From NCBI GenBank assembly GCA_021323635.1, contig JAJPKQ010000012.1, forward strand, positions 1-64,000: a DNA stretch of 64,000 bases, written 5' to 3'. This document shows positions 1 to 64,000 of the stretch, in pieces. The notes below the pieces were generated by a model that worked only from the letters and a program-made list of their open reading frames with translations, searched no databases and was not told the origin of the DNA. This stretch comes from a bacterium (GTDB lineage Bacteria > Actinomycetota > Thermoleophilia > Solirubrobacterales > Solirubrobacteraceae). Each line of letters begins with the position of its first letter. Position 1 is the first letter of the stretch. The translations under genes were made by a program, and so were the position numbers.

Positions 1-186
1 GAGCCGCGCCCACAGGCGCGCAGGAGAGTGTGAGTCCCCGCGCGCAGCTGCTCTACCCAGGGCCGCTGTGACGACGACGCTGAAGGCCGTCAGGATGAGC
101 CAGACCAGCGCCACTTCCACGATGATCATCTCAGCCGCACCCGGGTTGTCCTGGTTGCTCTTGCCACTGCAGACATGGTGGCGCAT
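1..186 (-). CDS. Small single-TM membrane protein, clipped at the left edge
   Basis: A minus-strand reading frame is open from an ATG at 186 to the left edge, 62 codons with no stop. After a short polar N-terminus containing one cysteine it has a clear hydrophobic segment at about residues 20-41 (rich in I, V, L, A), followed by a basic stretch with Arg and Ala repeats. This is the shape of a one-pass protein with its C-terminus in the cytoplasm. A second in-frame ATG at 129 would start directly at the membrane segment. It is divergent from the response regulator to its right. The product is not recognised and the C-terminal part lies outside the window. Confidence 0.42.
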   Translation of the reverse strand, partial: MRHHVCSGKSNQDNPGAAEMIIVEVALVWLILTAFSVVVTAALGRAAARGDSHSPARLWARL

Positions 187-294
187 TCGCGCCAGCTTGC
201 CTGACGGCTTGGGGGGGCCGATCGTGTCGCCCTTTTGGGGCCGATTTTCCGCACAATGCGAGCTTGCGGAGCCAAGCCGCTAACGTGGCACGGC

Positions 295-1029
295 ATGGAG
301 ACAGACGCCTCCTCCATGCGACCTCGAAGCGAGGGCCGGGCTGGCATCGACCGTCCGATCGAGGTGGTGATAGCCGACGACCACGCTGTTGTGCGCGACG
401 GCTTGCGCGCGGTGCTGCAGCGCGAGCCGGAGGCCTTTCGAGTGGTCGGCGAAGCGGCAAGCGTGCCGGAGGTGATCCGCGCGGTCAAGGAGCTGCGCCC
501 GGACCTGCTGACCCTTGACCTTACGATGCCCGGAGGCTCGAGCCTGGGGGCGCTGCCACAGTGCTTCGTCGTGCACCCGGAGCTTGCGGTCGTGGTCGTG
601 ACGATGCGCGACGACCCCGGCTATGCGCGCCAAGCGCTGCGCGCCGGAGCGCGCGGCTTCGTGCTCAAGGAGGCCGAGCCAGAAGAGCTGCTGCACGCCT
701 TCCGCGTGGTCGTCGACGGGGGGCAGTACCTGCACCCCGAGCTTGGCGCCGCGATGATCGCCCGCCCGAGCGCGCCCCGCGACGACAGCGAGCTCTCCGA
801 GCGCGAGCGCGAGGTGGTGCGACTTGCGGCGCTCGGATACACGAACGTCGAGATCGGCGAGCGCCTGCACATCGGCGAGCGCACCGTCAAGACCTATCGC
901 GCCAGGGCGCTTGAAAAGCTTGGGATCTCACGCCGCTCGGAGCTGATCGCCTACGCGCGCCGCGAGGGGCTGATGGAGGACCCGATCGGGATCTCCGCTC
1001 GCCGGCGCCTGCGCACAGAGGGAAGCTGA
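295..1029 (+). CDS. NarL/FixJ-family response regulator (REC + LuxR HTH)
   Basis: Two-component transcriptional regulator, 244 aa from the ATG at 295; an in-frame ATG at 256 would add 13 residues. The receiver domain occupies about residues 20-140: the acidic pair is D28/D29, the phosphoacceptor is D75 in LTLDLTMPGG, the conserved switch residue is T103 and the conserved lysine is K125 (FVLKEA). A LuxR-type helix-turn-helix follows at about 165-225 (LSEREREVVRLAALGYTN, ERTVKTY). A short basic tail ends the protein. No histidine kinase gene is adjacent on the right; it may lie left of the window or elsewhere. No strong ribosome-binding site marks any of the starts. Confidence 0.9.
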   Translation: METDASSMRPRSEGRAGIDRPIEVVIADDHAVVRDGLRAVLQREPEAFRVVGEAASVPEVIRAVKELRPDLLTLDLTMPGGSSLGALPQCFVVHPELAVVVVTMRDDPGYARQALRAGARGFVLKEAEPEELLHAFRVVVDGGQYLHPELGAAMIARPSAPRDDSELSEREREVVRLAALGYTNVEIGERLHIGERTVKTYRARALEKLGISRRSELIAYARREGLMEDPIGISARRRLRTEGS

Positions 1030-3575
<2,546 letters not shown>

Positions 3576-4552
3576 TGGCAGGACGCTCGATCAGCATGGC
3601 GAGGCGGGCTCCCGCTCCGAGCTCCTGATCCTCGACTTCCTCGCCCATCTCGAGCTCGAGCGAAGCCTCTCGCGCAACACCCTGATCGCATATCGGACCG
3701 ACCTGCTACAGCTGCTCTCCCACCTGCGCGCGCGTGGCGTCTCGCTTGAGGCGGCCGGGCCGGAGCACATCCGCAGCTACCTGGATGCGCAGTCCGCAGG
3801 CGTGCAGGGGGTCGCTGGCGGCGCGCAGCGGACGCTCGCACGCAAGCTCTCTGCGGTGCGCAGTTTCTACCGCTACGCGCGCCGCGAGGAGCTGATCGCA
3901 CACGATCCCACGGCGGGCGTCAAGGGGCCGAGGGCGACGCGCCGCCTGCCCGCCGTGCTCACCCACGAGCAGGTCGCACGCCTGCTCGGCGCGCCGCGCG
4001 GCGAGGATGCGCTGGCGTTGCGCGACCGTGCCGTGCTGGAGCTGATGTATGCGTGCGGGCTGCGCGCCTCGGAGCTGTGCGCGCTCACGCTCGGCGCGCT
4101 GCATGCCGGCGAGCAGCTGTTGCGCGTGCGCGGCAAGGGGTCGAAGGAGCGCGTCATCCCGATCGGCACAGCGGCGCTATCGGCGCTGGGCCGCTACGTG
4201 CAGCGTGGTCGACCGCAGCTGATCGAGCGAGGGGCGCGCGCAGGGGCGCCCGCAGAGCTCTTCCTGAGCGCGCGCGGGGCGGCGCTCAGCCGTCAGGGCC
4301 TCTACCTGATCGTGCGTCGGCACGCCCGCGCGGCAGGGCTGACGGGAGCCTTGAGCCCGCACACGCTGCGGCATACCTTCGCCACGCATCTGCTTGCGGG
4401 GGGCTGTGACCTGCGCTCGCTGCAGGAGATGCTCGGCCACGCCGACCTGGCCACTACCGAGCTATACACGCATCTCTCCGCGGAGGCGCTCAAGGAGAGC
4501 TACTTCGCCGCCCACCCGCGCGCGCGCCGGCGCACGCGCACAGGAGAGGGCC

Positions 4553-5455
4553 ATGCCTGAGCTGCCCGAGGTCGAGACGCTGGTGCGCCAGCTGCGGCCG
4601 CTGGTGCGCGGCGCGCGTATCGAGCGCGCCTCGATCATCGATCCGCGCTGGTGTGCGCCGCAGCAGCCCGCAGCTGTGGCGGCGGCGCTCACCGGTCTGC
4701 GCATCGAGGAGCTCTCGCGGCGCGGGAAGTACCTGATCTGGCGCCTGGAGGGTGGGCGCTGCCTGCTTCAGCACCTGCGCATGACCGGCGTGATCCTCTA
4801 TGACCCCCCGCAGCTGCCCGCGCATCTGGTCGCGGTGCTTGAGCTCTCTTGGCCTGATGCGCGCGGCGCCGGCGCGCGTCGCCGCCTGAGGCTTGCCGTC
4901 AGCGACGCGCGACGCTTTGGGACCGCAGAGATCTTCGATGACCCGCGTGCGCTCGAGCGCCATCTCGCCTGGCGCCTTGGCCCGGAGCCGCTCGAGGGCT
5001 CCTTCAGCGCAGCGGGGCTCAAAGCTGCGCTGCGCGGACGCCGGGCGCCGGTGAAGGCACTGCTGCTCGATCAGCGGCTGGTCGCGGGCGTCGGCAACAT
5101 CTATGCCGATGAGGCGCTCTTTCGTGCTGGCATCCACCCGGCGCGAGCGGCTGGGTCGCTGACGCTCGCGCAGTGCGAGGCGCTGCTGCAGGCGCTGCGG
5201 GAGGCGTTGCTCGCGGGGGTCTCCGCGCGCGGCGCCTCGATCGATGACTTCCGGCACATCGACGGCGTGCGCGGATCCTTTCAGGATCGCTTTCTGGTGC
5301 ATCGGCGCGCCGGGCAGCCCTGCCCGGCCTGTGGCGGGCAGATCGAGAAGCTGCGCGTGGCCGGGCGGGGCACCTATGTCTGCGCGCGCTGCCAGCCGCC
5401 GCCGCGCCGGCGCAGCGCCGGTGCGCGTGCGGCGAGACCGGCGCCTGAGCGCTAG
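4553..5455 (+). CDS. mutM: Formamidopyrimidine-DNA glycosylase (Fpg/MutM)
   Basis: Bifunctional base-excision enzyme that removes 8-oxoguanine and formamidopyrimidines and nicks the abasic site. It is 300 aa. The mature N-terminus PELPEVET supplies the catalytic Pro2/Glu3, and K59 (SRRGKYLIW) is the conserved lysine. The helix-two-turn-helix includes VGNIYADEALFRAGI, and a C-terminal zinc finger has the pattern CPACGG...CARC. The start ATG at 4553 lies inside the xerD end, suggesting coupling. A basic Ala/Arg-rich extension follows the zinc finger. Its stop overlaps the convergent glutaredoxin stop by 4 nt. Confidence 0.96.
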   Translation: MPELPEVETLVRQLRPLVRGARIERASIIDPRWCAPQQPAAVAAALTGLRIEELSRRGKYLIWRLEGGRCLLQHLRMTGVILYDPPQLPAHLVAVLELSWPDARGAGARRRLRLAVSDARRFGTAEIFDDPRALERHLAWRLGPEPLEGSFSAAGLKAALRGRRAPVKALLLDQRLVAGVGNIYADEALFRAGIHPARAAGSLTLAQCEALLQALREALLAGVSARGASIDDFRHIDGVRGSFQDRFLVHRRAGQPCPACGGQIEKLRVAGRGTYVCARCQPPPRRRSAGARAARPAPER

Positions 5456-5706
5456 TCGCCGAGCAGCGCCGCCAAGCGGCCGTCCGCAAGCGCGGCGCGC
5501 GTCTCTTCAAAGCCGCCGATCAGCGTGTCGTCGATCAACACCTGGGGGAAGGTCAACATGCCGGTTCTGCTCGCAAGCTCCGCTCTGCCCTGCGCGTCGC
5601 GGGCGATGTTGATCTCCTTGAAGGTCAGCCCACGCTGGCCCAGAAGCGTCTTGACCGCGCTGCAGTAGCGGCAGGGCTCGGTGGTGTAGACGGTGATCCG
5701 CGCCAT
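5452..5706 (-). CDS. grxC: Glutaredoxin
   Basis: Small thiol-disulfide oxidoreductase, 84 aa, a single thioredoxin fold. The redox motif is C12-R-Y-C15 after TVYTTEP. The cis-proline motif is TFPQV and the glutathione-binding GG follows in IGGFEE, so this is a dithiol glutaredoxin of the GrxC class. The start MARITVY at 5706 matches family N-termini; the frame stays open for 30 further codons upstream but these are not conserved-looking. A TATACT hexamer lies on the minus strand at 5717-5722, 10 nt before the ATG. Divergent from recO and convergent with mutM. Confidence 0.92.
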   Translation of the reverse strand: MARITVYTTEPCRYCSAVKTLLGQRGLTFKEINIARDAQGRAELASRTGMLTFPQVLIDDTLIGGFEETRAALADGRLAALLGD

Positions 5707-5786
5707 TGCTTCAGAAAGTATAGCGAGCGCGCAGGCGCCGGGAGCGCCACTGGCTGCCGCATGCGAGCGCCGTAGACTCGCAGCTG

Positions 5787-6563
5787 GTGGGCCCACTCAG
5801 CACAGAGGCGATAATCCTGCGGTCGATCCGCTACAGCGAGGCGGATCGCATTCTGCACCTCTACAGCGTCGACCGCGGTCGGCTGGCAGCGATCGCCAAG
5901 GGGGCGCGCAAGACCACCAGCCGCTTCGGTGGTCGCCTCGAGCCCTTCGTGCGGGTGCGGATCGACCTCCACGAAGGACGCTCGGAGCTGCTGACGGTGA
6001 CCGGGGTGGCGGTGGTCGCAGCCCACGCGCACCTGCGCCGCAGCGCACGTGCGCTTGACTTTGCCGCCCGCGCATGCGATGCGGTGGGGCGCCTCTTCGA
6101 CACCGGCGAGGCGCATCCGGCGGTCTTCAACCTGCTCTGCAACGCGCTGGCGCTGCTGCACCGCGAGCCCGCGGGCGCGACGCTCGAGCGCGCGCTCTCC
6201 TTCCGGCTCAAGCTGCTGCACGCGGCCGGGCTGGCGCCGCGGCTGGCCGCCTGCGCCAACTGCTCGGAGCGTGCGGCGCTGGTGCGCTTCTCTGGCGCCG
6301 CCGGCGGCGTGCTCTGTGCCCGCTGCGCTACACGCGCCGGCGGGGAGGGATTTGCGCTGGCGCCCGCTGCGCGCGAGTTCATGGTGGGCGCGCTCGCCCG
6401 CCCGCTCGCCCTTGCGCCCGCAGCGGAGGAGCGGGCGCTCGCGCAGGCGGAGCGCGCCCTTGGCGCGATCCTTGCCCATCATGCCCATCTGCGCCTGCTG
6501 CCTGCGCTGGGCGAGCAGCGAGCGCCGGCAGCACGCCTGGCGGTCGCGGCGGAGGTCGCCTGA
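5787..6563 (+). CDS. recO: DNA repair protein RecO
   Basis: Recombination mediator that loads RecA with RecR in the RecFOR pathway and anneals SSB-coated strands. It is 258 aa with an N-terminal OB fold (about 1-80) and the motifs LRSIRYSEADRIL and AIAKGARK. A helical domain follows, with a zinc-binding set C156, C159, C177, C180. The GTG start at 5787 is 8 nt downstream of a TAGACT hexamer (5773-5778), fitting a leaderless transcript. The stop overlaps the dgt start (TGATG), so the two genes are an operon. Confidence 0.93.
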   Translation: MGPLSTEAIILRSIRYSEADRILHLYSVDRGRLAAIAKGARKTTSRFGGRLEPFVRVRIDLHEGRSELLTVTGVAVVAAHAHLRRSARALDFAARACDAVGRLFDTGEAHPAVFNLLCNALALLHREPAGATLERALSFRLKLLHAAGLAPRLAACANCSERAALVRFSGAAGGVLCARCATRAGGEGFALAPAAREFMVGALARPLALAPAAEERALAQAERALGAILAHHAHLRLLPALGEQRAPAARLAVAAEVA

Positions 6564-7672
6564 TGGGCCGTCGGCAGGATCTGGCAGAGGGCGGCGGGCG
6601 TTCCGCGGGCGCCCGCGCCGAGGCGCCCGCCGGGGCCGTCGCGCAGCGCTTTGCGGAGCGCATCGCCGAGGCAGAGGAGCGCCTGCTCTCCCCGCTTGCC
6701 GCCCGCTCCTATCCGGCGCGGCGCAGCCGGGCTGAGGATGACTGCAGCCTGCGCACGCCCTTCCAGCGCGACCGCGACCGGATCGTGCACTCCAAGGCCT
6801 TCCGCCGCCTGGTGCACAAGACGCAGGTCTTCATCGCGCCCGCGGGCGACCACTACCGCACGCGCATGACCCACACCCTCGAGGTGACCGCGATCTCGCG
6901 CACCGTCGCGCGCGCGCTGCGCCTGAACGAGGATCTGACGGAGGCGATCGGGGTTGGGCACGACATCGGCCACCCGCCCTTCGCGCACATCGGCGAGGAG
7001 GTCCTCGACGCTTGCCTGCGCGAGCGCTTCGGCGAGCGCTACCACTTTCACCACAACGAGCACTCGCTGCGCGTGCTCGAGCACCTGGAGCGCGACGGGG
7101 CGGGGCTGAACCTCACCGAGCAGGTGCGCGACGGCATCATCGGCCACTCCAGCCGCGCGCCGCTGCCGGCGACGCTCGAGGGGCGGATCGTGCGCATCAT
7201 CGACCGCGTCGCCTACATCAACCATGACATCGACGACGCGCTGCGAGCAGGAATTCTGAGCGAGGCCGATCTGCCCGCCGAGCCGATCGCGATCTTAGGC
7301 ACAAGCGGGTCGGAGCGCATCGACGCGCTGGTGCATGACATGGTCGAGCATTCCGAGCGCGCCGGAGACATCGTCCAGGGCCAGCGCGCCGGGCAGGCGA
7401 TGGCGGCGCTGCGCGCGTTCATGTTCGAGCGCGTCTACCACGGGCCGGTCGTGACGGGCGAGCGCGCGCGCATCGAGCGTGTGCTGCGGCGCCTCTTCGC
7501 CCACTACGTCGAGCACCCTGAGCAGATCGGCGCTCGCTGGGGTGATCCGCCGCGCGAGAGCGCTGAGCTTGCCCAGGCGGTGATCGACTATGTGGCTGGC
7601 ATGACAGACCGCTTCTGCATCGCGACCTTCGAGGAGCTCGAGATTCCGCGCGCGTTCGCTCGCCAGCCCTAG
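6563..7672 (+). CDS. dgt: Deoxyguanosinetriphosphate triphosphohydrolase-like protein
   Basis: HD-domain dNTP triphosphohydrolase that releases tripolyphosphate from deoxynucleotides and limits dNTP pools. It is 369 aa from the ATG at 6563, which overlaps the recO stop. The family N-terminal signature FQRDRDRIVHSKAFRRL is followed by metal ligands H104 (RMTHTLEV), H133-D134 (GVGHDIGH) and a distal Asp in YINHDIDDA. The first 35 residues or so are a low-complexity extension. The recO-dgt-dnaG order is common in Actinomycetota. Confidence 0.93.
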   Translation: MGRRQDLAEGGGRSAGARAEAPAGAVAQRFAERIAEAEERLLSPLAARSYPARRSRAEDDCSLRTPFQRDRDRIVHSKAFRRLVHKTQVFIAPAGDHYRTRMTHTLEVTAISRTVARALRLNEDLTEAIGVGHDIGHPPFAHIGEEVLDACLRERFGERYHFHHNEHSLRVLEHLERDGAGLNLTEQVRDGIIGHSSRAPLPATLEGRIVRIIDRVAYINHDIDDALRAGILSEADLPAEPIAILGTSGSERIDALVHDMVEHSERAGDIVQGQRAGQAMAALRAFMFERVYHGPVVTGERARIERVLRRLFAHYVEHPEQIGARWGDPPRESAELAQAVIDYVAGMTDRFCIATFEELEIPRAFARQP

Positions 7673-7806
7673 CTGCTCCGGTCCGCTGCCCTCCGGCCGG
7701 CGGCGAGCGCCGGCGCTTGGGGCATGATGCGCGAGGCGCGATATCGGCGCATATTGCAGAGGTCGGCGGAGCGCTGCCGCCGCCTCTGTCTCTAGCGTTT
7801 GCGCAG

Positions 7807-9708
7807 ATGGCGATCTACACATCCGAGTCGCGCGAGCGCGTGCGCGAGGCAGCTGACTTCGTGGAGCTTGTCTCATCGCACACGGACCTGCGCCGCGCGG
7901 GCCCGACCCGCTACGAGGGGCTCTGCCCCTTCCATGAGGAGCGCACCCCCTCCTTTGGGATCGACCCCCAGCGCAAGCTCTACCACTGCTTTGGCTGCGG
8001 CGCCTCGGGCGACCTCTTCACCTTCGTTCAGGAGACCGAGAAGATCGGCTTCAGGGAGGCGCTCGAGCTGCTTGCCGAGCGCTACGGGATCGACCTCGAG
8101 CGCGAGGCCGACGATCCGCGCGCGCTCGAGCTCCGCCGCCGCCGCGAGCGCCTCTACGCGCTGCTTGAGCGCGCGTGCGCCTTCTATGAGCGCTGCCTGC
8201 GCCATCCGCAGGTCGGCGCGAGCGCGCGCGCCTACCTGCGCGAGCGCGGGCTGGGGGAGGAGATCCTCGCAAGCTTCCGGGTGGGGCTTGCGCCTGAGGG
8301 CGGCGATGCGATCGTGCGCGCGGCAAGCCGGGAGGGCTTCAGCGCTCAGGAGCTGCGTGCGGTCGGGCTTGCGAGCGCCGGGCCGGGCGGGGCGCTGCAG
8401 GACCGCTTCCGGGCGCGCATCACCTTCCCGCTGGCGGATGAGCGTGGGCGCGTGATCGGCTTCGGCGCGCGCATCCTGCCGGGCGGTCAGGGGCCGAAGT
8501 ACCTCAACAGCTCAGAGAGCGAGATCTACCACAAGGGCGCTCACCTCTACGGCGCGCACTTGGCGCGCGTTGCCGCTGCTCGTGAGGGCAGCGTCATCCT
8601 CTGCGAGGGCTACACGGACGTGATCGCCATGCATCAGGCCGGCTTTGCGAACACGGTCGGGCTGATGGGGACGGCGCTGACCGAGCCCCAGGTGCGCGCC
8701 CTGGGGCGCCTGGCGCCGCGGGTGCTGATGGCGCTGGACGCCGACAGCGCCGGTCAGGGCGCGATGCTGCGCGCCGCCAAGGTCGCGGGCGCGGCGCGGC
8801 TGCAGCTTGACGTCATCCGCCTCGGGGGCGGCGGGCAGGAGGCCTCGGAGGACCCCGCGGATGTGCTGAGGAGCGGCGGTGCGCAGGCGATGAGCCAGGC
8901 GCTCGCCGCCGCGATCCCCTTCATGCGCTTTCGCGTCGAGACGGTGCTCGAGCGCGGGGACCTGAGCAGCGCATCCGGACGCGACCGGGTGCTCGAGGCG
9001 CTGCGGCCGCTGATCGCAGCGCTCCCCGCCAGCGCGCTGCGCATCGAGCTGGTCGGGTTGATCGCAAGCCGGCTGCAGCTCAGCGGCGCGCTCGTCGAGC
9101 ACCTGCTCGCGGGGGAGCGCGGCGGCGACCGGGCGGCGCGGGCTCGGCGTGCGCAGGCGCCTGCGGGCAGCGGTGCCGGCCGCCGGGAGCCCGCGGGCAC
9201 CGAGGCCGGCGGGCGGGCGCCCCTGCCGGCTGCGCGCAGGGCCGAGCGCGCTGAGCGCGCCTTTCTGGCGCTCTGCCTGGCGCTGCCGCCGGAGGGCGGC
9301 GAGGCACTGCGCTCGCTGGCGGTCGAGGAGGCGTTCACGGATGCTGATCTGCGTGCGGCGGCGCGGCGGCTGCAGGCCGCCGACCTCGCCGATCCCCTGC
9401 ACATGAGCCCGCCGCTCGATCGTGAGCAGGAGGCGCTGATCGCGGCGCTGCTTGCCGAGGGCTCAGCGCTGGCGGCGGCGGCGGGGTGCGCGCAGCAGGA
9501 GGCCTCCAGCGGGCGCACGCTGCTCTGCGCCCAGCTCGAGGTCCAGCGACTGCAGCTCGAGCTGGCGGCGCTCGACCGCGCGATCCACGCTGCGCGCTCT
9601 CATCGCGCCGGGATCGCGCAGCTGGCGGCGCGCCGCCTTGAGCTAAAGCGCGCCTTCGACGAGGCGCAGGAGCGAGCGCTCGAGGGCGACCTCGCGCTGT
9701 CGGTGTAG
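7807..9708 (+). CDS. dnaG: DNA primase
   Basis: Makes the RNA primers for replication and interacts with the DnaB helicase. It is 633 aa from the ATG at 7807. The CHC2 zinc finger uses C40, H43, C61 and C64. The RNA polymerase domain includes FNNR-like sequence near FGARILPGGQGPKYLNS, and the TOPRIM metal site is seen in CEGYTDVIAM and ALDADSAGQ. The C-terminal third (from about 455) is Ala/Arg/Gly-rich then helical, the weakly conserved helicase-binding region. A TAGCGT hexamer at 7793-7798 stands 8 nt before the ATG, as for other leaderless candidates here. The frame is open upstream to 7717 but without family-like sequence. Confidence 0.95.
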   Translation: MAIYTSESRERVREAADFVELVSSHTDLRRAGPTRYEGLCPFHEERTPSFGIDPQRKLYHCFGCGASGDLFTFVQETEKIGFREALELLAERYGIDLEREADDPRALELRRRRERLYALLERACAFYERCLRHPQVGASARAYLRERGLGEEILASFRVGLAPEGGDAIVRAASREGFSAQELRAVGLASAGPGGALQDRFRARITFPLADERGRVIGFGARILPGGQGPKYLNSSESEIYHKGAHLYGAHLARVAAAREGSVILCEGYTDVIAMHQAGFANTVGLMGTALTEPQVRALGRLAPRVLMALDADSAGQGAMLRAAKVAGAARLQLDVIRLGGGGQEASEDPADVLRSGGAQAMSQALAAAIPFMRFRVETVLERGDLSSASGRDRVLEALRPLIAALPASALRIELVGLIASRLQLSGALVEHLLAGERGGDRAARARRAQAPAGSGAGRREPAGTEAGGRAPLPAARRAERAERAFLALCLALPPEGGEALRSLAVEEAFTDADLRAAARRLQAADLADPLHMSPPLDREQEALIAALLAEGSALAAAAGCAQQEASSGRTLLCAQLEVQRLQLELAALDRAIHAARSHRAGIAQLAARRLELKRAFDEAQERALEGDLALSV

Positions 9709-9837
9709 GGGCGTGGCGGCGGCGCGCGCCCACAGTGCGCGCATCCTTGGCGTTATGCTGTGGCAGGCTCTCTGCTCGCAGCGAGCGTGCCGGCCCGCCC
9801 GCGGGCGCAGCACCTCGCCTGCGGCGGAGGCGCACCT

Positions 9838-9911
9838 TCCGGGGTAGCTCAATTGGTAGACGCGCTCGGCTGTTAACCGAGAGGTTGTGGGTTCGAGTCC
9901 CACCCCCGGAG
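9838..9911 (+). tRNA. tRNA-Asn (anticodon GTT)
   Basis: The acceptor stem TCCGGGG (9838-9844) pairs with CCCCGGA (9904-9910). The anticodon stem CTCGG/CCGAG encloses the loop CTGTTAA with anticodon GTT. The T arm is GTGGG-TTCGAGT-CCCAC and the discriminator is G9911. No CCA is encoded. The D arm is imperfect: GCTC has only two good pairs with the expected 3' strand and the loop is one base longer than usual. Everything else is canonical. Confidence 0.93.
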
Positions 9912-9980
9912 CTTCCTGAGCTGTCGGGACGGGGTGGCGATGGCCTGAGTCCCGCCGTGTGCTTGCAGCATGCTTGCGCG

Positions 9981-11264
9981 TCAAGCCTCGCCGATCGGCG
10001 CGCCGATCGCAAGGCGCTCGAGCGCGAGCGCCGCCCGCAGCGGCGGGTCGGCCTGCTGCTGCCAGCGGGCGAAGGCAAGGGCGCGCTCATGGATGCGATG
10101 GTTGCCTAGCGCCAGCGCGACCGCCGCGCGCAGGGAGCGCGCGCAGAGCAGGCGCCTGGGCAGGCGCACGCCCGCGCCCGACCAGTCAAGGCGTGCGGCG
10201 TTCTCGTACATGTCGCCGGCAACCGGGCAGGCGAGCACGGGCACGCCCAGAGAGAGCGCGCGCACGAGCGTGCCGTGACCGCCGTGGCATATGACCAGCG
10301 CGCAGCGTGGCATCGTGCGGGCGTATGAGAGCCAGGGCACGACGTGGGCGTTTGAGGCAGCGGGCAGCGGGCGCTGGGGGCGCTGGTCGTTCCAGGTGGC
10401 GATCACGCGCACCGGCGCATGCTCGAGGCCGCGCAGCGCGGCGCGCAGGAGCACGTGGTCGCGGTCCTGGGAGGTCGAGGGGGCCACGAGCACAAGCGGG
10501 CGCTCGCCGGGGGGCGGCTCGACATCCGCGCTCGGGGGCTCCCACAGCAGCGGGCCGACGACATGCACGCTCGCCGGCCATGCGCGGGGGTACTCAAGCG
10601 CGGGAAAGGTTGCCACGAGCACGAGCTGCTCGCTGAGGCCGCCATGTTGGCGTGCGGTCGGCGGCAGGCCGAGCGAGATGCGCACCGCGTTTAGATCCTC
10701 GCGTCCTTGCTCCAGACCGGCGCGCATCGGCCCCTTGAGCGCATCCCACAGGAGCCGGCCAGCGCGCGTCCTGGGCGCCCGCGCGCCGATCGAGTAGATC
10801 GGCAGCCCGGGCGCGTCGGGCGGGTAGACGTGGGGGATCAGCGTTCCGAAGGGGAGACCCGCGACCTCGGCGGCAAGCGCGGGGCCGAGCGTGAGGATGT
10901 CCGCAAGCACCGCGTGCGGGGCGCTCTCCTCGATCTGGGGAATGGTGTCACGGGCCGCGCGCTGAGCGGCGGCATAGAAGCCAAGCGCCAGCGGGGCGCC
11001 CGCAAGGTCGGCGTACTCGGGGGCGGGAAGAAAGCGCAGGCCCTCCGCGCGCACCACGCGCTCCCAGCGCCGCCAGGTCTGCAGGAAGACGGTGTGCCCG
11101 CGTGCGCGCAGCGCGCGCGCCAAGGCGATCATCGGGAAGGTGTGGCCCGCGTCGCCGAAGGCGCCGAGGAAGAGGCGCAGCGAGCGGTGAGGGGGCGCTT
11201 CGGCGCCGGGGGAGGGGGGGCGCTCTCCCACCTTGGCGCAGGTGCCGACCGCGCCCTCTCCCAT
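9981..11264 (-). CDS. UDP-glycosyltransferase-like protein (GT1, MGT family)
   Basis: GT-B fold glycosyltransferase resembling macrolide/antibiotic glycosyltransferases, 427 aa. The N-terminal domain begins with the acceptor-side motif FGDAGHTFPMIALARAL, typical of GT1 enzymes that scan GHxxP. The C-terminal donor-binding domain has VPWLSYARTMPRCALVICHG, then GGHGTLVRALSLGVPVLACP, the glycine/His region that contacts the nucleotide sugar. It is last in a three-gene minus-strand cluster (SDR, LLM oxidoreductase, this gene) and separated from the oxidoreductase stop by only 2 nt, so they are likely co-transcribed. The substrate is unknown; a lipid, polyketide or other hydrophobic acceptor is the family expectation. 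Confidence 0.85.
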   Translation of the reverse strand: MGEGAVGTCAKVGERPPSPGAEAPPHRSLRLFLGAFGDAGHTFPMIALARALRARGHTVFLQTWRRWERVVRAEGLRFLPAPEYADLAGAPLALGFYAAAQRAARDTIPQIEESAPHAVLADILTLGPALAAEVAGLPFGTLIPHVYPPDAPGLPIYSIGARAPRTRAGRLLWDALKGPMRAGLEQGREDLNAVRISLGLPPTARQHGGLSEQLVLVATFPALEYPRAWPASVHVVGPLLWEPPSADVEPPPGERPLVLVAPSTSQDRDHVLLRAALRGLEHAPVRVIATWNDQRPQRPLPAASNAHVVPWLSYARTMPRCALVICHGGHGTLVRALSLGVPVLACPVAGDMYENAARLDWSGAGVRLPRRLLCARSLRAAVALALGNHRIHERALAFARWQQQADPPLRAALALERLAIGAPIGEA

Positions 11265-11266
11265 CG

Positions 11267-12310
11267 CTAGAGGGCTTGCTCGGCCAGCTGCGCCAGCGCG
11301 CGCAGCTGGCTGACGCGCTCCTCGCGGGTGAAGGCAAGGGGCGTGACGCCGAGCGTGCCCACGCCCGCCTCACGGTAGGCGGCAAGGCGCTCGCGCACCC
11401 GCTCAGGCGAGCCGCAGAGCGAGACCATGTCGATCAGCTCAGTCGGGATCGCGGCCATCGCCTGCTCGCGCTTGCCCGCCAAGAAGAGGTCCTGGATCTC
11501 CGCTGCCGCCTGCTCGAAGCCGTAGCGGCAGACGAGGGCGTTGTAGAAGTTGCGCTCGCGTGAGCCCATGCCGCCGACGTAGAGGGCGATGAACGGTCGG
11601 GCCAGGTCGCGCGCGCGATCCTCGTCTGCGTCGATGCAGACGTTGACGGTCGGAGCGATGTCGAAATGCTCGAGCGAGCGGCCCGAGCGCGCCGCGCCCT
11701 CCTCGAGCGCCGAGCGCAGCTGCTTGGCGTGCTCAGGCGAGAAGAGGGTCGGCATCCAGCCGTCTGCGATCTCGCCGGCAAGCGCCGTGTTCTTGGGGCC
11801 AATCGCCGCCAGGTAGATCGGGATGCGCTCCTGGAGGGGCGCGATCGTCAGCTTCAGCGCCTTGCCCTGGCCTCCGGGCAGGGGCAGGGTGAGGGTCTCG
11901 CCCTCGTACTGCACCCGTTCGCGGGCGAGCGCCATGCGCACCACCGCGATGTACTCGCGCGTGCGCTGCAGCTGGCGGGCGAAGGGCTGTCCGTGCCAGC
12001 CTTCTGCTACCTGCGGGCCGGAGGAGCCGATGCCCAGCAGCATGCGTCCGCCTGAGAGCTGGTCGATCGTGGCTGCCGTCATCGCGGTCATCGCAGGGCT
12101 GCGCGCTGGCATCTGGAAGATCCCCGAGCCCAAGCGGATCCTGCTCGTCTGCCCGGCAAGCCAGCCGAGGACGGTTGCAGCGTCCGAGCCGTAGGCCTCG
12201 GCGCTCCAAACCGAGTCATATCCCAGTCGCTCGGCTTCCTGGACGATCTCAAGCTGGTCTGCCGAGCTGAGGCCGAGGCCCCAGTAGCCGATGTGCACGC
12301 CAAGCTTCAT
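11267..12310 (-). CDS. LLM-class (F420/FMN-dependent) oxidoreductase
   Basis: Luciferase-like TIM-barrel flavin/F420 oxidoreductase, 347 aa. The N-terminus KLGVHIGYWG, the segment GYDSVWSAEAYGSDAATVLGW and IDQLSGGRMLLGIGSSGPQV are characteristic of the actinobacterial F420-dependent LLM subfamily. Further on, IYLAAIGPKNTALAGEIADG and the C-terminal GSPERVRERLAAYREAGV continue the family pattern. The specific substrate is not deducible. Its stop is 2 nt before the glycosyltransferase start; the SDR gene ends 9 nt upstream of this ATG. The three genes look like one operon acting on one small molecule. Confidence 0.88.
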   Translation of the reverse strand: MKLGVHIGYWGLGLSSADQLEIVQEAERLGYDSVWSAEAYGSDAATVLGWLAGQTSRIRLGSGIFQMPARSPAMTAMTAATIDQLSGGRMLLGIGSSGPQVAEGWHGQPFARQLQRTREYIAVVRMALARERVQYEGETLTLPLPGGQGKALKLTIAPLQERIPIYLAAIGPKNTALAGEIADGWMPTLFSPEHAKQLRSALEEGAARSGRSLEHFDIAPTVNVCIDADEDRARDLARPFIALYVGGMGSRERNFYNALVCRYGFEQAAAEIQDLFLAGKREQAMAAIPTELIDMVSLCGSPERVRERLAAYREAGVGTLGVTPLAFTREERVSQLRALAQLAEQAL

Positions 12311-12319
12311 CCCGTGCCC

Positions 12320-13042
12320 CTAGAAGGTCTCGTCGGGCCGCGCGAAGATGATCTCCGGCACGACGCAGTTGGGAGAGGTTCGAAGCAGGAAGCGCACCGA
12401 CTCGGCGATGTCCTGGGGGCGGATCATCTTCTCCGGCGGCACCGAGCCCTTGACGAAGTCGGTCATCGCGGTGTCCACGAAGGCCGGGCAGAGCGCGGTC
12501 GACTTGATGCCGAGTGTCCCCAGCTCCTTGTTCATCGCTTCGGTGAAGCCGACAACGCCGTGCTTGGTGGCCGAGTAGACCGAGAGCCAGGGCTGGCCGC
12601 GCTTGCCGGAGATCGAGGAGGTGTTGACGACGAGCGCCTGCCCGTGCTCGGCGCCTGCTGCCTTCAGCAGCTCCAGGCACTCGCGGTAGAAGATGATCAC
12701 CGAGCGCAGGTTGACCTCAAGCTGGAGGTCCAGGCGCTTGGTCTCGATCTCGCCGACCGGGGCGCCGACGCCGACGCCGGCGTTGTTCACGAGCACGTCA
12801 AGGCGCACGAAGCGCTCGCGGTGCTCGGCAACGACGCGCTTGATGTCCTCCTCGAGCGCCATGTTGCCGGCGACGGTGTGAACCTGATGGCCGCGCTCGC
12901 GCAGCGGCGCCGCCGCCTGCTCGAGCTTCTCGGGGCGGCGCGAGGACATCGTGATCGCATAGCCCTCCGAGCAGAGCATCTCGGCGATCGCAAGCCCGAT
13001 CCCGCTCGATGCGCCGGTGATGAGTGCTGCGCGTTCTGCCAT
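12320..13042 (-). CDS. Short-chain dehydrogenase/reductase
   Basis: NAD(P)-dependent classical SDR, 240 aa. The cofactor motif TGASSGIG is at residues 9-16, NNAG at about 86-89, and the catalytic Ser (142/143), Y156 and K160 appear as SSISG and YSATK. The start ATG at 13042 is preceded by a strong GGAGG ribosome-binding site; the 20 extra codons open upstream are rejected for that reason. First gene of the minus-strand cluster with the LLM oxidoreductase and glycosyltransferase. The substrate is unknown. Confidence 0.9.
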   Translation of the reverse strand: MAERAALITGASSGIGLAIAEMLCSEGYAITMSSRRPEKLEQAAAPLRERGHQVHTVAGNMALEEDIKRVVAEHRERFVRLDVLVNNAGVGVGAPVGEIETKRLDLQLEVNLRSVIIFYRECLELLKAAGAEHGQALVVNTSSISGKRGQPWLSVYSATKHGVVGFTEAMNKELGTLGIKSTALCPAFVDTAMTDFVKGSVPPEKMIRPQDIAESVRFLLRTSPNCVVPEIIFARPDETF

Positions 13043-13192
13043 CGCTGACCTCCTGCCGATCGTTTGCAAGCAGGCGCTCGCCTGCGCCCTGGGGCGTATC
13101 AAATCATCCCGCGCCGATCGGCGCTCGGCCCCCGGAGGTCGGGCGCGCCATCATATGAGCCTCCGGCGCGCCGAATGGCTGCTCGCCGGTCC

Positions 13193-13266
13193 GGGCCCGT
13201 AGCTCAGTTGGTCAGAGCTGCCGACTCATAATCGGTAGGTCGCTGGTTCGAGTCCAGCCGGGCCCA
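13193..13266 (+). tRNA. tRNA-Met (anticodon CAT)
   Basis: The acceptor GGGCCCG (13193-13199) pairs with CGGGCCC (13259-13265), with discriminator A13266. The anticodon stem GCCGA/TCGGT encloses CTCATAA, anticodon CAT. The T arm is CTGG-type with TTCGAGT. No CCA is encoded. The acceptor starts with a paired G-C, so it is not the initiator tRNA. It could be elongator Met or a tRNA-Ile with modified C34, which sequence alone does not separate. Its 3' end opens into an accessory island. Confidence 0.93.
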
Positions 13267-13537
13267 ATGCGCAAGACACCTCCTGGGCAATGCCCGCAAG
13301 CGAGCCAAGACACGCCTTCACCTCCGATCCGCGAGGAGCCAGCTGCGGCAGACGCCAGTCTCAGCTCCTGCAAACTCCGTGGAGCAGCAGTCGACCTCGG
13401 CGAGCGGCGCTGCTACGTCGACCGCGAGCCGCTCCTTTGGGACTTATCTGATCTGATAATATGTCGGTGCGGTAGATCCCTCGCTCGAAGATGTCCTGAG
13501 CAAGGCGGCTGAGCTCCAGGAGCTGGTCCCCGGGGCG

Positions 13538-14137
13538 GTGCTCGTAGGTGGAACCGCAGCGGCAGTCCATGCAGGCCACAGGGAATCGGTCGACAATGAC
13601 CACGTGCTGGCCGATCTGGCTGAGCGCTTCGACTCGATCCTCGAGAACCTGGAGGCGCTGGGGGACTGGTCGATGAGCAGAGCGCAGCCGGGGAAGATCA
13701 TCCTCGGTGAGCTTGGCGGGATCGAGACCGGAATTCGTCAGCTGCAGCGCAGTCGAGCGCTTGAGACGACCAATGTCGAGGTCCGCGGACGCAAGCTGGC
13801 AGTGCCGACGCCAGAGGAGATCCTCCGCATCAAGGCCTGGCTGGCGCTCACGCGCAACCAGACGCGCGACTACCTCGCCATCGCGGCTCTCGCCGATCGC
13901 CTGGGAGTCGACCATGCGGCGGCAGTCCTGCGGGGCATGGACGACTATTACGCGGACATCAACCAGCGGCCGGAGGCTGTCGTCACGCAGCTCGTCCGAC
14001 AGCTGGCTGATCCACGTCCACGCGACGGGCGCGTGACGAGGGAGCTTGGAAGCTACAAGGGGCTGGCCGAGCGCTGGCATGACTGGTCGGCGGTCTGCGG
14101 GGTGCTGGCGGAACTGGCGGAGGCGATCGTCTCGTGA
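13538..14137 (+). CDS. Nucleotidyltransferase (AbiEii-like), toxin-type, start unclear
   Basis: Resembles the AbiEii/AbiGii-type nucleotidyltransferases: LVGGTAAAVHAGHRESVDNDH provides the GG-G-S and D-x-D/H elements of the fold near the N-terminus, and VPTPEEILRIKAWLALTRNQ, DYLAIAALADR and YYADI follow. The coordinates use the first standard start (GTG 13538), which cuts close to the active-site loop. Coding-like sequence continues upstream in this frame to 13460 (VDPSLEDVLSKAAELQELV) but without ATG, GTG or TTG; a CTG at 13496 is possible. An ATG at 13461 is out of frame by one base, so a frameshift near the start is also possible. The stop overlaps the next gene's start (GTGA). Probably the toxin of a two-gene system, perhaps damaged. 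Confidence 0.62.
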   Translation: MLVGGTAAAVHAGHRESVDNDHVLADLAERFDSILENLEALGDWSMSRAQPGKIILGELGGIETGIRQLQRSRALETTNVEVRGRKLAVPTPEEILRIKAWLALTRNQTRDYLAIAALADRLGVDHAAAVLRGMDDYYADINQRPEAVVTQLVRQLADPRPRDGRVTRELGSYKGLAERWHDWSAVCGVLAELAEAIVS

Positions 14138-14628
14138 CGGCTCAGTTTCGGCATCTCGCCTTCGATCCGGCCGCGCCGCTCGACCGCTGGCTGGCCGAGG
14201 CGATAGAGACAATCATTGATCGAGGCACCATCTCCGACTGGCGCCGCCTCGCCGACGCCATTCGACGAAACCCGTGGGGCCCGGCGGCACGTACCGCCGA
14301 GGAGGTGGCGCAGTGGGGGGATCACTACGGAGTCGATGCGCTCATCGCGCGCATCGTCAGAGGCGCGCGTGTGCGGGTGACGCAGCGGGGCCGCGAGGAA
14401 TATGCCGCGCAGATCCGCTCGTGGCGAGCTCAAGCAGGGATGACGCTGCGCGAGCTCGCTGCGGCCGCCGGCACCTCGGCCTCGCGCCTCTCTGCGTACG
14501 AGAACGCGAGGGTCGCTCCGACCACCGATGTGCTCAGCCGTCTTCGCCACGCCGCCGGTGCCACGGGCACAGCGGTCAGCGCGGCGGCTCGGAGGCGCCA
14601 CGAGGCCGGTCACCGAGCGGATGATTGA
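14134..14628 (+). CDS. XRE-family HTH protein, putative antitoxin
   Basis: A 164-aa protein with an N-terminal helical region (about 1-85; SDWRRLADAIRRNPWGPAAR) and a Cro/C1-type helix-turn-helix at about 93-145 (IRSWRAQAGMTLRELAAAAG, SASRLSAYENAR). The GTG start overlaps the stop of the nucleotidyltransferase gene, so translation is coupled and the two products probably work as a pair. The order (nucleotidyltransferase first, DNA-binding partner second) is the reverse of classical AbiEi-AbiEii. The likely role is antitoxin and autorepressor. Located just beyond tRNA-Met in an accessory island. Confidence 0.72.
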   Translation: MTAQFRHLAFDPAAPLDRWLAEAIETIIDRGTISDWRRLADAIRRNPWGPAARTAEEVAQWGDHYGVDALIARIVRGARVRVTQRGREEYAAQIRSWRAQAGMTLRELAAAAGTSASRLSAYENARVAPTTDVLSRLRHAAGATGTAVSAAARRRHEAGHRADD

Positions 14629-14838
14629 GCCTCTCGATGCCCGGATTCTCGATCGGCGAGCGCTGCGCTGCGCAGGCGAATGCGCGTGGAGTGAGCCGGA
14701 CATCCGCCGCTGGGGCGAGCGGTCGGAGCCGACGGCCTCGATTTGACCTCCCCCGGGGCCGCGGCCTTGAAAGGTCCTCAGGCTCCGACGCGCTCAATCA
14801 CCGAAGCGCAGCCACCGGCGATGATGACTGGTGGCGAT

Positions 14839-15303
14839 TCACTGCTGCCTTGCCACGTGGCCACGGCTGCCGTGCGAGCAAGACGGCGATCCGGGTGCGG
14901 GCAGATCGGCGGGGCTGCTCGCGAGGCCCTTGCCGATGAGATCGCGAGCGTCGCAGCTGACGAGCCTTGCGCCGGCCTTCAAGGATGCGGCAGCGTATGC
15001 TGCGTGGTAGACGGAGATCGCGTGCTGTTCGGCCAGCTCCGCAGCGCGTGTGAGCAGAGTGCTCGTGCAGAGCGTGATGCCACCGTCGTCTGCGATGCGG
15101 TCGATCGCTTCGAGCAGTGGCAGGAGCCGGTCAGGACTCCGCCATGCGCGCACCGCCACGTTTGCGACCTCGTAGCGGGCGAGGTCGAGCGTGGCGAGGG
15201 TGACGTCCGGATTGGCGAGGAGGGCCTTCGCCGCCTCGTGGAGCTCGTCGTCCAAGTCGAGTGCAGCCAGAATTGCGCTCGCGTCCAGGAACAGCGTCGC
15301 CAC
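14839..15303 (-). CDS. PIN-domain protein, VapC-like toxin
   Basis: A 154-aa PIN-domain protein, expected to be a metal-dependent ribonuclease. D7 (LFLDASAIL), E45 (DLARYEVAN) and D118 (LVSCDARDL) fit three of the four acidic positions. The third conserved Asp, normally in a DAxY-type helix, is His100 here (SVYHAAYAA), which could reduce activity. The GTG start at 15303 follows the antitoxin stop by one base. The C-terminal 25 residues or so beyond the PIN fold are low-complexity. It forms a pair with the ribbon-helix-helix gene upstream. Confidence 0.8.
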   Translation of the reverse strand: MATLFLDASAILAALDLDDELHEAAKALLANPDVTLATLDLARYEVANVAVRAWRSPDRLLPLLEAIDRIADDGGITLCTSTLLTRAAELAEQHAISVYHAAYAAASLKAGARLVSCDARDLIGKGLASSPADLPAPGSPSCSHGSRGHVARQQ

Positions 15304-15304
15304 G

Positions 15305-15526
15305 CTACGGCCTGGTCGCCTTCACGCGCTCGGCGGATCGGCCCCCGTGTCGGCCCGTGTGGTGAAGGAGCGCTCCCATGGCTGCGGCGCGATCTGAGCG
15401 GCGTCGGCGCAGCGCCGCATCGGCGAAGTCCCGTAGAACCGCGCTGCGGGAGGCGCCCATGCGGTTTGCCTGCGCGTCGACCTCGCCGAGAAGATCATCC
15501 GGGAGAGACACCATCACCTTTGCCAC
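15305..15526 (-). CDS. Ribbon-helix-helix antitoxin, VapB-like
   Basis: A 73-aa protein with an N-terminal ribbon-helix-helix DNA-binding domain: the beta strand VMVSLPDDLL is followed by helices containing EVDAQANRMGASRSAVLRDF. The C-terminal tail is basic and would wrap the toxin. The start is taken as GTG 15526 (MAKVMVSL), which matches family N-termini; an ATG at 15514 would remove part of the strand. Its stop is one base from the start of the PIN-domain toxin. Likely neutralises the toxin and represses the operon. Confidence 0.75.
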   Translation of the reverse strand: MAKVMVSLPDDLLGEVDAQANRMGASRSAVLRDFADAALRRRRSDRAAAMGALLHHTGRHGGRSAERVKATRP

Positions 15527-15743
15527 GAAGCAGCGTAGACCAAGGCATACGGTGCCGCCGCCGCTCAGCGCGCCCCTGCCGGTCAGCGGCAGAACGCCGG
15601 GATGACCTGCCTCACCGCCAGTTGCGGCCGCCTCCTTGCCTGGGCGAGCACGGCCCCTGCGGTCATCGCCTGACGTCGCGGCGAGATCAGGTTGAAGCCA
15701 CTGCTCGAAGCCAGCCGCAAGCCCGTGTCCTCCGCTGGCGCGC

Positions 15744-16403
15744 TCAAAAGCCCAGGCGCAGCCAGCGAGGCCGGCGTCTGGTGGCCGGCGCAGCGGCCTG
15801 CTCACGCGTCCATGGATCTGCTGAGGGCCCCGGCGGAGCGGGTGCCCAGCGCTGCAAGCCGGCCAGCTCGACCTCTGCGCTCCAGATCTGCGCGCCATAG
15901 CGCTGCCCCATGTAATGGAGCAGCTTGGCGGTGGCGGTGGCGTCTCCGAGCGCATGGTGTGCGCCCTCGATGCGGATTCCCGCCATCCGGCAGCAGTCCT
16001 GAAGCCTCCAGCCCCGCTGGTAGCGACTCTGGCCGCCAAGCATGTATGCGCGCGCAAGCTCGCCGGTGCAGAGCACCGCCTCAGTTGGCAGCATTGCGCC
16101 GCAGCGGCGAAGCTCGCTGGCGAGGAAGGGGATGTCGAAGCTCGCCGGGTGCGCCACCAGGACGCGGCCGCGCAGCAGCTCCCACAGCTGCGGCGCCACC
16201 TCGGCGAAGTTGGGTGCACCGCGCACGTCCTCGGGGCGGATCCCGTGGATGTCGGTGCGGCCCACCTCGCCGCCGGGGTTGACAAGCGTTGCGTAGCTGC
16301 GCTCGAGCACCGCTTGGGCGTCCAGCTGGCAGACGGCAACCTCCACTATGCGGTCGCTTCTGGGTCGAAGCCCATTGGTCTCGAGATCGACTACAGCGAA
16401 CAT
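15744..16403 (-). CDS. DEDDh 3'-5' exonuclease (DnaQ/PolC epsilon-like)
   Basis: A 219-aa exonuclease of the DnaQ-like superfamily. The four acidic metal ligands and the general base are visible: D6 and E8 (VVDLETNG), D90 (HPASFDIPFL), H149 and D154 (AHHALGDATA). This is the DEDDh type, as in epsilon proofreading subunits and RNase T. A ~45-residue Pro/Arg-rich tail follows the fold. It lies at the right edge of the tRNA-Met island, not next to a polymerase gene, so its role (proofreading, RNA trimming or a defence-type nuclease) is open. The 217 bp between it and the antitoxin show no gene. Confidence 0.85.
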   Translation of the reverse strand: MFAVVDLETNGLRPRSDRIVEVAVCQLDAQAVLERSYATLVNPGGEVGRTDIHGIRPEDVRGAPNFAEVAPQLWELLRGRVLVAHPASFDIPFLASELRRCGAMLPTEAVLCTGELARAYMLGGQSRYQRGWRLQDCCRMAGIRIEGAHHALGDATATAKLLHYMGQRYGAQIWSAEVELAGLQRWAPAPPGPSADPWTREQAAAPATRRRPRWLRLGF

Positions 16404-16536
16404 CGCGATCGGCCTTTGCGCCTGCTCGGCGCCCAGCTCAGTGACCGAGACCCGAGGGCGACGTAGCTTCTGCTTGTGTCAGAGCATAGTCAGCGGCGCG
16501 GCGGCCGATCGCGGTGATCGTCTCAGATCCCTGACC

Positions 16537-17040
16537 CTACGCGTGCGCGACCCTCTGCGGCTCGCGCAGCGACCCGTCGGCGGGGTTAAAGACGAGCCCC
16601 CGGATCTGATCGCGGTGGGTCAGCTCCGGTGCGCTGCGCAGCCGCGCAAGGCTTGCTGCAAGCGCCTGCTCGACGCTCTCAAAGGCGCCGAGGCGCCAGG
16701 GTGGCAGCGCGTTGTCGGCCGCCAGCGCCATGGCGAACTGATCCTCCGAGGCGCCGCAGAGCCCGCATTGGTCGTGCATGAGCACGATCACCTCCTCGGT
16801 CCCGAGCAGGCGCTGTGAGGCCGCAAGCGAGCGGATCGCATCCTCGCTTGCCAGGCCGCCGGCGTTGCGGATGAAGTGGGCGTCGCCGCGCTTGAGGCCG
16901 AGGATCGCGTAGAGGTCAAGGCGCGTGTCCATGCACGCGAGCACCGCGAGGCGGCGCCGGGGCTTTGAGCTCATCTCCGGCGCCGCCAGCTCGCTGGCGC
17001 TGGCCCCAGCATGTGCGAGGGCTCTCTCGGTCTCTGACAC
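16537..17040 (-). CDS. Beta-class carbonic anhydrase
   Basis: Interconverts CO2 and bicarbonate; zinc enzyme of the cytoplasm. It is 167 aa. Zinc ligands are C36 (LACMDTR), H89 and C92 (MHDQCGL); the Asp-Arg dyad is D38/R40. HFIRNAGG follows, as in short actinobacterial beta-carbonic anhydrases of the Rv1284 kind. The GTG at 17040 (SETERAL) is chosen because a TAGCAT hexamer lies 7 nt upstream on the minus strand (17048-17053); the frame is open for about 117 codons more upstream but that sequence is the antisense of the stress-protein gene. Next gene upstream on the same strand is the universal stress protein. Confidence 0.9.
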
Positions 17041-17069
17041 GGGTGGGATGCTACCCGCCCGCTCCCCGC

Positions 17070-17783
17070 TCAGGCGGCCTCGGTGAGCTGCTGCTCCTGG
17101 GCGAGCGCGAGGGGGGCGGCGTAGGGGAGCACGACCACCGGCACGCGCGCGCTCTGCAGCGCCCGCTGCGGCGCCCCGGCGAGCTGGAGGAGGCCGTGGA
17201 TGCCCTTTGGGCGCGAGCCCAGAAGAAGCAGGTCGGCGTCCTCCGCGACGGTGCTCGTGCCCGCGCGCGCTGCCAGTGCCTCGGCGCTGCGCTGCGCGCT
17301 CCGCTCCTCGTCGTCTTCGGCGAAGGCGACCGTGGCGATGCGCGCAGGGGCGTGGACGCGGTAGCCGGCCGGCGCGAACGCGATCGGGCATGGCGCGCTC
17401 TGCAGCAGGCGGCGCGCCGCGCTGCCCGGATGCACGTGGCCGGGAGTTGCGTTGTACGCCGAGCCGAAGACGATCATCAGCGGTCGCATCCGCTCCGCAA
17501 GCTCGCGCAGGGCGCTTGCGGTGGTGGCACCCGCAAGGGCGTGGATCGTCACGCCCTCTACGCCGAGGCTCTGCTGGGCGTGGGCGAGCAGGCGCAGGGA
17601 CTCACGGCGCAGAAACTCCTCGCGGCCGTGGACGGCTGCGCTGGGCCTGCTGACCCGAGGGTCGGCGCGGTGCACGGTCGCAAGCGCGAGCGGGGCGCCG
17701 GTGCGCTCGTGCAGCAGGCGCGCGAGCGCCAGTGCGTCCTGTGCGTTGGGGCTTGCGTCGTAGGCGATCAGTATCGGTTGCAT
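17070..17783 (-). CDS. Universal stress protein, tandem UspA
   Basis: A 237-aa cytoplasmic protein with a complete N-terminal UspA domain ([16 protein letters not shown]... with the nucleotide-binding pattern [20 protein letters not shown] at about 106-125) and a shortened second copy (about 145-225, ending [18 protein letters not shown] and VPVVVLP). Tandem Usp proteins bind ATP and respond to stress or stasis; the exact role is unknown. A pair of 9-bp inverted repeats 41-67 bp upstream is a possible operator. Same orientation as the carbonic anhydrase. Confidence 0.88.
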
Positions 17784-17824
17784 CTCGGACTTCCTTCGGT
17801 TGGCGGTGGTGAACTCTTGATGCC

Positions 17825-17850
17825 GATTATCGCGCCCGATGGCGATAATC
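17825..17850. promoter_or_regulatory. Inverted repeat upstream of the universal stress protein gene
   Basis: GATTATCGC (17825-17833) and GCGATAATC (17842-17850) are perfect inverted 9-mers separated by 8 bp. A related ATAATCGCGAT block lies at about 17859-17870, giving a third half-site. The stretch is unusually AT-rich for this genome and sits 41 bp upstream of the usp start. It is likely the binding site of a dimeric regulator. Confidence 0.5.
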
Positions 17851-18032
17851 TCGATTCATAATCGCGATATGCACAATAAGTTGGACTTATACCTGTGTGG
17901 CCTGCGCTCGTGCGCGCGCCGCGCCTGTGGCGGGTCGCCGGCGTCAGGCCAGAGGGCGCGATCGCACTTGGCAGGCTGCTCGCAGGACCGGACCCCGTCG
18001 GCGCGCCTGCGGCGAGCCTCGCGCGGGGCTTC

Positions 18033-18914
18033 TCAGGAGCCGCAGTGCAGGGTCGAGAGAGCGCGCTTGGCGGCGCTTTCAAGGGCAGCGCCGGCTTCGC
18101 TCACTTCGCCTGCCGGCGGCGGCGTGACAGGCGGCTGTGGCCCAAAGTCATAGAATTCAACTGTGCTCGTGGCGCTCAGGCGACCGCTCGGCGTGCAGAT
18201 TGGAAGCGTCATCTGGAGGCGTCGCGCGCGCCCCTGCTGGTCGATCCAGACTTCCATGTTGATCGCGCTGAGCCCGGTGATCGCTTCCAGCAGCTTTGCC
18301 GATGCCTGTGCGCCTGCGCGCTGGCTCGGCGGCGAAACTTCAACCAGCCTGTGCAGCTGGATTGTTGCCGCATAGCGCGTCGTCGGCGTGCCGCGCAGCG
18401 TCTGGCTGCCGAGCGCCTTGACGCTTCCGGCCGCCTTGAGCAGCGAAAGCTGTTCGGTCGGGTCAGATGCCGAGGCGCCGCTGGAAGGGATGCCCAGCGA
18501 GGAGATGAGGCTGCCCGCATTCAGCCTCACCCAGCGCTTGCCGCCGGGCAGCTGCTCGGGCAGCCGAGCGTAGACGTCGGGGAGCTCGATGATCTCTTCG
18601 ACGCTCGTGCCGGCCGCGCTGATCGTGATGCGGCCGGATCTCGAGGCTGAGACCACGTAGCCGCTGCCCGTCGCGGTGATCGTGCGACCGGCGACCTGCA
18701 CGGTCGAGCTCAGCGAGAGCCTCAGCCCTTCGCTTGCCTGCGTGGCGTAGGCGGCGCGCTGGATCGCCAGCAGCGTCGCACCGGCGCCGTTGGCGGCGGC
18801 GGCCCGGTGGGTCGATGCTGGCGGGGTATGGCCGGAGGAGCCGCAGCCGCCGAGGGCCGCAAGCGCCGCCAGCAGACCCGCGCCTGCGCCTAACCTTGGG
18901 GATGCGATGGACAC
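18033..18914 (-). CDS. Lipoprotein, LppX/LprG-like
   Basis: A 293-aa secreted lipoprotein. The signal peptide (hydrophobic LLAALAAL) ends at a lipobox LAALGGC with the acylated Cys near residue 24. The mature part has the beta-rich pattern of the LppX/LprAFG family that binds and moves lipids at the cell envelope, with repeated Ser/Thr strands and phrases such as WVRLNAGSL and MEVWIDQQGRARRLQM. The start GTG at 18914 overlaps the start of the divergent dioxygenase gene by 8 nt, and a TAGGGT hexamer lies 7 nt upstream inside that neighbour. No glycolipid gene is adjacent. Confidence 0.78.
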   Translation of the reverse strand: MSIASPRLGAGAGLLAALAALGGCGSSGHTPPASTHRAAAANGAGATLLAIQRAAYATQASEGLRLSLSSTVQVAGRTITATGSGYVVSASRSGRITISAAGTSVEEIIELPDVYARLPEQLPGGKRWVRLNAGSLISSLGIPSSGASASDPTEQLSLLKAAGSVKALGSQTLRGTPTTRYAATIQLHRLVEVSPPSQRAGAQASAKLLEAITGLSAINMEVWIDQQGRARRLQMTLPICTPSGRLSATSTVEFYDFGPQPPVTPPPAGEVSEAGAALESAAKRALSTLHCGS

Positions 18915-19785
18915 AGCGCCAACCCTAGCGGAACTTGCGATCGGAACTCTGAGGCTGCGCGTCTCAGACCTGGAGCGGTCGCTTGCCTTCTACACCCAGC
19001 GAATCGGCTTGATGCTGATCGAGCGCGAAGGAGAGGGGGCCCCTGGCCGTGCGCGGCTTGGCAGCTCAGAGCGCGTGCTGCTCGAGCTGGAGGGAGCGCC
19101 CGAAGCGCCACGCGCCGCGCGCGGCAGCACGGGGCTCTATCACTTTGCGATCCTGCTGCCGACGCGCGCGGACCTCGCGCGCTTTCTGTCGCGCTCCTTG
19201 CGCGCGCGCCTGCCGTTCGTCGGCTTCGCCGATCACTTTGTCAGCGAGGCGCTCTATCTGACAGATCCCGACGGTCACGGGATCGAGATCTACGCCGACC
19301 GCCCGCGCGCCCTCTGGGAGGGCGCGGTCGCACGACGCATGACCACGCAGCCGCTTGACTTTGAGTCGCTCCTGGGCGAGCTTGCAGATCACCAGGCAGC
19401 GAGCTTCGACCGCCTGCCGGCAGGCACGGTGATCGGCCACGTGCACCTCAAGGTCGCCGACATCGCCGCCACGGTCGCCTTCTATCGCGATGTGCTCGGC
19501 CTCGAGCTGACCGCGCAGCTCGGCTCCCAGGCGGCCTTCTTCTCAGCGGGCGGCTACCACCACCACATCGGCGCCAACACCTGGGAGAGCGCCGGCGGCG
19601 CGCCTCCGGCGCCCGAGTCGATCAGGCTGCTGGAGACGACTCTGCTGGTGGCGGAGGAGCGCGAGCTTGCGGATATGATCGGCGCCGTGGAGGACGCCGG
19701 AGGTTCGCTCAGCGGCGATCCGCGCCAGCCGCGCGTGATCGACCCCGCGGGCAACCTGCTGCGCCTGGCGCTCGCGGGCGCGTAG
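18907..19785 (+). CDS. VOC-family extradiol dioxygenase / glyoxalase-like protein (CatE type)
   Basis: A 292-aa protein with two vicinal-oxygen-chelate modules. Module 1 (about 10-135) has LRVSDLERSLAFYTQRIGL, GLYHFAILLPTR and HGIEIYADRP. Module 2 (about 170-285) has HVHLKVADIAATVAFYRDVLG, a His-rich segment YHHHIGANTW and DPAGNLLRL. This two-module form matches CatE-like catechol 2,3-dioxygenases; the metal ligands would be His and Glu of module 2. The substrate is unknown. The ATG at 18907 lies within the N-terminal codons of the divergent lipoprotein gene. The aldo/keto reductase follows 76 bp downstream. Confidence 0.85.
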   Translation: MDTAPTLAELAIGTLRLRVSDLERSLAFYTQRIGLMLIEREGEGAPGRARLGSSERVLLELEGAPEAPRAARGSTGLYHFAILLPTRADLARFLSRSLRARLPFVGFADHFVSEALYLTDPDGHGIEIYADRPRALWEGAVARRMTTQPLDFESLLGELADHQAASFDRLPAGTVIGHVHLKVADIAATVAFYRDVLGLELTAQLGSQAAFFSAGGYHHHIGANTWESAGGAPPAPESIRLLETTLLVAEERELADMIGAVEDAGGSLSGDPRQPRVIDPAGNLLRLALAGA

Positions 19786-19861
19786 CGAGGCTCGCGGGAG
19801 CGCTTCGGCGCGAGCACTGACGCGCGCGGGCGGCAAACGCAAAATCGAACGGAGGTAGCAG

Positions 19862-20842
<981 letters not shown>

Positions 20843-20890
20843 ATGGCGGCAGCGGTGCGCGAGCGTGCGTCGCAGCGCGGGTCAGCGCCG

Positions 20891-21835
20891 TCAGTCGGCA
20901 AGCGCTGAGAGCGTCGCAGGCACCGACTCGGCCAGCGCCTGGAGGTCGTAGCCGCCCTCGAGCACCGCGCCGATCGGCGCGCCCGTGCGCTCGCCTAAAG
21001 CGCGCAGCGCTTTTGCCATCGCCGCGTAGTCGGAGCTCTCAAGCAGGCAGCCGCCAAGCGGGTCGCGTGCGTGCGCGTCGTACCCCGCCGAGATCAGGAT
21101 CAGGCCGGGCGCGAAGGCCTCCGCGGCCGGGATCGCGCGGCGCTCGATCAGATCCAGCCAGAGGCAGCCGTCGGAGCCGGCGGGAACGGGCAGGTTGAGC
21201 GTGCAGCCCGCTCCCGCGCCGGCGCCCGCCTCCTCGGCGGCGCCAGTGCCCGGGTAGAAGGGCCGGCGGTGGATCGAGATGTAGAGGACATCTGCGCGCT
21301 CGTAGAAGATCTCCTGCGTCCCGTTGCCGTGGTGCACGTCCCAGTCGATGATCGCCACACGCCGGCACCCAAGCTCGCGGATCGCGTGCTCGGCGGCGAT
21401 CGCGATGTTGTTGAAGAGGCAAAACCCCATCGCGCGGGCCCGCTCGGCGTGGTGGCCGGGAGGGCGGCAGAGCGAAAAGCCAAATTCGGCCTCGCCCGCA
21501 AGCAGCGCGCGCACAAGCTCGCAGGCGCCGCCGGCCGCGTGCAGCGCGGCGGGGAGAGAGCCCTCGCTGAGGGCGGTGTCAGGGTCGATCAGGCCGCCTC
21601 CCGCGCGCTGCAGGCGCTCGATCTGCGCGATCAGCTCTCGCGAGTGAACGAGCTCAAGCTGCGCATGGGTGGCCGCGGGCGCCTGCATCCGCCGACAGCC
21701 GAGCCAGGAGCGCGCCGTAAGCGCCTGCTCGATCGCCCTCAGCCGCTGCGGGCGCTCGGGGTGCCCTGGGATCAGTGCTCCCGGGTCGTGCGCCAGAGAG
21801 CTCGGATGCGTGAGGATCAAGCCCCGGCCGGCCAT
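20891..21835 (-). CDS. Histone-deacetylase superfamily protein (AcuC/acetoin-utilization type)
   Basis: Zinc amidohydrolase related to AcuC and acetylpolyamine deacetylases, 314 aa. Active-site motifs are PPGHHAERARAMGFC (tandem His), DWDVHHGNGTQEIF (zinc Asp and His), SAGYDAHARDPLGG (zinc Asp) and a C-terminal LEGGYD. The likely reaction is removal of an acetyl group from lysine in a protein or from a polyamine. The ATG at 21835 is chosen because a TAGGCT hexamer lies exactly 8 nt upstream on the minus strand (21844-21849); open codons beyond it are antisense of the Ppx gene. Convergent with the aldo/keto reductase. Confidence 0.92.
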   Translation of the reverse strand: MAGRGLILTHPSSLAHDPGALIPGHPERPQRLRAIEQALTARSWLGCRRMQAPAATHAQLELVHSRELIAQIERLQRAGGGLIDPDTALSEGSLPAALHAAGGACELVRALLAGEAEFGFSLCRPPGHHAERARAMGFCLFNNIAIAAEHAIRELGCRRVAIIDWDVHHGNGTQEIFYERADVLYISIHRRPFYPGTGAAEEAGAGAGAGCTLNLPVPAGSDGCLWLDLIERRAIPAAEAFAPGLILISAGYDAHARDPLGGCLLESSDYAAMAKALRALGERTGAPIGAVLEGGYDLQALAESVPATLSALAD

Positions 21836-21889
21836 CGCCGATGAGCCTAACGGGAGAGGCGCCGAGAGCCGATCTAGCCTTTGATGAGG

Positions 21890-23446
21890 ATGAAAGACGG
21901 TGCGCGCACTGCGGTGATCGACCTCGGCTCGGGCAGCTTCCGGCTGGTCGTATACGCGCTCGAGCGCTCGGGGGCGGGGATGAGCTTCTGGCACCGCACC
22001 GACGAGATCTACGAGCCGGTGCGGATCGCCGAAGGGATGAGCAAGACCGGCGAGCTGCAGGAGCGGCCGATCGATCGGGCGCTGGCCGCGCTTGACGTCT
22101 TTGCGCACTTCTGCGCCGCCAGCGGGCTGGAGGGCGGAGAGATCGATGCGGTGGCGACCGCAGCGATCCGCGAGGCGTCAAACCGCGAGCGCTTCCTGGC
22201 CCTCGCAAGCGAGCGCGCGGGCCTGTCGGTGCGCGTGCTCTCAGGCGCTGAGGAGGCCCGCTACGGCTACCTCGCGGCGGTGAACACGACGACGCTTGCC
22301 GATGGCTGCGTGCTTGAGCTGGGCGGCGGCTCGATGCAGGTGGCACGGGTCAGCGGGCGGCGACTGGAGCGTGTGCGCTCGTGGCCGCTTGGCACGGTCA
22401 ACCTGACAGAACGCTTCCTGGCGGATCGCGGGCCGGCGGCAGCCGGTGACCTGGAGCGGCTGCGGGGCATGCTGCGCAGCGAGCTTGGCGGCGAGCTTGG
22501 CGGGTGCGGCGGCGGGCGCATGGTCGGGCTGGGGGGAACGGTCAGAAACATCGCCGATGCGCTCTCGCGCCGTGCGCAGGCTGCGATCGGCTCGGTGCAG
22601 GGGGCGCCGATCGGCCGCGAGGCGCTTGCTGCGCTGATCGATGACCTTGCCGGGCTGCCGGCGTCTGAGCGCTCGCTGCCGGGCATCAAGCCCGCGCGCG
22701 GCGATGTGATCCTCGCCGGCGCGATCGCGCTGGAGGTCGCGCTGGAGTGCTCGCAGGCAGATGCGATCGAAGCCACCGAGGCGGGCCTGCGCGAGGGGAT
22801 CTTCTTTGAGCGCATGCTGGCGGGCGGCGAGCCGCTGCTTGAGGATGTGCGCCGCAGCGCGGTCCTGAACCTGGCGGCGCGCTACGGCGCCGATGGTCGC
22901 CATGCGGAGCACGTGGCGCGCCTGGCGCTCTCGGCGCTCGAGCAGCTGCGCGCGCTGGGCGTGCACGCCGCAGATGCGCAGGAGGGGGAGCTGCTGTGGG
23001 CGGCGGCGATGCTCCACGACATCGGCATGGCTGTCGACTACGACGACCACCATCGCCACTCGCGCTATCTGATCCTGCACGCAGGGCTGCCCGGCTTTGA
23101 TCAGCGTGAGCTCGCGCTGATCGCGCAGTGCGTGCGCTACCACCGCAAGGACATTCCCACGCCGGGGCCCTTCCGCTCGCTGCTCGGCAAGCGTGAGCGC
23201 GCTCTGCTGCTGCGTCTGGTCGCGCTGCTTCGGCTTGCAGAGGATCTCGAGCGCGCGCGCGACCAGGCCGTTGGGGAGCTGACGCTCCGCTCATCGTCCG
23301 AGGGAATCGTGCTCGAGCTGCACGGGGAGGGGACGCTGGCGCTGCAGCGCTGGGCTGCCGCGCGCGAGAGCAGGCTCTTTGCGCGCGCGTTCGGCCAGAA
23401 GCTGATCGTCGCAAGCGCGCCCTCCCGTGCGCTCGAGCGCGCCTGA
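21890..23446 (+). CDS. ppx: Ppx/GppA family phosphatase with C-terminal HD domain
   Basis: Exopolyphosphatase/guanosine pentaphosphate phosphatase, 518 aa. The N-terminal ASKHA fold starts VIDLGSGSFRLVVY, followed by ATAAIREASNRERFL, GAEEARYGYLA, ELGGGSMQV and GLGGTVRNIAD, all hallmarks of the family. A C-terminal HD-type domain (about 330-500) has MLHDIGMAVDYDDHH and a later His/Asp set. The enzyme degrades polyphosphate or pppGpp, so it links phosphate and stringent metabolism with the rel gene further right. The start at 21890 is 9 nt after TAGCCT (21875-21880); an ATG at 21884 is possible. It ends 6 bp from the convergent glycosyltransferase. Confidence 0.9.
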   Translation: MKDGARTAVIDLGSGSFRLVVYALERSGAGMSFWHRTDEIYEPVRIAEGMSKTGELQERPIDRALAALDVFAHFCAASGLEGGEIDAVATAAIREASNRERFLALASERAGLSVRVLSGAEEARYGYLAAVNTTTLADGCVLELGGGSMQVARVSGRRLERVRSWPLGTVNLTERFLADRGPAAAGDLERLRGMLRSELGGELGGCGGGRMVGLGGTVRNIADALSRRAQAAIGSVQGAPIGREALAALIDDLAGLPASERSLPGIKPARGDVILAGAIALEVALECSQADAIEATEAGLREGIFFERMLAGGEPLLEDVRRSAVLNLAARYGADGRHAEHVARLALSALEQLRALGVHAADAQEGELLWAAAMLHDIGMAVDYDDHHRHSRYLILHAGLPGFDQRELALIAQCVRYHRKDIPTPGPFRSLLGKRERALLLRLVALLRLAEDLERARDQAVGELTLRSSSEGIVLELHGEGTLALQRWAAARESRLFARAFGQKLIVASAPSRALERA

Positions 23447-23452
23447 GCACGA

Positions 23453-25378
23453 CTATGCGGCCGCCAGCGCCGCGGCCTTTCCGCTGCAGTCGTAGAGGGT
23501 GAAGCTGTAGGGGGTCAGCGCAGGGCCGCCCCAGGCGCTCTGCGGCAGCAGCCGGCAGGCTGCGAGGACCGCCTTGGAGGCGCCGTTGCCGCCGCGTTCG
23601 GAGTAGGGGCCGCCGAGCAGCACGTAGCGAGCCTCGTCGTGGGCGACAAGCCAAGCGAGCTGCCGGCCGTCAAGCGCCCGGTCGACGCCCGAGTAGCCGC
23701 CCAGAGCGGCGGCGTGGATGCCCATCAGGATCAGCGGCGCGGCGGCAACCGAGGAGACCGTCAGCAGGGCAAAGCGCTCGTGCGCGGCGTGGAGAGCGAT
23801 GTAGCGCGCAAGGCGCGGGTAGATGCGGCGGTCTTCGCCTTCCAGCCCCACTCCGCCAGGGCCGGCGGCGGCGTGCGGTCCGGCGGCGGGAAAGGTTCCC
23901 TGCACTGGCGCAAGCCATGTCGTTGCGGCATATGCCGCCGGTGCGATCAGCAGCGTGAGCAGCAGCGCGCCCAGCGGCACGGGCGCCCGCGGGCGCCCGC
24001 TGAGGGGCCCCCACAGGGGCGCTCGGAGGCCGGGCAGCGCCAGCAGGCAGAGGATCGCAGCCATCAGCGCCACCGGGGCGATCAGCCAGGGCAGGTAGTC
24101 GGCACGTGCGAGCAGGTAGCCCTGCACAGCAAGCGTCAGGGCGCTTGCGAGGGCGAGCGCCAGCCAGCCTGTGCGCTCGGCGGCTCGCTCGCGGGCGAGC
24201 GCTGCCCCCATTCCGATCAGCGCCGCGGTGGGCGGACCGAGCGCGGAGGTGTAGTAGGGGTGGACGATCCCCTTGGCCGCCGAGAGGATGAGCGCCTCGG
24301 TCAGAAACCAGCCGCCGAAGATGATCAGTGCCGCCCGGCGCCCACGGCTGCGGGCGGCACGCTGCTGCCTGGCGCCCCCTCGCCATGCGAGCGCCAGCGC
24401 AATCAGGGCGATCAGCGCGGGTGCCAGCAGCCATCCATCCTGGCCGCCCAGCTCGCTGTCAAAGAGGCGCAGCGGCCCAGCGGCGCCAGGTTCGCTTCTG
24501 ATCGCCACCAGATGACCTGAGTCAAGCGCTCGGTAGATGTCGAGCTTGGGCGGCTTGGCGGGCGCGTGGGCAAGGCTGAGCGTGGCTGCGCCGGCGCGGT
24601 AGGGGATCTGCCCAGGGCCGCCTTCCTGGCCATCGATGCGGCCAAAGCCGTTGTAGTCGAAGGTCAGACCAAGCTCGGAGTTGCTGCGAGAGCCGCCGAC
24701 ATATGGGCGCTCGTGGGCCGGCGTCAGATCCACAAATGAGAGCCAGGCGAGCGATGCTGCCGCCAGCAGCAGCCCCGCGGCAAGCAGCTGCAGCAGCCGC
24801 CTGCCCAGGGGCAGCGGCGCAGAGAGAAGATAGGCGAGCGCAAGGGCGGGAAGCACGACGTAGGCGGCAAGCGTCTTGGTGTTGAAGGCAAGGCCGACCA
24901 GCAGCGCCGCGGAGAGCAGCGCCCCCAGGCGCCCGTGGAGGCAGGCGCGGAGGGTGAGTGCGCACGCGCCGCTCAGCAGCAGGAGCATCAGCGGGTCGGG
25001 GAGGTTGTCACGGCTGACCGCGACAAAAGCTGGAAAGGGAGCAAGCGCAAGCGCGCCCGCAAGGGCGCCGAAGCGCCCGACGACGCCGCGCAGGGCGAGG
25101 TAGACGAGAAGCACCGTCAGCGCGCCTGCAAGCGCCTCCGGCAGCAGCAGCGCCAGCGGCGTGAAGCCGAAGAGCCTTGCGCTTATGGCCTGCAGCCAGA
25201 GCGCAAGCGGCGGCTTGTCGACCGTGATCAGCCCGCCTGGGTCAAAGGAGACGAAGAGGAAGTTGTGCAGCGATCCGAGCATCGAGCGCACCGCCGCCGA
25301 GTAGAAGGTGTTCGCATAGCCGTTCTGTCCCAGCGCGTAGGCGTTGAAGAGGAGGGAGAGGGCAACCGGGGCAAGCAC
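23453..25378 (-). CDS. Membrane glycosyltransferase, ArnT/PMT-like (GT39/GT83)
   Basis: A polytopic glycosyltransferase (about 10 or more membrane segments) that uses a polyprenyl-phosphate sugar donor outside the membrane. The first extracytoplasmic loop has GQNGYANTFYSAAVRSM and DPGGLITVDKPPLALW, the acidic and DKPP motif of this fold, followed by SRDNLPDPLMLLL. The soluble C-terminal part (about 500-640) carries YSGVDRALDGRQLAWLV and PYSERGGNGASKAVLAACR. The standard start GTG 25378 gives 641 aa but begins inside the first membrane helix; a CTG at 25501 overlapping the upstream stop would give a fuller 682-aa N-terminus. Follows the lipoprotein gene, probably in one operon. Confidence 0.85.
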   Translation of the reverse strand: MLAPVALSLLFNAYALGQNGYANTFYSAAVRSMLGSLHNFLFVSFDPGGLITVDKPPLALWLQAISARLFGFTPLALLLPEALAGALTVLLVYLALRGVVGRFGALAGALALAPFPAFVAVSRDNLPDPLMLLLLSGACALTLRACLHGRLGALLSAALLVGLAFNTKTLAAYVVLPALALAYLLSAPLPLGRRLLQLLAAGLLLAAASLAWLSFVDLTPAHERPYVGGSRSNSELGLTFDYNGFGRIDGQEGGPGQIPYRAGAATLSLAHAPAKPPKLDIYRALDSGHLVAIRSEPGAAGPLRLFDSELGGQDGWLLAPALIALIALALAWRGGARQQRAARSRGRRAALIIFGGWFLTEALILSAAKGIVHPYYTSALGPPTAALIGMGAALARERAAERTGWLALALASALTLAVQGYLLARADYLPWLIAPVALMAAILCLLALPGLRAPLWGPLSGRPRAPVPLGALLLTLLIAPAAYAATTWLAPVQGTFPAAGPHAAAGPGGVGLEGEDRRIYPRLARYIALHAAHERFALLTVSSVAAAPLILMGIHAAALGGYSGVDRALDGRQLAWLVAHDEARYVLLGGPYSERGGNGASKAVLAACRLLPQSAWGGPALTPYSFTLYDCSGKAAALAAA

Positions 25379-25497
25379 GGGCAGGTCGTCCCGATCCAGG
25401 CGGCGGCCGGTCGGCGCGCCCTCGGGCGCAGGAGCGCCGGCCCGCCATCGCCCGCTGCGCTCTGGCGGCGTGCGCAGGGTCGGATGGCTTGCCGCGC

Positions 25498-26010
25498 TCA
25501 GCGTTCTACCTTCACCGCTCGTGTCGTCGTGCCGCGCGCCCCTTCGCCTTCGACGATGACCTCGAGCGTGAGCGGGTAGCCGAGCGCCTGAGCGGGGAAT
25601 TCGAGCTGATCGTGGTAGACGCCGCCGCTCATGTGGCCGCCGGGCCTGCGCGCAACCACAGCGCCGCCGAAGAGGAAGGCGTAGGAGACGGTCCCGTTGA
25701 CCGGCTTGCCCGAGGCGCTGGTTGCGCTGACCGTGATCGGCCACTTGCCGCTCGCCTTCGGTTCGCTTTTCGGTGCCTGCAGGCGCACAGCGATGCTCGC
25801 GGTGGGGCGCGCTGTCGATCTTGACGCCGACGTGCGTGTCGTGGCGGGTGCGGTGGCCGAGCTGGAGGTGGTGGCAGCCCGCTTTGCCGAGGAGCCGCAT
25901 GCTGCAAGCGCGAGGCAGAGCAGGGGGGCTCCAAGCGCCGGAAGCGCTCTGCGCAGGAGGGGTGTGCTTGCGGCGGCCGGGCGCCGGGTACGTCTCTCTT
26001 GCGATCTCAT
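25498..26010 (-). CDS. Secreted lipoprotein of unknown function
   Basis: A 170-aa lipoprotein: basic N-terminus, hydrophobic segment and lipobox LALAACGSS near residue 38. A Ser/Thr/Ala-rich linker follows (about 42-75). The C-terminal beta-rich domain (about 75-170, ITVSATSASGKPVNGTVSYA) looks like an immunoglobulin-type fold. The ATG at 26010 follows a good GGAGGTGAG ribosome-binding site. Its stop overlaps the possible CTG start of the membrane glycosyltransferase, so the products may act together at the envelope. Confidence 0.8.
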   Translation of the reverse strand: MRSQERRTRRPAAASTPLLRRALPALGAPLLCLALAACGSSAKRAATTSSSATAPATTRTSASRSTARPTASIAVRLQAPKSEPKASGKWPITVSATSASGKPVNGTVSYAFLFGGAVVARRPGGHMSGGVYHDQLEFPAQALGYPLTLEVIVEGEGARGTTTRAVKVER

Positions 26011-26124
26011 CTCATCTCACCTCCGTAGGTTTGGACGACAGCCTGCTCGCGCTGGGTGCGCTCGATATCAAGCGCAGCGCGCCGTGCGCGGCGCCCGAGC
26101 GTCGCTGCCGCTGGCGGTAGCAGC

Positions 26125-27234
26125 TCAGAGCAGCGCCCCCAAGAGCCGCTCGATGTCGGCAGGATTGTTCCACGCCCCGACCGATGCGCGCAGCAGCTCA
26201 TGGCCTGGGATCTCGCGCACGATCACCCCTGCATCGGCAAGGCGCTCGCGCTCGGCGGCCGCATCTTGGCTTGGAAAGGAGACCAGCGTTCCTGCGTGGC
26301 GGGCGGCAGGCTCGCGCCCGCGCTGCGCCAGCGCCTCGGCAAGCTCTCCTGCAAGGGCGATCGCGCTCGCCTGGGCAGCGCTCAGGTCGCCCTGCTCGAG
26401 CACATCCAGCGCGGCGATCGCGCCGGCGAGCAGCGGCGCCGAGAGCGCGAAGGAGTCAAAGCGCCTTGCGTCCTCGTGCAGGGTGGCATGCAGGCCGAGG
26501 TCTGCATCGCTGAAGTTCGTGTAGCCGCGGCGCAGCACCGCAAGGCGCTCGCGCAGGTCCTCCCGTACGTAGAGCATGCCGATCCCGTCCGGGCCGCACA
26601 GCCACTTCTGCCCGGCGCCTGCGTAGGCGGCCGCCTGCAGCTCCTGCACGTCGGTCGCCACCGCTCCGATCCCCTGCGCGCCGTCTAAGACCAGCGGCAG
26701 GCGCGCTCCGACCTCCGCAAGCTCTCTCGGCGCAAGCTCGCCGGTGATCCAGCTGACGTGCGAGCAGGCCACCGCGCGCGTCTTTGCGTCAACTGCCTCG
26801 GCGAGGTGCGCGAAGGGCGCTGTTCGGATCCTGACGTCGCGCAGATCGCGCAGCGCCTGCAGCGCACCGAGCAGCCCAGGGTGCTCTTGATCGGAGGTCA
26901 GGATCTCATCGCCCGCCCGCAGCTCGAGCCCGCTGAGCACGATGAAGAGACCGTCGCTGGTGCACGTTGTCAGCGCGACGTCGGCGGCGGCGCAGCCGAG
27001 CAGCTCGCCATAGCGGGCCCGCAGCTGCTGCGCAAGCTCGCTGCGACGCGCAAATCCCCCCGCAGTGCGACCTTCAGAGAGCTCGCGCTCCAGCTCTTGG
27101 CTCATCGCCGCCACGGTCGCGTCTGCGAGCGGGCCGTTGGTGCCGGCGTTCAGATAGGCATGCTCCGCGCAGACCGGAAAGTGGGCACGGAGCAGTGCCT
27201 GCGCAACGCTCCGGTCTGCCTGCGCGCCTGCCAT
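26125..27234 (-). CDS. Aminotransferase class V (cysteine desulfurase / isopenicillin-N-epimerase-like)
   Basis: PLP-dependent fold-type I enzyme, 369 aa. The substrate-side opening AYLNAGTNGPL, the PLP-contact segments TTCTSDGLFIVLSGL, SHVSWITGEL and LDGAQGIGAV, and the Schiff-base lysine in AGAGQKWLCGPDG are all present. No conserved Cys loop of NifS/IscS desulfurases is evident, so a C-S lyase, epimerase or aminotransferase activity is more likely. The start ATG at 27234 is followed by a family-like N-terminus. It is divergent from acetoacetyl-CoA synthetase with 85 bp between start codons. Confidence 0.87.
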   Translation of the reverse strand: MAGAQADRSVAQALLRAHFPVCAEHAYLNAGTNGPLADATVAAMSQELERELSEGRTAGGFARRSELAQQLRARYGELLGCAAADVALTTCTSDGLFIVLSGLELRAGDEILTSDQEHPGLLGALQALRDLRDVRIRTAPFAHLAEAVDAKTRAVACSHVSWITGELAPRELAEVGARLPLVLDGAQGIGAVATDVQELQAAAYAGAGQKWLCGPDGIGMLYVREDLRERLAVLRRGYTNFSDADLGLHATLHEDARRFDSFALSAPLLAGAIAALDVLEQGDLSAAQASAIALAGELAEALAQRGREPAARHAGTLVSFPSQDAAAERERLADAGVIVREIPGHELLRASVGAWNNPADIERLLGALL

Positions 27235-27319
27235 CTGCACGAGCGAGGATAATGAATGTGCGTGCTGGGCCGCTCGCGGCGCTGTGAGCGGCCTGGCGGC
27301 GAGCATGGCAGGAGCCGAT

Positions 27320-29485
27320 ATGAGCGAGGCATTGCAGGGCACGCAGACGGGTCCAGGCGCAAGCGGCGCAGAGGGAAAGCTGCTCTGGGCGCCTTCGGAG
27401 CAGTGGTGTCAGGCAACCCACCTGCACGCGTACATGCGCTACATGGAGGGGCGCGAGGGCATTGAGCTTCCCGACTACGATGCGCTCTGGCGCTTCTCGG
27501 TGCAGGAGCCCGAGCGCTTCTGGGCCTCGATCTGGGATCGCTACGAGGTGCGGTCGTCAGCCCCTTACGAGCGTGTGTGCAGCGGCGGGCAGATGCCCGG
27601 CGTGCGCTGGTTCGAGGGGGCGCGGCTGAACTTTGCGGAGAACCTGCTGGCGCATCGCCCGCGCGAGCCCCGTGCCGACGCGCGTGGATTTGCGGCGGAG
27701 GCGCTGCAGGCCGGCTCCGCCGCGGCGCTTGCGCCCTCGCGCTTCGAGCAGGAGATCGCAGTGCTGCATCGCTCAGAGCTGCGCCCTCTGGAGAGCCTCT
27801 CGCGCAGCGAGCTGCTCGCCTGGAGCGCGCAGATTGCCGCAGCGCTGCGTGCGCTCGGCGTCACCCGCGGCGATCGCGTCTGCGCGTACATGCCGAACAT
27901 CGCCGAGACCCTGGTGGCCTTCCTGGCCTGCGCGTCGATCGGCGCGGTGTGGTCCTCGGCGGCTCCCGAGTTTGGCAGCCAGGCGGTGATCGACCGCTTC
28001 TCCCAGATCGAGCCCAAGGTGCTGCTGGCGGTCGACGGCTACCGCTACGGTGCTCGCGACTTCGATCGGCGCTCTCAGCTGCAGGAGATCGCATCCGCGC
28101 TCCCCTCGCTGCAGGCGCTTGTGCTGCTGCCCTACCTTGACGCCTCCGCCCGCCCGCATCAGCTCGCAGGCGAGGGCGTCCGCGCGCTCAGTTGGGCGGA
28201 GCTTGAGCGGCTTGGCGGCGGCGCCGCGCCGGAGTTCGAGCAGCTGCCCGCCGACCATCCGCTCTGGGTGCTCTACTCCTCCGGGACCACCGGACTGCCC
28301 AAGGCGATCGTCCATGGTCACGGCGGGATCCTGGTGGAGGGGCTCAAGAAGAGCCATCTGCACCTTGATCTGCATCGCGGCGAGCGGATGTTCTGGCACA
28401 CGACCACAGGCTGGATGATGTGGAACTTCCTGATCGGCTGCCTGCTCTCCGATGCTGCGATCGTCCTCTATGACGGTGCGCCCGCCAACCCGCGCGCGGA
28501 GACGCTCTTCGAGCTGGCGGCAGAGACGCGCCTGAGCACTCTGGGCACCAGCGCGGGCTTCATCGCCGCTGCGATGAAGGAGCAGGAGCGAGCCGCGCGG
28601 GGGGCGGCGCTGTCCGAGCGCTTTGACCTCTCCGCCCTGCGCGCGCTGGGCTCGACCGGCTCGCCGCTCTCCCCGGCGGGCTTCGAATGGGGCTATGAGC
28701 AGCTGGGCCCCGAGCTCTGGCTCTTCTCGACCTCCGGGGGGACGGACGTATGCACGGCCTTTGTCTCAGGCTGCCCGCTGCTGCCCGTGCGCGCGGGCGA
28801 GATCCAATGCCGGGCGCTGGGCTGCGCGGTGGAGGCCTTCGATGAGGCAGGGAGGCCGCTGCGGGATGCCGTTGGCGAGCTGGTGATCACCAAGCCGATG
28901 CCCTCGATGCCGCTCTATCTCTGGGGCGACGCCGATGGCAGCCGCTACCGGGAGAGCTACTTCTCGAAATATCCGGGCATCTGGCGCCACGGCGACTGGA
29001 TCAAGATCACCGAGCGCGGGAGCGCCGTCATCTACGGGCGCTCGGATGCGACGATAAACCGCGGTGGCGTGCGTATGGGAACCGCGGAGATCTATCGTGC
29101 GCTTGAGCGCCTGCCGATGGTCAGCGAGGCGCTGCTGGTGGACCTGCCGCGCGGTGGCGCAGTAGCGGAGCTGGGCGCGGAGCTGCAGCTGGTGCTCTTC
29201 GTGGTGCCCGCCGAGGGCAGCGAGATCGATGCGCATGCTGTCGAGGCGATCAAAAGCGCGATTCGCTCCGGCTGCTCGCCCAGGCATGTGCCCGACCGGG
29301 TGATCGCGACCGGCGCGCTGCCGCGCACGCTCTCGGGCAAGCTGATCGAGCTTCCCGTCAAGCGCATGCTCTGCGGGGAGGCGCCGGAGGCTGTGATCAG
29401 CGCCGGCTCGCTTGCGGACCCGAGCGCGCTCGAGCAGCTGCTGGCGGCGGCGCGCGCGGCCGGGGTGGGGACGGCGGAGAGGTAG
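27320..29485 (+). CDS. aacS: Acetoacetyl-CoA synthetase
   Basis: Activates acetoacetate to acetoacetyl-CoA with ATP, feeding ketone-body or polyester carbon into central metabolism. It is 721 aa and belongs to the ANL adenylating superfamily. The N-terminal FWASIWDRYEV and PGVRWFEGARLNFAENLL are typical of AacS. The ATP-binding P-loop is YSSGTTGLPKAIVH, then HTTTGWMMWNFL and YGRSDATINRGGVRMGT, and the C-terminal catalytic lysine is in PRTLSGKLIELPVKR. A ~35-residue insertion rich in Ala/Arg lies at about 115-150. The ATG at 27320 follows a GGAG ribosome-binding site. Confidence 0.92.
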   Translation: MSEALQGTQTGPGASGAEGKLLWAPSEQWCQATHLHAYMRYMEGREGIELPDYDALWRFSVQEPERFWASIWDRYEVRSSAPYERVCSGGQMPGVRWFEGARLNFAENLLAHRPREPRADARGFAAEALQAGSAAALAPSRFEQEIAVLHRSELRPLESLSRSELLAWSAQIAAALRALGVTRGDRVCAYMPNIAETLVAFLACASIGAVWSSAAPEFGSQAVIDRFSQIEPKVLLAVDGYRYGARDFDRRSQLQEIASALPSLQALVLLPYLDASARPHQLAGEGVRALSWAELERLGGGAAPEFEQLPADHPLWVLYSSGTTGLPKAIVHGHGGILVEGLKKSHLHLDLHRGERMFWHTTTGWMMWNFLIGCLLSDAAIVLYDGAPANPRAETLFELAAETRLSTLGTSAGFIAAAMKEQERAARGAALSERFDLSALRALGSTGSPLSPAGFEWGYEQLGPELWLFSTSGGTDVCTAFVSGCPLLPVRAGEIQCRALGCAVEAFDEAGRPLRDAVGELVITKPMPSMPLYLWGDADGSRYRESYFSKYPGIWRHGDWIKITERGSAVIYGRSDATINRGGVRMGTAEIYRALERLPMVSEALLVDLPRGGAVAELGAELQLVLFVVPAEGSEIDAHAVEAIKSAIRSGCSPRHVPDRVIATGALPRTLSGKLIELPVKRMLCGEAPEAVISAGSLADPSALEQLLAAARAAGVGTAER

Positions 29486-29579
29486 AGATGGCCTCGCCGA
29501 GCATCCGTGCGCGCTTGCGAGCAAGAATTGAAGGAGTGCGTGCCGCAGGCGTCGAAACTGTTCGCCGATGGAGCGATCG

Positions 29580-30485
29580 ATGAGCACACCAGCCACCACC
29601 CGCCGCAATGGGCGCGCCGTGCGCGAGCACAGCGATCCACCCGGGCTGCAGGAATTCCAGAGCCTTTCGCGCTACATCCAGTCGCAGTTTGAACGCTGCT
29701 CGCGCTCGCAGAAGGATGTTGCGCAGTACATCGTCGACCACATCGATGAGGCCGCCTTCCAGACCGCGGAGGAGCTTGCCAAGCGCGCCAACACCTCCTC
29801 CTCGACGGTCGTGCGCTTCTCGCAGGCGCTCGGCTTCGAGGGCTACCCGGAGCTGCAGGCAGCCGCGCGTGAGGAGTACCGCAGGCGCAACGCCGAAGCG
29901 CAGTCCACGAGCGCAGCAGCGATCACGCCCCTGTTCGCGCTCGACCAGAGCGAGTTCGAGGCGGCGCTCTCGGCCGATCACGCAAATGTCGGCGAAACCG
30001 CGCGCAAGGTCTCGCGCGAAGCGGTCGAGGACATGATCGTCGCGATCGTCTCCGCTGAGAAGGTGCTGCTGGCGGGGACCGACCAGATGGCCTTCTTCGC
30101 CAGCTACCTGCGTCATCTGCTGATGCTGCTCGACCTCCGTGTCGATGTCGTCACGACGCCCTCCCAGGAGGCGCTCTCGCGACTGGGGCGGATCAACGCT
30201 CAGACGCTTGTGATCGGCTTCTCCGCCGGGCGCCCGCATCCGCTCGTTGTGCGGGCGATGAAGCTCGCCCGCCACCGCGGCGGGCACGCCGCTGCGATCA
30301 CCGATGCGACGCTCTCGGAGGTGGCGCAGCTTGCGGAGATCCGCCTCTACTACTCCTCCAACAGCCCTGCCTACGTCCGCTCGCACACCGCGCTGCTGGC
30401 GCTCATCCAGGCGCTCGCCTACGGCGTCTACGCGCGTGACGCCTCGCAGTATGAGGAGCGGATCAAGGCCTTCCGTCTCAAATAG
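29580..30485 (+). CDS. RpiR-family transcriptional regulator (HTH + SIS)
   Basis: A 301-aa regulator: N-terminal HTH_6 domain (SQKDVAQYIVDHIDEAAFQT, AEELAKRANTSSSTVVRFSQ) at about 20-95 and a C-terminal SIS sugar-phosphate isomerase-like domain at about 120-270 with VLLAGTDQMAFFASYLRHLL and VIGFSAGRPHPLVVRAM. RpiR regulators sense phosphosugars and control their catabolism. The start ATG at 29580 has GGAG 6 nt upstream; an in-frame ATG at 29568 is possible. Follows aacS by 94 bp on the same strand; target genes are not obvious. Confidence 0.88.
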   Translation: MSTPATTRRNGRAVREHSDPPGLQEFQSLSRYIQSQFERCSRSQKDVAQYIVDHIDEAAFQTAEELAKRANTSSSTVVRFSQALGFEGYPELQAAAREEYRRRNAEAQSTSAAAITPLFALDQSEFEAALSADHANVGETARKVSREAVEDMIVAIVSAEKVLLAGTDQMAFFASYLRHLLMLLDLRVDVVTTPSQEALSRLGRINAQTLVIGFSAGRPHPLVVRAMKLARHRGGHAAAITDATLSEVAQLAEIRLYYSSNSPAYVRSHTALLALIQALAYGVYARDASQYEERIKAFRLK

Positions 30486-30581
30486 CGCGACAGCAGGGCG
30501 CGAGCGCGGCGCGGCCGATCGCGGGCGCCTGCGGGGCATCCGGCGCTCGCGGTCACAGCGTGCGGTAACGTGGCCTGCGCC

Positions 30582-30947
30582 ATGCCAGAGGGACCCTGCG
30601 AGGGTGCGCCGATCGCCTACACCGTGCTCGAGCGCGGCGTCCCGGTGCTTGCAAGCGACGGCCAGACCGTTGGAAGCGTCGATCACGTCGTCGCCGCCCC
30701 TGCGCAGGACATATTCCACGGGATCGTCTTTCGCAGCGCCGGCGGCGGGCGCTTCGTCGCCGCCGAGCAGATCGCCGCGCTGCACGAGCTCGGCGTCGAC
30801 CTGAAGATCGACTCCGTTGCGGCGCTGTCGCTGCCTGAGCCGGGCGGGGGCGCGCCCGTCTACAGCGAGGATCCCTCCGCTCCCGCCGGCTGGCACCACT
30901 GGGTGCACAGGCTGACCGGCCGGGGCGACTGGCAGCGCCAGCGCTGA
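30582..30947 (+). CDS. PRC-barrel-like small protein
   Basis: A 121-aa soluble protein whose N-terminal half reads as a PRC-barrel/DUF2171-type beta domain: [40 protein letters not shown]. The C-terminal part is Gly/Pro/Trp-rich ([10 protein letters not shown]). PRC-barrel proteins are small regulators or RNA/stress-related adaptors; the function here is unknown. It stands alone between the RpiR regulator and pdxS on the same strand. Confidence 0.65.
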
Positions 30948-31015
30948 GGCTCCCGCACCTGTGCCGGCTGCGCAAGAGAGCAGCGCCGAAGCGAGGGAGG
31001 CTATCCTGCGAGCGT

Positions 31016-31900
31016 ATGCGTGACGAGGCGACATTTCGCGTTAAGGCCGGGCTGGCGGAGATGCTCAAGGGCGGGGTGATCATGGATGTCGTCACCGCCG
31101 AGCAGGCCAAGATCGCCGAGGATGCCGGCGCAGCGGCGGTGATGGCGCTGGAGCGCGTGCCTGCGGACATCCGGCGCGAGGGCGGCGTGGCGCGGATGTC
31201 CGATCCGACCGTGATCGAGGCGATCAAGGAGGCGGTGAGCATTCCGGTTATGGCCAAGGCGCGGATCGGGCACTTCATGGAGGCACGGGTGCTCGAGGCG
31301 CTCGAGGTCGACTACGTCGATGAGTCCGAGGTGTTGACCCCGGCCGACGAGGCAAACCACATCGACAAGTGGCGCTTCAAGGTGCCCTTCGTGTGCGGCG
31401 CCACCAACCTCGGCGAGGCGCTGCGGCGGATCGGCGAGGGTGCGGCGATGATCCGCTCCAAGGGCGAGGCCGGCACCGGCGACATCGTCGAGGCGGTGCG
31501 GCACATCCGCCTGATCACCTCTGAGCTGCGCCGCCTCCAGGGCGCTGAGGAGTCAGAGCTGCCAAGCGCCGCCAAGGAGCTGCGCGCGCCGCTGGAGCTG
31601 GTGCGCGAGGTGGCCGAGCGCGGCCGGCTGCCCGTCGTGCTCTTCTGCGCGGGCGGCATCGCCACGCCGGCGGACGCTGCGCTGATGATGGCGCTGGGCG
31701 CCGAAGGGATCTTTGTCGGCTCGGGCATCTTCAAGTCCGAGGACCCGCCTGCCCGTGCACGTGCGATCGTCGAGGCAACCACGCACTGGCAGGACGCTGC
31801 ACGTGTGGCGGCGGCATCGCGCGGCATAGGACAGCCGATGTCGGGGCTTGAGGCTGCCAAGCTCGCGGAGGGCGAGCTGCTGGCAGGACGTGGCTGGTAG
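31016..31900 (+). CDS. pdxS: Pyridoxal 5'-phosphate synthase, PdxS subunit
   Basis: Synthase subunit of the DXP-independent vitamin B6 pathway: condenses ribose 5-phosphate, glyceraldehyde 3-phosphate and ammonia to PLP. It is 294 aa, a (beta/alpha)8 barrel. Highly conserved stretches are seen: [44 protein letters not shown] and [11 protein letters not shown], with the reactive lysines in MAKARIGH and [11 protein letters not shown] regions, and [14 protein letters not shown] near the end. A TATCCT hexamer lies 8 nt before the ATG (31002-31007). Overlaps pdxT by 11 nt; the two subunits form a 12+12 complex. Confidence 0.98.
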
Positions 31901-32453
31901 CGGCGGACGCCCCGTCGGCGTCCTTGCGATCCAGGGCGGCTTCGAGGCCCACGAGCGGATGCTCGAAGGCCTTGGCGCAACCGTGCGCGAGGTGCGCAGC
32001 CGCAGCGATCTGGATGGGATCTGCGCCCTCGTGCTGCCAGGGGGCGAGTCGACGGCGATCATGCACGGCGTCGAGCGCGAGGCGATGGCCGAGCCGCTGC
32101 GCGAGCGCATCGCAGCGGGCCTCCCGGTGCTCGGCTCCTGCGCGGGGCTGATCCTGCTCGACCGCGACCACCTGGGCGTGATGGACATCCGTGCGCAGCG
32201 CAACGCCTTCGGTCGCCAGGTGCGCAGCTTTGAGGCCGACATCAAGCTGCGGGGCTTCGCAGGTCCACCGATGCGCGCCGTGTTCATCCGTGCGCCCTGG
32301 ATCGCAGAGCACGGGGTGAACGTCGAGGTGCTGGCGGAGATCGATGGCCACGTGGTGGCGGCGCGGCAGGGAGAGATGCTGGCCGTGGCGTTTCACAGCG
32401 AGCTTGCGGGCGACGCGCGCCTGCACCAGTGGCTGCTGGCGCGCGCGCAATAA
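31890..32453 (+). CDS. pdxT: Pyridoxal 5'-phosphate synthase, glutaminase subunit PdxT
   Basis: Hydrolyses glutamine and channels ammonia to PdxS. It is 187 aa, class I glutamine amidotransferase-like fold. The opening [31 protein letters not shown], the nucleophile Cys in GSCAGLILL and the His/Glu of the triad in FHSEL are visible. The GTG start at 31890 lies within the pdxS end. rpiB follows 7 bp downstream, so pdxS-pdxT-rpiB is likely one transcript. Confidence 0.95.
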
Positions 32454-32460
32454 TCGCCTC

Positions 32461-32937
32461 GTGCGGATCGCGGTCTCAAGCGATGAGCGGGTGGGCGTCG
32501 CCGAGCGCCTGCCCGAGCAGCTGCGCCGTCGCGGTCACACGGTGATCGCCCGTGGCGCGCTCGCGGACGGGGAGGCCGCGGCGGGCGGCGAGGCGGCGGC
32601 GCGCGAGCAGCAGTGGGCCTATGCAAGCGAGGCGGCGGCACGCGAGGTCGCCTCGGGCAGGGCCGAGCTTGCGGTGGTCTGCTGCTGGACGGGAACCGGC
32701 GCTGCGATCGCGGCCAACAAGGTGGCGGGCGTACGCGCCGCGCTCTGCACCGATGCGCAGACTGCGACAGGCGCACGGCGCTGGAACGACGCCAACGCGC
32801 TGGCGCTCAGCCTGCGCAGCACCTCGGAGGCGCTGCTGGAGGAGATCCTTGATGCCTTCCTCTCGACGCCGGCAAGCACCGCGCCAGAGGATCAGGCGAA
32901 CATCGCTCACCTCTCCGAGATCGAGGCGGAGCGATAG
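32461..32937 (+). CDS. rpiB: RpiB/LacA/LacB-type sugar-phosphate isomerase
   Basis: A 158-aa isomerase of the RpiB family, interconverting ribose 5-phosphate and ribulose 5-phosphate. Family motifs are the N-terminal IAVSSDERVG, the anion loop around CCWTGTGAAIAANKVAGVRA with the catalytic Cys, and the ARRWNDANALALS motif. The usual N-terminal Asp/His pair is partly changed (SSDERVG), so the exact sugar phosphate may differ. Ribose 5-phosphate is a substrate of PdxS, which fits the operon. The 3' end overlaps the convergent metallo-beta-lactamase gene by 31 bp. Confidence 0.85.
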   Translation: MRIAVSSDERVGVAERLPEQLRRRGHTVIARGALADGEAAAGGEAAAREQQWAYASEAAAREVASGRAELAVVCCWTGTGAAIAANKVAGVRAALCTDAQTATGARRWNDANALALSLRSTSEALLEEILDAFLSTPASTAPEDQANIAHLSEIEAER

Positions 32938-33953
32938 CGGATCACCCCCGCGCGCTCCACTGCTGCGACCTGGCCCGATTCCTCGAGCAGATCTAGATGG
33001 CCGATCAGCTCCGAGAGCGTCAGGTAGGTCTGGGTGATCGCAAGCTCCTTCCACATCCGCCTGGCAAGCTCGTGCGCGGTCGTCTCCTCGGCGCCCAGCA
33101 GCGAGAGGATCTTGCGGGCCCGGCGCTCGTGCAGGCGCAGCCGCGACTCGATCAGCTCCTCGTGCTCGGTTATCGGCTCGCCGTGCCCAGGCAGGATCAT
33201 GCGTGCGGGCAGCGAGCGCGTGGCGGCAAGCGAGCGCAGATAGGCGGGCAGCGAGCGCTCGCGAGCGTGAGGCCCCTGTGCGGGGGCGCCCAGAGGCCGC
33301 GAGAGGGTGGGGTTGGAGGAGATCTCCGCAAGCAGGTGGTCGCCGCCAAACGCGATCTGCCGCTCCTCGTCCAGGAAGATCGTGTCCGAGGGGCTGTGGC
33401 CGGGGCGCAGCATGACGCGCAGGCGCCGCTCGGCAAGCTCGATGCGCTCGCCCTCTGCAAGCGGGCGCGTCACGGTCACCGGATCGCTCCAGGCACGCAG
33501 GCTCGCCGAGCCGGCGCGTCCGGCAAGCACGATCTCGCGCGGCACGCCGTGCAGGGTCATCATCTCTTCGGCAAAGGCCTGATCGGCGCGCGCCTGCTCA
33601 CGGAAGCCCTCCAGGTAGGGGGCGAGCGGCGCGATTGCTGCCACCTGCGCGCCGGAGCGCCGTGCGATCAGGCCGGCGAGCCCGACGTGGTCGGCGTGCT
33701 GGAGGGTGATCAGCAGCAGCTCGATCTGCTCGATCGCGAGCGAGTGGCCAGCGAGCGCGCATTCGAGGGCGTCAAGCGCCTTGGCCGAGGCCGGTCCGCA
33801 GTCGACCAGCGTGATCGGGCGATCCCTGATCAGATAGAGGTTCACCCGTCCGACCGGGAAGGGCGTGGGGATCGCGAGGCGGTGGATGCCTGCCCCTGCA
33901 AGCTCGCGATCGCGCGCCCGCTGCGCGTCGTGCGGCCGCTGTGGCGCGCTCAC
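32907..33953 (-). CDS. Metallo-beta-lactamase-fold hydrolase with altered metal motif
   Basis: A 348-aa protein with a metallo-beta-lactamase fold (about 25-265) and a C-terminal helical/winged-helix part. The metal motif HxHxDH appears as LQHADH (84-89): the first His is Leu84. Other ligands remain: His in RPGHSPSD, Asp in FGGDHLL and His in PGHGEP. The substituted ligand may leave one strong metal site. Such proteins (LACTB2/YflN-like) hydrolyse thioesters, lactones or RNA. The start ATG overlaps the stop of the phosphohexomutase gene (ATGA), so they are co-translated. Confidence 0.83.
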   Translation of the reverse strand: MSAPQRPHDAQRARDRELAGAGIHRLAIPTPFPVGRVNLYLIRDRPITLVDCGPASAKALDALECALAGHSLAIEQIELLLITLQHADHVGLAGLIARRSGAQVAAIAPLAPYLEGFREQARADQAFAEEMMTLHGVPREIVLAGRAGSASLRAWSDPVTVTRPLAEGERIELAERRLRVMLRPGHSPSDTIFLDEERQIAFGGDHLLAEISSNPTLSRPLGAPAQGPHARERSLPAYLRSLAATRSLPARMILPGHGEPITEHEELIESRLRLHERRARKILSLLGAEETTAHELARRMWKELAITQTYLTLSELIGHLDLLEESGQVAAVERAGVIRYRSASISER

Positions 33954-35329
33954 GAGCGGATCAGCGCAAGCACCTCCTCGCGCCGCTCTTCCATGTCCTG
34001 GCGCGAGCGCAGCGACTCGAGGCAGAGCCGCAGCAGGGGCTCGGTGTTCGACGGGCGAACGTTGAAGTGCCAGTCCTCGTAGTCAACCGAGATGCCGTCG
34101 ATCTCGCTGATCTGCGCGTCGGAGTAGCGCTCAGCGATCTCGCGCATCTTCGCCTGCGGGTCGGAGACCTGCGAGTTGATCTCGCCGGAGATGAAGTAGC
34201 GCTCGCGCAGCGGAGCAAGCAGCTGCGAGAGCGGCTTGCGCTCACGACCGAGGAGCTCGAGCACCAGCAACGCCGGGATCGTCCCGGAGTCGGCGCAGTA
34301 GAAGTCGCGGAAGTAGTAGTGGCCGGAGACCTCGCCGCCGAAGATCGCGCCCTCCTCGCGCATCCGTCGCTTGAAGTAGGCATGGCCGACGCGCCCTGCA
34401 AGTGCCGTGCCGCCCGCCGCCGCAACCGTGTCGGGCACGGCGCGGGAGGCGCGCACGTCGTAGAGCACGGTTGCGCCCGGATGCTTGGCGAGGAGCGCCC
34501 GCGCAAGCAGCGCGGTCATGAAGTCGCCATCAACAAAGGACCCCTGCTCGTCGATGAAGAAGCAGCGGTCCGCATCGCCGTCCCAGGCGATGCCGAGGTC
34601 GGCGCCGGTTTCGCGCACGCGCGCGATGATCGCCTGGCGGTTCTCCTCCAGCAGCGGGTTGGGCTCATGGTCGGGAAACTCCCCGTCGGGCGTCCAGTAG
34701 GTCTCGATCAGCTCGATCGGGAGCAGCTCGAGCAGCGGCCCGACCATCGGCCCGGCCATGCCGTTGCCGCCGTCGGCCACCACGCTCAGCGGGCGCACCG
34801 CCTGGGGGTCGATGAAGCCGAGCGCCGCGCGCTGGAACTCGCCGTAGATGTCGATCTCCTGCAGCGAGCCGCGTTGCTCGGATCCGCCGGTCACGACGCC
34901 CGCTTCGACGCGCCTGCGGATCTCCTGGATGCCGGTCTCGCCGGAGAGCGCCAGCGCGCCCTCGCGGATCAGCTTGGCGCCGGTGTAGGCCTTGGGGTTG
35001 TGGGAGGCGGTGCACATCAGCCCACCGTCAAGCGAGCGCGAACCGACCAGGTAGTAGAGCATCTCCGTGCCGACCATCCCAATGTCGATCACGCTTGCGC
35101 CCGCGCCGAGCATCCCCTCGCGGTAGCGCGCGGAGAGCTCAGGCGCCGAGAGGCGCATGTCGCGCCCGAGCCCGATGCTCAGCTGCGAGCTCGGCCGGCC
35201 GTGAAGCTCTGCGAGCACCGCCACGAAGGCCGCGCCGATCGCCTCGGCCAGGTCGCCGTCGATCTGCTCGCCGTAGATGCCGCGGATGTCGTATGCCTTG
35301 AAGATCTCTGCGGGCGCCGCAACGGCCAT
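33950..35329 (-). CDS. manB: Phosphomannomutase/phosphoglucomutase
   Basis: Alpha-D-phosphohexomutase, 459 aa, four domains. The phosphoserine loop is TASHNP (LMCTASHNPKAY), the metal loop DGDADR (AWDGDADRCFFI), the sugar-specificity loop GGEVSGHYYF and the phosphate-binding loop RPSNTEP. It interconverts hexose 1- and 6-phosphates for nucleotide-sugar and glycan synthesis. The ATG at 35329 lies 9 nt after a minus-strand TAGGAT (35339-35344). First gene of a two-gene operon with the metallo-beta-lactamase-fold enzyme. Confidence 0.93.
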   Translation of the reverse strand: MAVAAPAEIFKAYDIRGIYGEQIDGDLAEAIGAAFVAVLAELHGRPSSQLSIGLGRDMRLSAPELSARYREGMLGAGASVIDIGMVGTEMLYYLVGSRSLDGGLMCTASHNPKAYTGAKLIREGALALSGETGIQEIRRRVEAGVVTGGSEQRGSLQEIDIYGEFQRAALGFIDPQAVRPLSVVADGGNGMAGPMVGPLLELLPIELIETYWTPDGEFPDHEPNPLLEENRQAIIARVRETGADLGIAWDGDADRCFFIDEQGSFVDGDFMTALLARALLAKHPGATVLYDVRASRAVPDTVAAAGGTALAGRVGHAYFKRRMREEGAIFGGEVSGHYYFRDFYCADSGTIPALLVLELLGRERKPLSQLLAPLRERYFISGEINSQVSDPQAKMREIAERYSDAQISEIDGISVDYEDWHFNVRPSNTEPLLRLCLESLRSRQDMEERREEVLALIRS

Positions 35330-35428
35330 GATCAGGGCATCCTACGACGCAGGCTCCAGGTGCGCGCGCCGGGTTCGACTATGGCCGACGAGCACCGGGG
35401 CGCAGAGCCGTAGATATGATCGAATTCG

Positions 35429-35731
35429 ATGGCTGCCGCCGCCCACGCCGATGATCTAGCCCGCCTCGGCGAGCTGATCAAGAGTCGTCTCCGTGAGGCA
35501 GGCGCGCCGGTGCGCCGGGTGAGCGTGAGCTGGATCAACAGCGACCCAGCGGCTGCAGAGCTGCTGGTCGAGGTCGTGCTCCCCGACCCCGAGAAGGAGA
35601 AGCAGTGGGGCCAGAGGGGGACGTGGAAGCCGGAGCTCGTGAGCGAAATGCGCAGAGCGATCCGCACCGCGACGGCCGAATACATGCCCTGGGCGGTATC
35701 CACGCCGCGCTTTGTCCCGGTTGGAGGCTAG
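35429..35731 (+). CDS. Small hypothetical protein paired with a HEPN-like gene
   Basis: A 100-aa acidic/basic mixed protein of unknown family. It starts with a helical segment (DDLARLGELIKSRLREAG), then beta-like VSVSWINSDPAAAELLVEVVLPDPE and a C-terminal helix (ELVSEMRRAIRTATAEYM). The overall layout suggests a small alpha/beta fold. A TATGAT hexamer at 35415-35420 is 8 nt upstream of the ATG, a leaderless layout. Its stop is directly followed by the start of the HEPN-like gene with no spacer, so the pair is translationally coupled. It does not show the GSxxxGxxxxxSDxD motif of MNT partners. Confidence 0.7.
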   Translation: MAAAAHADDLARLGELIKSRLREAGAPVRRVSVSWINSDPAAAELLVEVVLPDPEKEKQWGQRGTWKPELVSEMRRAIRTATAEYMPWAVSTPRFVPVGG

Positions 35732-36289
35732 TTGCCGCAGGGCGTGACGCAAGATCACGCCGACCCAGGTCGACTGCTCGATCACGCGAGCAGGCTGCTG
35801 CGTCCGCAGGGATCGGGGAGACGACCTACGAGCGACACCCGGCGCGCCATCTCAGCGGCCTATTACGGCGCATACCATTGCGTTACCGGCGCTGCCGCAA
35901 AGCTGCTATTCGACGCAAATGCGCTCCATGGCGTACGCTGGCTTACGCACTCCGCTGTCGATGGGGCGGGTCGCCTCGTCACCCAGCACGGTCCAAAGAA
36001 GGCGGCAGATCCCGGCCACGGCCCGGAAGTGGCGCGCGTGCACGGCCTCTGGACCATGTTCCAGGCGATCGGCGGAGCCTCAGATGAGCTGCTCGAGGCA
36101 GTGGAAGTCCTGCGAGCGCTGAAGGCCGAACGCGAGCGCGCCGACTACGATCGCATCAACAAGCTCTCGCCCGCCACAGGGCGAGCGCTTGTGGCCGACG
36201 CGCGCTGGATCGTCAAGCTATTCAGCTCAGCGCGGGTGAAACAAGATGACTTCCGCATCTATCTCTCGCTCGTTGCGCTGAAGGCCTGA
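35732..36289 (+). CDS. HEPN-like domain protein (UPF0332-type)
   Basis: A 185-aa helical protein with HEPN features: SDTRRAISAAYYGAYHCVTG (the R-x-iSxaYYaxfH helix) and a C-terminal ERERADYDRI, the conserved R-x-x-ADY element. The Rx4-6H ribonuclease motif is not seen; the spacing between R and H is ten, as in UPF0332-type proteins that act as partners of nucleotidyltransferases. The TTG start directly follows the stop of the 100-aa gene. Likely part of a two-gene toxin-antitoxin or defence module, although no nucleotidyltransferase is next to it. Convergent with the alpha/beta hydrolase 1 bp away. Confidence 0.72.
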   Translation: MPQGVTQDHADPGRLLDHASRLLRPQGSGRRPTSDTRRAISAAYYGAYHCVTGAAAKLLFDANALHGVRWLTHSAVDGAGRLVTQHGPKKAADPGHGPEVARVHGLWTMFQAIGGASDELLEAVEVLRALKAERERADYDRINKLSPATGRALVADARWIVKLFSSARVKQDDFRIYLSLVALKA

Positions 36290-36290
36290 C

Positions 36291-37220
36291 TCACCCCACC
36301 CGCCGCCGCGCCGGGTGCGGTGAGATCAGGCCCGCCCAGTCGCTGTCGCGGGAGCTGCCGGGATCGCTCTCGGCCACGAAGCTGCGCAGCGCGGCGGCCA
36401 GCCCGGCGGGATCTTCAAGGTGCGGGAAGTGGGCGGCGCGCGCAAGCTCCACGAAATGGCTGTGGGGCACAGCCTCGTGCATCCGCCTGCCGTGCTCAGG
36501 CGGGATTGTGCGGTCGCGCCTCCCCCACACGATCAACGTCGGCATCCCCGCAAGCAGGTGCAGGCGGTCGGTCGCCGCGACGCGCTGGCCACGCACGTCG
36601 ATCACCGAGCGCAGGGTGTGCAGGAAGGCGGCGCGCGCGCCGGCACCACGCAGTGGCAGCAGGGCGCGCGCGATCGCCTGAAGGTAGACGCCCTTCTGCA
36701 CGCCCCGCTCCTGCAGGCGCTCGCCGGCGCGCCAGAGCGCGGCGAGCACATGCTCGTTGGTCGCCACCGCGAGCAGCGGGTCGATGCCCGGCAGCGTCGC
36801 CGAGCGCAGCAGCGGGCTGACCTCATGGCCGAGGCCGCCGCTGGAGACCAGCGCCAGTCGCTGTACCCGTGCCGGGAACTGGTAGAAGAACTGCATCGCG
36901 ACACCCCCGCCGAGCGAGTGTCCGACGATCGTCGCCTGATCGACTCCGAGCACCGCCAGCAAATCGCGTATGTAGGCCGCGTGCGCGCCCAGCGAGTAGT
37001 CGCCGCGCGGCGTTGCAGAGTCGCCGTGGCCGATCAGGTCCGGGGCGATGACGTAATGGTCGCGACCGAGGTCCTCGGCGACCGCTCGCCAGTGGCGCGA
37101 GGAGTTGACCATGCCGTGGATCAGCACGATCGGGCCGCGCTTTGCGCTGACGTTCTCCGGCGAGCCGGCGCTGCGGTAGATGACGCGGTGCCCGTGCAGC
37201 TCCAGCTGCCAGGCCTCCAT
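36291..37220 (-). CDS. Alpha/beta hydrolase
   Basis: Alpha/beta-hydrolase-fold enzyme, 309 aa. The oxyanion region is VLIHGMVNSSRHW, the nucleophile elbow GHSLGG (ATIVGHSLGGG), the Asp in IVWGRRDRTIP and the catalytic His in AAHFPHLEDP. It resembles haloperoxidase/esterase/MhpC-type hydrolases; the substrate is unknown. The start MEAWQLELHGHRV at 37220 is preferred over upstream open codons. Divergent from yebC. Confidence 0.9.
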   Translation of the reverse strand: MEAWQLELHGHRVIYRSAGSPENVSAKRGPIVLIHGMVNSSRHWRAVAEDLGRDHYVIAPDLIGHGDSATPRGDYSLGAHAAYIRDLLAVLGVDQATIVGHSLGGGVAMQFFYQFPARVQRLALVSSGGLGHEVSPLLRSATLPGIDPLLAVATNEHVLAALWRAGERLQERGVQKGVYLQAIARALLPLRGAGARAAFLHTLRSVIDVRGQRVAATDRLHLLAGMPTLIVWGRRDRTIPPEHGRRMHEAVPHSHFVELARAAHFPHLEDPAGLAAALRSFVAESDPGSSRDSDWAGLISPHPARRRVG

Positions 37221-37361
37221 CCTTACCGGCGTGCGCTGAGCGCGTGCGCGCTCGGCGCCGCCCACCCGCTGCGAGGTCTGATCGCCTGCTGCCACGTCGC
37301 GACCATAGCGGCATCGCGCGCGGCGCTCCTGCACGCCAGCGAGGCCCTAGAATCTCGCCCG

Positions 37362-38111
37362 ATGTCCGGACACTCGAAATGGTCATCGATCAAGCACAAG
37401 AAGGCCGTCGTCGATGCGCGCCGGGGCGTCCAGTTTGCAAAGCTCGCCCGCGCGATCACGGTCGCGGCGCGGGAAGGCGGCGGCGATCCCGCCGGCAACG
37501 CCGCGCTTGAGAACGCGATCGAGAAGGCGCGCGCGGCCTCGATGCCCAAGGACAACATCGAACGGGCGATCGCCAAGGGAACGGGCGCCGGCGGGGAGGC
37601 GGATGCGATCGAGACCATCCTCTACGAGGGCTACGGGCCCGGCGGTGTTGCGATCCTGGTCGAAGCGCTGACCGACAACCGCAACCGCACCTCGGCGGAT
37701 GTGCGGCTGCTGTTCACCAAGCATGGCGGCTCGCTCGGAGAGCCCGGGTCGGTGTCCTATCTCTTTGAGAAGAAGGGGTCGATCGTGGTCGACGCCACGC
37801 GCTACAGCGAAGAGGAGCTGCTGGCGGCGGTCGAGGCCGGCGCTGAGGACATCACGATCGACGAGGATGTCTTCGAGGTGATCGCCGATCCCTCCTCCTT
37901 CACCGCCGTGCGCCAGGCGCTCGAGCACGCCGGCGTGCAGCTTGAGTCGGCTGAGCTCAGCTACCGCCCGACCAGCCTCGTCCCCGTCGACGAGGCCCAG
38001 GCGGGAAAGCTGATGCGGTTGATCGAGGCGCTTGAAGACAATGACGACGTCAACGCGGTCTTCGCCAACTTCGACGTGCCCGCCGAGGTGCTCGAGCGCG
38101 TCGCCAGCTGA
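37362..38111 (+). CDS. yebC: YebC/PmpR family protein (TACO1-like)
   Basis: A 249-aa conserved protein, three domains. MSGHSKWSSIKHKKAVVDAR, NAALENAIEKARAASMPKDN, IERAIAKGTG and YEGYGPGGVAILVEALTDNRNRT are the family signatures. YebC-type proteins act in translation of polyproline stretches and/or as DNA-binding regulators; the neighbourhood (yebC-ruvC-ruvA-ruvB) is the classical conserved gene order. A TAGAAT hexamer at 37348-37353 is 8 nt before the ATG. Confidence 0.97.
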   Translation: MSGHSKWSSIKHKKAVVDARRGVQFAKLARAITVAAREGGGDPAGNAALENAIEKARAASMPKDNIERAIAKGTGAGGEADAIETILYEGYGPGGVAILVEALTDNRNRTSADVRLLFTKHGGSLGEPGSVSYLFEKKGSIVVDATRYSEEELLAAVEAGAEDITIDEDVFEVIADPSSFTAVRQALEHAGVQLESAELSYRPTSLVPVDEAQAGKLMRLIEALEDNDDVNAVFANFDVPAEVLERVAS

Positions 38112-38177
38112 GGCGCACGCGCGCTCGGCGCCCGCAGTCGGGGAAGGCGTCCGCGGCGGGGCGCAGAATGTCTGACC

Positions 38178-38711
38178 ATGATCGTCCTTGGCATCGACCC
38201 CGGTCTTGCCAGCACCGGCTACGGCGTCGTCGCGACGCGCTCAGGGCGCCTGCTCGCCCTCGATGGCGGCGTGATCGAGACCCGCGCGAGCACCGCCACC
38301 GAGCGGCGCCTGACCGAGATCGCTGCGCGTGCGCGCGAGCTGATCGCCGAGCACAGGCCCGATGCGATCGCCTTCGAGGATCTCTACTTCGGCCAGAACA
38401 TCGTCAGCGCCTTTGCGGTCGGGCACGCGCGCGGCGTCCTGATGCTCTTGGCCGGCGAGCACGGGCTGCCCTGCTTCTCCTACACCCCCCAGCAGGTCAA
38501 GGCCGCGGTCTGCGGCAGGGGAGCGGCGGGCAAGGACCAGGTCGCGCGGATGGTCGCGCAGCTGCTGGCGCTGCCCGAGCCGCCGCGGCCCGATCATGCC
38601 GCGGATGCGCTTGCGGTGGCGATCTGCCACAGCAACGCCGCGCCGCTGCGCAGCGCTCTGGCGGGGACATCCGCGCGGAGCTCCGCGCCGAGCCTCGGAG
38701 GCGTGCGGTGA
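38178..38711 (+). CDS. ruvC: Holliday junction resolvase RuvC
   Basis: Endonuclease that cuts Holliday junctions during recombinational repair. It is 177 aa with an RNase H-like fold: D7 (GIDPGLASTGYG), the Glu of FEDLYFG and the C-terminal Asp pair in RPDHAADALAVA form the metal site. The phrase TPQQVKAAVCGRGAAGKDQV is conserved. A CAGAAT hexamer lies 8 nt before the ATG (38164-38169). The stop overlaps the ruvA start (GTGA). Confidence 0.96.
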   Translation: MIVLGIDPGLASTGYGVVATRSGRLLALDGGVIETRASTATERRLTEIAARARELIAEHRPDAIAFEDLYFGQNIVSAFAVGHARGVLMLLAGEHGLPCFSYTPQQVKAAVCGRGAAGKDQVARMVAQLLALPEPPRPDHAADALAVAICHSNAAPLRSALAGTSARSSAPSLGGVR

Positions 38712-39325
38712 TCTCGCTGCTGCGCGGGGAGGTGCTCGTGCGACGCGCCGACCACGTTGTGATCCTCTGTGGCGGTGTCGGCTATCGGGCGGCGGTCTCT
38801 GCGCAGACGCTGGGCCACGTGCCCGCCTGCGGGCGGGAGGTGAGCCTGCATACCCACCTGCTTGCGCGCGAGGATGCGCTCACCCTCTACGGCTTCCACT
38901 GCGAGGAGGAGCGCGACCTCTTTCTGATGCTCCTCTCCGTGCAGGCGATCGGGCCGAAGGTTGCGCTTGCGATCCTCTCGCAGGGCCCGGTGCGCGAGCT
39001 GGCGGGCGCGATCGCCGCCGGGGACTCGCGCCGCTTCCTCTGCGCGCCGGGCGTGGGCAAGCGCACCGCAGAGCGCCTGGTCGTCGAGCTGCGCGAGCGC
39101 GTCGCGGGCGAGAGCGCTCTGGTCGGCTCGATGGCGGCGCCCGCGGGCGCAGAGGCCGGGGCGCCGGCGCTGACCGCGGCGGCCCCGCGCATACTTGCGC
39201 GCGAGGGTCTGGTCGAGCTCGGCTACTCGCTCGGAGAGGCCGAAGCGCTGCTGGGAGAGTGCGCCGGCGAGAGCGCCGAGGAGCTGATCGCAGGTGCGCT
39301 CAAGCGCGCGCGGGGGGTCGTCTAG
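38708..39325 (+). CDS. ruvA: Holliday junction branch migration protein RuvA
   Basis: Junction-binding subunit of RuvAB, 205 aa. The OB-fold N-terminus MISLLRGEVLVRRADHVV, the conserved HLLAREDALTLYGF and the helix-hairpin-helix segments (LSVQAIGPKVALAIL, APGVGKRTAERLVVELR) identify it. A flexible Ala/Gly-rich linker at about 140-160 precedes the RuvB-interacting domain. GTG start overlapping ruvC. Confidence 0.95.
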   Translation: MISLLRGEVLVRRADHVVILCGGVGYRAAVSAQTLGHVPACGREVSLHTHLLAREDALTLYGFHCEEERDLFLMLLSVQAIGPKVALAILSQGPVRELAGAIAAGDSRRFLCAPGVGKRTAERLVVELRERVAGESALVGSMAAPAGAEAGAPALTAAAPRILAREGLVELGYSLGEAEALLGECAGESAEELIAGALKRARGVV

Positions 39326-39328
39326 GGC

Positions 39329-40399
39329 ATGGCCGCGCGCAATGAGCCTGCGGAGCTCCGCGCCGCTGAGCAGAGCGGGCGCTCGCGCATTCAGACGCCC
39401 TACCTGACCGGCGAGGACGAGCTCGAGCGCTCGTTGCGACCGGGGCGCCTTGCGGAGTTCATCGGCCAGGAGGGCACACGCGCGCAGCTCGGACTGGCGA
39501 TCGAGGCTGCGATCGCCAGGGGCGAGGCGCTCGACCATCTGCTGCTGGCGGGGCCTCCCGGCCTCGGCAAGACCTCGCTCGCGCAGATCGTGGCCGCGGA
39601 GCTTGAGGTTCCCTTCGTTCAGACTGCCGGTCCGGCGCTTGAGCGCAAGGCCGACGTTGCCGCCTTCCTGACCGCGCTCGAGCCGCGCTCGGTGTTCTTC
39701 GTCGATGAGATCCACCGCCTGCCGCGCGCGCTGGAGGAGACCTTCTACCCGGCGATGGAGGATCGCAGGCTGCCGATCACCGTCGGCCAGGGCGCGGGCG
39801 CGCGCGTGGTCACGCTCGAGCTGCCGCCCTTCACGCTGGTCGGCGCGACCACGCGCGCGGGACTGCTCACAACCCCGCTGCGGGAGCGCTTTGGGATCCA
39901 GGCGCGCCTGGAGGCCTACCCTGCGGAGGAGCTGGCGCAGATCGTGCTGCGCTCGGCAGGGATTCTGGGCGTGCAGATCGATGGCGCCGGAGCCGCCGGC
40001 ATCGCGGCGCGCGCGCGGGGGACACCACGTGTGGCCAACCGCCTGCTCAAGCGCGTGCGTGACTTCGCGGAGGTGCGCTGCCCCGGAGTGATCGGCGCGC
40101 AGACCGCAGCTGCGGCGCTGGACTTCCTGGAAGTGGATCAGCGCGGCCTGGATCGCCTCGACCGCGAGATCCTGCAGGCGCTCTGCGCCAAGTTCGGCGG
40201 CGGCCCGGTCGGCCTCTCGACGCTGGCGATCGCAGTCGGCGAGGAGCAGGAAACGATCGAAGACGTCTACGAGCCCTACCTGCTGCGCGAGGGCCTGATC
40301 AAGCGCACCCCGCGCGGGCGCGTGGCGACGGCGGCGGCGTTCAGCCATCTGGGCCTGCAGGCGCCCGCGGTCGCCCCCTCCGCGCCGGCGCTCTTCTAA
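39329..40399 (+). CDS. ruvB: Holliday junction branch migration helicase RuvB
   Basis: AAA+ motor of the RuvAB complex, 356 aa. Walker A is GPPGLGKTSLA, Walker B is FFVDEIHRLPR, sensor 1 LVGATTRAGLL, arginine finger region LRERFG and the C-terminal winged helix with YEPYLLREGLIKRTPRGR. The ATG at 39329 is 3 bp after the ruvA stop. It closes the ruvCAB operon; the next gene starts 123 bp downstream. Confidence 0.97.
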   Translation: MAARNEPAELRAAEQSGRSRIQTPYLTGEDELERSLRPGRLAEFIGQEGTRAQLGLAIEAAIARGEALDHLLLAGPPGLGKTSLAQIVAAELEVPFVQTAGPALERKADVAAFLTALEPRSVFFVDEIHRLPRALEETFYPAMEDRRLPITVGQGAGARVVTLELPPFTLVGATTRAGLLTTPLRERFGIQARLEAYPAEELAQIVLRSAGILGVQIDGAGAAGIAARARGTPRVANRLLKRVRDFAEVRCPGVIGAQTAAAALDFLEVDQRGLDRLDREILQALCAKFGGGPVGLSTLAIAVGEEQETIEDVYEPYLLREGLIKRTPRGRVATAAAFSHLGLQAPAVAPSAPALF

Positions 40400-40522
40400 C
40401 GATGGATGCACCGTCGCTGGCGGGGCTGCCCTACCCTGTGATGTCCGGCGGCCGCCCCAAGGCGACGACACGCTCACCAAGATCTCTGCAACGCTGAGAA
40501 GGAAGCAAAAATAGGCAAGGCA

Positions 40523-40978
40523 ATGGCCCGTCCCCATCCCTTCATCTGCCCCAACTGCGGCCACCGCAGCAGCTCGGCCGACGGCAACTCGACCTTTGCC
40601 GGTCGCAGCAAGGGCTGCGAGAAGTGCGGCTTTGCCTTCCTGTTCGAGCTGCTTGACGACTACTATCCGGCTCCGGACGCCGCCTTCTTCGTCTGCGACC
40701 GCGAGGGACGGGTGATCGGCTGTGGTCGCAACGCCTTCGAGCTGACCGGGCTCGAGGAGGAGCAGGTGGTCGGGCGCCCGGTCGCCGAGGCGCTCGGGCT
40801 CGAGTTTGCCGATGGTGATCCGGTCGCGACGGTCCTGGAGTGGGGCGTGCGGGCGCTGGAGAAGCCGGTGGTGGTCTCCGGCGAGCGCGACCGTCCCCAG
40901 CGCGCGCGCGCGGACCTCTTTCCCGCCTATGACGAGGAGGGCGGGCTGCTGATCGTGCTCACCCCGGAGCGCAGCTAG
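40523..40978 (+). CDS. Zinc-ribbon plus PAS-like small protein
   Basis: A 151-aa protein with an N-terminal zinc ribbon (CPNCGHRSSSADG...GCEKCGF, four cysteines at about 10-38) followed by a PAS-like sensor fold (about 45-148: YPAPDAAFFVCDREGRVIGC, FELTGLEEEQVVGRPVAEAL). No kinase or HTH output domain is attached. This could be a redox or metal sensing adaptor. It lies between ruvB and secDF and has an AAGGAAGC stretch upstream rather than a strong ribosome-binding site. Family function unknown to me. Confidence 0.75.
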   Translation: MARPHPFICPNCGHRSSSADGNSTFAGRSKGCEKCGFAFLFELLDDYYPAPDAAFFVCDREGRVIGCGRNAFELTGLEEEQVVGRPVAEALGLEFADGDPVATVLEWGVRALEKPVVVSGERDRPQRARADLFPAYDEEGGLLIVLTPERS

Positions 40979-41021
40979 GTGCCTGCGCAGGTCGATAGGC
41001 GCTAGTCTCGAAAGGGGAGCG

Positions 41022-44000
41022 ATGCAGTCTCGTGCGCGCAATGCCTTTGTTCTGGCGCTTGTCGCCGCGCTTGTGCTGCTCTCGCTGGTGGTGATCGTGG
41101 GGATCCCTGGCGTCGTCAAGCGCAAGCCGACGCGCCTGGGGCTGGAACTGAAGGGCGGCGTTCAGCTGACCTATCAGGCGCTGCCGACCTCCGTTGCCAA
41201 GGTCACAAGCGAATCGATCGACCGCGCGCTTGAAGTGATCCGCAAGCGCGTCGACCAGCTCGGCGTCGCGCAGCCTGAAATCCAGCGCTCCGGCGCAAGC
41301 GAAATCAGCGTGGCGCTGCCCGATGTCTCCAACGCCAGCCGCGCGCGTGAAGAGGTGGGCAAGACCGCGCAGCTGTTCTTCTACGACTGGGAGACGAACG
41401 TGATCGGCCCTGAAGGCAAGCCCGAGCCTTCGAACGCCACCGTGACGGGGGGCGAGAACGCCGGCTCGACGGTTGCAGGCCTGCCCTACTACGAGGCGGT
41501 CGTGCGCGCCGCCAAGCGTGCGCCGATCCTGCCGCCGAAGGACACCGACTACCTGAGCTACCAGCGCGGGTGCACGCTCGCCTACAACGAAGCCAAGCCC
41601 GGCAGCTCGCCATACGCGGGGTGCATCTACGGCAACTGGTACCTGGTTGCGCCGAAGGCGCAGAAGGTCCTGCGCGGCCCCGAACCGACGCGCGCGGACC
41701 TCTACTCGGACTTCACGGCGCCCAAGGGGGAGAAGGTCGAAGCGGTCCACGTCAACCCGGGGACGATCGTGGTGGAGGCGACGCCCGTGCAGAACGCCGA
41801 AGGCACGAAGGTCACGAACCGCTATCCGGAAAGCTGGTATGTGCTCAATGACAACGCCGAAATCAAGGGGTCGGAAATAACCAACCCGACCGCCGGCTAC
41901 CAGGAAGGCGGGACGGGCGCGCCAAGCGTCCGCTTCGGCTTCACCACCCACGGCAAGAAGACCTTCGAACGCGTGACAAGAGAAATCGCGCGGCGCGGCG
42001 AACGGCTGGCGACGCCGGGCGTGGCGCCGGCGGGCACCTACCAACACTTTGCGATCGTGCTTGAAAACCAGCTGATCACGGTGCCCTACATCAACTACCG
42101 CCAGAACCCGGAAGGGATCGACGCCTCCACGGGCTCGGAAATCACCGGCAACTTCACCACCACCTCCGCTCAGAACCTCGCCAACGAGCTGCAGGCCGGC
42201 GCGCTTCCGGTCAAGCTCAAGCTGATCTCCGAATCGCAGGTCTCGGCGACGCTCGGCAAGCAGGCGCTTGAACAGGGCGTGACCGCCGGCCTCGTGGGCC
42301 TGCTGATCGTCTGCGTCTTCCTGATCCTCTTCTACCGGCTGCTTGGTCTGGTCGCGGTCGGCGGCCTTGCGATCTACGGCGCCTACCTCTTCGCGCTGGT
42401 CAAGCTGATCCCGGTCACGCTGACGCTGCCGGGCATCGCGGGCGTGATCCTGACGATCGGCGTCGCCGCGGACGCGAACATCGTGATCTTCGAGCGCATC
42501 AAGGAGGAGATCCGCGGCGGGCGCTCGATCGCGGCGGGCATCGCCAACGGCTACAAGCACGGCTTTGCCGCGATCATCGACGCCAACGTCGTCACCTTCA
42601 TGACCGCCTTCATCCTCTTCGCGCTCGCGACGGCGGAAGTCCAGGGCTTTGCCTTCATGCTCGGCCTGGGCGTGCTCGTCTCGCTCTTCACGGCGGTGCT
42701 CGCCACCCAGGCTGCGCTCGGCACGCTCGGTCGCCGGCGCGGGATCCTGAGCCCGGGGGCGCTTGGCGCGCGCGCGCGCCACCGGCGCTGGAGCTACGAC
42801 TTCATGGGCTCATCGCGCTGGTTCTTCACCCTCTCGGGAACGATTCTGCTGGTAGGCGCGCTGGCGATCGGCGCCAAGGGACTGAACTTCGGGATCGACT
42901 TCAAGTCGGGCACGCGCATCGAGACGGCGTTCGTCAAGCATCCGAGCCAGGCGCAGGTGCGCTCGGCGCTCTCCTCGCTTGGCTACGGCAATGCCGTGAT
43001 CCAGGGCTTCACGAGCAAGGGGGTCGGCGGCTCGGGCTTTCAGATCTCGGTCAAGCGCCTGGGGCCGGAAAAGATCACGCGCGTGAAGATCGCGCTTGAA
43101 GACCACTTCGGCATCCGTCCCGGCACCTTCTCCTCGACCTCGATCGGCCCGACCTTCGGCTCGACAGTCGCCAACGAGGCGGTGATCGCGATCATCGCCT
43201 CGCTGATCGTGATCTCGATCTACATCGCGCTGCGCTTTGAGGGCAAGTATTCGGTGCCGGTGCTGATCGCGCTCGCCCACGACCTCCTGATCACGACCGG
43301 CGTCTATGCGCTGACCGGTCGCGAAGTCACCGCCGCGACCGTCGCGGCGCTGCTGACGATCTTGGGCTACTCGATGTATGACACGATCATCGTCTTCGAT
43401 CGAATACGCGAGAACGTGCCACGCATGCCGCGCGCGGCCTTCTCGCAGATCGTCAACCGCTCGATGGCGGAGGTGCTGACACGGTCGCTGGCGACAAGCT
43501 TCTGCACGCTGCTGCCGGTGATCGCGCTCCTGCTCTTTGGCGGCGCAACGCTGCAGGACTTCGCCTTCGCGCTGCTGGTCGGCATCGCCTCGGGCGCCTA
43601 CTCCTCGATCTTCATCGCCTCGCCGGTGCTGACGCATTGGAAGGAACGCGAGTCCGGCTACCGCAACCGCCGTATCCGCCTGCTGCGCGAGCTGGGCCAC
43701 GTGCCCGCCTATGCCGGCGCAGCGGCGGCGAGACCGCTGCCGGCGACGCCCAAGCGCACTCGCCGCGGCCGCCTGGTTCCCGCCGAGGCGCCTGGCCAGC
43801 AGATCAGCAACGCCGAGCTTGCCGATCTCGTCCGCGACCTCGATGTCGAGGGCGTGGATGCGGGCAACGGCGGCGGCCGGGAGCAGGGCGCAGAGGGCAC
43901 GAGCCGCCCGGCGGCTGCGGGCGTTCCATCCGAGGAGCGCACGCCCGGCGAGGGGGTTGAGCGGGGGGTTGCCGCGAGCGCGCCGGCGGCAGCGGGCACG

Positions 44001-44144
44001 GTAGCACCCGCACCCGCAGCCCCAAGCAGCCAGGAGCCGCCCGCTCCGGCCCCCGACGCGGCCCCTGAGGATGTCGTGATGAAGGAGGCCCGCAAGCCGC
44101 AGCGCAGGACCAAGGGCGGCCGCCGCCGTGGAAGGAGGCGCTGA
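41022..44144 (+). CDS. secDF: SecD-SecF fusion, protein-export membrane protein
   Basis: Proton-motive-force driven RND-type partner of SecYEG, 1040 aa. SecD half: TM1 at about 8-28, LGLELKGGVQLTYQ, a large extracytoplasmic P1 domain with an extra segment at about 125-300, then TM2-6 (about 420-570) with GVAADANIVIFERIKEEI. SecF half: TM from about 604, GIDFKSGTRIE, then GYSMYDTIIVFDRIREN. A ~155-residue Pro/Ala-rich tail ends in a basic KGGRRRGRRR. The P1 part prefers GAA over GAG for Glu, unlike its neighbours. Ribosome-binding site AAAGGGGAG precedes the ATG. The stop overlaps the next gene's start. Confidence 0.95.
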   Translation: MQSRARNAFVLALVAALVLLSLVVIVGIPGVVKRKPTRLGLELKGGVQLTYQALPTSVAKVTSESIDRALEVIRKRVDQLGVAQPEIQRSGASEISVALPDVSNASRAREEVGKTAQLFFYDWETNVIGPEGKPEPSNATVTGGENAGSTVAGLPYYEAVVRAAKRAPILPPKDTDYLSYQRGCTLAYNEAKPGSSPYAGCIYGNWYLVAPKAQKVLRGPEPTRADLYSDFTAPKGEKVEAVHVNPGTIVVEATPVQNAEGTKVTNRYPESWYVLNDNAEIKGSEITNPTAGYQEGGTGAPSVRFGFTTHGKKTFERVTREIARRGERLATPGVAPAGTYQHFAIVLENQLITVPYINYRQNPEGIDASTGSEITGNFTTTSAQNLANELQAGALPVKLKLISESQVSATLGKQALEQGVTAGLVGLLIVCVFLILFYRLLGLVAVGGLAIYGAYLFALVKLIPVTLTLPGIAGVILTIGVAADANIVIFERIKEEIRGGRSIAAGIANGYKHGFAAIIDANVVTFMTAFILFALATAEVQGFAFMLGLGVLVSLFTAVLATQAALGTLGRRRGILSPGALGARARHRRWSYDFMGSSRWFFTLSGTILLVGALAIGAKGLNFGIDFKSGTRIETAFVKHPSQAQVRSALSSLGYGNAVIQGFTSKGVGGSGFQISVKRLGPEKITRVKIALEDHFGIRPGTFSSTSIGPTFGSTVANEAVIAIIASLIVISIYIALRFEGKYSVPVLIALAHDLLITTGVYALTGREVTAATVAALLTILGYSMYDTIIVFDRIRENVPRMPRAAFSQIVNRSMAEVLTRSLATSFCTLLPVIALLLFGGATLQDFAFALLVGIASGAYSSIFIASPVLTHWKERESGYRNRRIRLLRELGHVPAYAGAAAARPLPATPKRTRRGRLVPAEAPGQQISNAELADLVRDLDVEGVDAGNGGGREQGAEGTSRPAAAGVPSEERTPGEGVERGVAASAPAAAGTVAPAPAAPSSQEPPAPAPDAAPEDVVMKEARKPQRRTKGGRRRGRRR

Positions 44145-44440
44145 TGGGGCTGCTCGGCTGGGTGATCATGGGCCTCGCCCTCTGGCATTTCACGATCTGG
44201 CTGCCGGATCGATTCTGGGGCGGGATCGTGGGCGCCCTGATCGGCGCGATCATCGGGTCGGTCATCATCGGCCTGATCATCTTTCTGATCGCATCCGGGA
44301 GCTTTGGCATCCCCGGCGAAAAGGCCACCAACGTCGGCGTCGTGCTCTACTCGGTGCCCGGCGCCCTGCTCGGCATGGCGGTGGTCTACGTGCTCGGCAT
44401 GCGCCGGGAGGCGAGCCCGGCGGCCTCCGATCAGGCCTAG
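44144..44440 (+). CDS. GlsB/YeaQ/YmgE-type small membrane protein
   Basis: A 98-aa protein with three predicted membrane segments: about 3-20 (GWVIMGLALWHFTIWL), 25-52 (GGIVGALIGAIIGSVIIGLIIF pattern with Gly zippers) and 68-88. The glycine-rich GIVGALIGAIIG element is typical of transglycosylase-associated/stress-response membrane proteins. Its ATG overlaps the secDF stop, so it may assist or be co-expressed with the Sec channel. Function unknown. Confidence 0.75.
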   Translation: MGLLGWVIMGLALWHFTIWLPDRFWGGIVGALIGAIIGSVIIGLIIFLIASGSFGIPGEKATNVGVVLYSVPGALLGMAVVYVLGMRREASPAASDQA

Positions 44441-44503
44441 CGCAGCTTCCGCGCACGCGCGGGGCAGCCATTCCGTCGGGGGCGGCGCGTAGGCTGCGCG
44501 CGC

Positions 44504-46264
44504 ATGGAGCAGGCAGTGATCGAGCACAGACCGCTCGCGCCCGAGCGCGTCAGCGCGCTTGCGAGCGCGCTCGGAGTGGCGCGTGGCACAGCGGAAGCGC
44601 TCTGCCAGCGCGGCTACTGCGAGCTTGAGTCCGCACGGCGCTTCCTGGCCGCGCAGGAGCGCCACGATCCCGGCGCCCTGGCCGGCAGCGAGGAGGCTGC
44701 AGCGCGCATCAGGGCGCATATTCGCGCCGGCTCGCTGATCGCCGTCCACGGCGACTACGACGTCGATGGCGTCTGCGCGAGTGCGATCCTGCTGCGCGCG
44801 CTGCGCGCGCTCGGCGGGCGGGCGATCTCCTACATCCCCGACCGCATCGGTGAGGGCTATGGGCTCGGCGCCGCCGCGGTCGCGCGCTTTGCTGCGCGCG
44901 GCGTCGGGCTGATCATCACCTGCGACTGCGGCATCACGGCGGCGGCGGAGGTGGCACAGGCGCGCGCGGCGGGGATCGAGGTGATCATCACCGATCACCA
45001 CGCGCTGCCCGAGGCGCTGCCGCAGGCGCTGATCGTCCATCCCCAGCTCGGCTCCTATCCGTGGGCGCATCTGTGCGGCGCAGCCGTTGCGCACAAGCTC
45101 GCGCAGGTGCTCGCCGCCGGCACGCCGGCCGGCGCGATCGTCGCCTCGGACCTGGATCTGGTGGCGCTTGCGACGGTCGCCGACAGCGTCCCGCTGCTGG
45201 GCGAGAACCGGTCGCTCGTGCGCGAGGGGCTGCGTGCGCTGGCCTGCACGCAGAAGAGCGGCCTGCGCGCGCTCTACGCGCGCGCAGGCGTGGACGCCAC
45301 GCGCCTTGACGAGCGCACGATCGCCTTTGCTCTTGCGCCGCGGCTGAACGCTGCCGGTCGCGTCCATCGCGCTGACGCCGCGCTCGAGCTGCTGCTCTGC
45401 AGCGAGCCGGCTCGGGCGCGCGCGATCGCCGATGAGCTGCAGCGGGCAAACGAGGAGCGTCGGGCACGCGAGCAGCGGGTGCTCCTCCAGGCGGAAGCGC
45501 AGGTCGCGGCGCTCGGGTCCCGCCCGGCCTACGTGCTGGCAGGCGAGGGCTGGCACCCGGGCGTGATCGGGATCGTCGCCTCGCGCCTGGCCGAACGCCA
45601 CCACCGACCCTTCGCGCTCGTCTCGCTTGCGGGCGAGCTTGGACGCGGCTCTGCGCGCAGCATCGTCGGCTACGACCTGCTCGAGGGGCTGCGCGCCAGC
45701 GCCGAGCATCTGCGCCGCTACGGCGGCCATCGCGCAGCAGCGGGCTTCGAGGTCTCGCGCGATCGCCTGCAGAGCTTCGGCGCGGCGATGATCGCCCATG
45801 CCGGAGGCGCCTTTGCCGCCGGGCTGCCGGTGGCCAAGTTGCGCGCCGATGCGCTGCTTGAGGGCCCCGAGCTCTCCCATGAGCTCGCCGAGGAGCTGCG
45901 CCTGCTGGCTCCTTTCGGCGTCGGCAACCCGCCCGTCGCGCTGCTGCTGCGCCAGCTGCGCGCCGACCGCGTGCGCACGATGGGCGGCGGGCGCCACCTG
46001 CGCTTCTGCGTCGATGCCCAGGGGACGCGGATGAACGCGGTTGCCTTCAGCGGCCCCGGGGCGCAGGAGCGAGAGCTGCTGCGCCGGGGCGAGCACTTTG
46101 ACGGCCTCTTCGAGCTTGAGCTCAACGAGTGGCGCGGTCGCAGCGAAGCGCGCCTCTGCCTGCGCCACCTCATCGGCACGCAGCGCGCGCAGCACGCAGC
46201 CGCGGCGAGGATCGCGGCGGCAGCGGAGGGCGATCACGCTTGCGCGGCGGTGAGCGCCGGCTGA
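44504..46264 (+). CDS. recJ: Single-stranded-DNA-specific exonuclease RecJ
   Basis: 5'-3' ssDNA exonuclease of the DHH phosphoesterase superfamily, 586 aa, acting in RecFOR recombination and base-excision repair. Motif I is HGDYDVDGVCA, motif II ITCDCGI, motif III the DHH triad (ITDHHALPE), motif IV ATVADSVPL, and the DHHA1 domain has GGHRAAAGFEV. The C-terminal OB fold is at about 460-570. A TAGGCT hexamer at 44490-44495 is 8 nt before the ATG. Shares the pathway with recO in this window. Confidence 0.95.
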   Translation: MEQAVIEHRPLAPERVSALASALGVARGTAEALCQRGYCELESARRFLAAQERHDPGALAGSEEAAARIRAHIRAGSLIAVHGDYDVDGVCASAILLRALRALGGRAISYIPDRIGEGYGLGAAAVARFAARGVGLIITCDCGITAAAEVAQARAAGIEVIITDHHALPEALPQALIVHPQLGSYPWAHLCGAAVAHKLAQVLAAGTPAGAIVASDLDLVALATVADSVPLLGENRSLVREGLRALACTQKSGLRALYARAGVDATRLDERTIAFALAPRLNAAGRVHRADAALELLLCSEPARARAIADELQRANEERRAREQRVLLQAEAQVAALGSRPAYVLAGEGWHPGVIGIVASRLAERHHRPFALVSLAGELGRGSARSIVGYDLLEGLRASAEHLRRYGGHRAAAGFEVSRDRLQSFGAAMIAHAGGAFAAGLPVAKLRADALLEGPELSHELAEELRLLAPFGVGNPPVALLLRQLRADRVRTMGGGRHLRFCVDAQGTRMNAVAFSGPGAQERELLRRGEHFDGLFELELNEWRGRSEARLCLRHLIGTQRAQHAAAARIAAAAEGDHACAAVSAG

Positions 46265-46283
46265 GCGGCCTACTCTGTAGGAG

Positions 46284-48764
46284 ATGGACGCTGAGATCGG
46301 ACGCTTGCCTGTAGACGCTCTGGCCACGCCGGAGCGCGCGCTGGCGCGCGCGGCTGCCGATGGCACCCCAAGCGCAGATCACGACGCGACGCTCGCAGCG
46401 AGCGGCGCCGGCAGCGCAACGGCGAGCACCACTCCGCCGGCGAACGCGATTCGCCGCCGTGGCGAGCTCAACGCCTTCGAGGCGGGGTTGCTCGAAGACC
46501 TCTTTGCGATCGTTGCCGAGCACGCCGCGGAAGGCTCTGAGGGGGCCCCTGAGATCAACCGCGCCCGCGTCGAAGATGCCTTCATCTTCGCCTGCGAGCA
46601 CCACGCCGATCAGCGCCGGCGATCGGGCGAGGACTTCATCGTCCACCCTGCCGGCGTCGCGCGCATCTGCGCGGGCCTGCGGCTGGACACCGAGTCGCTG
46701 TGCGCCGCGCTGCTGCACGACACCGTCGAGGACACGAGCGCCTCGCTGCAGGAGGTCCGCGCGCGCTTCGGCGAGGACATCGCGACGATCGTCGACGGCG
46801 TCACGAAGCTCACCGGCCTCACCTTCCAGTCCCGCGACGAGGCGCAGGCGGAGAACTACCGCAAGATGCTGGTCGCGATGGCCGCGGACGTCCGCGTCAT
46901 CTTCATCAAGCTCGCCGACCGCTTGCACAACATGCGCACGATCGGCGCCCTGCCCAAGCAGAAGCAGATGGAAAAGGCGCGCGAGACGCTTGACATCTTC
47001 GCGCCGCTGGCGCACCGGCTGGGCATCCACGCGATCAAGTGGGAGCTCGAGGATCTCTCCTTCGGCGTGCTGCAGCCACGTCGCTATCAGGAGATCAAGG
47101 AGCTGGTCGCCCAGCAGCGGGCGGAGCGCGAGCGCTACGTCAGCGAAGCCGGTCAGCAGCTGGCGCACGCGCTGCGGGAGATCGGCATCGAGGCGGAGAT
47201 CTCAGGGCGCGCGAAGCACTTCTACTCGATCTACTCCAAGATGACCAAGAAGGGGCGCGAGTTCAACGAGATCTACGACCTCACGGCGATGCGCGTGATC
47301 GTGGGCTCGGTCAACGACTGCTATGGCGCCGTGGGGGTCATCCACTCGCTCTGGAAGCCCCTGCCCGGGCGCTTCAAGGACTTCATCGCGATGCCCAAGT
47401 TCAACATGTACCAGTCGCTGCACACGACCGTCATCGGCCCTCAGGGGCAGCCGCTGGAGATCCAGATTCGTACGCAGGAGATGCACGCGATGGCGGAGTT
47501 CGGGATCGCCGCCCACTGGATCTACAAGCAGGGCGAGCGGCGCGCGCAGAAGGCCACGGCGACGCCGGCGAAGGGGGGCGATGGGGCCCTCCAGGGTGGG
47601 GCGCGCGCGGAGCGCCGGCAGGCTGCCACGCGCGATCGCCCGGGCTGGATGGACTCGGTGCTCGACTGGCAGCGCGAGCTGACGGACCCGCGCGAGTTCA
47701 TGGAGCGCCTGCGCGTCGGCCTCTTCGAGGACGAGGTCTATGTCTTCACGCCCAAGGGCGACGTGAAGGCGCTTGCGGCCGGCGCGACGCCGCTCGACTT
47801 CGCCTACGAGGTGCACACTGAAATCGGCCACCGCTGCGTCGGGGCGCGCGTCAACGGCAAGATCGTGCCGCTCCACTACGAGCTGCGCAGCGGCGACATC
47901 GTCGAGATCCTCACCGCCAAGCGCGAGCGGGGCCCCTCGCGCGACTGGCTGGCGGTCGCCAAGACCACGCGAGCGCGCAAGAAGATCGCCCAGTGGTTCC
48001 GCGCCGAGTCGCGCCAGGACACCGAGCACCAGGGCCGTGAGCTGCTTCAGGAGCACCTGCGCAAGCAGGGGCTTCCCGCGCAACGGCTCACCGGCTCGCC
48101 GCTGCTTGCGGACGTCATCCGCGAGATGGGCTATCGCAAGGCGGAGGACTTCTACATGGCCCTCGGCTCGGCGAAGGTCTCGCCAAAGATCGCGGTCAAC
48201 AAGGTCATCCAGCGGCTCAAGCGCGGCGAGTCCGCCGAGGGCAACGTGCCAGCGCCCACCCAGCTGCTGCGCTCCGGCACGCCGCGGCGACGGGCGACGC
48301 GCCCCTCGGGGCAGTACGGGATCCGCGTGCAGGGCGTCGAGGATGTGATGCTGAGGATGGGCAAGTGCTGCCGCCCGGTTCCCGGCGATGCGATCGTCGG
48401 CTACATCTCGCTCGGCCGGGGGATCACGATCCACCGCGAGGATTGCCCGAACGTCAACGTGCTGCGCCGCAGCCCGGAGCGCTTCACGCCGGTCGCCTGG
48501 GAAGGCGACCAGTCGGCGGCGCTGGTGGTCGAGATCCAGGTCGACGCCTGGGATCGCCACCGCCTGCTCGAGGACCTCTCGCGGGTCTTCTCGGAGTCGG
48601 GCGCGAACATCGTCGAGGCACGCTGTCTCTCGCGTCCGCCGATGGTCAAGAACCGCTTCGTGGTCGAAGTCGCGGACACGCAGACGCTCAAGGGCGCAAT
48701 CACGCGCCTGCGCAACACCGACTCGGTCTTCGACGCCTACCGCGTGACCCCCGGCGTGGCGTGA
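46284..48764 (+). CDS. rel: Bifunctional (p)ppGpp synthetase/hydrolase Rel
   Basis: Controls the stringent response by making and degrading (p)ppGpp. It is 826 aa. The HD hydrolase domain (about 95-250) contains LLHDTVEDT and DRLHNMRT, so hydrolysis should work. The synthetase domain (about 290-420) has KHFYSIYSKM, EIYDLTAMRVIV and GRFKDFIAMPK, with the RxKD form typical of bifunctional enzymes. TGS (about 490-550, VYVFTPKGDVKAL) and a C-terminal ACT domain follow. The first 60 residues are a low-complexity leader. A TACTCT hexamer lies 7 nt upstream (46271-46276). Confidence 0.97.
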   Translation: MDAEIGRLPVDALATPERALARAAADGTPSADHDATLAASGAGSATASTTPPANAIRRRGELNAFEAGLLEDLFAIVAEHAAEGSEGAPEINRARVEDAFIFACEHHADQRRRSGEDFIVHPAGVARICAGLRLDTESLCAALLHDTVEDTSASLQEVRARFGEDIATIVDGVTKLTGLTFQSRDEAQAENYRKMLVAMAADVRVIFIKLADRLHNMRTIGALPKQKQMEKARETLDIFAPLAHRLGIHAIKWELEDLSFGVLQPRRYQEIKELVAQQRAERERYVSEAGQQLAHALREIGIEAEISGRAKHFYSIYSKMTKKGREFNEIYDLTAMRVIVGSVNDCYGAVGVIHSLWKPLPGRFKDFIAMPKFNMYQSLHTTVIGPQGQPLEIQIRTQEMHAMAEFGIAAHWIYKQGERRAQKATATPAKGGDGALQGGARAERRQAATRDRPGWMDSVLDWQRELTDPREFMERLRVGLFEDEVYVFTPKGDVKALAAGATPLDFAYEVHTEIGHRCVGARVNGKIVPLHYELRSGDIVEILTAKRERGPSRDWLAVAKTTRARKKIAQWFRAESRQDTEHQGRELLQEHLRKQGLPAQRLTGSPLLADVIREMGYRKAEDFYMALGSAKVSPKIAVNKVIQRLKRGESAEGNVPAPTQLLRSGTPRRRATRPSGQYGIRVQGVEDVMLRMGKCCRPVPGDAIVGYISLGRGITIHREDCPNVNVLRRSPERFTPVAWEGDQSAALVVEIQVDAWDRHRLLEDLSRVFSESGANIVEARCLSRPPMVKNRFVVEVADTQTLKGAITRLRNTDSVFDAYRVTPGVA

Positions 48765-48800
48765 GCATCGGCTGCGCCGCGCGGCAAGCTAGGTGACACG

Positions 48801-48838
48801 CCCAAAGACCTTCCGAACGCGTTCGGGAGGTCTTTGGG
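48801..48838. terminator. Bidirectional terminator hairpin
   Basis: An 18-bp stem (CCCAAAGACC...GGTCTTTGGG plus inner CCGAAC/GTTCGG, one G-U) with a two-base loop G48819-C48820. It lies between the convergent ends of rel and the diacylglycerol-kinase-like gene, with an A-rich left arm and T-rich right arm. It can serve both strands, although the run of T is interrupted by GGG. Confidence 0.8.
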
Positions 48839-48846
48839 CACAACAG

Positions 48847-49785
48847 CTAGGTCAGCACGGCAAGCGCGCCCGGGGTGACCGAGAGATCGATGCGCGCAAA
48901 GCGACCGATGAAGTCGCCGTCGACGTGCGCGGGCAGCGGCACGCCCTCCGCGCTCTCGATGGTGAGCGTTGCGATGTCGCCGAAGGCGGCGACGCGCGGG
49001 TGGCGGGCGACCTCCGCGCTCGGCAGCAGGGCGCGAAGCGCAAGCGAGGGCACGTCGCGCAGGCGCGCGGCGCGCAGTACGCAGCCGGCGAGCGTGCCCG
49101 AGCGCAGGCTGCCTCCGGGCGCGAGCGCGACCGGCAGGCGGCGGAAGTAGGTGTAGGGGCTGCCGTTCTGGATGATCGTGGTCACGCCCTCCAGCGCCGG
49201 TCCCAGTGGTTGGTGGTCCCTGCGCAGCTGGACGCGCATGCGTGGGGCGCCTGAGCGATACTCGCGATACAGCGTTGCAAGCGCGGCTGCGGTGTAGAAC
49301 CACGGCCCGAAGCGAGCCTTCAGGTCGGGGCGGGCATCGACGCGGCGTGTGACCGCGGCATCGATGCCGAGGCCGGCCGCAAAGGTGAAGCGCCGCTCCC
49401 CGATCGCGCCCAGGTCGATCCGCTCGCGGCGGCCGCGCGCCTCGGCGAAGTGCGCAGCAGCGGCATCTGCGCGACCGGGCAGGCCCAGCATGCGGGCGAG
49501 CACGTTTGCCTGCCCGGCCGGGAGCAGCGCAAGCGCACAGTCGCTGCCGCCCTCATCGGCGATGCCGTTGGCGATCTCGTTGGCGGTGCCATCGCCGCCG
49601 AGCGCGCCCAGGACGCGATAGCCCTCGGCCGTCGCTGTGGCTGCAAGCTCGCGTGCGTGGCCAGGCGCCTCGGTGCGCACATGCTCGACCACGAAGCCTG
49701 CAGCCAGCGCCCGCAGCACACGCTCGCGCAGACGGGCGTCCACGCCGGTGGCGTGCGGGTTATCGATCATGAGCAGGCGCTCCAT
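48847..49785 (-). CDS. Diacylglycerol/sphingosine kinase-family lipid kinase
   Basis: A 312-aa lipid kinase of the DAGK catalytic family. The N-terminal nucleotide-binding domain has LLMIDNPHATG and the signature GALGGDGTANEIANGI at about 80-95, and LPAGQANVLARML follows. The C-terminal beta-sandwich has FAAGLGIDAAVTRRVDARPDLKARFG pattern and NGSPYTYFRRLPVALAPGG. It phosphorylates a lipid alcohol; candidates are diacylglycerol or an isoprenoid/lipid head group. The start ATG at 49785 is divergent from the riboswitch-controlled operon. Confidence 0.9.
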   Translation of the reverse strand: MERLLMIDNPHATGVDARLRERVLRALAAGFVVEHVRTEAPGHARELAATATAEGYRVLGALGGDGTANEIANGIADEGGSDCALALLPAGQANVLARMLGLPGRADAAAAHFAEARGRRERIDLGAIGERRFTFAAGLGIDAAVTRRVDARPDLKARFGPWFYTAAALATLYREYRSGAPRMRVQLRRDHQPLGPALEGVTTIIQNGSPYTYFRRLPVALAPGGSLRSGTLAGCVLRAARLRDVPSLALRALLPSAEVARHPRVAAFGDIATLTIESAEGVPLPAHVDGDFIGRFARIDLSVTPGALAVLT

Positions 49786-49868
49786 GCAGCCGCCTACACC
49801 GCCGTGCGCAGCGCGTTACCGCAGCGGCAGAGATATGGCGCGCGCAGCGCTCCGCGTCCGTCGGCTGC

Positions 49869-49874
49869 TACAAT
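49869..49874 (+). promoter_or_regulatory. -10-like hexamer for the SAM riboswitch transcript
   Basis: TACAAT (49869-49874) lies 22 nt upstream of the first paired base of the riboswitch P1 helix. No clear -35 box is seen 16-18 nt further upstream. A transcript starting near 49881 would include the whole riboswitch. Confidence 0.4.
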
Positions 49875-49896
49875 GCCCCGCCAGGAACATAGCTGG

Positions 49897-49983
49897 ACAC
49901 ATCCAGAGGGGTGGAGGGACTGGCCCGACGAAGCCCCGGCAACCACCGCAGTGCGGGAAGGTGCCAATTCCAGAGAGATGTGT
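49897..49983 (+). ncRNA. SAM-I (S-box) riboswitch
   Basis: The core shows the S-box consensus: AGAGGGGTGGAGGGACTGGC, then CGACGAAGCCCCGGCAACC, and GGTGCCAATTCC at about 49960-49971. P1 is formed by ACACATC (49897-49903) with GATGTGT (49977-49983). Downstream, TGTGGCG (49981-49987) can pair with CGCCACA (50001-50007), which competes with P1. CTTCGCC (49998-50004) can pair with GGCGAAG (50018-50024) close to the ribosome-binding site. No run of T follows, so control of translation seems likelier than termination. It precedes a threonine-synthase-like gene, an unusual target. Confidence 0.93.
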
Positions 49984-50038
49984 GGCGGGCCTCAGATCTT
50001 CGCCACACGGTACAACCGGCGAAGAGCAAAGGAACCCG

Positions 50039-51301
50039 ATGGCTGTCACGAACCTGAGATGCAGAGAGTGCGGTGCAACCTATCCGCTCGATGCGCGCTA
50101 CGCGTGCGAGCGCTGCTTCGGCCCGCTTGAGGCCGTCTACGACCACTCCCACCTCGCCGGCGGGGACGTCGCTGAGCTGCGGCGGCGGATCCAGGCCGGC
50201 CCGCAGAACATCTGGCGCTATGCCGACTTCCTGCCGCTTGCCGAAGGCCCACCCGGCCCCTCGGCGCGGCTGGCCTCGCGCGTCGGGCTGCCGGCCGGCT
50301 GCACGCCGCTGATCAGGGCCGACCGCCTGGCCGGCGAGCTTGGGCTGCGCGAGGTGTGGGTAAAGAACGACGCCGCCAACCCGACCCACTCCTTCAAGGA
50401 CCGGGTCGTCTCCGTTGCGGCGGCACGCGCCCGGGAGCTCGGCTATCAGGTGCTGGCATGCGCCTCCACGGGCAATCTGGCGGGCGCGGTCGCAGCCTAC
50501 GGCGCCGCGCTGGGGATGGAGACCTACGTCTTCATCCCGGCCGACCTTGAGGAGCAGAAGGTGCTTGCCGCCGGCGTCTGCGGCACCAACCTGATCGCGG
50601 TCAAGGGCAGCTACGACGACGTCAACCGTCTCTGCGCCGAGCTCTCCGGAGAGCGCGACTGGGCGTTCGTGAACGTCAACCTGCGCCCCTACTACGCCGA
50701 GGGCTCCAAGACGCTCGCCTACGAGATCGCCGAGCAGCTGGGCTTCGAGCTGCCCGACCGCTGCGTGGTCCCGATCGCATCCGGGTCGCTGTTCACGAAG
50801 CTGGCGAAGGGCTTCTCGGAGTGGCGGCAGCTGCAGCTGGTGAGCGGGAGCGAGCCGATCATGAGCGGCGCCCAGGCTGAGGGCTGCGCGCCGGTGGCAA
50901 CCGCGTTTGCGGCCGGGCAGGAGTTCTGCACGCCGGTGAAGCCGAACACGATCGCCAAGTCGCTGGCGATCGGCGATCCGGCAGACGGCCCTTATGCGCT
51001 TGAGCTTGCGCGCGCCAGCGGCGGCCAGGTCGAGGCGGTCAGCGACGAGGAGATCGTCGCGGGGATCTCGCTGCTCGCGAGGACCACGGGCATCTTCACC
51101 GAGACCGCGGGCGGCGTCGCGACCGCGGTGTTGGCGAAGCTCGCCAGAAGCGGCGCGATCGATCGCGACGAGCGCGTGGTGCTGCTGATCACCGGCGATG
51201 GCCTGAAGACGCTGGAGGCTGCGCGCGACACCTTCAGCGCGGTAGCGATCGAGCCGAGCGTGCAAGCGCTCGATCGCGCCCTGGCGGCAGGGGTGGCGTG
51301 A
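50039..51301 (+). CDS. thrC: Threonine synthase-like PLP enzyme, SAM-riboswitch controlled
   Basis: Fold-type II PLP enzyme, 420 aa. An N-terminal zinc ribbon (C8, C11, C23, C26) precedes the catalytic domain; the PLP lysine is K120 in THSFKDR. The phosphate-binding loop is ASTGNLAGAVAAYG, then VKGSYDDVNRLC and YYAEGSKTLAYEIAEQLG are ThrC-like. The classical reaction converts O-phosphohomoserine to threonine. The SAM-I riboswitch upstream and the CysO-like gene downstream (starting 2 bp after the stop) suggest a role in sulfur amino-acid synthesis instead, such as replacing the phosphate of phosphohomoserine with a carrier-bound sulfide. The start ATG at 50039 has AAAGGA 5-6 nt upstream. Confidence 0.9.
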   Translation: MAVTNLRCRECGATYPLDARYACERCFGPLEAVYDHSHLAGGDVAELRRRIQAGPQNIWRYADFLPLAEGPPGPSARLASRVGLPAGCTPLIRADRLAGELGLREVWVKNDAANPTHSFKDRVVSVAAARARELGYQVLACASTGNLAGAVAAYGAALGMETYVFIPADLEEQKVLAAGVCGTNLIAVKGSYDDVNRLCAELSGERDWAFVNVNLRPYYAEGSKTLAYEIAEQLGFELPDRCVVPIASGSLFTKLAKGFSEWRQLQLVSGSEPIMSGAQAEGCAPVATAFAAGQEFCTPVKPNTIAKSLAIGDPADGPYALELARASGGQVEAVSDEEIVAGISLLARTTGIFTETAGGVATAVLAKLARSGAIDRDERVVLLITGDGLKTLEAARDTFSAVAIEPSVQALDRALAAGVA

Positions 51302-51303
51302 GG

Positions 51304-51579
51304 ATGGCGGTGACGGTCAAGCTGCCCGTGCAGCTGCGCCCGGCGGCCGGAGGCGCCGCGGAGGCAAAGGTGCAGGGTGCGACGGTGGGGGAGGCGCTTG
51401 AGAGCCTCTTTGCCGCCCATCCTGAGCTGCGCGAGCGGATCGCCGACGGCGATGGCAGCCTGCGGCGCTTCGTCAACGTCTACGTCGGCGGCGAAGACAT
51501 CCGCTACCTGGAGGGCACGAGCACGCCGATCGCAGACGGGGCGGAGCTTACGATCCTGCCCGCGGTGGCGGGCGGCTGA
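51304..51579 (+). CDS. Ubiquitin-like sulfur carrier (MoaD/ThiS superfamily, CysO-like)
   Basis: A 91-aa beta-grasp protein ending in the di-glycine tail AVAGG, which would be adenylated and turned into a thiocarboxylate. The length, the strand TVKLPVQLRP, the motif RRFVNVYVGGEDIRYL and the ending ELTILPAVAGG closely match mycobacterial CysO, which works with CysM and the Mec+ protease in cysteine synthesis. Here the partner is the ThrC-like enzyme immediately upstream and both are behind a SAM riboswitch. No E1-like or Mec+ gene is in the window. Confidence 0.9.
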   Translation: MAVTVKLPVQLRPAAGGAAEAKVQGATVGEALESLFAAHPELRERIADGDGSLRRFVNVYVGGEDIRYLEGTSTPIADGAELTILPAVAGG

Positions 51580-51666
51580 GCCCCCGCGGCGCCTCCCCGG
51601 GCAGCCGCCGGCGCCCGGCGTCCCAGCGACCGCGCTGGCGCCGATCTCCGGCGCGGGCGCTCAGCC

Positions 51667-52071
51667 TCACGCGCTGCTGAGCACCGCTGTGCAGTGCGGG
51701 CAGCGCCTTGCCGCTGCGGGGATGGCGCTCGTGCACTCGGGGCATTCCTTGGTGTCGGGATCCTCCTTGGCGCGACGCGCGATCAGCGCGTTGATCGGCG
51801 CCACGACGAGGAAGAAGACCGCCGCGGCGATCGCGATGAACGTGATCAGGGCGTTGATGAAGTCGCCGTACAGGAAGTGGCTGCCGTGAACTGTGAAGGT
51901 CAGGGCCTCAAAGCTCGGCTTGCCGATGATCGCCGCGATCAGCGGCGTGAGAAAATCGGCAACCAGCGCCTTGACGAGCGCGGCGAACGCCGTGCCGACC
52001 ACGACCGCGACGGCCAGATCGACGACGTTTCCCCGCAGCAGGAATCGCTTGAACTCAGAGATCAGCTTCAT
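51667..52071 (-). CDS. mscL: Large-conductance mechanosensitive channel MscL
   Basis: Homopentameric channel that opens under osmotic down-shock. It is 134 aa: the N-terminal helix ISEFKRFLLRGNVVDLAVAV pattern, TM1 with the Gly/Ala face, a periplasmic loop, TM2 (about 66-92, NALITFIAIAAAVFFLVV) and a cytoplasmic tail. The tail holds a zinc-ribbon-like pair CPEC...CPHC at about 110-127, seen in other actinobacterial MscL proteins. A GGGAG ribosome-binding site is just upstream of the ATG. Monocistronic by spacing. Confidence 0.96.
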   Translation of the reverse strand: MKLISEFKRFLLRGNVVDLAVAVVVGTAFAALVKALVADFLTPLIAAIIGKPSFEALTFTVHGSHFLYGDFINALITFIAIAAAVFFLVVAPINALIARRAKEDPDTKECPECTSAIPAAARRCPHCTAVLSSA

Positions 52072-52188
52072 TGCCCGTGCTCCCTTTCTGTGCGCGTTGA
52101 CGGCATGCGGGCCTACCGCATGGCGCAGGCCAGTCTACGCCCGAGCACGGCGGCCGGCGGGGAGGCCGCGGTGATCGGCGCCGGCCGG

Positions 52189-52833
52189 TCAGCCCTGCGC
52201 GCGCAGGTAGCCCTCGATCAGCGCCCTCAGCTCCTGGAGCGCGCGCTTGCGCTCCGCGCTGGAGAGGGCACGGGTGCTGTAGACGAGCCCGCGGCAGGCA
52301 AGCTCGATCGTTGCGGCAAGCTCGCTTGGGTCACCCGGGCGGATCGAGCCCTCCTGCTGCCCGCGCGCGATCTCTGACGCCAGCTGCTCGCGCGCGATCT
52401 CCTGGAAGTGCCCGGTGCGTGCGGTGGTGTATGGCAGCAGCAGCTCGGGCTCGAGCTCGAGCAGCCGCAGCAGCAGTGGATCCTCGCTCAGCAGCTCGAC
52501 CGTTCGCACGACCAGCGTCACAGCACGCTGCAGGCTGTCGGGCGCCTGCTGCGCCTCGTTGCCTGCGCCCATCAGCAGGCCCGTGAACTGGCGCGTCATC
52601 AGCGCCCTGATCAGCCCCTTGCCGTCGCGGTAGCGGCGGTAGACGGTCATTCTGCTGAGCCCGGCGCGCTTTGCGACCTCGGAGACGGTCGCCTTGCTGA
52701 GGCCGAAGTCGAGGATCGTGGCGTAGGTTGCGTCAAGCAGCGGGTCGCCGGGGCCGCCGCCGGGCTGCGCGGGCTCTGGCGCTGCGCGCTGTAGCGGCTG
52801 ACCCGCTTCGGTGGCGCTGATATTAAGTGACAT
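52189..52833 (-). CDS. TetR-family regulator, divergent from the flavoprotein/glpD operon
   Basis: A 214-aa TetR regulator: HTH at about 45-85 (TILDFGLSKATVSEVAKRAG, SRMTVYRRYRDGKGLIRAL) and a helical ligand-binding domain after it. The N-terminal 35 residues are Pro/Gly-rich. Divergent from the FAD-oxidase and glpD genes with 40 bp between starts, so it most likely controls them. The same trio (TetR, flavoprotein, GlpD) is known in Mycobacterium. No strong palindrome is seen in the short gap; only TATC-G-GATA at 52849-52857. Confidence 0.87.
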   Translation of the reverse strand: MSLNISATEAGQPLQRAAPEPAQPGGGPGDPLLDATYATILDFGLSKATVSEVAKRAGLSRMTVYRRYRDGKGLIRALMTRQFTGLLMGAGNEAQQAPDSLQRAVTLVVRTVELLSEDPLLLRLLELEPELLLPYTTARTGHFQEIAREQLASEIARGQQEGSIRPGDPSELAATIELACRGLVYSTRALSSAERKRALQELRALIEGYLRAQG

Positions 52834-52873
52834 TGTTTGTTGATGTGTATCGGATAGTGGTAGCCTCAAAGCT

Positions 52874-54487
52874 GTGCAGCGGCTCGCCGCAGACGCCGAT
52901 CGCCTCCCGCCCTACCGCTGGGGAGCGCTCGAGGATGCAATCACATTGCCGCAGGCGACATTAGCGCTTCTGCGCCGCCTTCTGGGCCGCGGAGAGCGCC
53001 TGCCGCCGCCGCTCCCCGTCGCTGCGGCTGCGATCTCGGAGGAGGCGCTTGCCGGGGGGGCGCTCGAGGCGCTGCGCGCCGCGCTCGGCAAGGAGGGAGT
53101 CGACTGCGACCCTGCCAGCCGTCTTGCGCACGCACGCGGCATGTCAAGCGAGGATCTGCTGCTCGCGCGCTATGGCGCTGCGGTAGATGCTCCCGACGCG
53201 GTGCTTGCGCCGCGCAGCCACGAGCAGGTGCTGAGCGTGCTCTCGCTCTGCGCGCAGGAGCGCATCGCGGTTGTCCCCAGCGGCGGGCGCACCTCGGTGG
53301 TGGGCGCTCTGGCGGCGAGGAGGGCGGGCTTCAGCGGCCTGATCGCGCTTGACCTGCGCGCGATGGACGCGCTGCTCCAGATCGATGAGCAAAGCGCCAG
53401 CGCGACCTTCGAGCCTGGCGTGGTCGGTGCCGCCGCGGAGGCGGCGCTGGGGAGGCGCGGCTACACGCTCGGGCACTTCCCGCAGTCTCTTGCGCGCGCG
53501 ACGATCGGCGGCTTCGCGGCGACGCGCTCAGCAGGCCAGGCCTCGACCGGCTACGGCCGCTTCGATCAGAACGTGCTTTCGCTGCGCATCGCCACGCCGC
53601 GCGGGGAGCTTGCGATCGGCCGTGCCCCGCGCTCCTCCGCAGGCCCCGACCTGCGCGAGCTCTTCCTGGGCTCGGAAGGCGCGCTCGGCGTGATCACCGC
53701 GGTGCGGCTGGGGGTGCGCCGCGCCCCAGCGCAGGAGCGCTACGAGGGCTACCTGCTGCCGGACTTCGACACCGGGCTTGAGCTCGCGCGCGAGCTCTCC
53801 CAGAGCGGCGCGCCGCCGATGCTGGTGCGCGTGTCCGATCAGCTCGAGACGCTTGCCGGCAGCGGACCGCTGCCGGGCACGGAGGTGCATGGTGGGGGCG
53901 GGTCGCTTGCGATCATCGGCCATGCTGGCGACCGGGCGCAGGTGCGCGCGGGCGCGGCGGCGGCCGCGAAGCTGACGCAGACCCTGGGCGGGCGCGCGCT
54001 GCCGGGGGCGGGCGAGCGCTGGCGGGCCGAGCGCTACATGGCGCCGCACCTGCGCGATGCGCTCCTTGACGCCGGCTACTTTGCCGAGACGCTCGAGACC
54101 GCCGCCTTCTGGTCGGATCTGGCGGGGCCCGAGGGCCTCTACGAGCGTGTGCGCAGCGCGCTCGTAGAGGCGCTCACGCAGGGGGGCGCCCGCGCGCTGG
54201 TCATGTGCCACGTCTCGCATCTGTACCCGGCGGGCGCCTCCCTCTACTTCACAGCCATCTGCAGGGTGGAGGAGGGGACGCTGCAGCGCTGGCAGGCCGC
54301 CAGGCGGGCCGCGGGCGCAGCGATCGCTGCGGTAGGCGGGACGATCAGCCACCACCACGGCATCGGCACCTACCATCGCGCCGCTCTCGCGGATGAGATC
54401 GGCCCCCTTGGCGTGCAGCTGCTGCGGGCGATGAAGTCTTCGCTTGACCCGCAGGGCATCATGAGCCCGGGGGTCCTGATCCCTTGA
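52874..54487 (+). CDS. FAD-binding oxidoreductase, alkylglycerone-phosphate synthase-like
   Basis: A 537-aa flavoprotein with a FAD_binding_4 domain (about 100-280: PSGGRTSVVG at about 136-145, GHFPQSLARATIGGFAATRSAG) and the C-terminal cap and HHHGIGTYHR motif of the alkyldihydroxyacetonephosphate synthase/ D-lactate dehydrogenase group. Paired with GlpD, it may act in glycerol-ether or glycerol-phosphate lipid metabolism. The GTG at 52874 is 7 nt after TAGCCT (52861-52866). The stop overlaps the glpD start (TTGA). Confidence 0.88.
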   Translation: MQRLAADADRLPPYRWGALEDAITLPQATLALLRRLLGRGERLPPPLPVAAAAISEEALAGGALEALRAALGKEGVDCDPASRLAHARGMSSEDLLLARYGAAVDAPDAVLAPRSHEQVLSVLSLCAQERIAVVPSGGRTSVVGALAARRAGFSGLIALDLRAMDALLQIDEQSASATFEPGVVGAAAEAALGRRGYTLGHFPQSLARATIGGFAATRSAGQASTGYGRFDQNVLSLRIATPRGELAIGRAPRSSAGPDLRELFLGSEGALGVITAVRLGVRRAPAQERYEGYLLPDFDTGLELARELSQSGAPPMLVRVSDQLETLAGSGPLPGTEVHGGGGSLAIIGHAGDRAQVRAGAAAAAKLTQTLGGRALPGAGERWRAERYMAPHLRDALLDAGYFAETLETAAFWSDLAGPEGLYERVRSALVEALTQGGARALVMCHVSHLYPAGASLYFTAICRVEEGTLQRWQAARRAAGAAIAAVGGTISHHHGIGTYHRAALADEIGPLGVQLLRAMKSSLDPQGIMSPGVLIP

Positions 54488-56214
54488 GCGGCCGGCTGCG
54501 GCGTATCGGCGGCGGCGCGTCGGCCGTTGTCGCTGCGCGCGCGCCCGCCGGTGAGGCGACCTTTCTGAACGCGGCGCGACGGGAGCGCGAGCTTGCCGAG
54601 CTTGCAGCAGGGGGCGCTGTGGACGTGCTGGTGGTCGGCGGTGGGGCGAGCGGCGTCGGCGTTGCGCTCGATGCGGCCACGCGCGGGCTCTCCGTCGCGC
54701 TCGTGGAGCGTGGCGACCTTGCCGCGGGTACCAGCGGCGCAAGCTCGAAGCTGATCCACGGCGGGTTGCGCTACCTCGCCCAGGGCGACCTGGCGGTCGC
54801 TGCGGAGTGCGCGCGCGAGCGCGCCCTGCTGATGAGCGTCATCGCGCCGCACCTGCTCGAGCCGCTGCCCCAGGTGCTGCCGCTGCTGAAGGGCTCCTCC
54901 AAGGCCGGCGCAGCCGCGCTTGCGCTCGGCCTGCGGATCGGCGACCTGCTGCGGATCTGGGCGCGCACCAGCGGACGGCTGCTGCCCGCCGCGCGACGCA
55001 TCGCGCCGCTCCAGGCGCAAGCGCTCATTCCCGCCCTCGCGATCGGGCGCCTGCGCGGCGCGCTGCTCTCCTACGACGCCCGCCTGCTCGACGACGCGCG
55101 GCTCGTGGTGGCGATCGCCCGCACCGCCGCCGCATACGGGGCGCGCATCCTGACCTACTGCTCAGCTGAGCGCCTCACCGGCTCCGGCGCGCTGGTGCGC
55201 GAGCGCATCAGCGGCGATCTGCTGCAGCTGCGCGCGGCCCACGTCGTGAACGCGACCGGCGTGTGGGCGAGCGCGCTTGCTGCCACCGCGCCGCTGTGCC
55301 CCTCCAAGGGCTCTCACCTGCTGGTCGATGCGGGCGCGCTGGGCCACCCGCGCGCGATGCTGACCGTGCCTGCCGCCGAGCACTTCGGGCGCGTCGTCTT
55401 CGCGGTGCCGCGCCCGGAGGGGCCGCTGCTGCTGGGCACGACCGATCAGCCCTACAGCGGCTCCCTCGACCATGTGCCCGTCGAGCGCGCCGAGGAGGAC
55501 TACCTGATCGAGACGATCTCGCAGGCGCTTGCGCGGCCCCTGGAGCGCTCGGCGCTGCGCGGCCGCTACGCCGGCCTGCGGCCGCTGCTGGACTCCGGCG
55601 CGGCCGAGAGCGCTGACATCTCCCGCCGCCACAGGCTGCTCGAGGACCCCGCAACCGGCGCGCTGTCGGTGCTGGGCGGCAAGCTGACCACCTACAGGCG
55701 GATGGCCGAGGAGGCGCTCGATGTGATCTGCGGACGCCCAGGCGTGGCGGCGGTGCCCTCGCGCACCGCACGCATCCCGCTGGTCGGCGCGATGCAGCCG
55801 GGCAGCGGCGCTCACCCTGCCGTGGTGGGTCAGCGCGCGCCGGGGAGCGCTCTTGAGGATCAGGGTGCCGCCGCGGCACGACGCCTGCTTGAGCGCTACG
55901 GCTCTGAGGCGGAGGAGATCGCGGCGCTCGCGCAGGGCCGCGCGCAGCTGCTGCGCCCGCTTGCGCCAGGCATCCCAATCATGGCGGTGGAGCTGATTGC
56001 CTCGCTCCAGCGCGAGGGCGCCCTGTGCGCGGAGGATGTGCTTGCGCGGCGCACGCGCGCGGGGCTGATCGACGGCTGGCGGGAGCCCGTTGAGGCAGCC
56101 CTTGCGCAGCTTGCGCCGGGTCTGCCTGCGCGCATCGGCGAGCCCGGCCGGCCGGCATCTGCGGCGGTTGCGGCGGGCGCAGAGGAGGATGCCGGCGCGG
56201 GCGAGAGCGGCTGA
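54484..56214 (+). CDS. glpD: Glycerol-3-phosphate dehydrogenase, FAD-dependent
   Basis: Oxidises glycerol 3-phosphate to dihydroxyacetone phosphate and feeds electrons to the quinone pool at the membrane. It is 576 aa. The dinucleotide motif VGGGASGVGVALDAATRG is at about 50-67; the family phrases SGASSKLIHGGLRYL, NATGVWA, GTTDQPYSG and LSVLGGKLTTYRRMAEEA are all present, and a C-terminal helical domain ends the protein. The TTG start overlaps the preceding stop, indicating coupling with the flavoprotein, which may share its dihydroxyacetone-phosphate pool. Confidence 0.93.
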   Translation: MSGRLRRIGGGASAVVAARAPAGEATFLNAARRERELAELAAGGAVDVLVVGGGASGVGVALDAATRGLSVALVERGDLAAGTSGASSKLIHGGLRYLAQGDLAVAAECARERALLMSVIAPHLLEPLPQVLPLLKGSSKAGAAALALGLRIGDLLRIWARTSGRLLPAARRIAPLQAQALIPALAIGRLRGALLSYDARLLDDARLVVAIARTAAAYGARILTYCSAERLTGSGALVRERISGDLLQLRAAHVVNATGVWASALAATAPLCPSKGSHLLVDAGALGHPRAMLTVPAAEHFGRVVFAVPRPEGPLLLGTTDQPYSGSLDHVPVERAEEDYLIETISQALARPLERSALRGRYAGLRPLLDSGAAESADISRRHRLLEDPATGALSVLGGKLTTYRRMAEEALDVICGRPGVAAVPSRTARIPLVGAMQPGSGAHPAVVGQRAPGSALEDQGAAAARRLLERYGSEAEEIAALAQGRAQLLRPLAPGIPIMAVELIASLQREGALCAEDVLARRTRAGLIDGWREPVEAALAQLAPGLPARIGEPGRPASAAVAAGAEEDAGAGESG

Positions 56215-56245
56215 GCGCGACTAACGCACAATAGACGACAGCGAC

Positions 56246-56251
56246 TATAAT
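56246..56251 (+). promoter_or_regulatory. Consensus -10 element, leaderless layout
   Basis: A perfect TATAAT lies 6 nt before the ATG of the thioredoxin-TPR gene. With the usual 6-8 nt from -10 to transcription start, the mRNA would begin at or next to the start codon. No TTGACA-like -35 is apparent. Confidence 0.6.
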
Positions 56252-56257
56252 GGCGCC

Positions 56258-56995
56258 ATGAGCGTGATCGACGTCAGCGAAGCCACCTTCGAGCGCGAGG
56301 TGATCGAGCGCTCCGCGAGCCAGCCGGTCGTCGTCGACTTCTGGGCGCAGTGGTGCGGGCCCTGCCGCGCGCTTGGCCCGCTGCTTGAGCGCGCCGCGGC
56401 CGAGCGCGAGGGCAAGGTCACGCTTGCGAAGCTTGAAACGGATGCCAACCCGGCGCTTGCCCAGGCCTTCGGCATCCGCGGCATTCCCGCGGTGAAGGCC
56501 TTCAAGGACGGGCGCGTGGTCAGCGAGTTCGTCGGCGCGCAGGGGCGGGAGGCGGTCGAGCGCTTCTTCGATGCGCTCGTACCCTCCGAGGCCGATCAGC
56601 TCGTGGCGAGCGGCAGCGAGGAGGACCTGCGCCGTGCGCTCGAGCTTCAGCCTGGGCGCGCGGACGCGGCGCTCCAGCTGGCACGGATGCTGATCGCGCG
56701 GGGCGAGCGCGAGGCGGCGTCCCAGCTGCTGGAGCCCGTCAGCGGCAGCTTCCAGGCCGACGGCCTGGCGGCGCGCCTGCAGCTGGAAGCCGATGGCGAG
56801 CTTGCTGAGGCCTTTGCCGCGCTGGATGCCGGCGAGCTCGAGCAGGGGCTCGAGCAGCTGCTGGCGGCGCTCCCGAGCGCGGATGGACGGCGCGACCAGA
56901 TTCGCCGTGTGATCGTGGGGGAGCTTGACGCGCTTGGCCCCGAGCATCCGCTGGCCCAGAGCACGCGCCGGCGGCTGGCCGCAGCGCTCTACTGA
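56258..56995 (+). CDS. Thioredoxin-domain co-chaperone, YbbN/CnoX-like
   Basis: A 245-aa protein with an N-terminal thioredoxin fold (about 1-108) and a C-terminal TPR-like helical region (about 110-245), the architecture of YbbN/CnoX. The active-site motif W-C33-G-P-C36 is intact (unlike E. coli YbbN), so redox activity is likely. IRGIPAVKAFKDG supplies the cis-Pro. The C-terminal Glu/Ala-rich helices would bind clients or chaperonin. Preceded by a consensus TATAAT without room for a ribosome-binding site. Convergent with the TetR gene on its right. Confidence 0.92.
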   Translation: MSVIDVSEATFEREVIERSASQPVVVDFWAQWCGPCRALGPLLERAAAEREGKVTLAKLETDANPALAQAFGIRGIPAVKAFKDGRVVSEFVGAQGREAVERFFDALVPSEADQLVASGSEEDLRRALELQPGRADAALQLARMLIARGEREAASQLLEPVSGSFQADGLAARLQLEADGELAEAFAALDAGELEQGLEQLLAALPSADGRRDQIRRVIVGELDALGPEHPLAQSTRRRLAAALY

Positions 56996-57006
56996 GCGTG
57001 GCCACC

Positions 57007-57582
57007 TCAGAGCGCCACAAGGGCGCGCAGCGCATCGTCGATCGCGCGCGCCAGCAGCTCCGCATCGCAGGGCAGGCCGGTGAGCAGCGTGCGCATCCAG
57101 ATCGGCCCGGCGATCAGCTCGATCAGACGCCAGGGCTCGGTCTCCTGGGGCAGCTCGCCGCGCGCCACAGCGCGCGCGATGATCGTCTCCACGACGCCGA
57201 AGCGCTCCTGCCAGTAGCGGTGGCGCAGCTCCTCCAGCGCCGGCTCGGAGGTGGCCAGAAGCGAGCGCACCACCGCCACCACGCGCCCGTCTGAGAGCAG
57301 CTGTATCAACGCGCCAAAATACGCTGCGAGGTCCGCGCGCAGCGCGCCCAGGTCCGGCGCGGGCATGCGCGCCCGCGTGATCTCGATCGCCGTCTCAAGC
57401 AGCAGCGCTGAGATGTCCGGCCAGCGCCGGTAGATGGTGGTGTGGTGCACCTGCGCGCGGCGCGCGATCGCCGTCACCGAGAGCCCCTCGAGGCCGTGTG
57501 CGAGCACCTCCTCGGCGGTGGCGGAGAGCACGGCGCGCCGCACCCGCTCGCTGCGACCGCCCGGTCGGCGCGAGGCGCTCAA
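57007..57582 (-). CDS. TetR-family regulator of the FAH/MBL operon
   Basis: A 191-aa TetR repressor: HTH at about 16-62 (SATAEEVLAHGLEGLSVTAI, ARRAQVHHTTIYRRWPD) and a C-terminal TetR ligand domain. The TTG start overlaps the stop of the fumarylacetoacetate-hydrolase-family gene, so the regulator is the last gene of a three-gene operon. A 14-bp palindrome in front of the operon is a natural candidate for its operator, giving autoregulation. Confidence 0.88.
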   Translation of the reverse strand: MSASRRPGGRSERVRRAVLSATAEEVLAHGLEGLSVTAIARRAQVHHTTIYRRWPDISALLLETAIEITRARMPAPDLGALRADLAAYFGALIQLLSDGRVVAVVRSLLATSEPALEELRHRYWQERFGVVETIIARAVARGELPQETEPWRLIELIAGPIWMRTLLTGLPCDAELLARAIDDALRALVAL

Positions 57583-58598
57583 GCGGGCTCGCCGATGCGG
57601 TTGCGCAGCGTCCCGACGCCCTCGATCGTGAGCTCGAGCAGGTCGCCGGGCGCAAGCCAGCGACCGATCTCAAGCGAGCAGCCGTCGTGCAGCGTTCCGG
57701 AGCAGAGCAGCTCGCCAGCGTGCACGCTCTCGCCGCGCGAGGCGAAGGCGAGCATCTCCTCGAAGCTCCAGCGCTGGTCTGAGGTGTCGGTCTCACTCCA
57801 GCGCTCGCCGTTGACGCGGACCTCGGCGCGCAGGCTGCGCGCACGGTCGATGATCTGATCGGCGCTCACCACCTCGGCGCTGATCGTGCTGGCAAAGGTC
57901 TTGGTCTTGGCGAGCGGGCCGAAGATGCCGTGGCGGACCTCCTGCCACTGGGTGTCGCGCGCGCTGAGGTCGTTGACGACCAGGAAGCCGCCGATCGCCG
58001 CGCGTGCCTGCGCGGGGGTGGCGTCGCGCACGCTTGCCACAACGATCGCTCCCAGCTCGATCTCGAAGTCGAGCGCGCGGGTGTACGCGGGCCAGGGCGC
58101 CTGCGCGCCGTCGGGCAGGACGGTGAGGGCGTTGCCGATGTAGTAGGAGGGCTGCTCGTAGAAGAGGCGGCGGGGGCGGAAGGGCGGGAAGGGTCGGCGC
58201 AGGAGGCGCTCGTAGGCTGCGATAAGGGGCATCGCTCTGGGCATGTTGCGCGCAACATGGCCGCGCGCGCTCTGGACCCAGTGGCGCTCGGAGCTTGCAA
58301 AGGCGCGCAGCAGCAGCGGCTGGAAGGGGAGCAGGGGCGCCTCCCTGCACTCGATCGTGACTCCGCGCCGGCGGGTCGCCTCGCAGAGCCCCTCAAGCTG
58401 CGCGCGCACCGTCTCGCCACCCGCCAGCAGCGCGATCAGGTCCTCGGCGGGAGGCTGCACGCCGAGCGAGGGCGCGATGTCGAGCTCCTCGCCGATCGCC
58501 GCGAGGGCCTGGGCGATCGGCACCCAGCGCTCGGCGATCGGATCGCGGATCGCAAGCGCGCTTGCGCCGTCTGCAAGCAGCACCCGCCGCAGCCTCAT
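57579..58598 (-). CDS. Fumarylacetoacetate hydrolase-family protein
   Basis: A 339-aa FAH-superfamily enzyme. The C-terminal catalytic domain has PSYYIGNALTVLPDGA, the metal-binding acidic residues in LDFEIELGAIV, and VVNDLSARDTQ, FGPLAKTKTF and GELLCSGTLHDGCSLE. Members hydrolyse C-C bonds of diketo acids or decarboxylate/isomerise catabolic intermediates. It sits between an MBL-fold hydrolase (overlap 4 nt upstream) and its TetR regulator, indicating degradation of a ring- or ketone-containing compound. Exact substrate unknown. Confidence 0.88.
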   Translation of the reverse strand: MRLRRVLLADGASALAIRDPIAERWVPIAQALAAIGEELDIAPSLGVQPPAEDLIALLAGGETVRAQLEGLCEATRRRGVTIECREAPLLPFQPLLLRAFASSERHWVQSARGHVARNMPRAMPLIAAYERLLRRPFPPFRPRRLFYEQPSYYIGNALTVLPDGAQAPWPAYTRALDFEIELGAIVVASVRDATPAQARAAIGGFLVVNDLSARDTQWQEVRHGIFGPLAKTKTFASTISAEVVSADQIIDRARSLRAEVRVNGERWSETDTSDQRWSFEEMLAFASRGESVHAGELLCSGTLHDGCSLEIGRWLAPGDLLELTIEGVGTLRNRIGEPA

Positions 58599-59635
58599 CG
58601 ATCGCCGCCGATCCGCTTGCTGAGCATCGCCACCTGGCGGAAGAGGCGGGCGCGCACCGCCGGGGTGACGCGCAGCGGCGGCTTGCCGTCAAGCTCGCGC
58701 ATGAGCGCCGTGACCGTGATCAAGAGCCGCTCCGGGCATTCCCAGCTGCGCCACTCCTCAAAGCCCTCAGAGCGGATCAGCGACTCGCTGATCGAGAGCG
58801 CGTCTGTGCCTCCTTTGGCCTCTGTGGCAACACCGGCACGCAGCCAGCTCCAGAAGCGCTGCATCGACTCGACCGCTGCTCGGTCGCCGACATCGCCATG
58901 GCCCGGCACGTAGATCTCGGCGTCAAGCGCGAGCATGCGCTCAAGCGCGCGCACCCAGCCGCTCGAGGGGCCGTGCCACATGACCGGGATGGCGCCGACG
59001 AAGAGCAGGTCCGCGGCAAAGACGACGCCGACGTCCGCTACGTGGACGATCGTGTCGCCGGCGGTGTGGGCCGGGCCGAGCATCAGCAGCGTGCAGGCGC
59101 GCCCGCCGACATCGATCTCAAGCTCTTGCTGATCGAAGGCATTGTCGGGTGCGCGCAGCGCAACACCGCGGAAGTCAAAGGGGGCGAGCATCCCGTGCAC
59201 GAGTCGGCAGAGCCCTCCGATCGACCCGGGCAGCGCTCTGCCTGCCGCCGTCAGACGCGCCAGGCGCGCAAGCTCTGCGGGCGAGGACTCGCCTTCCATC
59301 CCGCTGCGGCTGGCCGCGGCGGTCAGGATCTCGACCTCCGCCGGCAGCGAGCCGTTGCCCCACCAGTGATCGCCGTCCTGATGCGTGTTGAGCGCCCGTC
59401 GCAATGGCGCGCTCGCGAGCACCGGCGCCATCGCCGCCAGCATCTGATCGGCCAGCCGCTGGTCCCAGAGGGTGTCGATCAGCAGCGACTCGCCTGCGCC
59501 TGCAACGAGCCCGGCGTTGGCCTCGCCCCAGGCGCCGTTTGGCTGCAGCCAGGCGAAGGTGCCGGGGGCAAGCTCGCGCAGACCGCCGGCAAAGCGCGGC
59601 GGGCGCCCGGTCAGCGGCAGGATCGCCTCGGCCAT
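58595..59635 (-). CDS. Metallo-beta-lactamase-fold hydrolase
   Basis: A 346-aa MBL-fold enzyme. Metal ligands are visible in NTHQDGDHWWGN (the HxxxDH form: H, D, H), GPAHTAGDTIVH, FAADLLFVG and PGHGDVGD. The first motif is shifted from HxHxDH to HQDGDH, as in several cyclase/SoxH-type subfamilies. First gene of the operon with the FAH-family enzyme and TetR. A TAGGCT hexamer lies 6 nt upstream of the ATG on the minus strand (59642-59647). Substrate unknown; it probably acts in the same catabolic route. Confidence 0.87.
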   Translation of the reverse strand: MAEAILPLTGRPPRFAGGLRELAPGTFAWLQPNGAWGEANAGLVAGAGESLLIDTLWDQRLADQMLAAMAPVLASAPLRRALNTHQDGDHWWGNGSLPAEVEILTAAASRSGMEGESSPAELARLARLTAAGRALPGSIGGLCRLVHGMLAPFDFRGVALRAPDNAFDQQELEIDVGGRACTLLMLGPAHTAGDTIVHVADVGVVFAADLLFVGAIPVMWHGPSSGWVRALERMLALDAEIYVPGHGDVGDRAAVESMQRFWSWLRAGVATEAKGGTDALSISESLIRSEGFEEWRSWECPERLLITVTALMRELDGKPPLRVTPAVRARLFRQVAMLSKRIGGDR

Positions 59636-59655
59636 CGCGAGAGCCTAGCACTAAT

Positions 59656-59669
59656 GCACAGTACTGTGC
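59656..59669. promoter_or_regulatory. Perfect 14-bp palindrome, candidate TetR operator
   Basis: GCACAGTACTGTGC reads the same on both strands. It starts 21 bp upstream of the MBL gene start and 9 bp upstream of its TAGGCT hexamer, so a bound repressor would block the promoter. The TetR gene at the end of the operon is the obvious candidate ligand-responsive repressor. Confidence 0.65.
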
Positions 59670-59873
59670 GTTTGCGCCTGATGGCGACGTCGCTGTCGGC
59701 TGGATGCCAGCGCGCGCCGCACCGCCAACAGGATCGCGAGCTGGCCCTACTACCTGGCGTGCATTCGGCAGGAGTCGCAAGCGTTGCCTGTCGCCTCCAC
59801 GCAGCTGCCGTGGCCCGAGCAGGGCGTCTCGACGGCAAGGCCGCAACCCGCTGTCGATTGCCTTGCGCTCTGG

Positions 59874-60263
59874 CTAGGCACCGGGAGACGCGGTCGCGAG
59901 ACCCTGCTCGGCGGCAGCGGCGAGCAGCCTGCGATCGTAGGCGAGGAGCTCGTCGGCGCCGATGCGCAGAGCGCTTGCGAGGTGGATGGCGTCGAGCGTG
60001 CGCACCGACGCCGAGGTCAGCCGGCGCGCGCTGGCAAGCAGCTGCGCGCTGACGTCGATCAGCATGCAGGAGGCGAGCAGAGCGTCAACCTCCGCGGCGA
60101 CCTCTGCGCTGTCGTTCGCGAGCGCCGTGGCGCGCGAGACCTCTACAGTCGCGATTCGACTGGTCGCCAGCAGATGTGCGCCGGCCAGGCGCAGCGCCAG
60201 CGCTTCGCTCTCGCTCTCTTCGATGATGAGCTTCACGAGCGCGGAGGAGTCCGCGTAGATCAG
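59874..60263 (-). CDS. PIN-domain toxin, VapC-like (probable CTG start)
   Basis: A 129-aa PIN-domain ribonuclease toxin. From a CTG at 60263 the protein begins LIYADSSALVKL, which contains the first catalytic Asp; the first standard start (GTG 60236) would remove it. Further acidic positions are the Glu in ATVEVSRA, the Asp in RTLDAIHLASAL and the Asp in LLAYDRRLL, so the site is complete. The reading frame has no ATG, GTG or TTG between the preceding stop and the Asp. It overlaps nothing but starts 8 nt after the antitoxin stop (60271-60273). Confidence 0.82.
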   Translation of the reverse strand: MIYADSSALVKLIIEESESEALALRLAGAHLLATSRIATVEVSRATALANDSAEVAAEVDALLASCMLIDVSAQLLASARRLTSASVRTLDAIHLASALRIGADELLAYDRRLLAAAAEQGLATASPGA

Positions 60264-60270
60264 GCGCGGC

Positions 60271-60537
60271 TCAGCGCTCAGCGCGGTCTTCCTCGAGCGC
60301 TTGGCTTGCGCTCAGCGCTCCTGTGACGGGAAAGCGGCGCAGGGGTCGCCCGAGCGGCTCGGGGGGCGTGATGTCGGCATCCTGCAGCAGGCGCTCGAGC
60401 CGGCCGGCCTGCGCGGGGACAAGCACGGCCACGGGGCGCTGGCGGTGGGTGATCTCGATCGTCTCGCCGTTGCGCACGCGGCGGATGGTTGCCGCGAGGG
60501 TCTCGCGAAGCTCCCTGATTCCGATCTGCTGAGCCAT
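60271..60537 (-). CDS. Phd/YefM-type antitoxin, VapB-like
   Basis: An 88-aa antitoxin with the Phd/YefM opening IGIRELRETLAATIRRVRNG, then ETIEITHRQRPVAVLVP, the DNA-binding and dimer fold. The C-terminal tail (PLRRFPVTGALSASQALEED) would insert into the PIN toxin. The ATG at 60537 is the first codon and forms part of the palindrome CATGTGTACACATG, so the repressor site overlaps the start codon. A TATCAT hexamer lies 8 nt upstream on the minus strand. Confidence 0.85.
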   Translation of the reverse strand: MAQQIGIRELRETLAATIRRVRNGETIEITHRQRPVAVLVPAQAGRLERLLQDADITPPEPLGRPLRRFPVTGALSASQALEEDRAER

Positions 60538-60548
60538 GTGTACACATG
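60535..60548. promoter_or_regulatory. 14-bp palindrome overlapping the antitoxin start codon
   Basis: CATGTGTACACATG is a perfect palindrome covering the ATG of the antitoxin gene (60535-60537) and reaching into the TATCAT -10-like hexamer (60546-60551). Binding of the antitoxin or toxin-antitoxin complex would block transcription start and, if the mRNA is leaderless, the start codon itself. Confidence 0.65.
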
Positions 60549-60601
60549 ATAGCGCATAGGTGTGAGCGGGCCGGCGCCGCGATCTGCGAGCGGCGGAGCG
60601 C

Positions 60602-60724
60602 ACCGCGGCGATATCTGGCTGGATGGAGCCCCGTGACCGGCGAAGACCACACGGCGCCCTCAGCTGCCTGCCGCAAGGAGCTCGCCCGGCCGAGCTGAGC
60701 AACGTGGTCGGGTCTTACATCTAG
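60602..60724 (+). pseudogene. Remnant of an IS3/IS481-type transposase C-terminus
   Basis: In the frame starting at 60602 the translation includes RDRRRPHGALSCLPQGARPAE, which resembles the conserved RPHxALxxLxPAE end of the rve-type transposase domain, and stops at TAG 60722-60724. No upstream catalytic DDE portion or terminal repeats are seen, so only a scar is left. The match is short, hence low confidence. Confidence 0.4.
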
Positions 60725-60850
60725 GCCGCGATGGGGCACAGCGCACTTGCCACGACAGCCCGCTACCTACACGCGCGCCCGGCCGTCGAGCAGGCGCAAG
60801 TGTTCAAACGGGCGTTTGAGGTGGCGTCGGCGGGCCCGCAGGAGGTTGCC
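60725..60850 (+). pseudogene. Remnant of a tyrosine recombinase (integrase) C-terminus
   Basis: AAMGHSALATTARYLHARPAVE and AQVFKRAFEVAS match the last catalytic block of phage-type integrases (GHxxxxTTxxYxH, with the nucleophile Tyr). The Arg and His-x-x-Arg blocks that should precede it are absent. The frame continues to 61075 without family-like sequence. The remnant supports past integration of a mobile element beside the tRNA at 62375-62469. Confidence 0.6.
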
Positions 60851-60992
60851 TCGACCGCGGGTGGGCGCCGGGCCGCCGTGAGCGCAGGCGGGCGAGCTGG
60901 GACTGGCGCATGGAGCGGGGGAGGGCACTGCGTGCTCGCGGCTGCCCGGGAGTCGAGGTTGTCGCAGCCGGTGCGCGCCGTAGGTTGCGCGC

Positions 60993-61514
60993 ATGAATGG
61001 CCAGGGCATCCAGTTCGTATTCGATCGCCTCGGCGAGATCGTCGACGAGCTCTATTGCTACGGCTTCGCGCTTGATCCTCGGCCCGGCGCCTCGTTCGTA
61101 AACCCCACGTACATAGCCGATCCTGCAACGGGGCTGGTGGAGATTGCGGCGGGCCTCGAGGACAGCCCGCTCGACGTGCGCGTCGTGCTGGCCGAGCATT
61201 GGCGACGCGGCAGCGGTGGAGCGCATCCGCGGCACGGCCTGAGCGTGGCTGCCTACACCTACTGGGTCGGTTGCGCGAACCCCGCCATCGACCTGCACTA
61301 CGACCTCGACCCCCTGCGCCATCCCGAGATGCCGTGCCATTGGCATCCACCGGCGATGGCGGTGGTGCGCCGGCCCTGCGGCACGGTGGAGCCTGCGCGC
61401 GCGTTGCGCGCCGCCCTCCAGCTTGCGGCCGACATCGAGCGGCTGCAGGCTCAAGGCCTTGACGCTACAGTCGATATAGTGGATAGTCTGGATTTGGCTG
61501 ATTACGTGCCTTAG
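60993..61514 (+). CDS. Hypothetical 173-aa protein, first gene of an accessory pair
   Basis: A 173-aa soluble protein of no recognised family. It has an N-terminal helix (FVFDRLGEIVDELYCYGFAL), a beta-rich middle (LVEIAAGLEDSPLDVRVVLAEHW, SVAAYTYWVGC) and a His/Asp-rich segment DLHYDLDPLRHPEMPCHWHP that could bind metal or form an RNase-type active site. A C-terminal helix follows. Its layout vaguely recalls DUF6516/TumE-type toxins (YD and HxH). A TAGGTT hexamer is 6 nt upstream. The HTH gene starts 21 bp downstream in the same orientation. Confidence 0.68.
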   Translation: MNGQGIQFVFDRLGEIVDELYCYGFALDPRPGASFVNPTYIADPATGLVEIAAGLEDSPLDVRVVLAEHWRRGSGGAHPRHGLSVAAYTYWVGCANPAIDLHYDLDPLRHPEMPCHWHPPAMAVVRRPCGTVEPARALRAALQLAADIERLQAQGLDATVDIVDSLDLADYVP

Positions 61515-61535
61515 CGTGGTAGCCTGGGTGTGGGC

Positions 61536-61928
61536 ATGAGCGATCTCGACAGCCGATACCTCACCGTTCCCCAGGTGGCTCGGGAGCTGCAGATGGACGT
61601 CTCAGCGGTCTACAAGATGTGCAAGGCGCACGAGCTGCCGTCTGTCCGCTTCGGCAAGTCGGTGCGCATTCCACGCCTGGCCTACGAGCGCTATCTGGAG
61701 CAGCTGGAAGGTGGTGGGCCCGAGCCACCGAATCCGAACGTGACCGACGCCCAGGGCGGCCGCGAGAGCTTTCGCGAGACTACGGGGCGCGACCCGGAGG
61801 TATGGATCGAGGAGTGGCGGTCCGGCAGCATCCCCGATACGCCGGAGAACACCCGCATGGCCATACGTGCCTTGGCATTGCGGGACGTCGCGCAGGCACG
61901 CGACCGGGAAGCAGCTACGGCGCGCTGA
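61536..61928 (+). CDS. Excisionase/AlpA-like HTH protein
   Basis: A 130-aa protein with an N-terminal MerR-like helix-turn-helix of the excisionase type (YLTVPQVARELQMDVSAVYK, SVRFGKSVRIPRLAYERYL, about 7-55). The C-terminal half is acidic and Trp/Arg-containing (DPEVWIEEWRSGSIPD, NTRMAIRALALRDV). Such HTH proteins occur as recombination directionality factors or as antitoxins. The 173-aa gene upstream and the integrase scar favour either. In-frame GTGs at 61530 are possible starts. Confidence 0.78.
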   Translation: MSDLDSRYLTVPQVARELQMDVSAVYKMCKAHELPSVRFGKSVRIPRLAYERYLEQLEGGGPEPPNPNVTDAQGGRESFRETTGRDPEVWIEEWRSGSIPDTPENTRMAIRALALRDVAQARDREAATAR

Positions 61929-62374
61929 ATTCGCGCGCCGGGCACTAGTCGGGACAGACGTCAGCCTGCTGGCAGACACGCGGGCCTGCAGGTCTGCCCG
62001 CAAGCGTGCCAGCAGCCCACCGCACACTAGATGACCAGTGCCACGGCGTCACGCCGCGTAGCAGGCCAACGAGCGGCTGGGACGGCCAGGACGATGATTG
62101 AGCGCAACTGCCGCGGCAAGCGCAGCGAAGCTGGCACAGAGACGGACGCTACTCTACGGGCTGCCCCTTGCCACGCTGAACGCGCGGGATTTCACGGCAA
62201 TCGCAGGCCTACGCCTGATCACCGCCTGAGACTGACTGCTGATACGGCCGGTCTGTGCTGGTGCAAGCGCTGCCAGCGGGCGCCGGCCCCGGGCAAAGGC
62301 GGCGAAGCTCCTGCGAAGCCCTCTGATCCCCACGAGCCCCGCCATCCCGCCTTGCGGCAGGACATTCGCGTGAT
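61929..62374. other. 446-bp non-coding stretch of the accessory island
   Basis: No convincing gene is seen. It includes a long hairpin at 61966-62015 (CTGCTGGCA with TGCCAGCAG and an inner GCGGGC/GCCCGC), possibly ending the HTH transcript. The remainder shows no coding bias and likely is a decayed end of the inserted element, stopping at the 3' end of the minus-strand tRNA. Confidence 0.5.
61966..62015. repeat. Long inverted repeat/hairpin after the HTH gene
   Basis: CTGCTGGCA (61966-61974) pairs with TGCCAGCAG (62007-62015); an inner 6-bp helix GCGGGC/GCCCGC stacks within it. There is no T-run after it, so a classical intrinsic terminator is not assured; it may also be an attachment-site arm or RNA structure. 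Confidence 0.45.
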
Positions 62375-62469
62375 GCGCCCGGCGGGAATCGAACCCGCGG
62401 CCTGCGGTTTGAAAGACCGCCGCTCTTCTCCACCCCGAAGGTTGGATTTGACCACTGAGCTACGGGCGC
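62375..62469 (-). tRNA. tRNA with TTC anticodon (Glu-type) and 24-nt D-loop insertion
   Basis: Minus strand: acceptor GCGCCCG (62469-62463) pairs with CGGGCGC (near 62376), D stem GCTC/GAGC, anticodon stem GCGGT/ACCGC with loop CTTTCAA (anticodon TTC), T arm GCGGG-TTCGATT-CCCGC, and discriminator A. All four stems are perfect, but the D-loop is 31 nt instead of about 7-8. The 24-nt insertion sits between the GGT and the A21 position and folds as a hairpin with a TTCG loop (TCCAACC/GGGTGGA, one mismatch). The body lacks Glu identity features such as a missing position 47, so charging with Glu is uncertain. No CCA is encoded. Confidence 0.75.
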
Positions 62470-62538
62470 ATGTCCGCTCCCCCCACACGCCCGCGCGCGG
62501 GGGTCGCGTAGCCACCAGATTACTATGGCTTTTGAAAG

Positions 62539-64000
<1,462 letters not shown>

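What the first reader, a model, noticed from the sequence alone, without database searches (positions are those of the whole stretch)
62375..62469. tRNA with a 24-nt hairpin inserted in the D-loop
All four helices, the T-loop and the anticodon arm are perfect, so the gene does not look decayed. Yet the D-loop contains 24 extra bases (62431-62450 region) between GGT and the AGAGC strand, folding with a stable TTCG tetraloop. Bacterial tRNA introns known are group I/II elements in the anticodon region, not short D-loop hairpins. The anticodon is TTC but the body lacks tRNA-Glu identity marks. It might be a variant tRNA with a new structure, a tRNA processed by unknown excision, or a silenced copy left by integration next to it.
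Basis: partly seen in the sequence, partly recalled or inferred. Interest (0 to 1): 0.8.

Follow-up and report, generated by a model that had tools for sequence, protein, structure and literature searches.

The report
Five-helix glutamate tRNA shared with phages
This is a real, conserved glutamate tRNA that carries an extra hairpin in its D-loop; it is the only tRNA for the GAA codon found in three genera of soil actinobacteria and also occurs in phage contigs, so a structurally unusual tRNA seems to have replaced the ordinary one.

Summary
The gene at 62374-62469 (-) is a 96-nt tRNA with anticodon UUC and a 7-bp, TTCG-capped hairpin in the D-loop. It is neither decayed nor unique. It occurs in 35 of 232 held genomes of its order (Solirubrobacterales, Thermoleophilia): one genus of one family and two genera of another. 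In the 399 class and 396 phylum genomes sampled it was found in no other genus. At least ten IMG/VR viral contigs carry it too. Across 25 distinct sequences, 6 of the 7 hairpin pairs show compensatory double changes. It is the only UUC-anticodon tRNA found in these genomes, while related genera have an ordinary tRNA-Glu(UUC). GAA codons align with Glu. No tRNA-splicing endonuclease was found, and the single GluRS is ordinary. The body lacks the classical tRNA-Glu D-arm determinants and most resembles tRNA-Lys(UUU). Best reading: a functional five-helix tRNA-Glu(UUC), hairpin retained, from a gene pool shared with phages, that displaced the canonical isoacceptor. The role of the hairpin is inferred: protection from tRNA-targeting enzymes, or help in recognition. 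"Silenced copy" and "excised insert" are not supported. Integrative elements do use its 3' half as a target.

The parts
62374..62469 (-). tRNA-Glu(UUC) gene with D-loop hairpin, 96 nt including discriminator A73; CCA not encoded
   Evidence: Rfam RF00005 68.0 bits; covariance model R1 115.6 bits; conserved in relatives and phages
62426..62456 (-). enlarged D-loop, 31 nt (8 nt in the nearest tRNA-Lys of an order relative)
   Evidence: sequence; alignment
62429..62446 (-). inserted hairpin: 7-bp stem TCCAACC/GGGTGGA with one A.G mismatch, TTCG loop, at the variable position between G19 and A21
   Evidence: covariation
62411..62413 (-). anticodon TTC (reads GAA, and GAG by wobble)
   Evidence: sequence, alignment
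62422..62425 (-). D-stem 3' strand GAGC (5' strand GCTC at 62457-62460); D-stem almost invariant across 25 sequences
62374..62415 (-). anticodon loop to 3' end: the segment duplicated next to the gene in several relatives, read as an integration (att) core
   Evidence: 42-nt copies in L110 and L112, 47 nt in L109; hits in G012, G014, G018, G021; no second copy inside this window
61530..61928 (+). HTH_17 helix-turn-helix (excisionase-like) protein on the 3' side of the tRNA, probably part of an integrated element
   Evidence: Pfam PF12728 1.4e-10
60731..61075 (+). ORF that begins with a stretch resembling the C-terminus of a tyrosine recombinase (GHSALATTARYLHA): probable integrase remnant
   Evidence: read by eye; no Pfam hit, so uncertain
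62539..64000 (+). uvrA, conserved neighbour on the 5' side of the tRNA in a subclade of the genus
   Evidence: ORF; shared in 5 other loci; name from the sequence, not searched

Best explanation
The gene encodes a mature, working tRNA-Glu(UUC) with a fifth helix, a hairpin retained in the D-loop between G19 and A21, a spot that leaves the G18/G19-T-loop contacts free. Shown: conservation, covariation, restriction to three genera plus phage contigs, being the only UUC tRNA found, and GAA still meaning Glu. Inferred: (1) GluRS charges it, mainly through the anticodon-loop determinants; (2) the body derives from a tRNA-Lys(UUU)-like gene by one anticodon change; (3) the gene moved between phages and these bacteria and displaced the canonical tRNA-Glu(UUC); (4) the hairpin is kept for its shape rather than its letters, most likely to keep the tRNA out of tRNA-targeting nucleases, or else to help recognition of a tRNA without the usual Glu D-arm.
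For: 35 of 232 order genomes in 3 genera of 2 families; 38 stretches in GTDB contigs, nearly all labelled Solirubrobacterales or Actinobacteria, 19 distinct intact sequences. Covariation in the hairpin. The own genome (97.5% complete) has 45 tRNAs with every other expected isoacceptor, Glu(CUC) included, and no other UUC tRNA; the same in genomes up to 100% complete; other genera of the family have canonical Glu(UUC). GAA aligns with Glu in 17 of 30 conserved-context sites, not with Lys. No PF01974. Viral contigs with arrays of up to 29 tRNAs have ordinary Glu(CUC) but the hairpin form for Glu(UUC). Closest body tRNA-Lys(UUU).
Against: No expression, charging or modification data. All genomes are MAGs and the phages are uncultivated. 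Phage relatives with the same body and hairpin carry Arg(CCU), Ala(UGC) and Lys(UUU) anticodons, so the hairpin is not tied to Glu. GluRS shows no residues specific to hairpin lineages, so nothing shows how it recognises this tRNA. The role of the hairpin is untested, and the direction of transfer is not resolved by a 96-nt tree.
Confidence: 0.78

Rival explanations
1. The hairpin is an intron or spacer cut out of the precursor, so that the mature tRNA is ordinary.
For: Archaeal tRNAs have D-loop introns (general knowledge; a D-loop intron is mentioned in PMC3695527, seen only in search).
Against: No tRNA splicing endonuclease in 8 genomes while archaeal controls ring; no bulge-helix-bulge; stem length almost constant with compensatory changes in the stem and not at supposed junctions; not a group I or II element.
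Confidence: 0.07
2. The hairpin compensates for the missing U11-A24, U13-G22:A46 and lacking residue 47, i.e. it is an aminoacylation identity element or an antideterminant against LysRS on a Lys-derived tRNA.
For: Classical Glu D-arm determinants are absent (sequence; determinants in PMC9976931); the body is closest to tRNA-Lys(UUU); hairpin size is kept.
Against: Same hairpin with Arg, Ala and Lys anticodons in viral contigs; no GluRS columns specific to hairpin lineages.
Confidence: 0.25
3. The hairpin makes the tRNA resistant to host or phage tRNA-targeting nucleases (anti-defence tRNA later fixed in hosts).
For: Present in phage tRNA arrays, one with an RNA ligase nearby; phage tRNAs evade such nucleases (PMC10264068, PMC11555353), and a D-loop base is read by AriB of PARIS (PMC12409363).
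Against: No nuclease identified here; known evasion is by point changes, not by hairpins.
Confidence: 0.3
4. Tolerated ornament: an inserted hairpin without function that is only kept folded so that it does not disturb the tRNA core.
For: Letters are free, only pairing is kept; the site between G19 and A21 tolerates length variation (general knowledge).
Against: Never seen shortened or lost in these three genera or in the phage Glu forms (18-nt hairpin in nearly all), though this search required a long D-loop or the hairpin model.
Confidence: 0.3
5. Pseudogene, assembly artefact or integration scar.
For: Integrative elements use the gene as target.
Against: Same structure in dozens of independent assemblies with paired changes.
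Confidence: 0.01

Closest known systems
Canonical bacterial tRNA-Glu(UUC)
   Same: anticodon UUC, A37, G1-C72, place in the decoding set
   Different: body lacks U11-A24, U13-G22:A46 and the gap at 47; has a D-loop hairpin; the canonical form was not found in the genomes that have this one
tRNA-Lys(UUU) of order relatives (L096 in G056, L102 in G054)
   Same: closest body, 64 and 62 matching positions of 73 without the hairpin
   Different: anticodon UUU, no hairpin
Non-canonical natural tRNAs (tRNA-Sec, allo-tRNAs, armless mitochondrial tRNAs; review PMC7609411)
   Same: functional tRNAs with altered arms; in tRNA-Sec an enlarged D-arm serves recognition
   Different: passages on the D-arm read there describe longer D-stems or missing arms, not an extra hairpin inside the D-loop
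Phage-encoded anti-defence tRNAs (PMC10264068, PMC11555353, PMC12409363)
   Same: tRNA arrays on phages that carry this isoacceptor
   Different: known resistance is by base changes; no hairpin described in what was read
Archaeal D-loop tRNA introns
   Same: extra sequence in the D-loop gene region
   Different: no endonuclease, no bulge-helix-bulge, hairpin under pairing constraint

Membership tests
tRNA (RF00005) | covariance-model score over the gathering threshold, cloverleaf | tested here: met
   68.0 bits against 29
tRNA-Glu(UUC), decoder of GAA | anticodon UUC | tested here: met
   62411-62413; alignment
tRNA-Glu(UUC), decoder of GAA | GAA means Glu in the genome and no other tRNA can read it | tested here: met
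   (17 of 30 sites Glu)
tRNA-Glu(UUC), decoder of GAA | D-arm determinants U11-A24, U13-G22:A46, no residue 47 (PMC9976931, from E. coli) | tested here: not met
   C11-G24, C13-G22, 5-nt variable loop (sequence); the genome's Glu(CUC) has the classical form
tRNA-Glu(UUC), decoder of GAA | charged with Glu by GluRS | not testable with these tools
   single ordinary GluRS present
tRNA with excised intron | splicing endonuclease or self-splicing element | tested here: not met
   no PF01974 in 8 genomes; no other Rfam family at the gene
Type II tRNA (long variable arm) | long variable arm | tested here: not met
   variable loop of 5 nt; the extra helix is in the D-loop
tRNA pseudogene | loss of pairing or conservation | tested here: not met
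   99.0% of cells paired over 25 sequences
Phage anti-defence tRNA | resists a tRNA nuclease | not testable with these tools
   only its presence on viral contigs is shown

The most novel reading that the evidence does not exclude
A class of five-helix tRNAs, circulating between phages and soil actinobacteria, in which a D-loop hairpin protects the tRNA from tRNA-targeting immunity or rewires its recognition, has replaced an essential canonical isoacceptor in three bacterial genera.
Probability: 0.4. Interest if true: 0.87.

Novelty: new variant of a known kind. Interest (0 to 1): 0.75.

Why it matters
It would add an arm to the list of natural tRNA shapes, show that GluRS, RNase P, EF-Tu and the ribosome accept a hairpin at the tRNA elbow, and give a case in which a phage-shared tRNA replaced an essential host isoacceptor. 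tRNA finders misread it: ARAGORN names it tRNA-??? or a wrong isotype, or misses it, so these genomes seem to lack tRNA-Glu(UUC). It also marks a natural insertion site for tagging tRNAs.

Tried and rejected
Reassignment of GAA to Lys, suggested by the Lys-like body: rejected, GAA aligns with Glu. A second, dedicated GluRS: hairpin genomes have a single GluRS, and the short second homologue of several other genera is absent there, but it is absent from some non-hairpin genomes too. GluRS residues specific to hairpin lineages: none. Loss of tRNA-dependent haem synthesis: hemA is present in all 23 genomes tried. Splicing endonuclease: none. Cultivated phages and plasmids: only partial matches to ordinary tRNAs or unannotated stretches. 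Tree of the tRNAs: phage and bacterial sequences are mixed, support is low, direction unresolved. Pfam on ORFs between the att copies in relatives: an IS66 transposase but no integrase. The literature search found no description of a D-loop hairpin tRNA in bacteria, but the library is open access only.

Full report
What is there. On the minus strand at 62374-62469 lies a 96-nt tRNA gene (RF00005, 68.0 bits). Numbering the tRNA from 62469 downward: acceptor 1-7/89-95, D-stem 10-13/45-48 (GCTC/GAGC), D-loop 14-44, anticodon arm 50-66 with loop CTTTCAA (anticodon TTC at 62411-62413), a 5-nt variable loop, T-arm 72-88, and A73. Inside the D-loop sits a hairpin, TCCAACC-TTCG-GGGTGGA (62429-62446), placed after AGTGGTCAAA and before GAAGAGC. 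The G18, G19 and A21 equivalents remain, so the ordinary elbow contacts can form (inference from sequence). ARAGORN reports tRNA-??? with a wrong anticodon.

Conservation. The gene is in 21 of 24 held genomes of the window's genus; the three without it are 58-74% complete. It is also in 14 genomes of two genera of another family of the same order. No other genus turned up in 399 genomes drawn from the class, and only the window's own genome matched in 396 from the phylum. A pattern scan of GTDB contigs gave 38 stretches, nearly all titled Solirubrobacterales, Solirubrobacteraceae, Thermoleophilia or Actinobacteria; three labels from other groups are probably binning or naming errors. Among them are 19 distinct full-length sequences.

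Structure. On 25 distinct 96-nt sequences (18 bacterial, 7 viral), 99.0% of the paired cells are standard pairs. In the hairpin no pair is invariant and 6 of 7 have changes on both sides, e.g. pair 27/38 occurs as A-U, U-A, U-G, C-G, G-U and G-C. No shuffle of 500 reached the observed values, and slid controls fall to 36-49% pairing. RNAalifold predicts the same five helices without being told. One recurrent A.G mismatch (5 of 25) is the only departure in the hairpin. So the hairpin is selected for pairing, not for letters, with an almost constant 18-nt size.

It is the only tRNA for GAA. The own genome (97.5% complete) has 45 tRNAs that cover every other expected isoacceptor, with an ordinary tRNA-Glu(CUC) and no other UUC tRNA. 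In near-complete genomes of all three genera (e.g. a genome rated 100% complete, G205) the only tRNA-like UUC-anticodon matches are this gene and a few partial or repeated copies (the repeated copies were not all read in full). Other genera of the family have a canonical tRNA-Glu(UUC) (GCCCCCATGGTGTA...), so the search would have seen one. CUC cannot normally read GAA. Across 49 genes compared with relatives, GAA codons in conserved contexts align with Glu at 17 of 30 sites, about as GAG does (196 of 311), and not with Lys. Hence the code is standard and this tRNA should carry Glu (inference; charging not tested).

Identity. Strong Glu determinants U34, U35, C36, A37 and the weak G1-C72 are present. 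The D-arm determinants U11-A24, U13-G22:A46 and the lack of residue 47 (PMC9976931) are absent here but present in the genome's tRNA-Glu(CUC) (read by eye). Without the hairpin the body is closest to tRNA-Lys(UUU) of order relatives, 64 of 73 positions, with a single-base change in the anticodon. GluRS is single and ordinary and has no residues specific to hairpin lineages. hemA is present in hairpin and non-hairpin genomes alike.

Phages. IMG/VR has nine contigs with the Glu(UUC) form, and wider patterns add more: two further Glu forms (L262, L263) and related tRNAs with the same flanks but Arg(CCU), Ala(UGC) and Lys(UUU) anticodons. In two contigs with arrays of 28 and 29 recognised tRNAs (L262, L253) Glu(CUC) is ordinary and the UUC place is taken by the hairpin form. 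PHROGs hits (tail proteins, ribonucleotide reductase, RNA ligase) support a viral nature for several of them. No cultivated phage or plasmid record holds the full form. Phage and bacterial sequences mix in a poorly supported tree, so exchange is likely and its direction unknown.

Neighbourhood. On the 5' side the neighbours are conserved within clades: uvrA for the window's subclade and two other contexts elsewhere. The 3' side varies, and in several relatives a copy of the segment from the anticodon arm or loop to the 3' end lies 1-6 kb away, the usual mark of integration into a tRNA gene. The window has no second copy but has an HTH_17 protein and a recombinase-like remnant on that side. Integration uses the gene; there is no sign that it created the hairpin.

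Mechanism. Best supported: a mature tRNA with the hairpin kept. Excision is unlikely (no endonuclease; pairing constraint in the stem). Why the hairpin is kept is open. Protection from tRNA-targeting nucleases fits the phage link and the fact that AriB reads a D-loop base (PMC12409363). Compensation of recognition fits the missing D-arm determinants but not the occurrence with other anticodons. A tolerated ornament cannot be excluded.

Noticed in passing
L265:2152-2262 (IMG/VR 3300000156_000105): A tRNA-Asn(GUU)-like gene on a viral contig has a different, about 9-bp hairpin in its D-loop (GAAGTCACC...GGTGGCTTC), seemingly unrelated to the Glu family: D-loop hairpins may occur in several phage tRNAs.
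   Followed up: no
L267 (IMG/VR 3300050821_008961): A tRNA-Lys(UUU)-like gene with the same flanks as the Glu family and a longer D-loop insert.
   Followed up: partly
L253:9981-10706 (-): RNA ligase (phrog_548) beside an array of 29 recognised tRNAs that holds the hairpin tRNA-Glu(UUC); possibly a tRNA repair gene.
   Followed up: partly
L255:5098-5967 (+): QueC (queuosine biosynthesis, PF06508) on a viral contig that carries the hairpin tRNA.
   Followed up: no
window 49896-49984 (+): SAM riboswitch (RF00162, 77.6 bits).
   Followed up: no
genome G209, C7:25916 and C32:10263: One genome carries two copies of the hairpin tRNA with different hairpins.
   Followed up: partly
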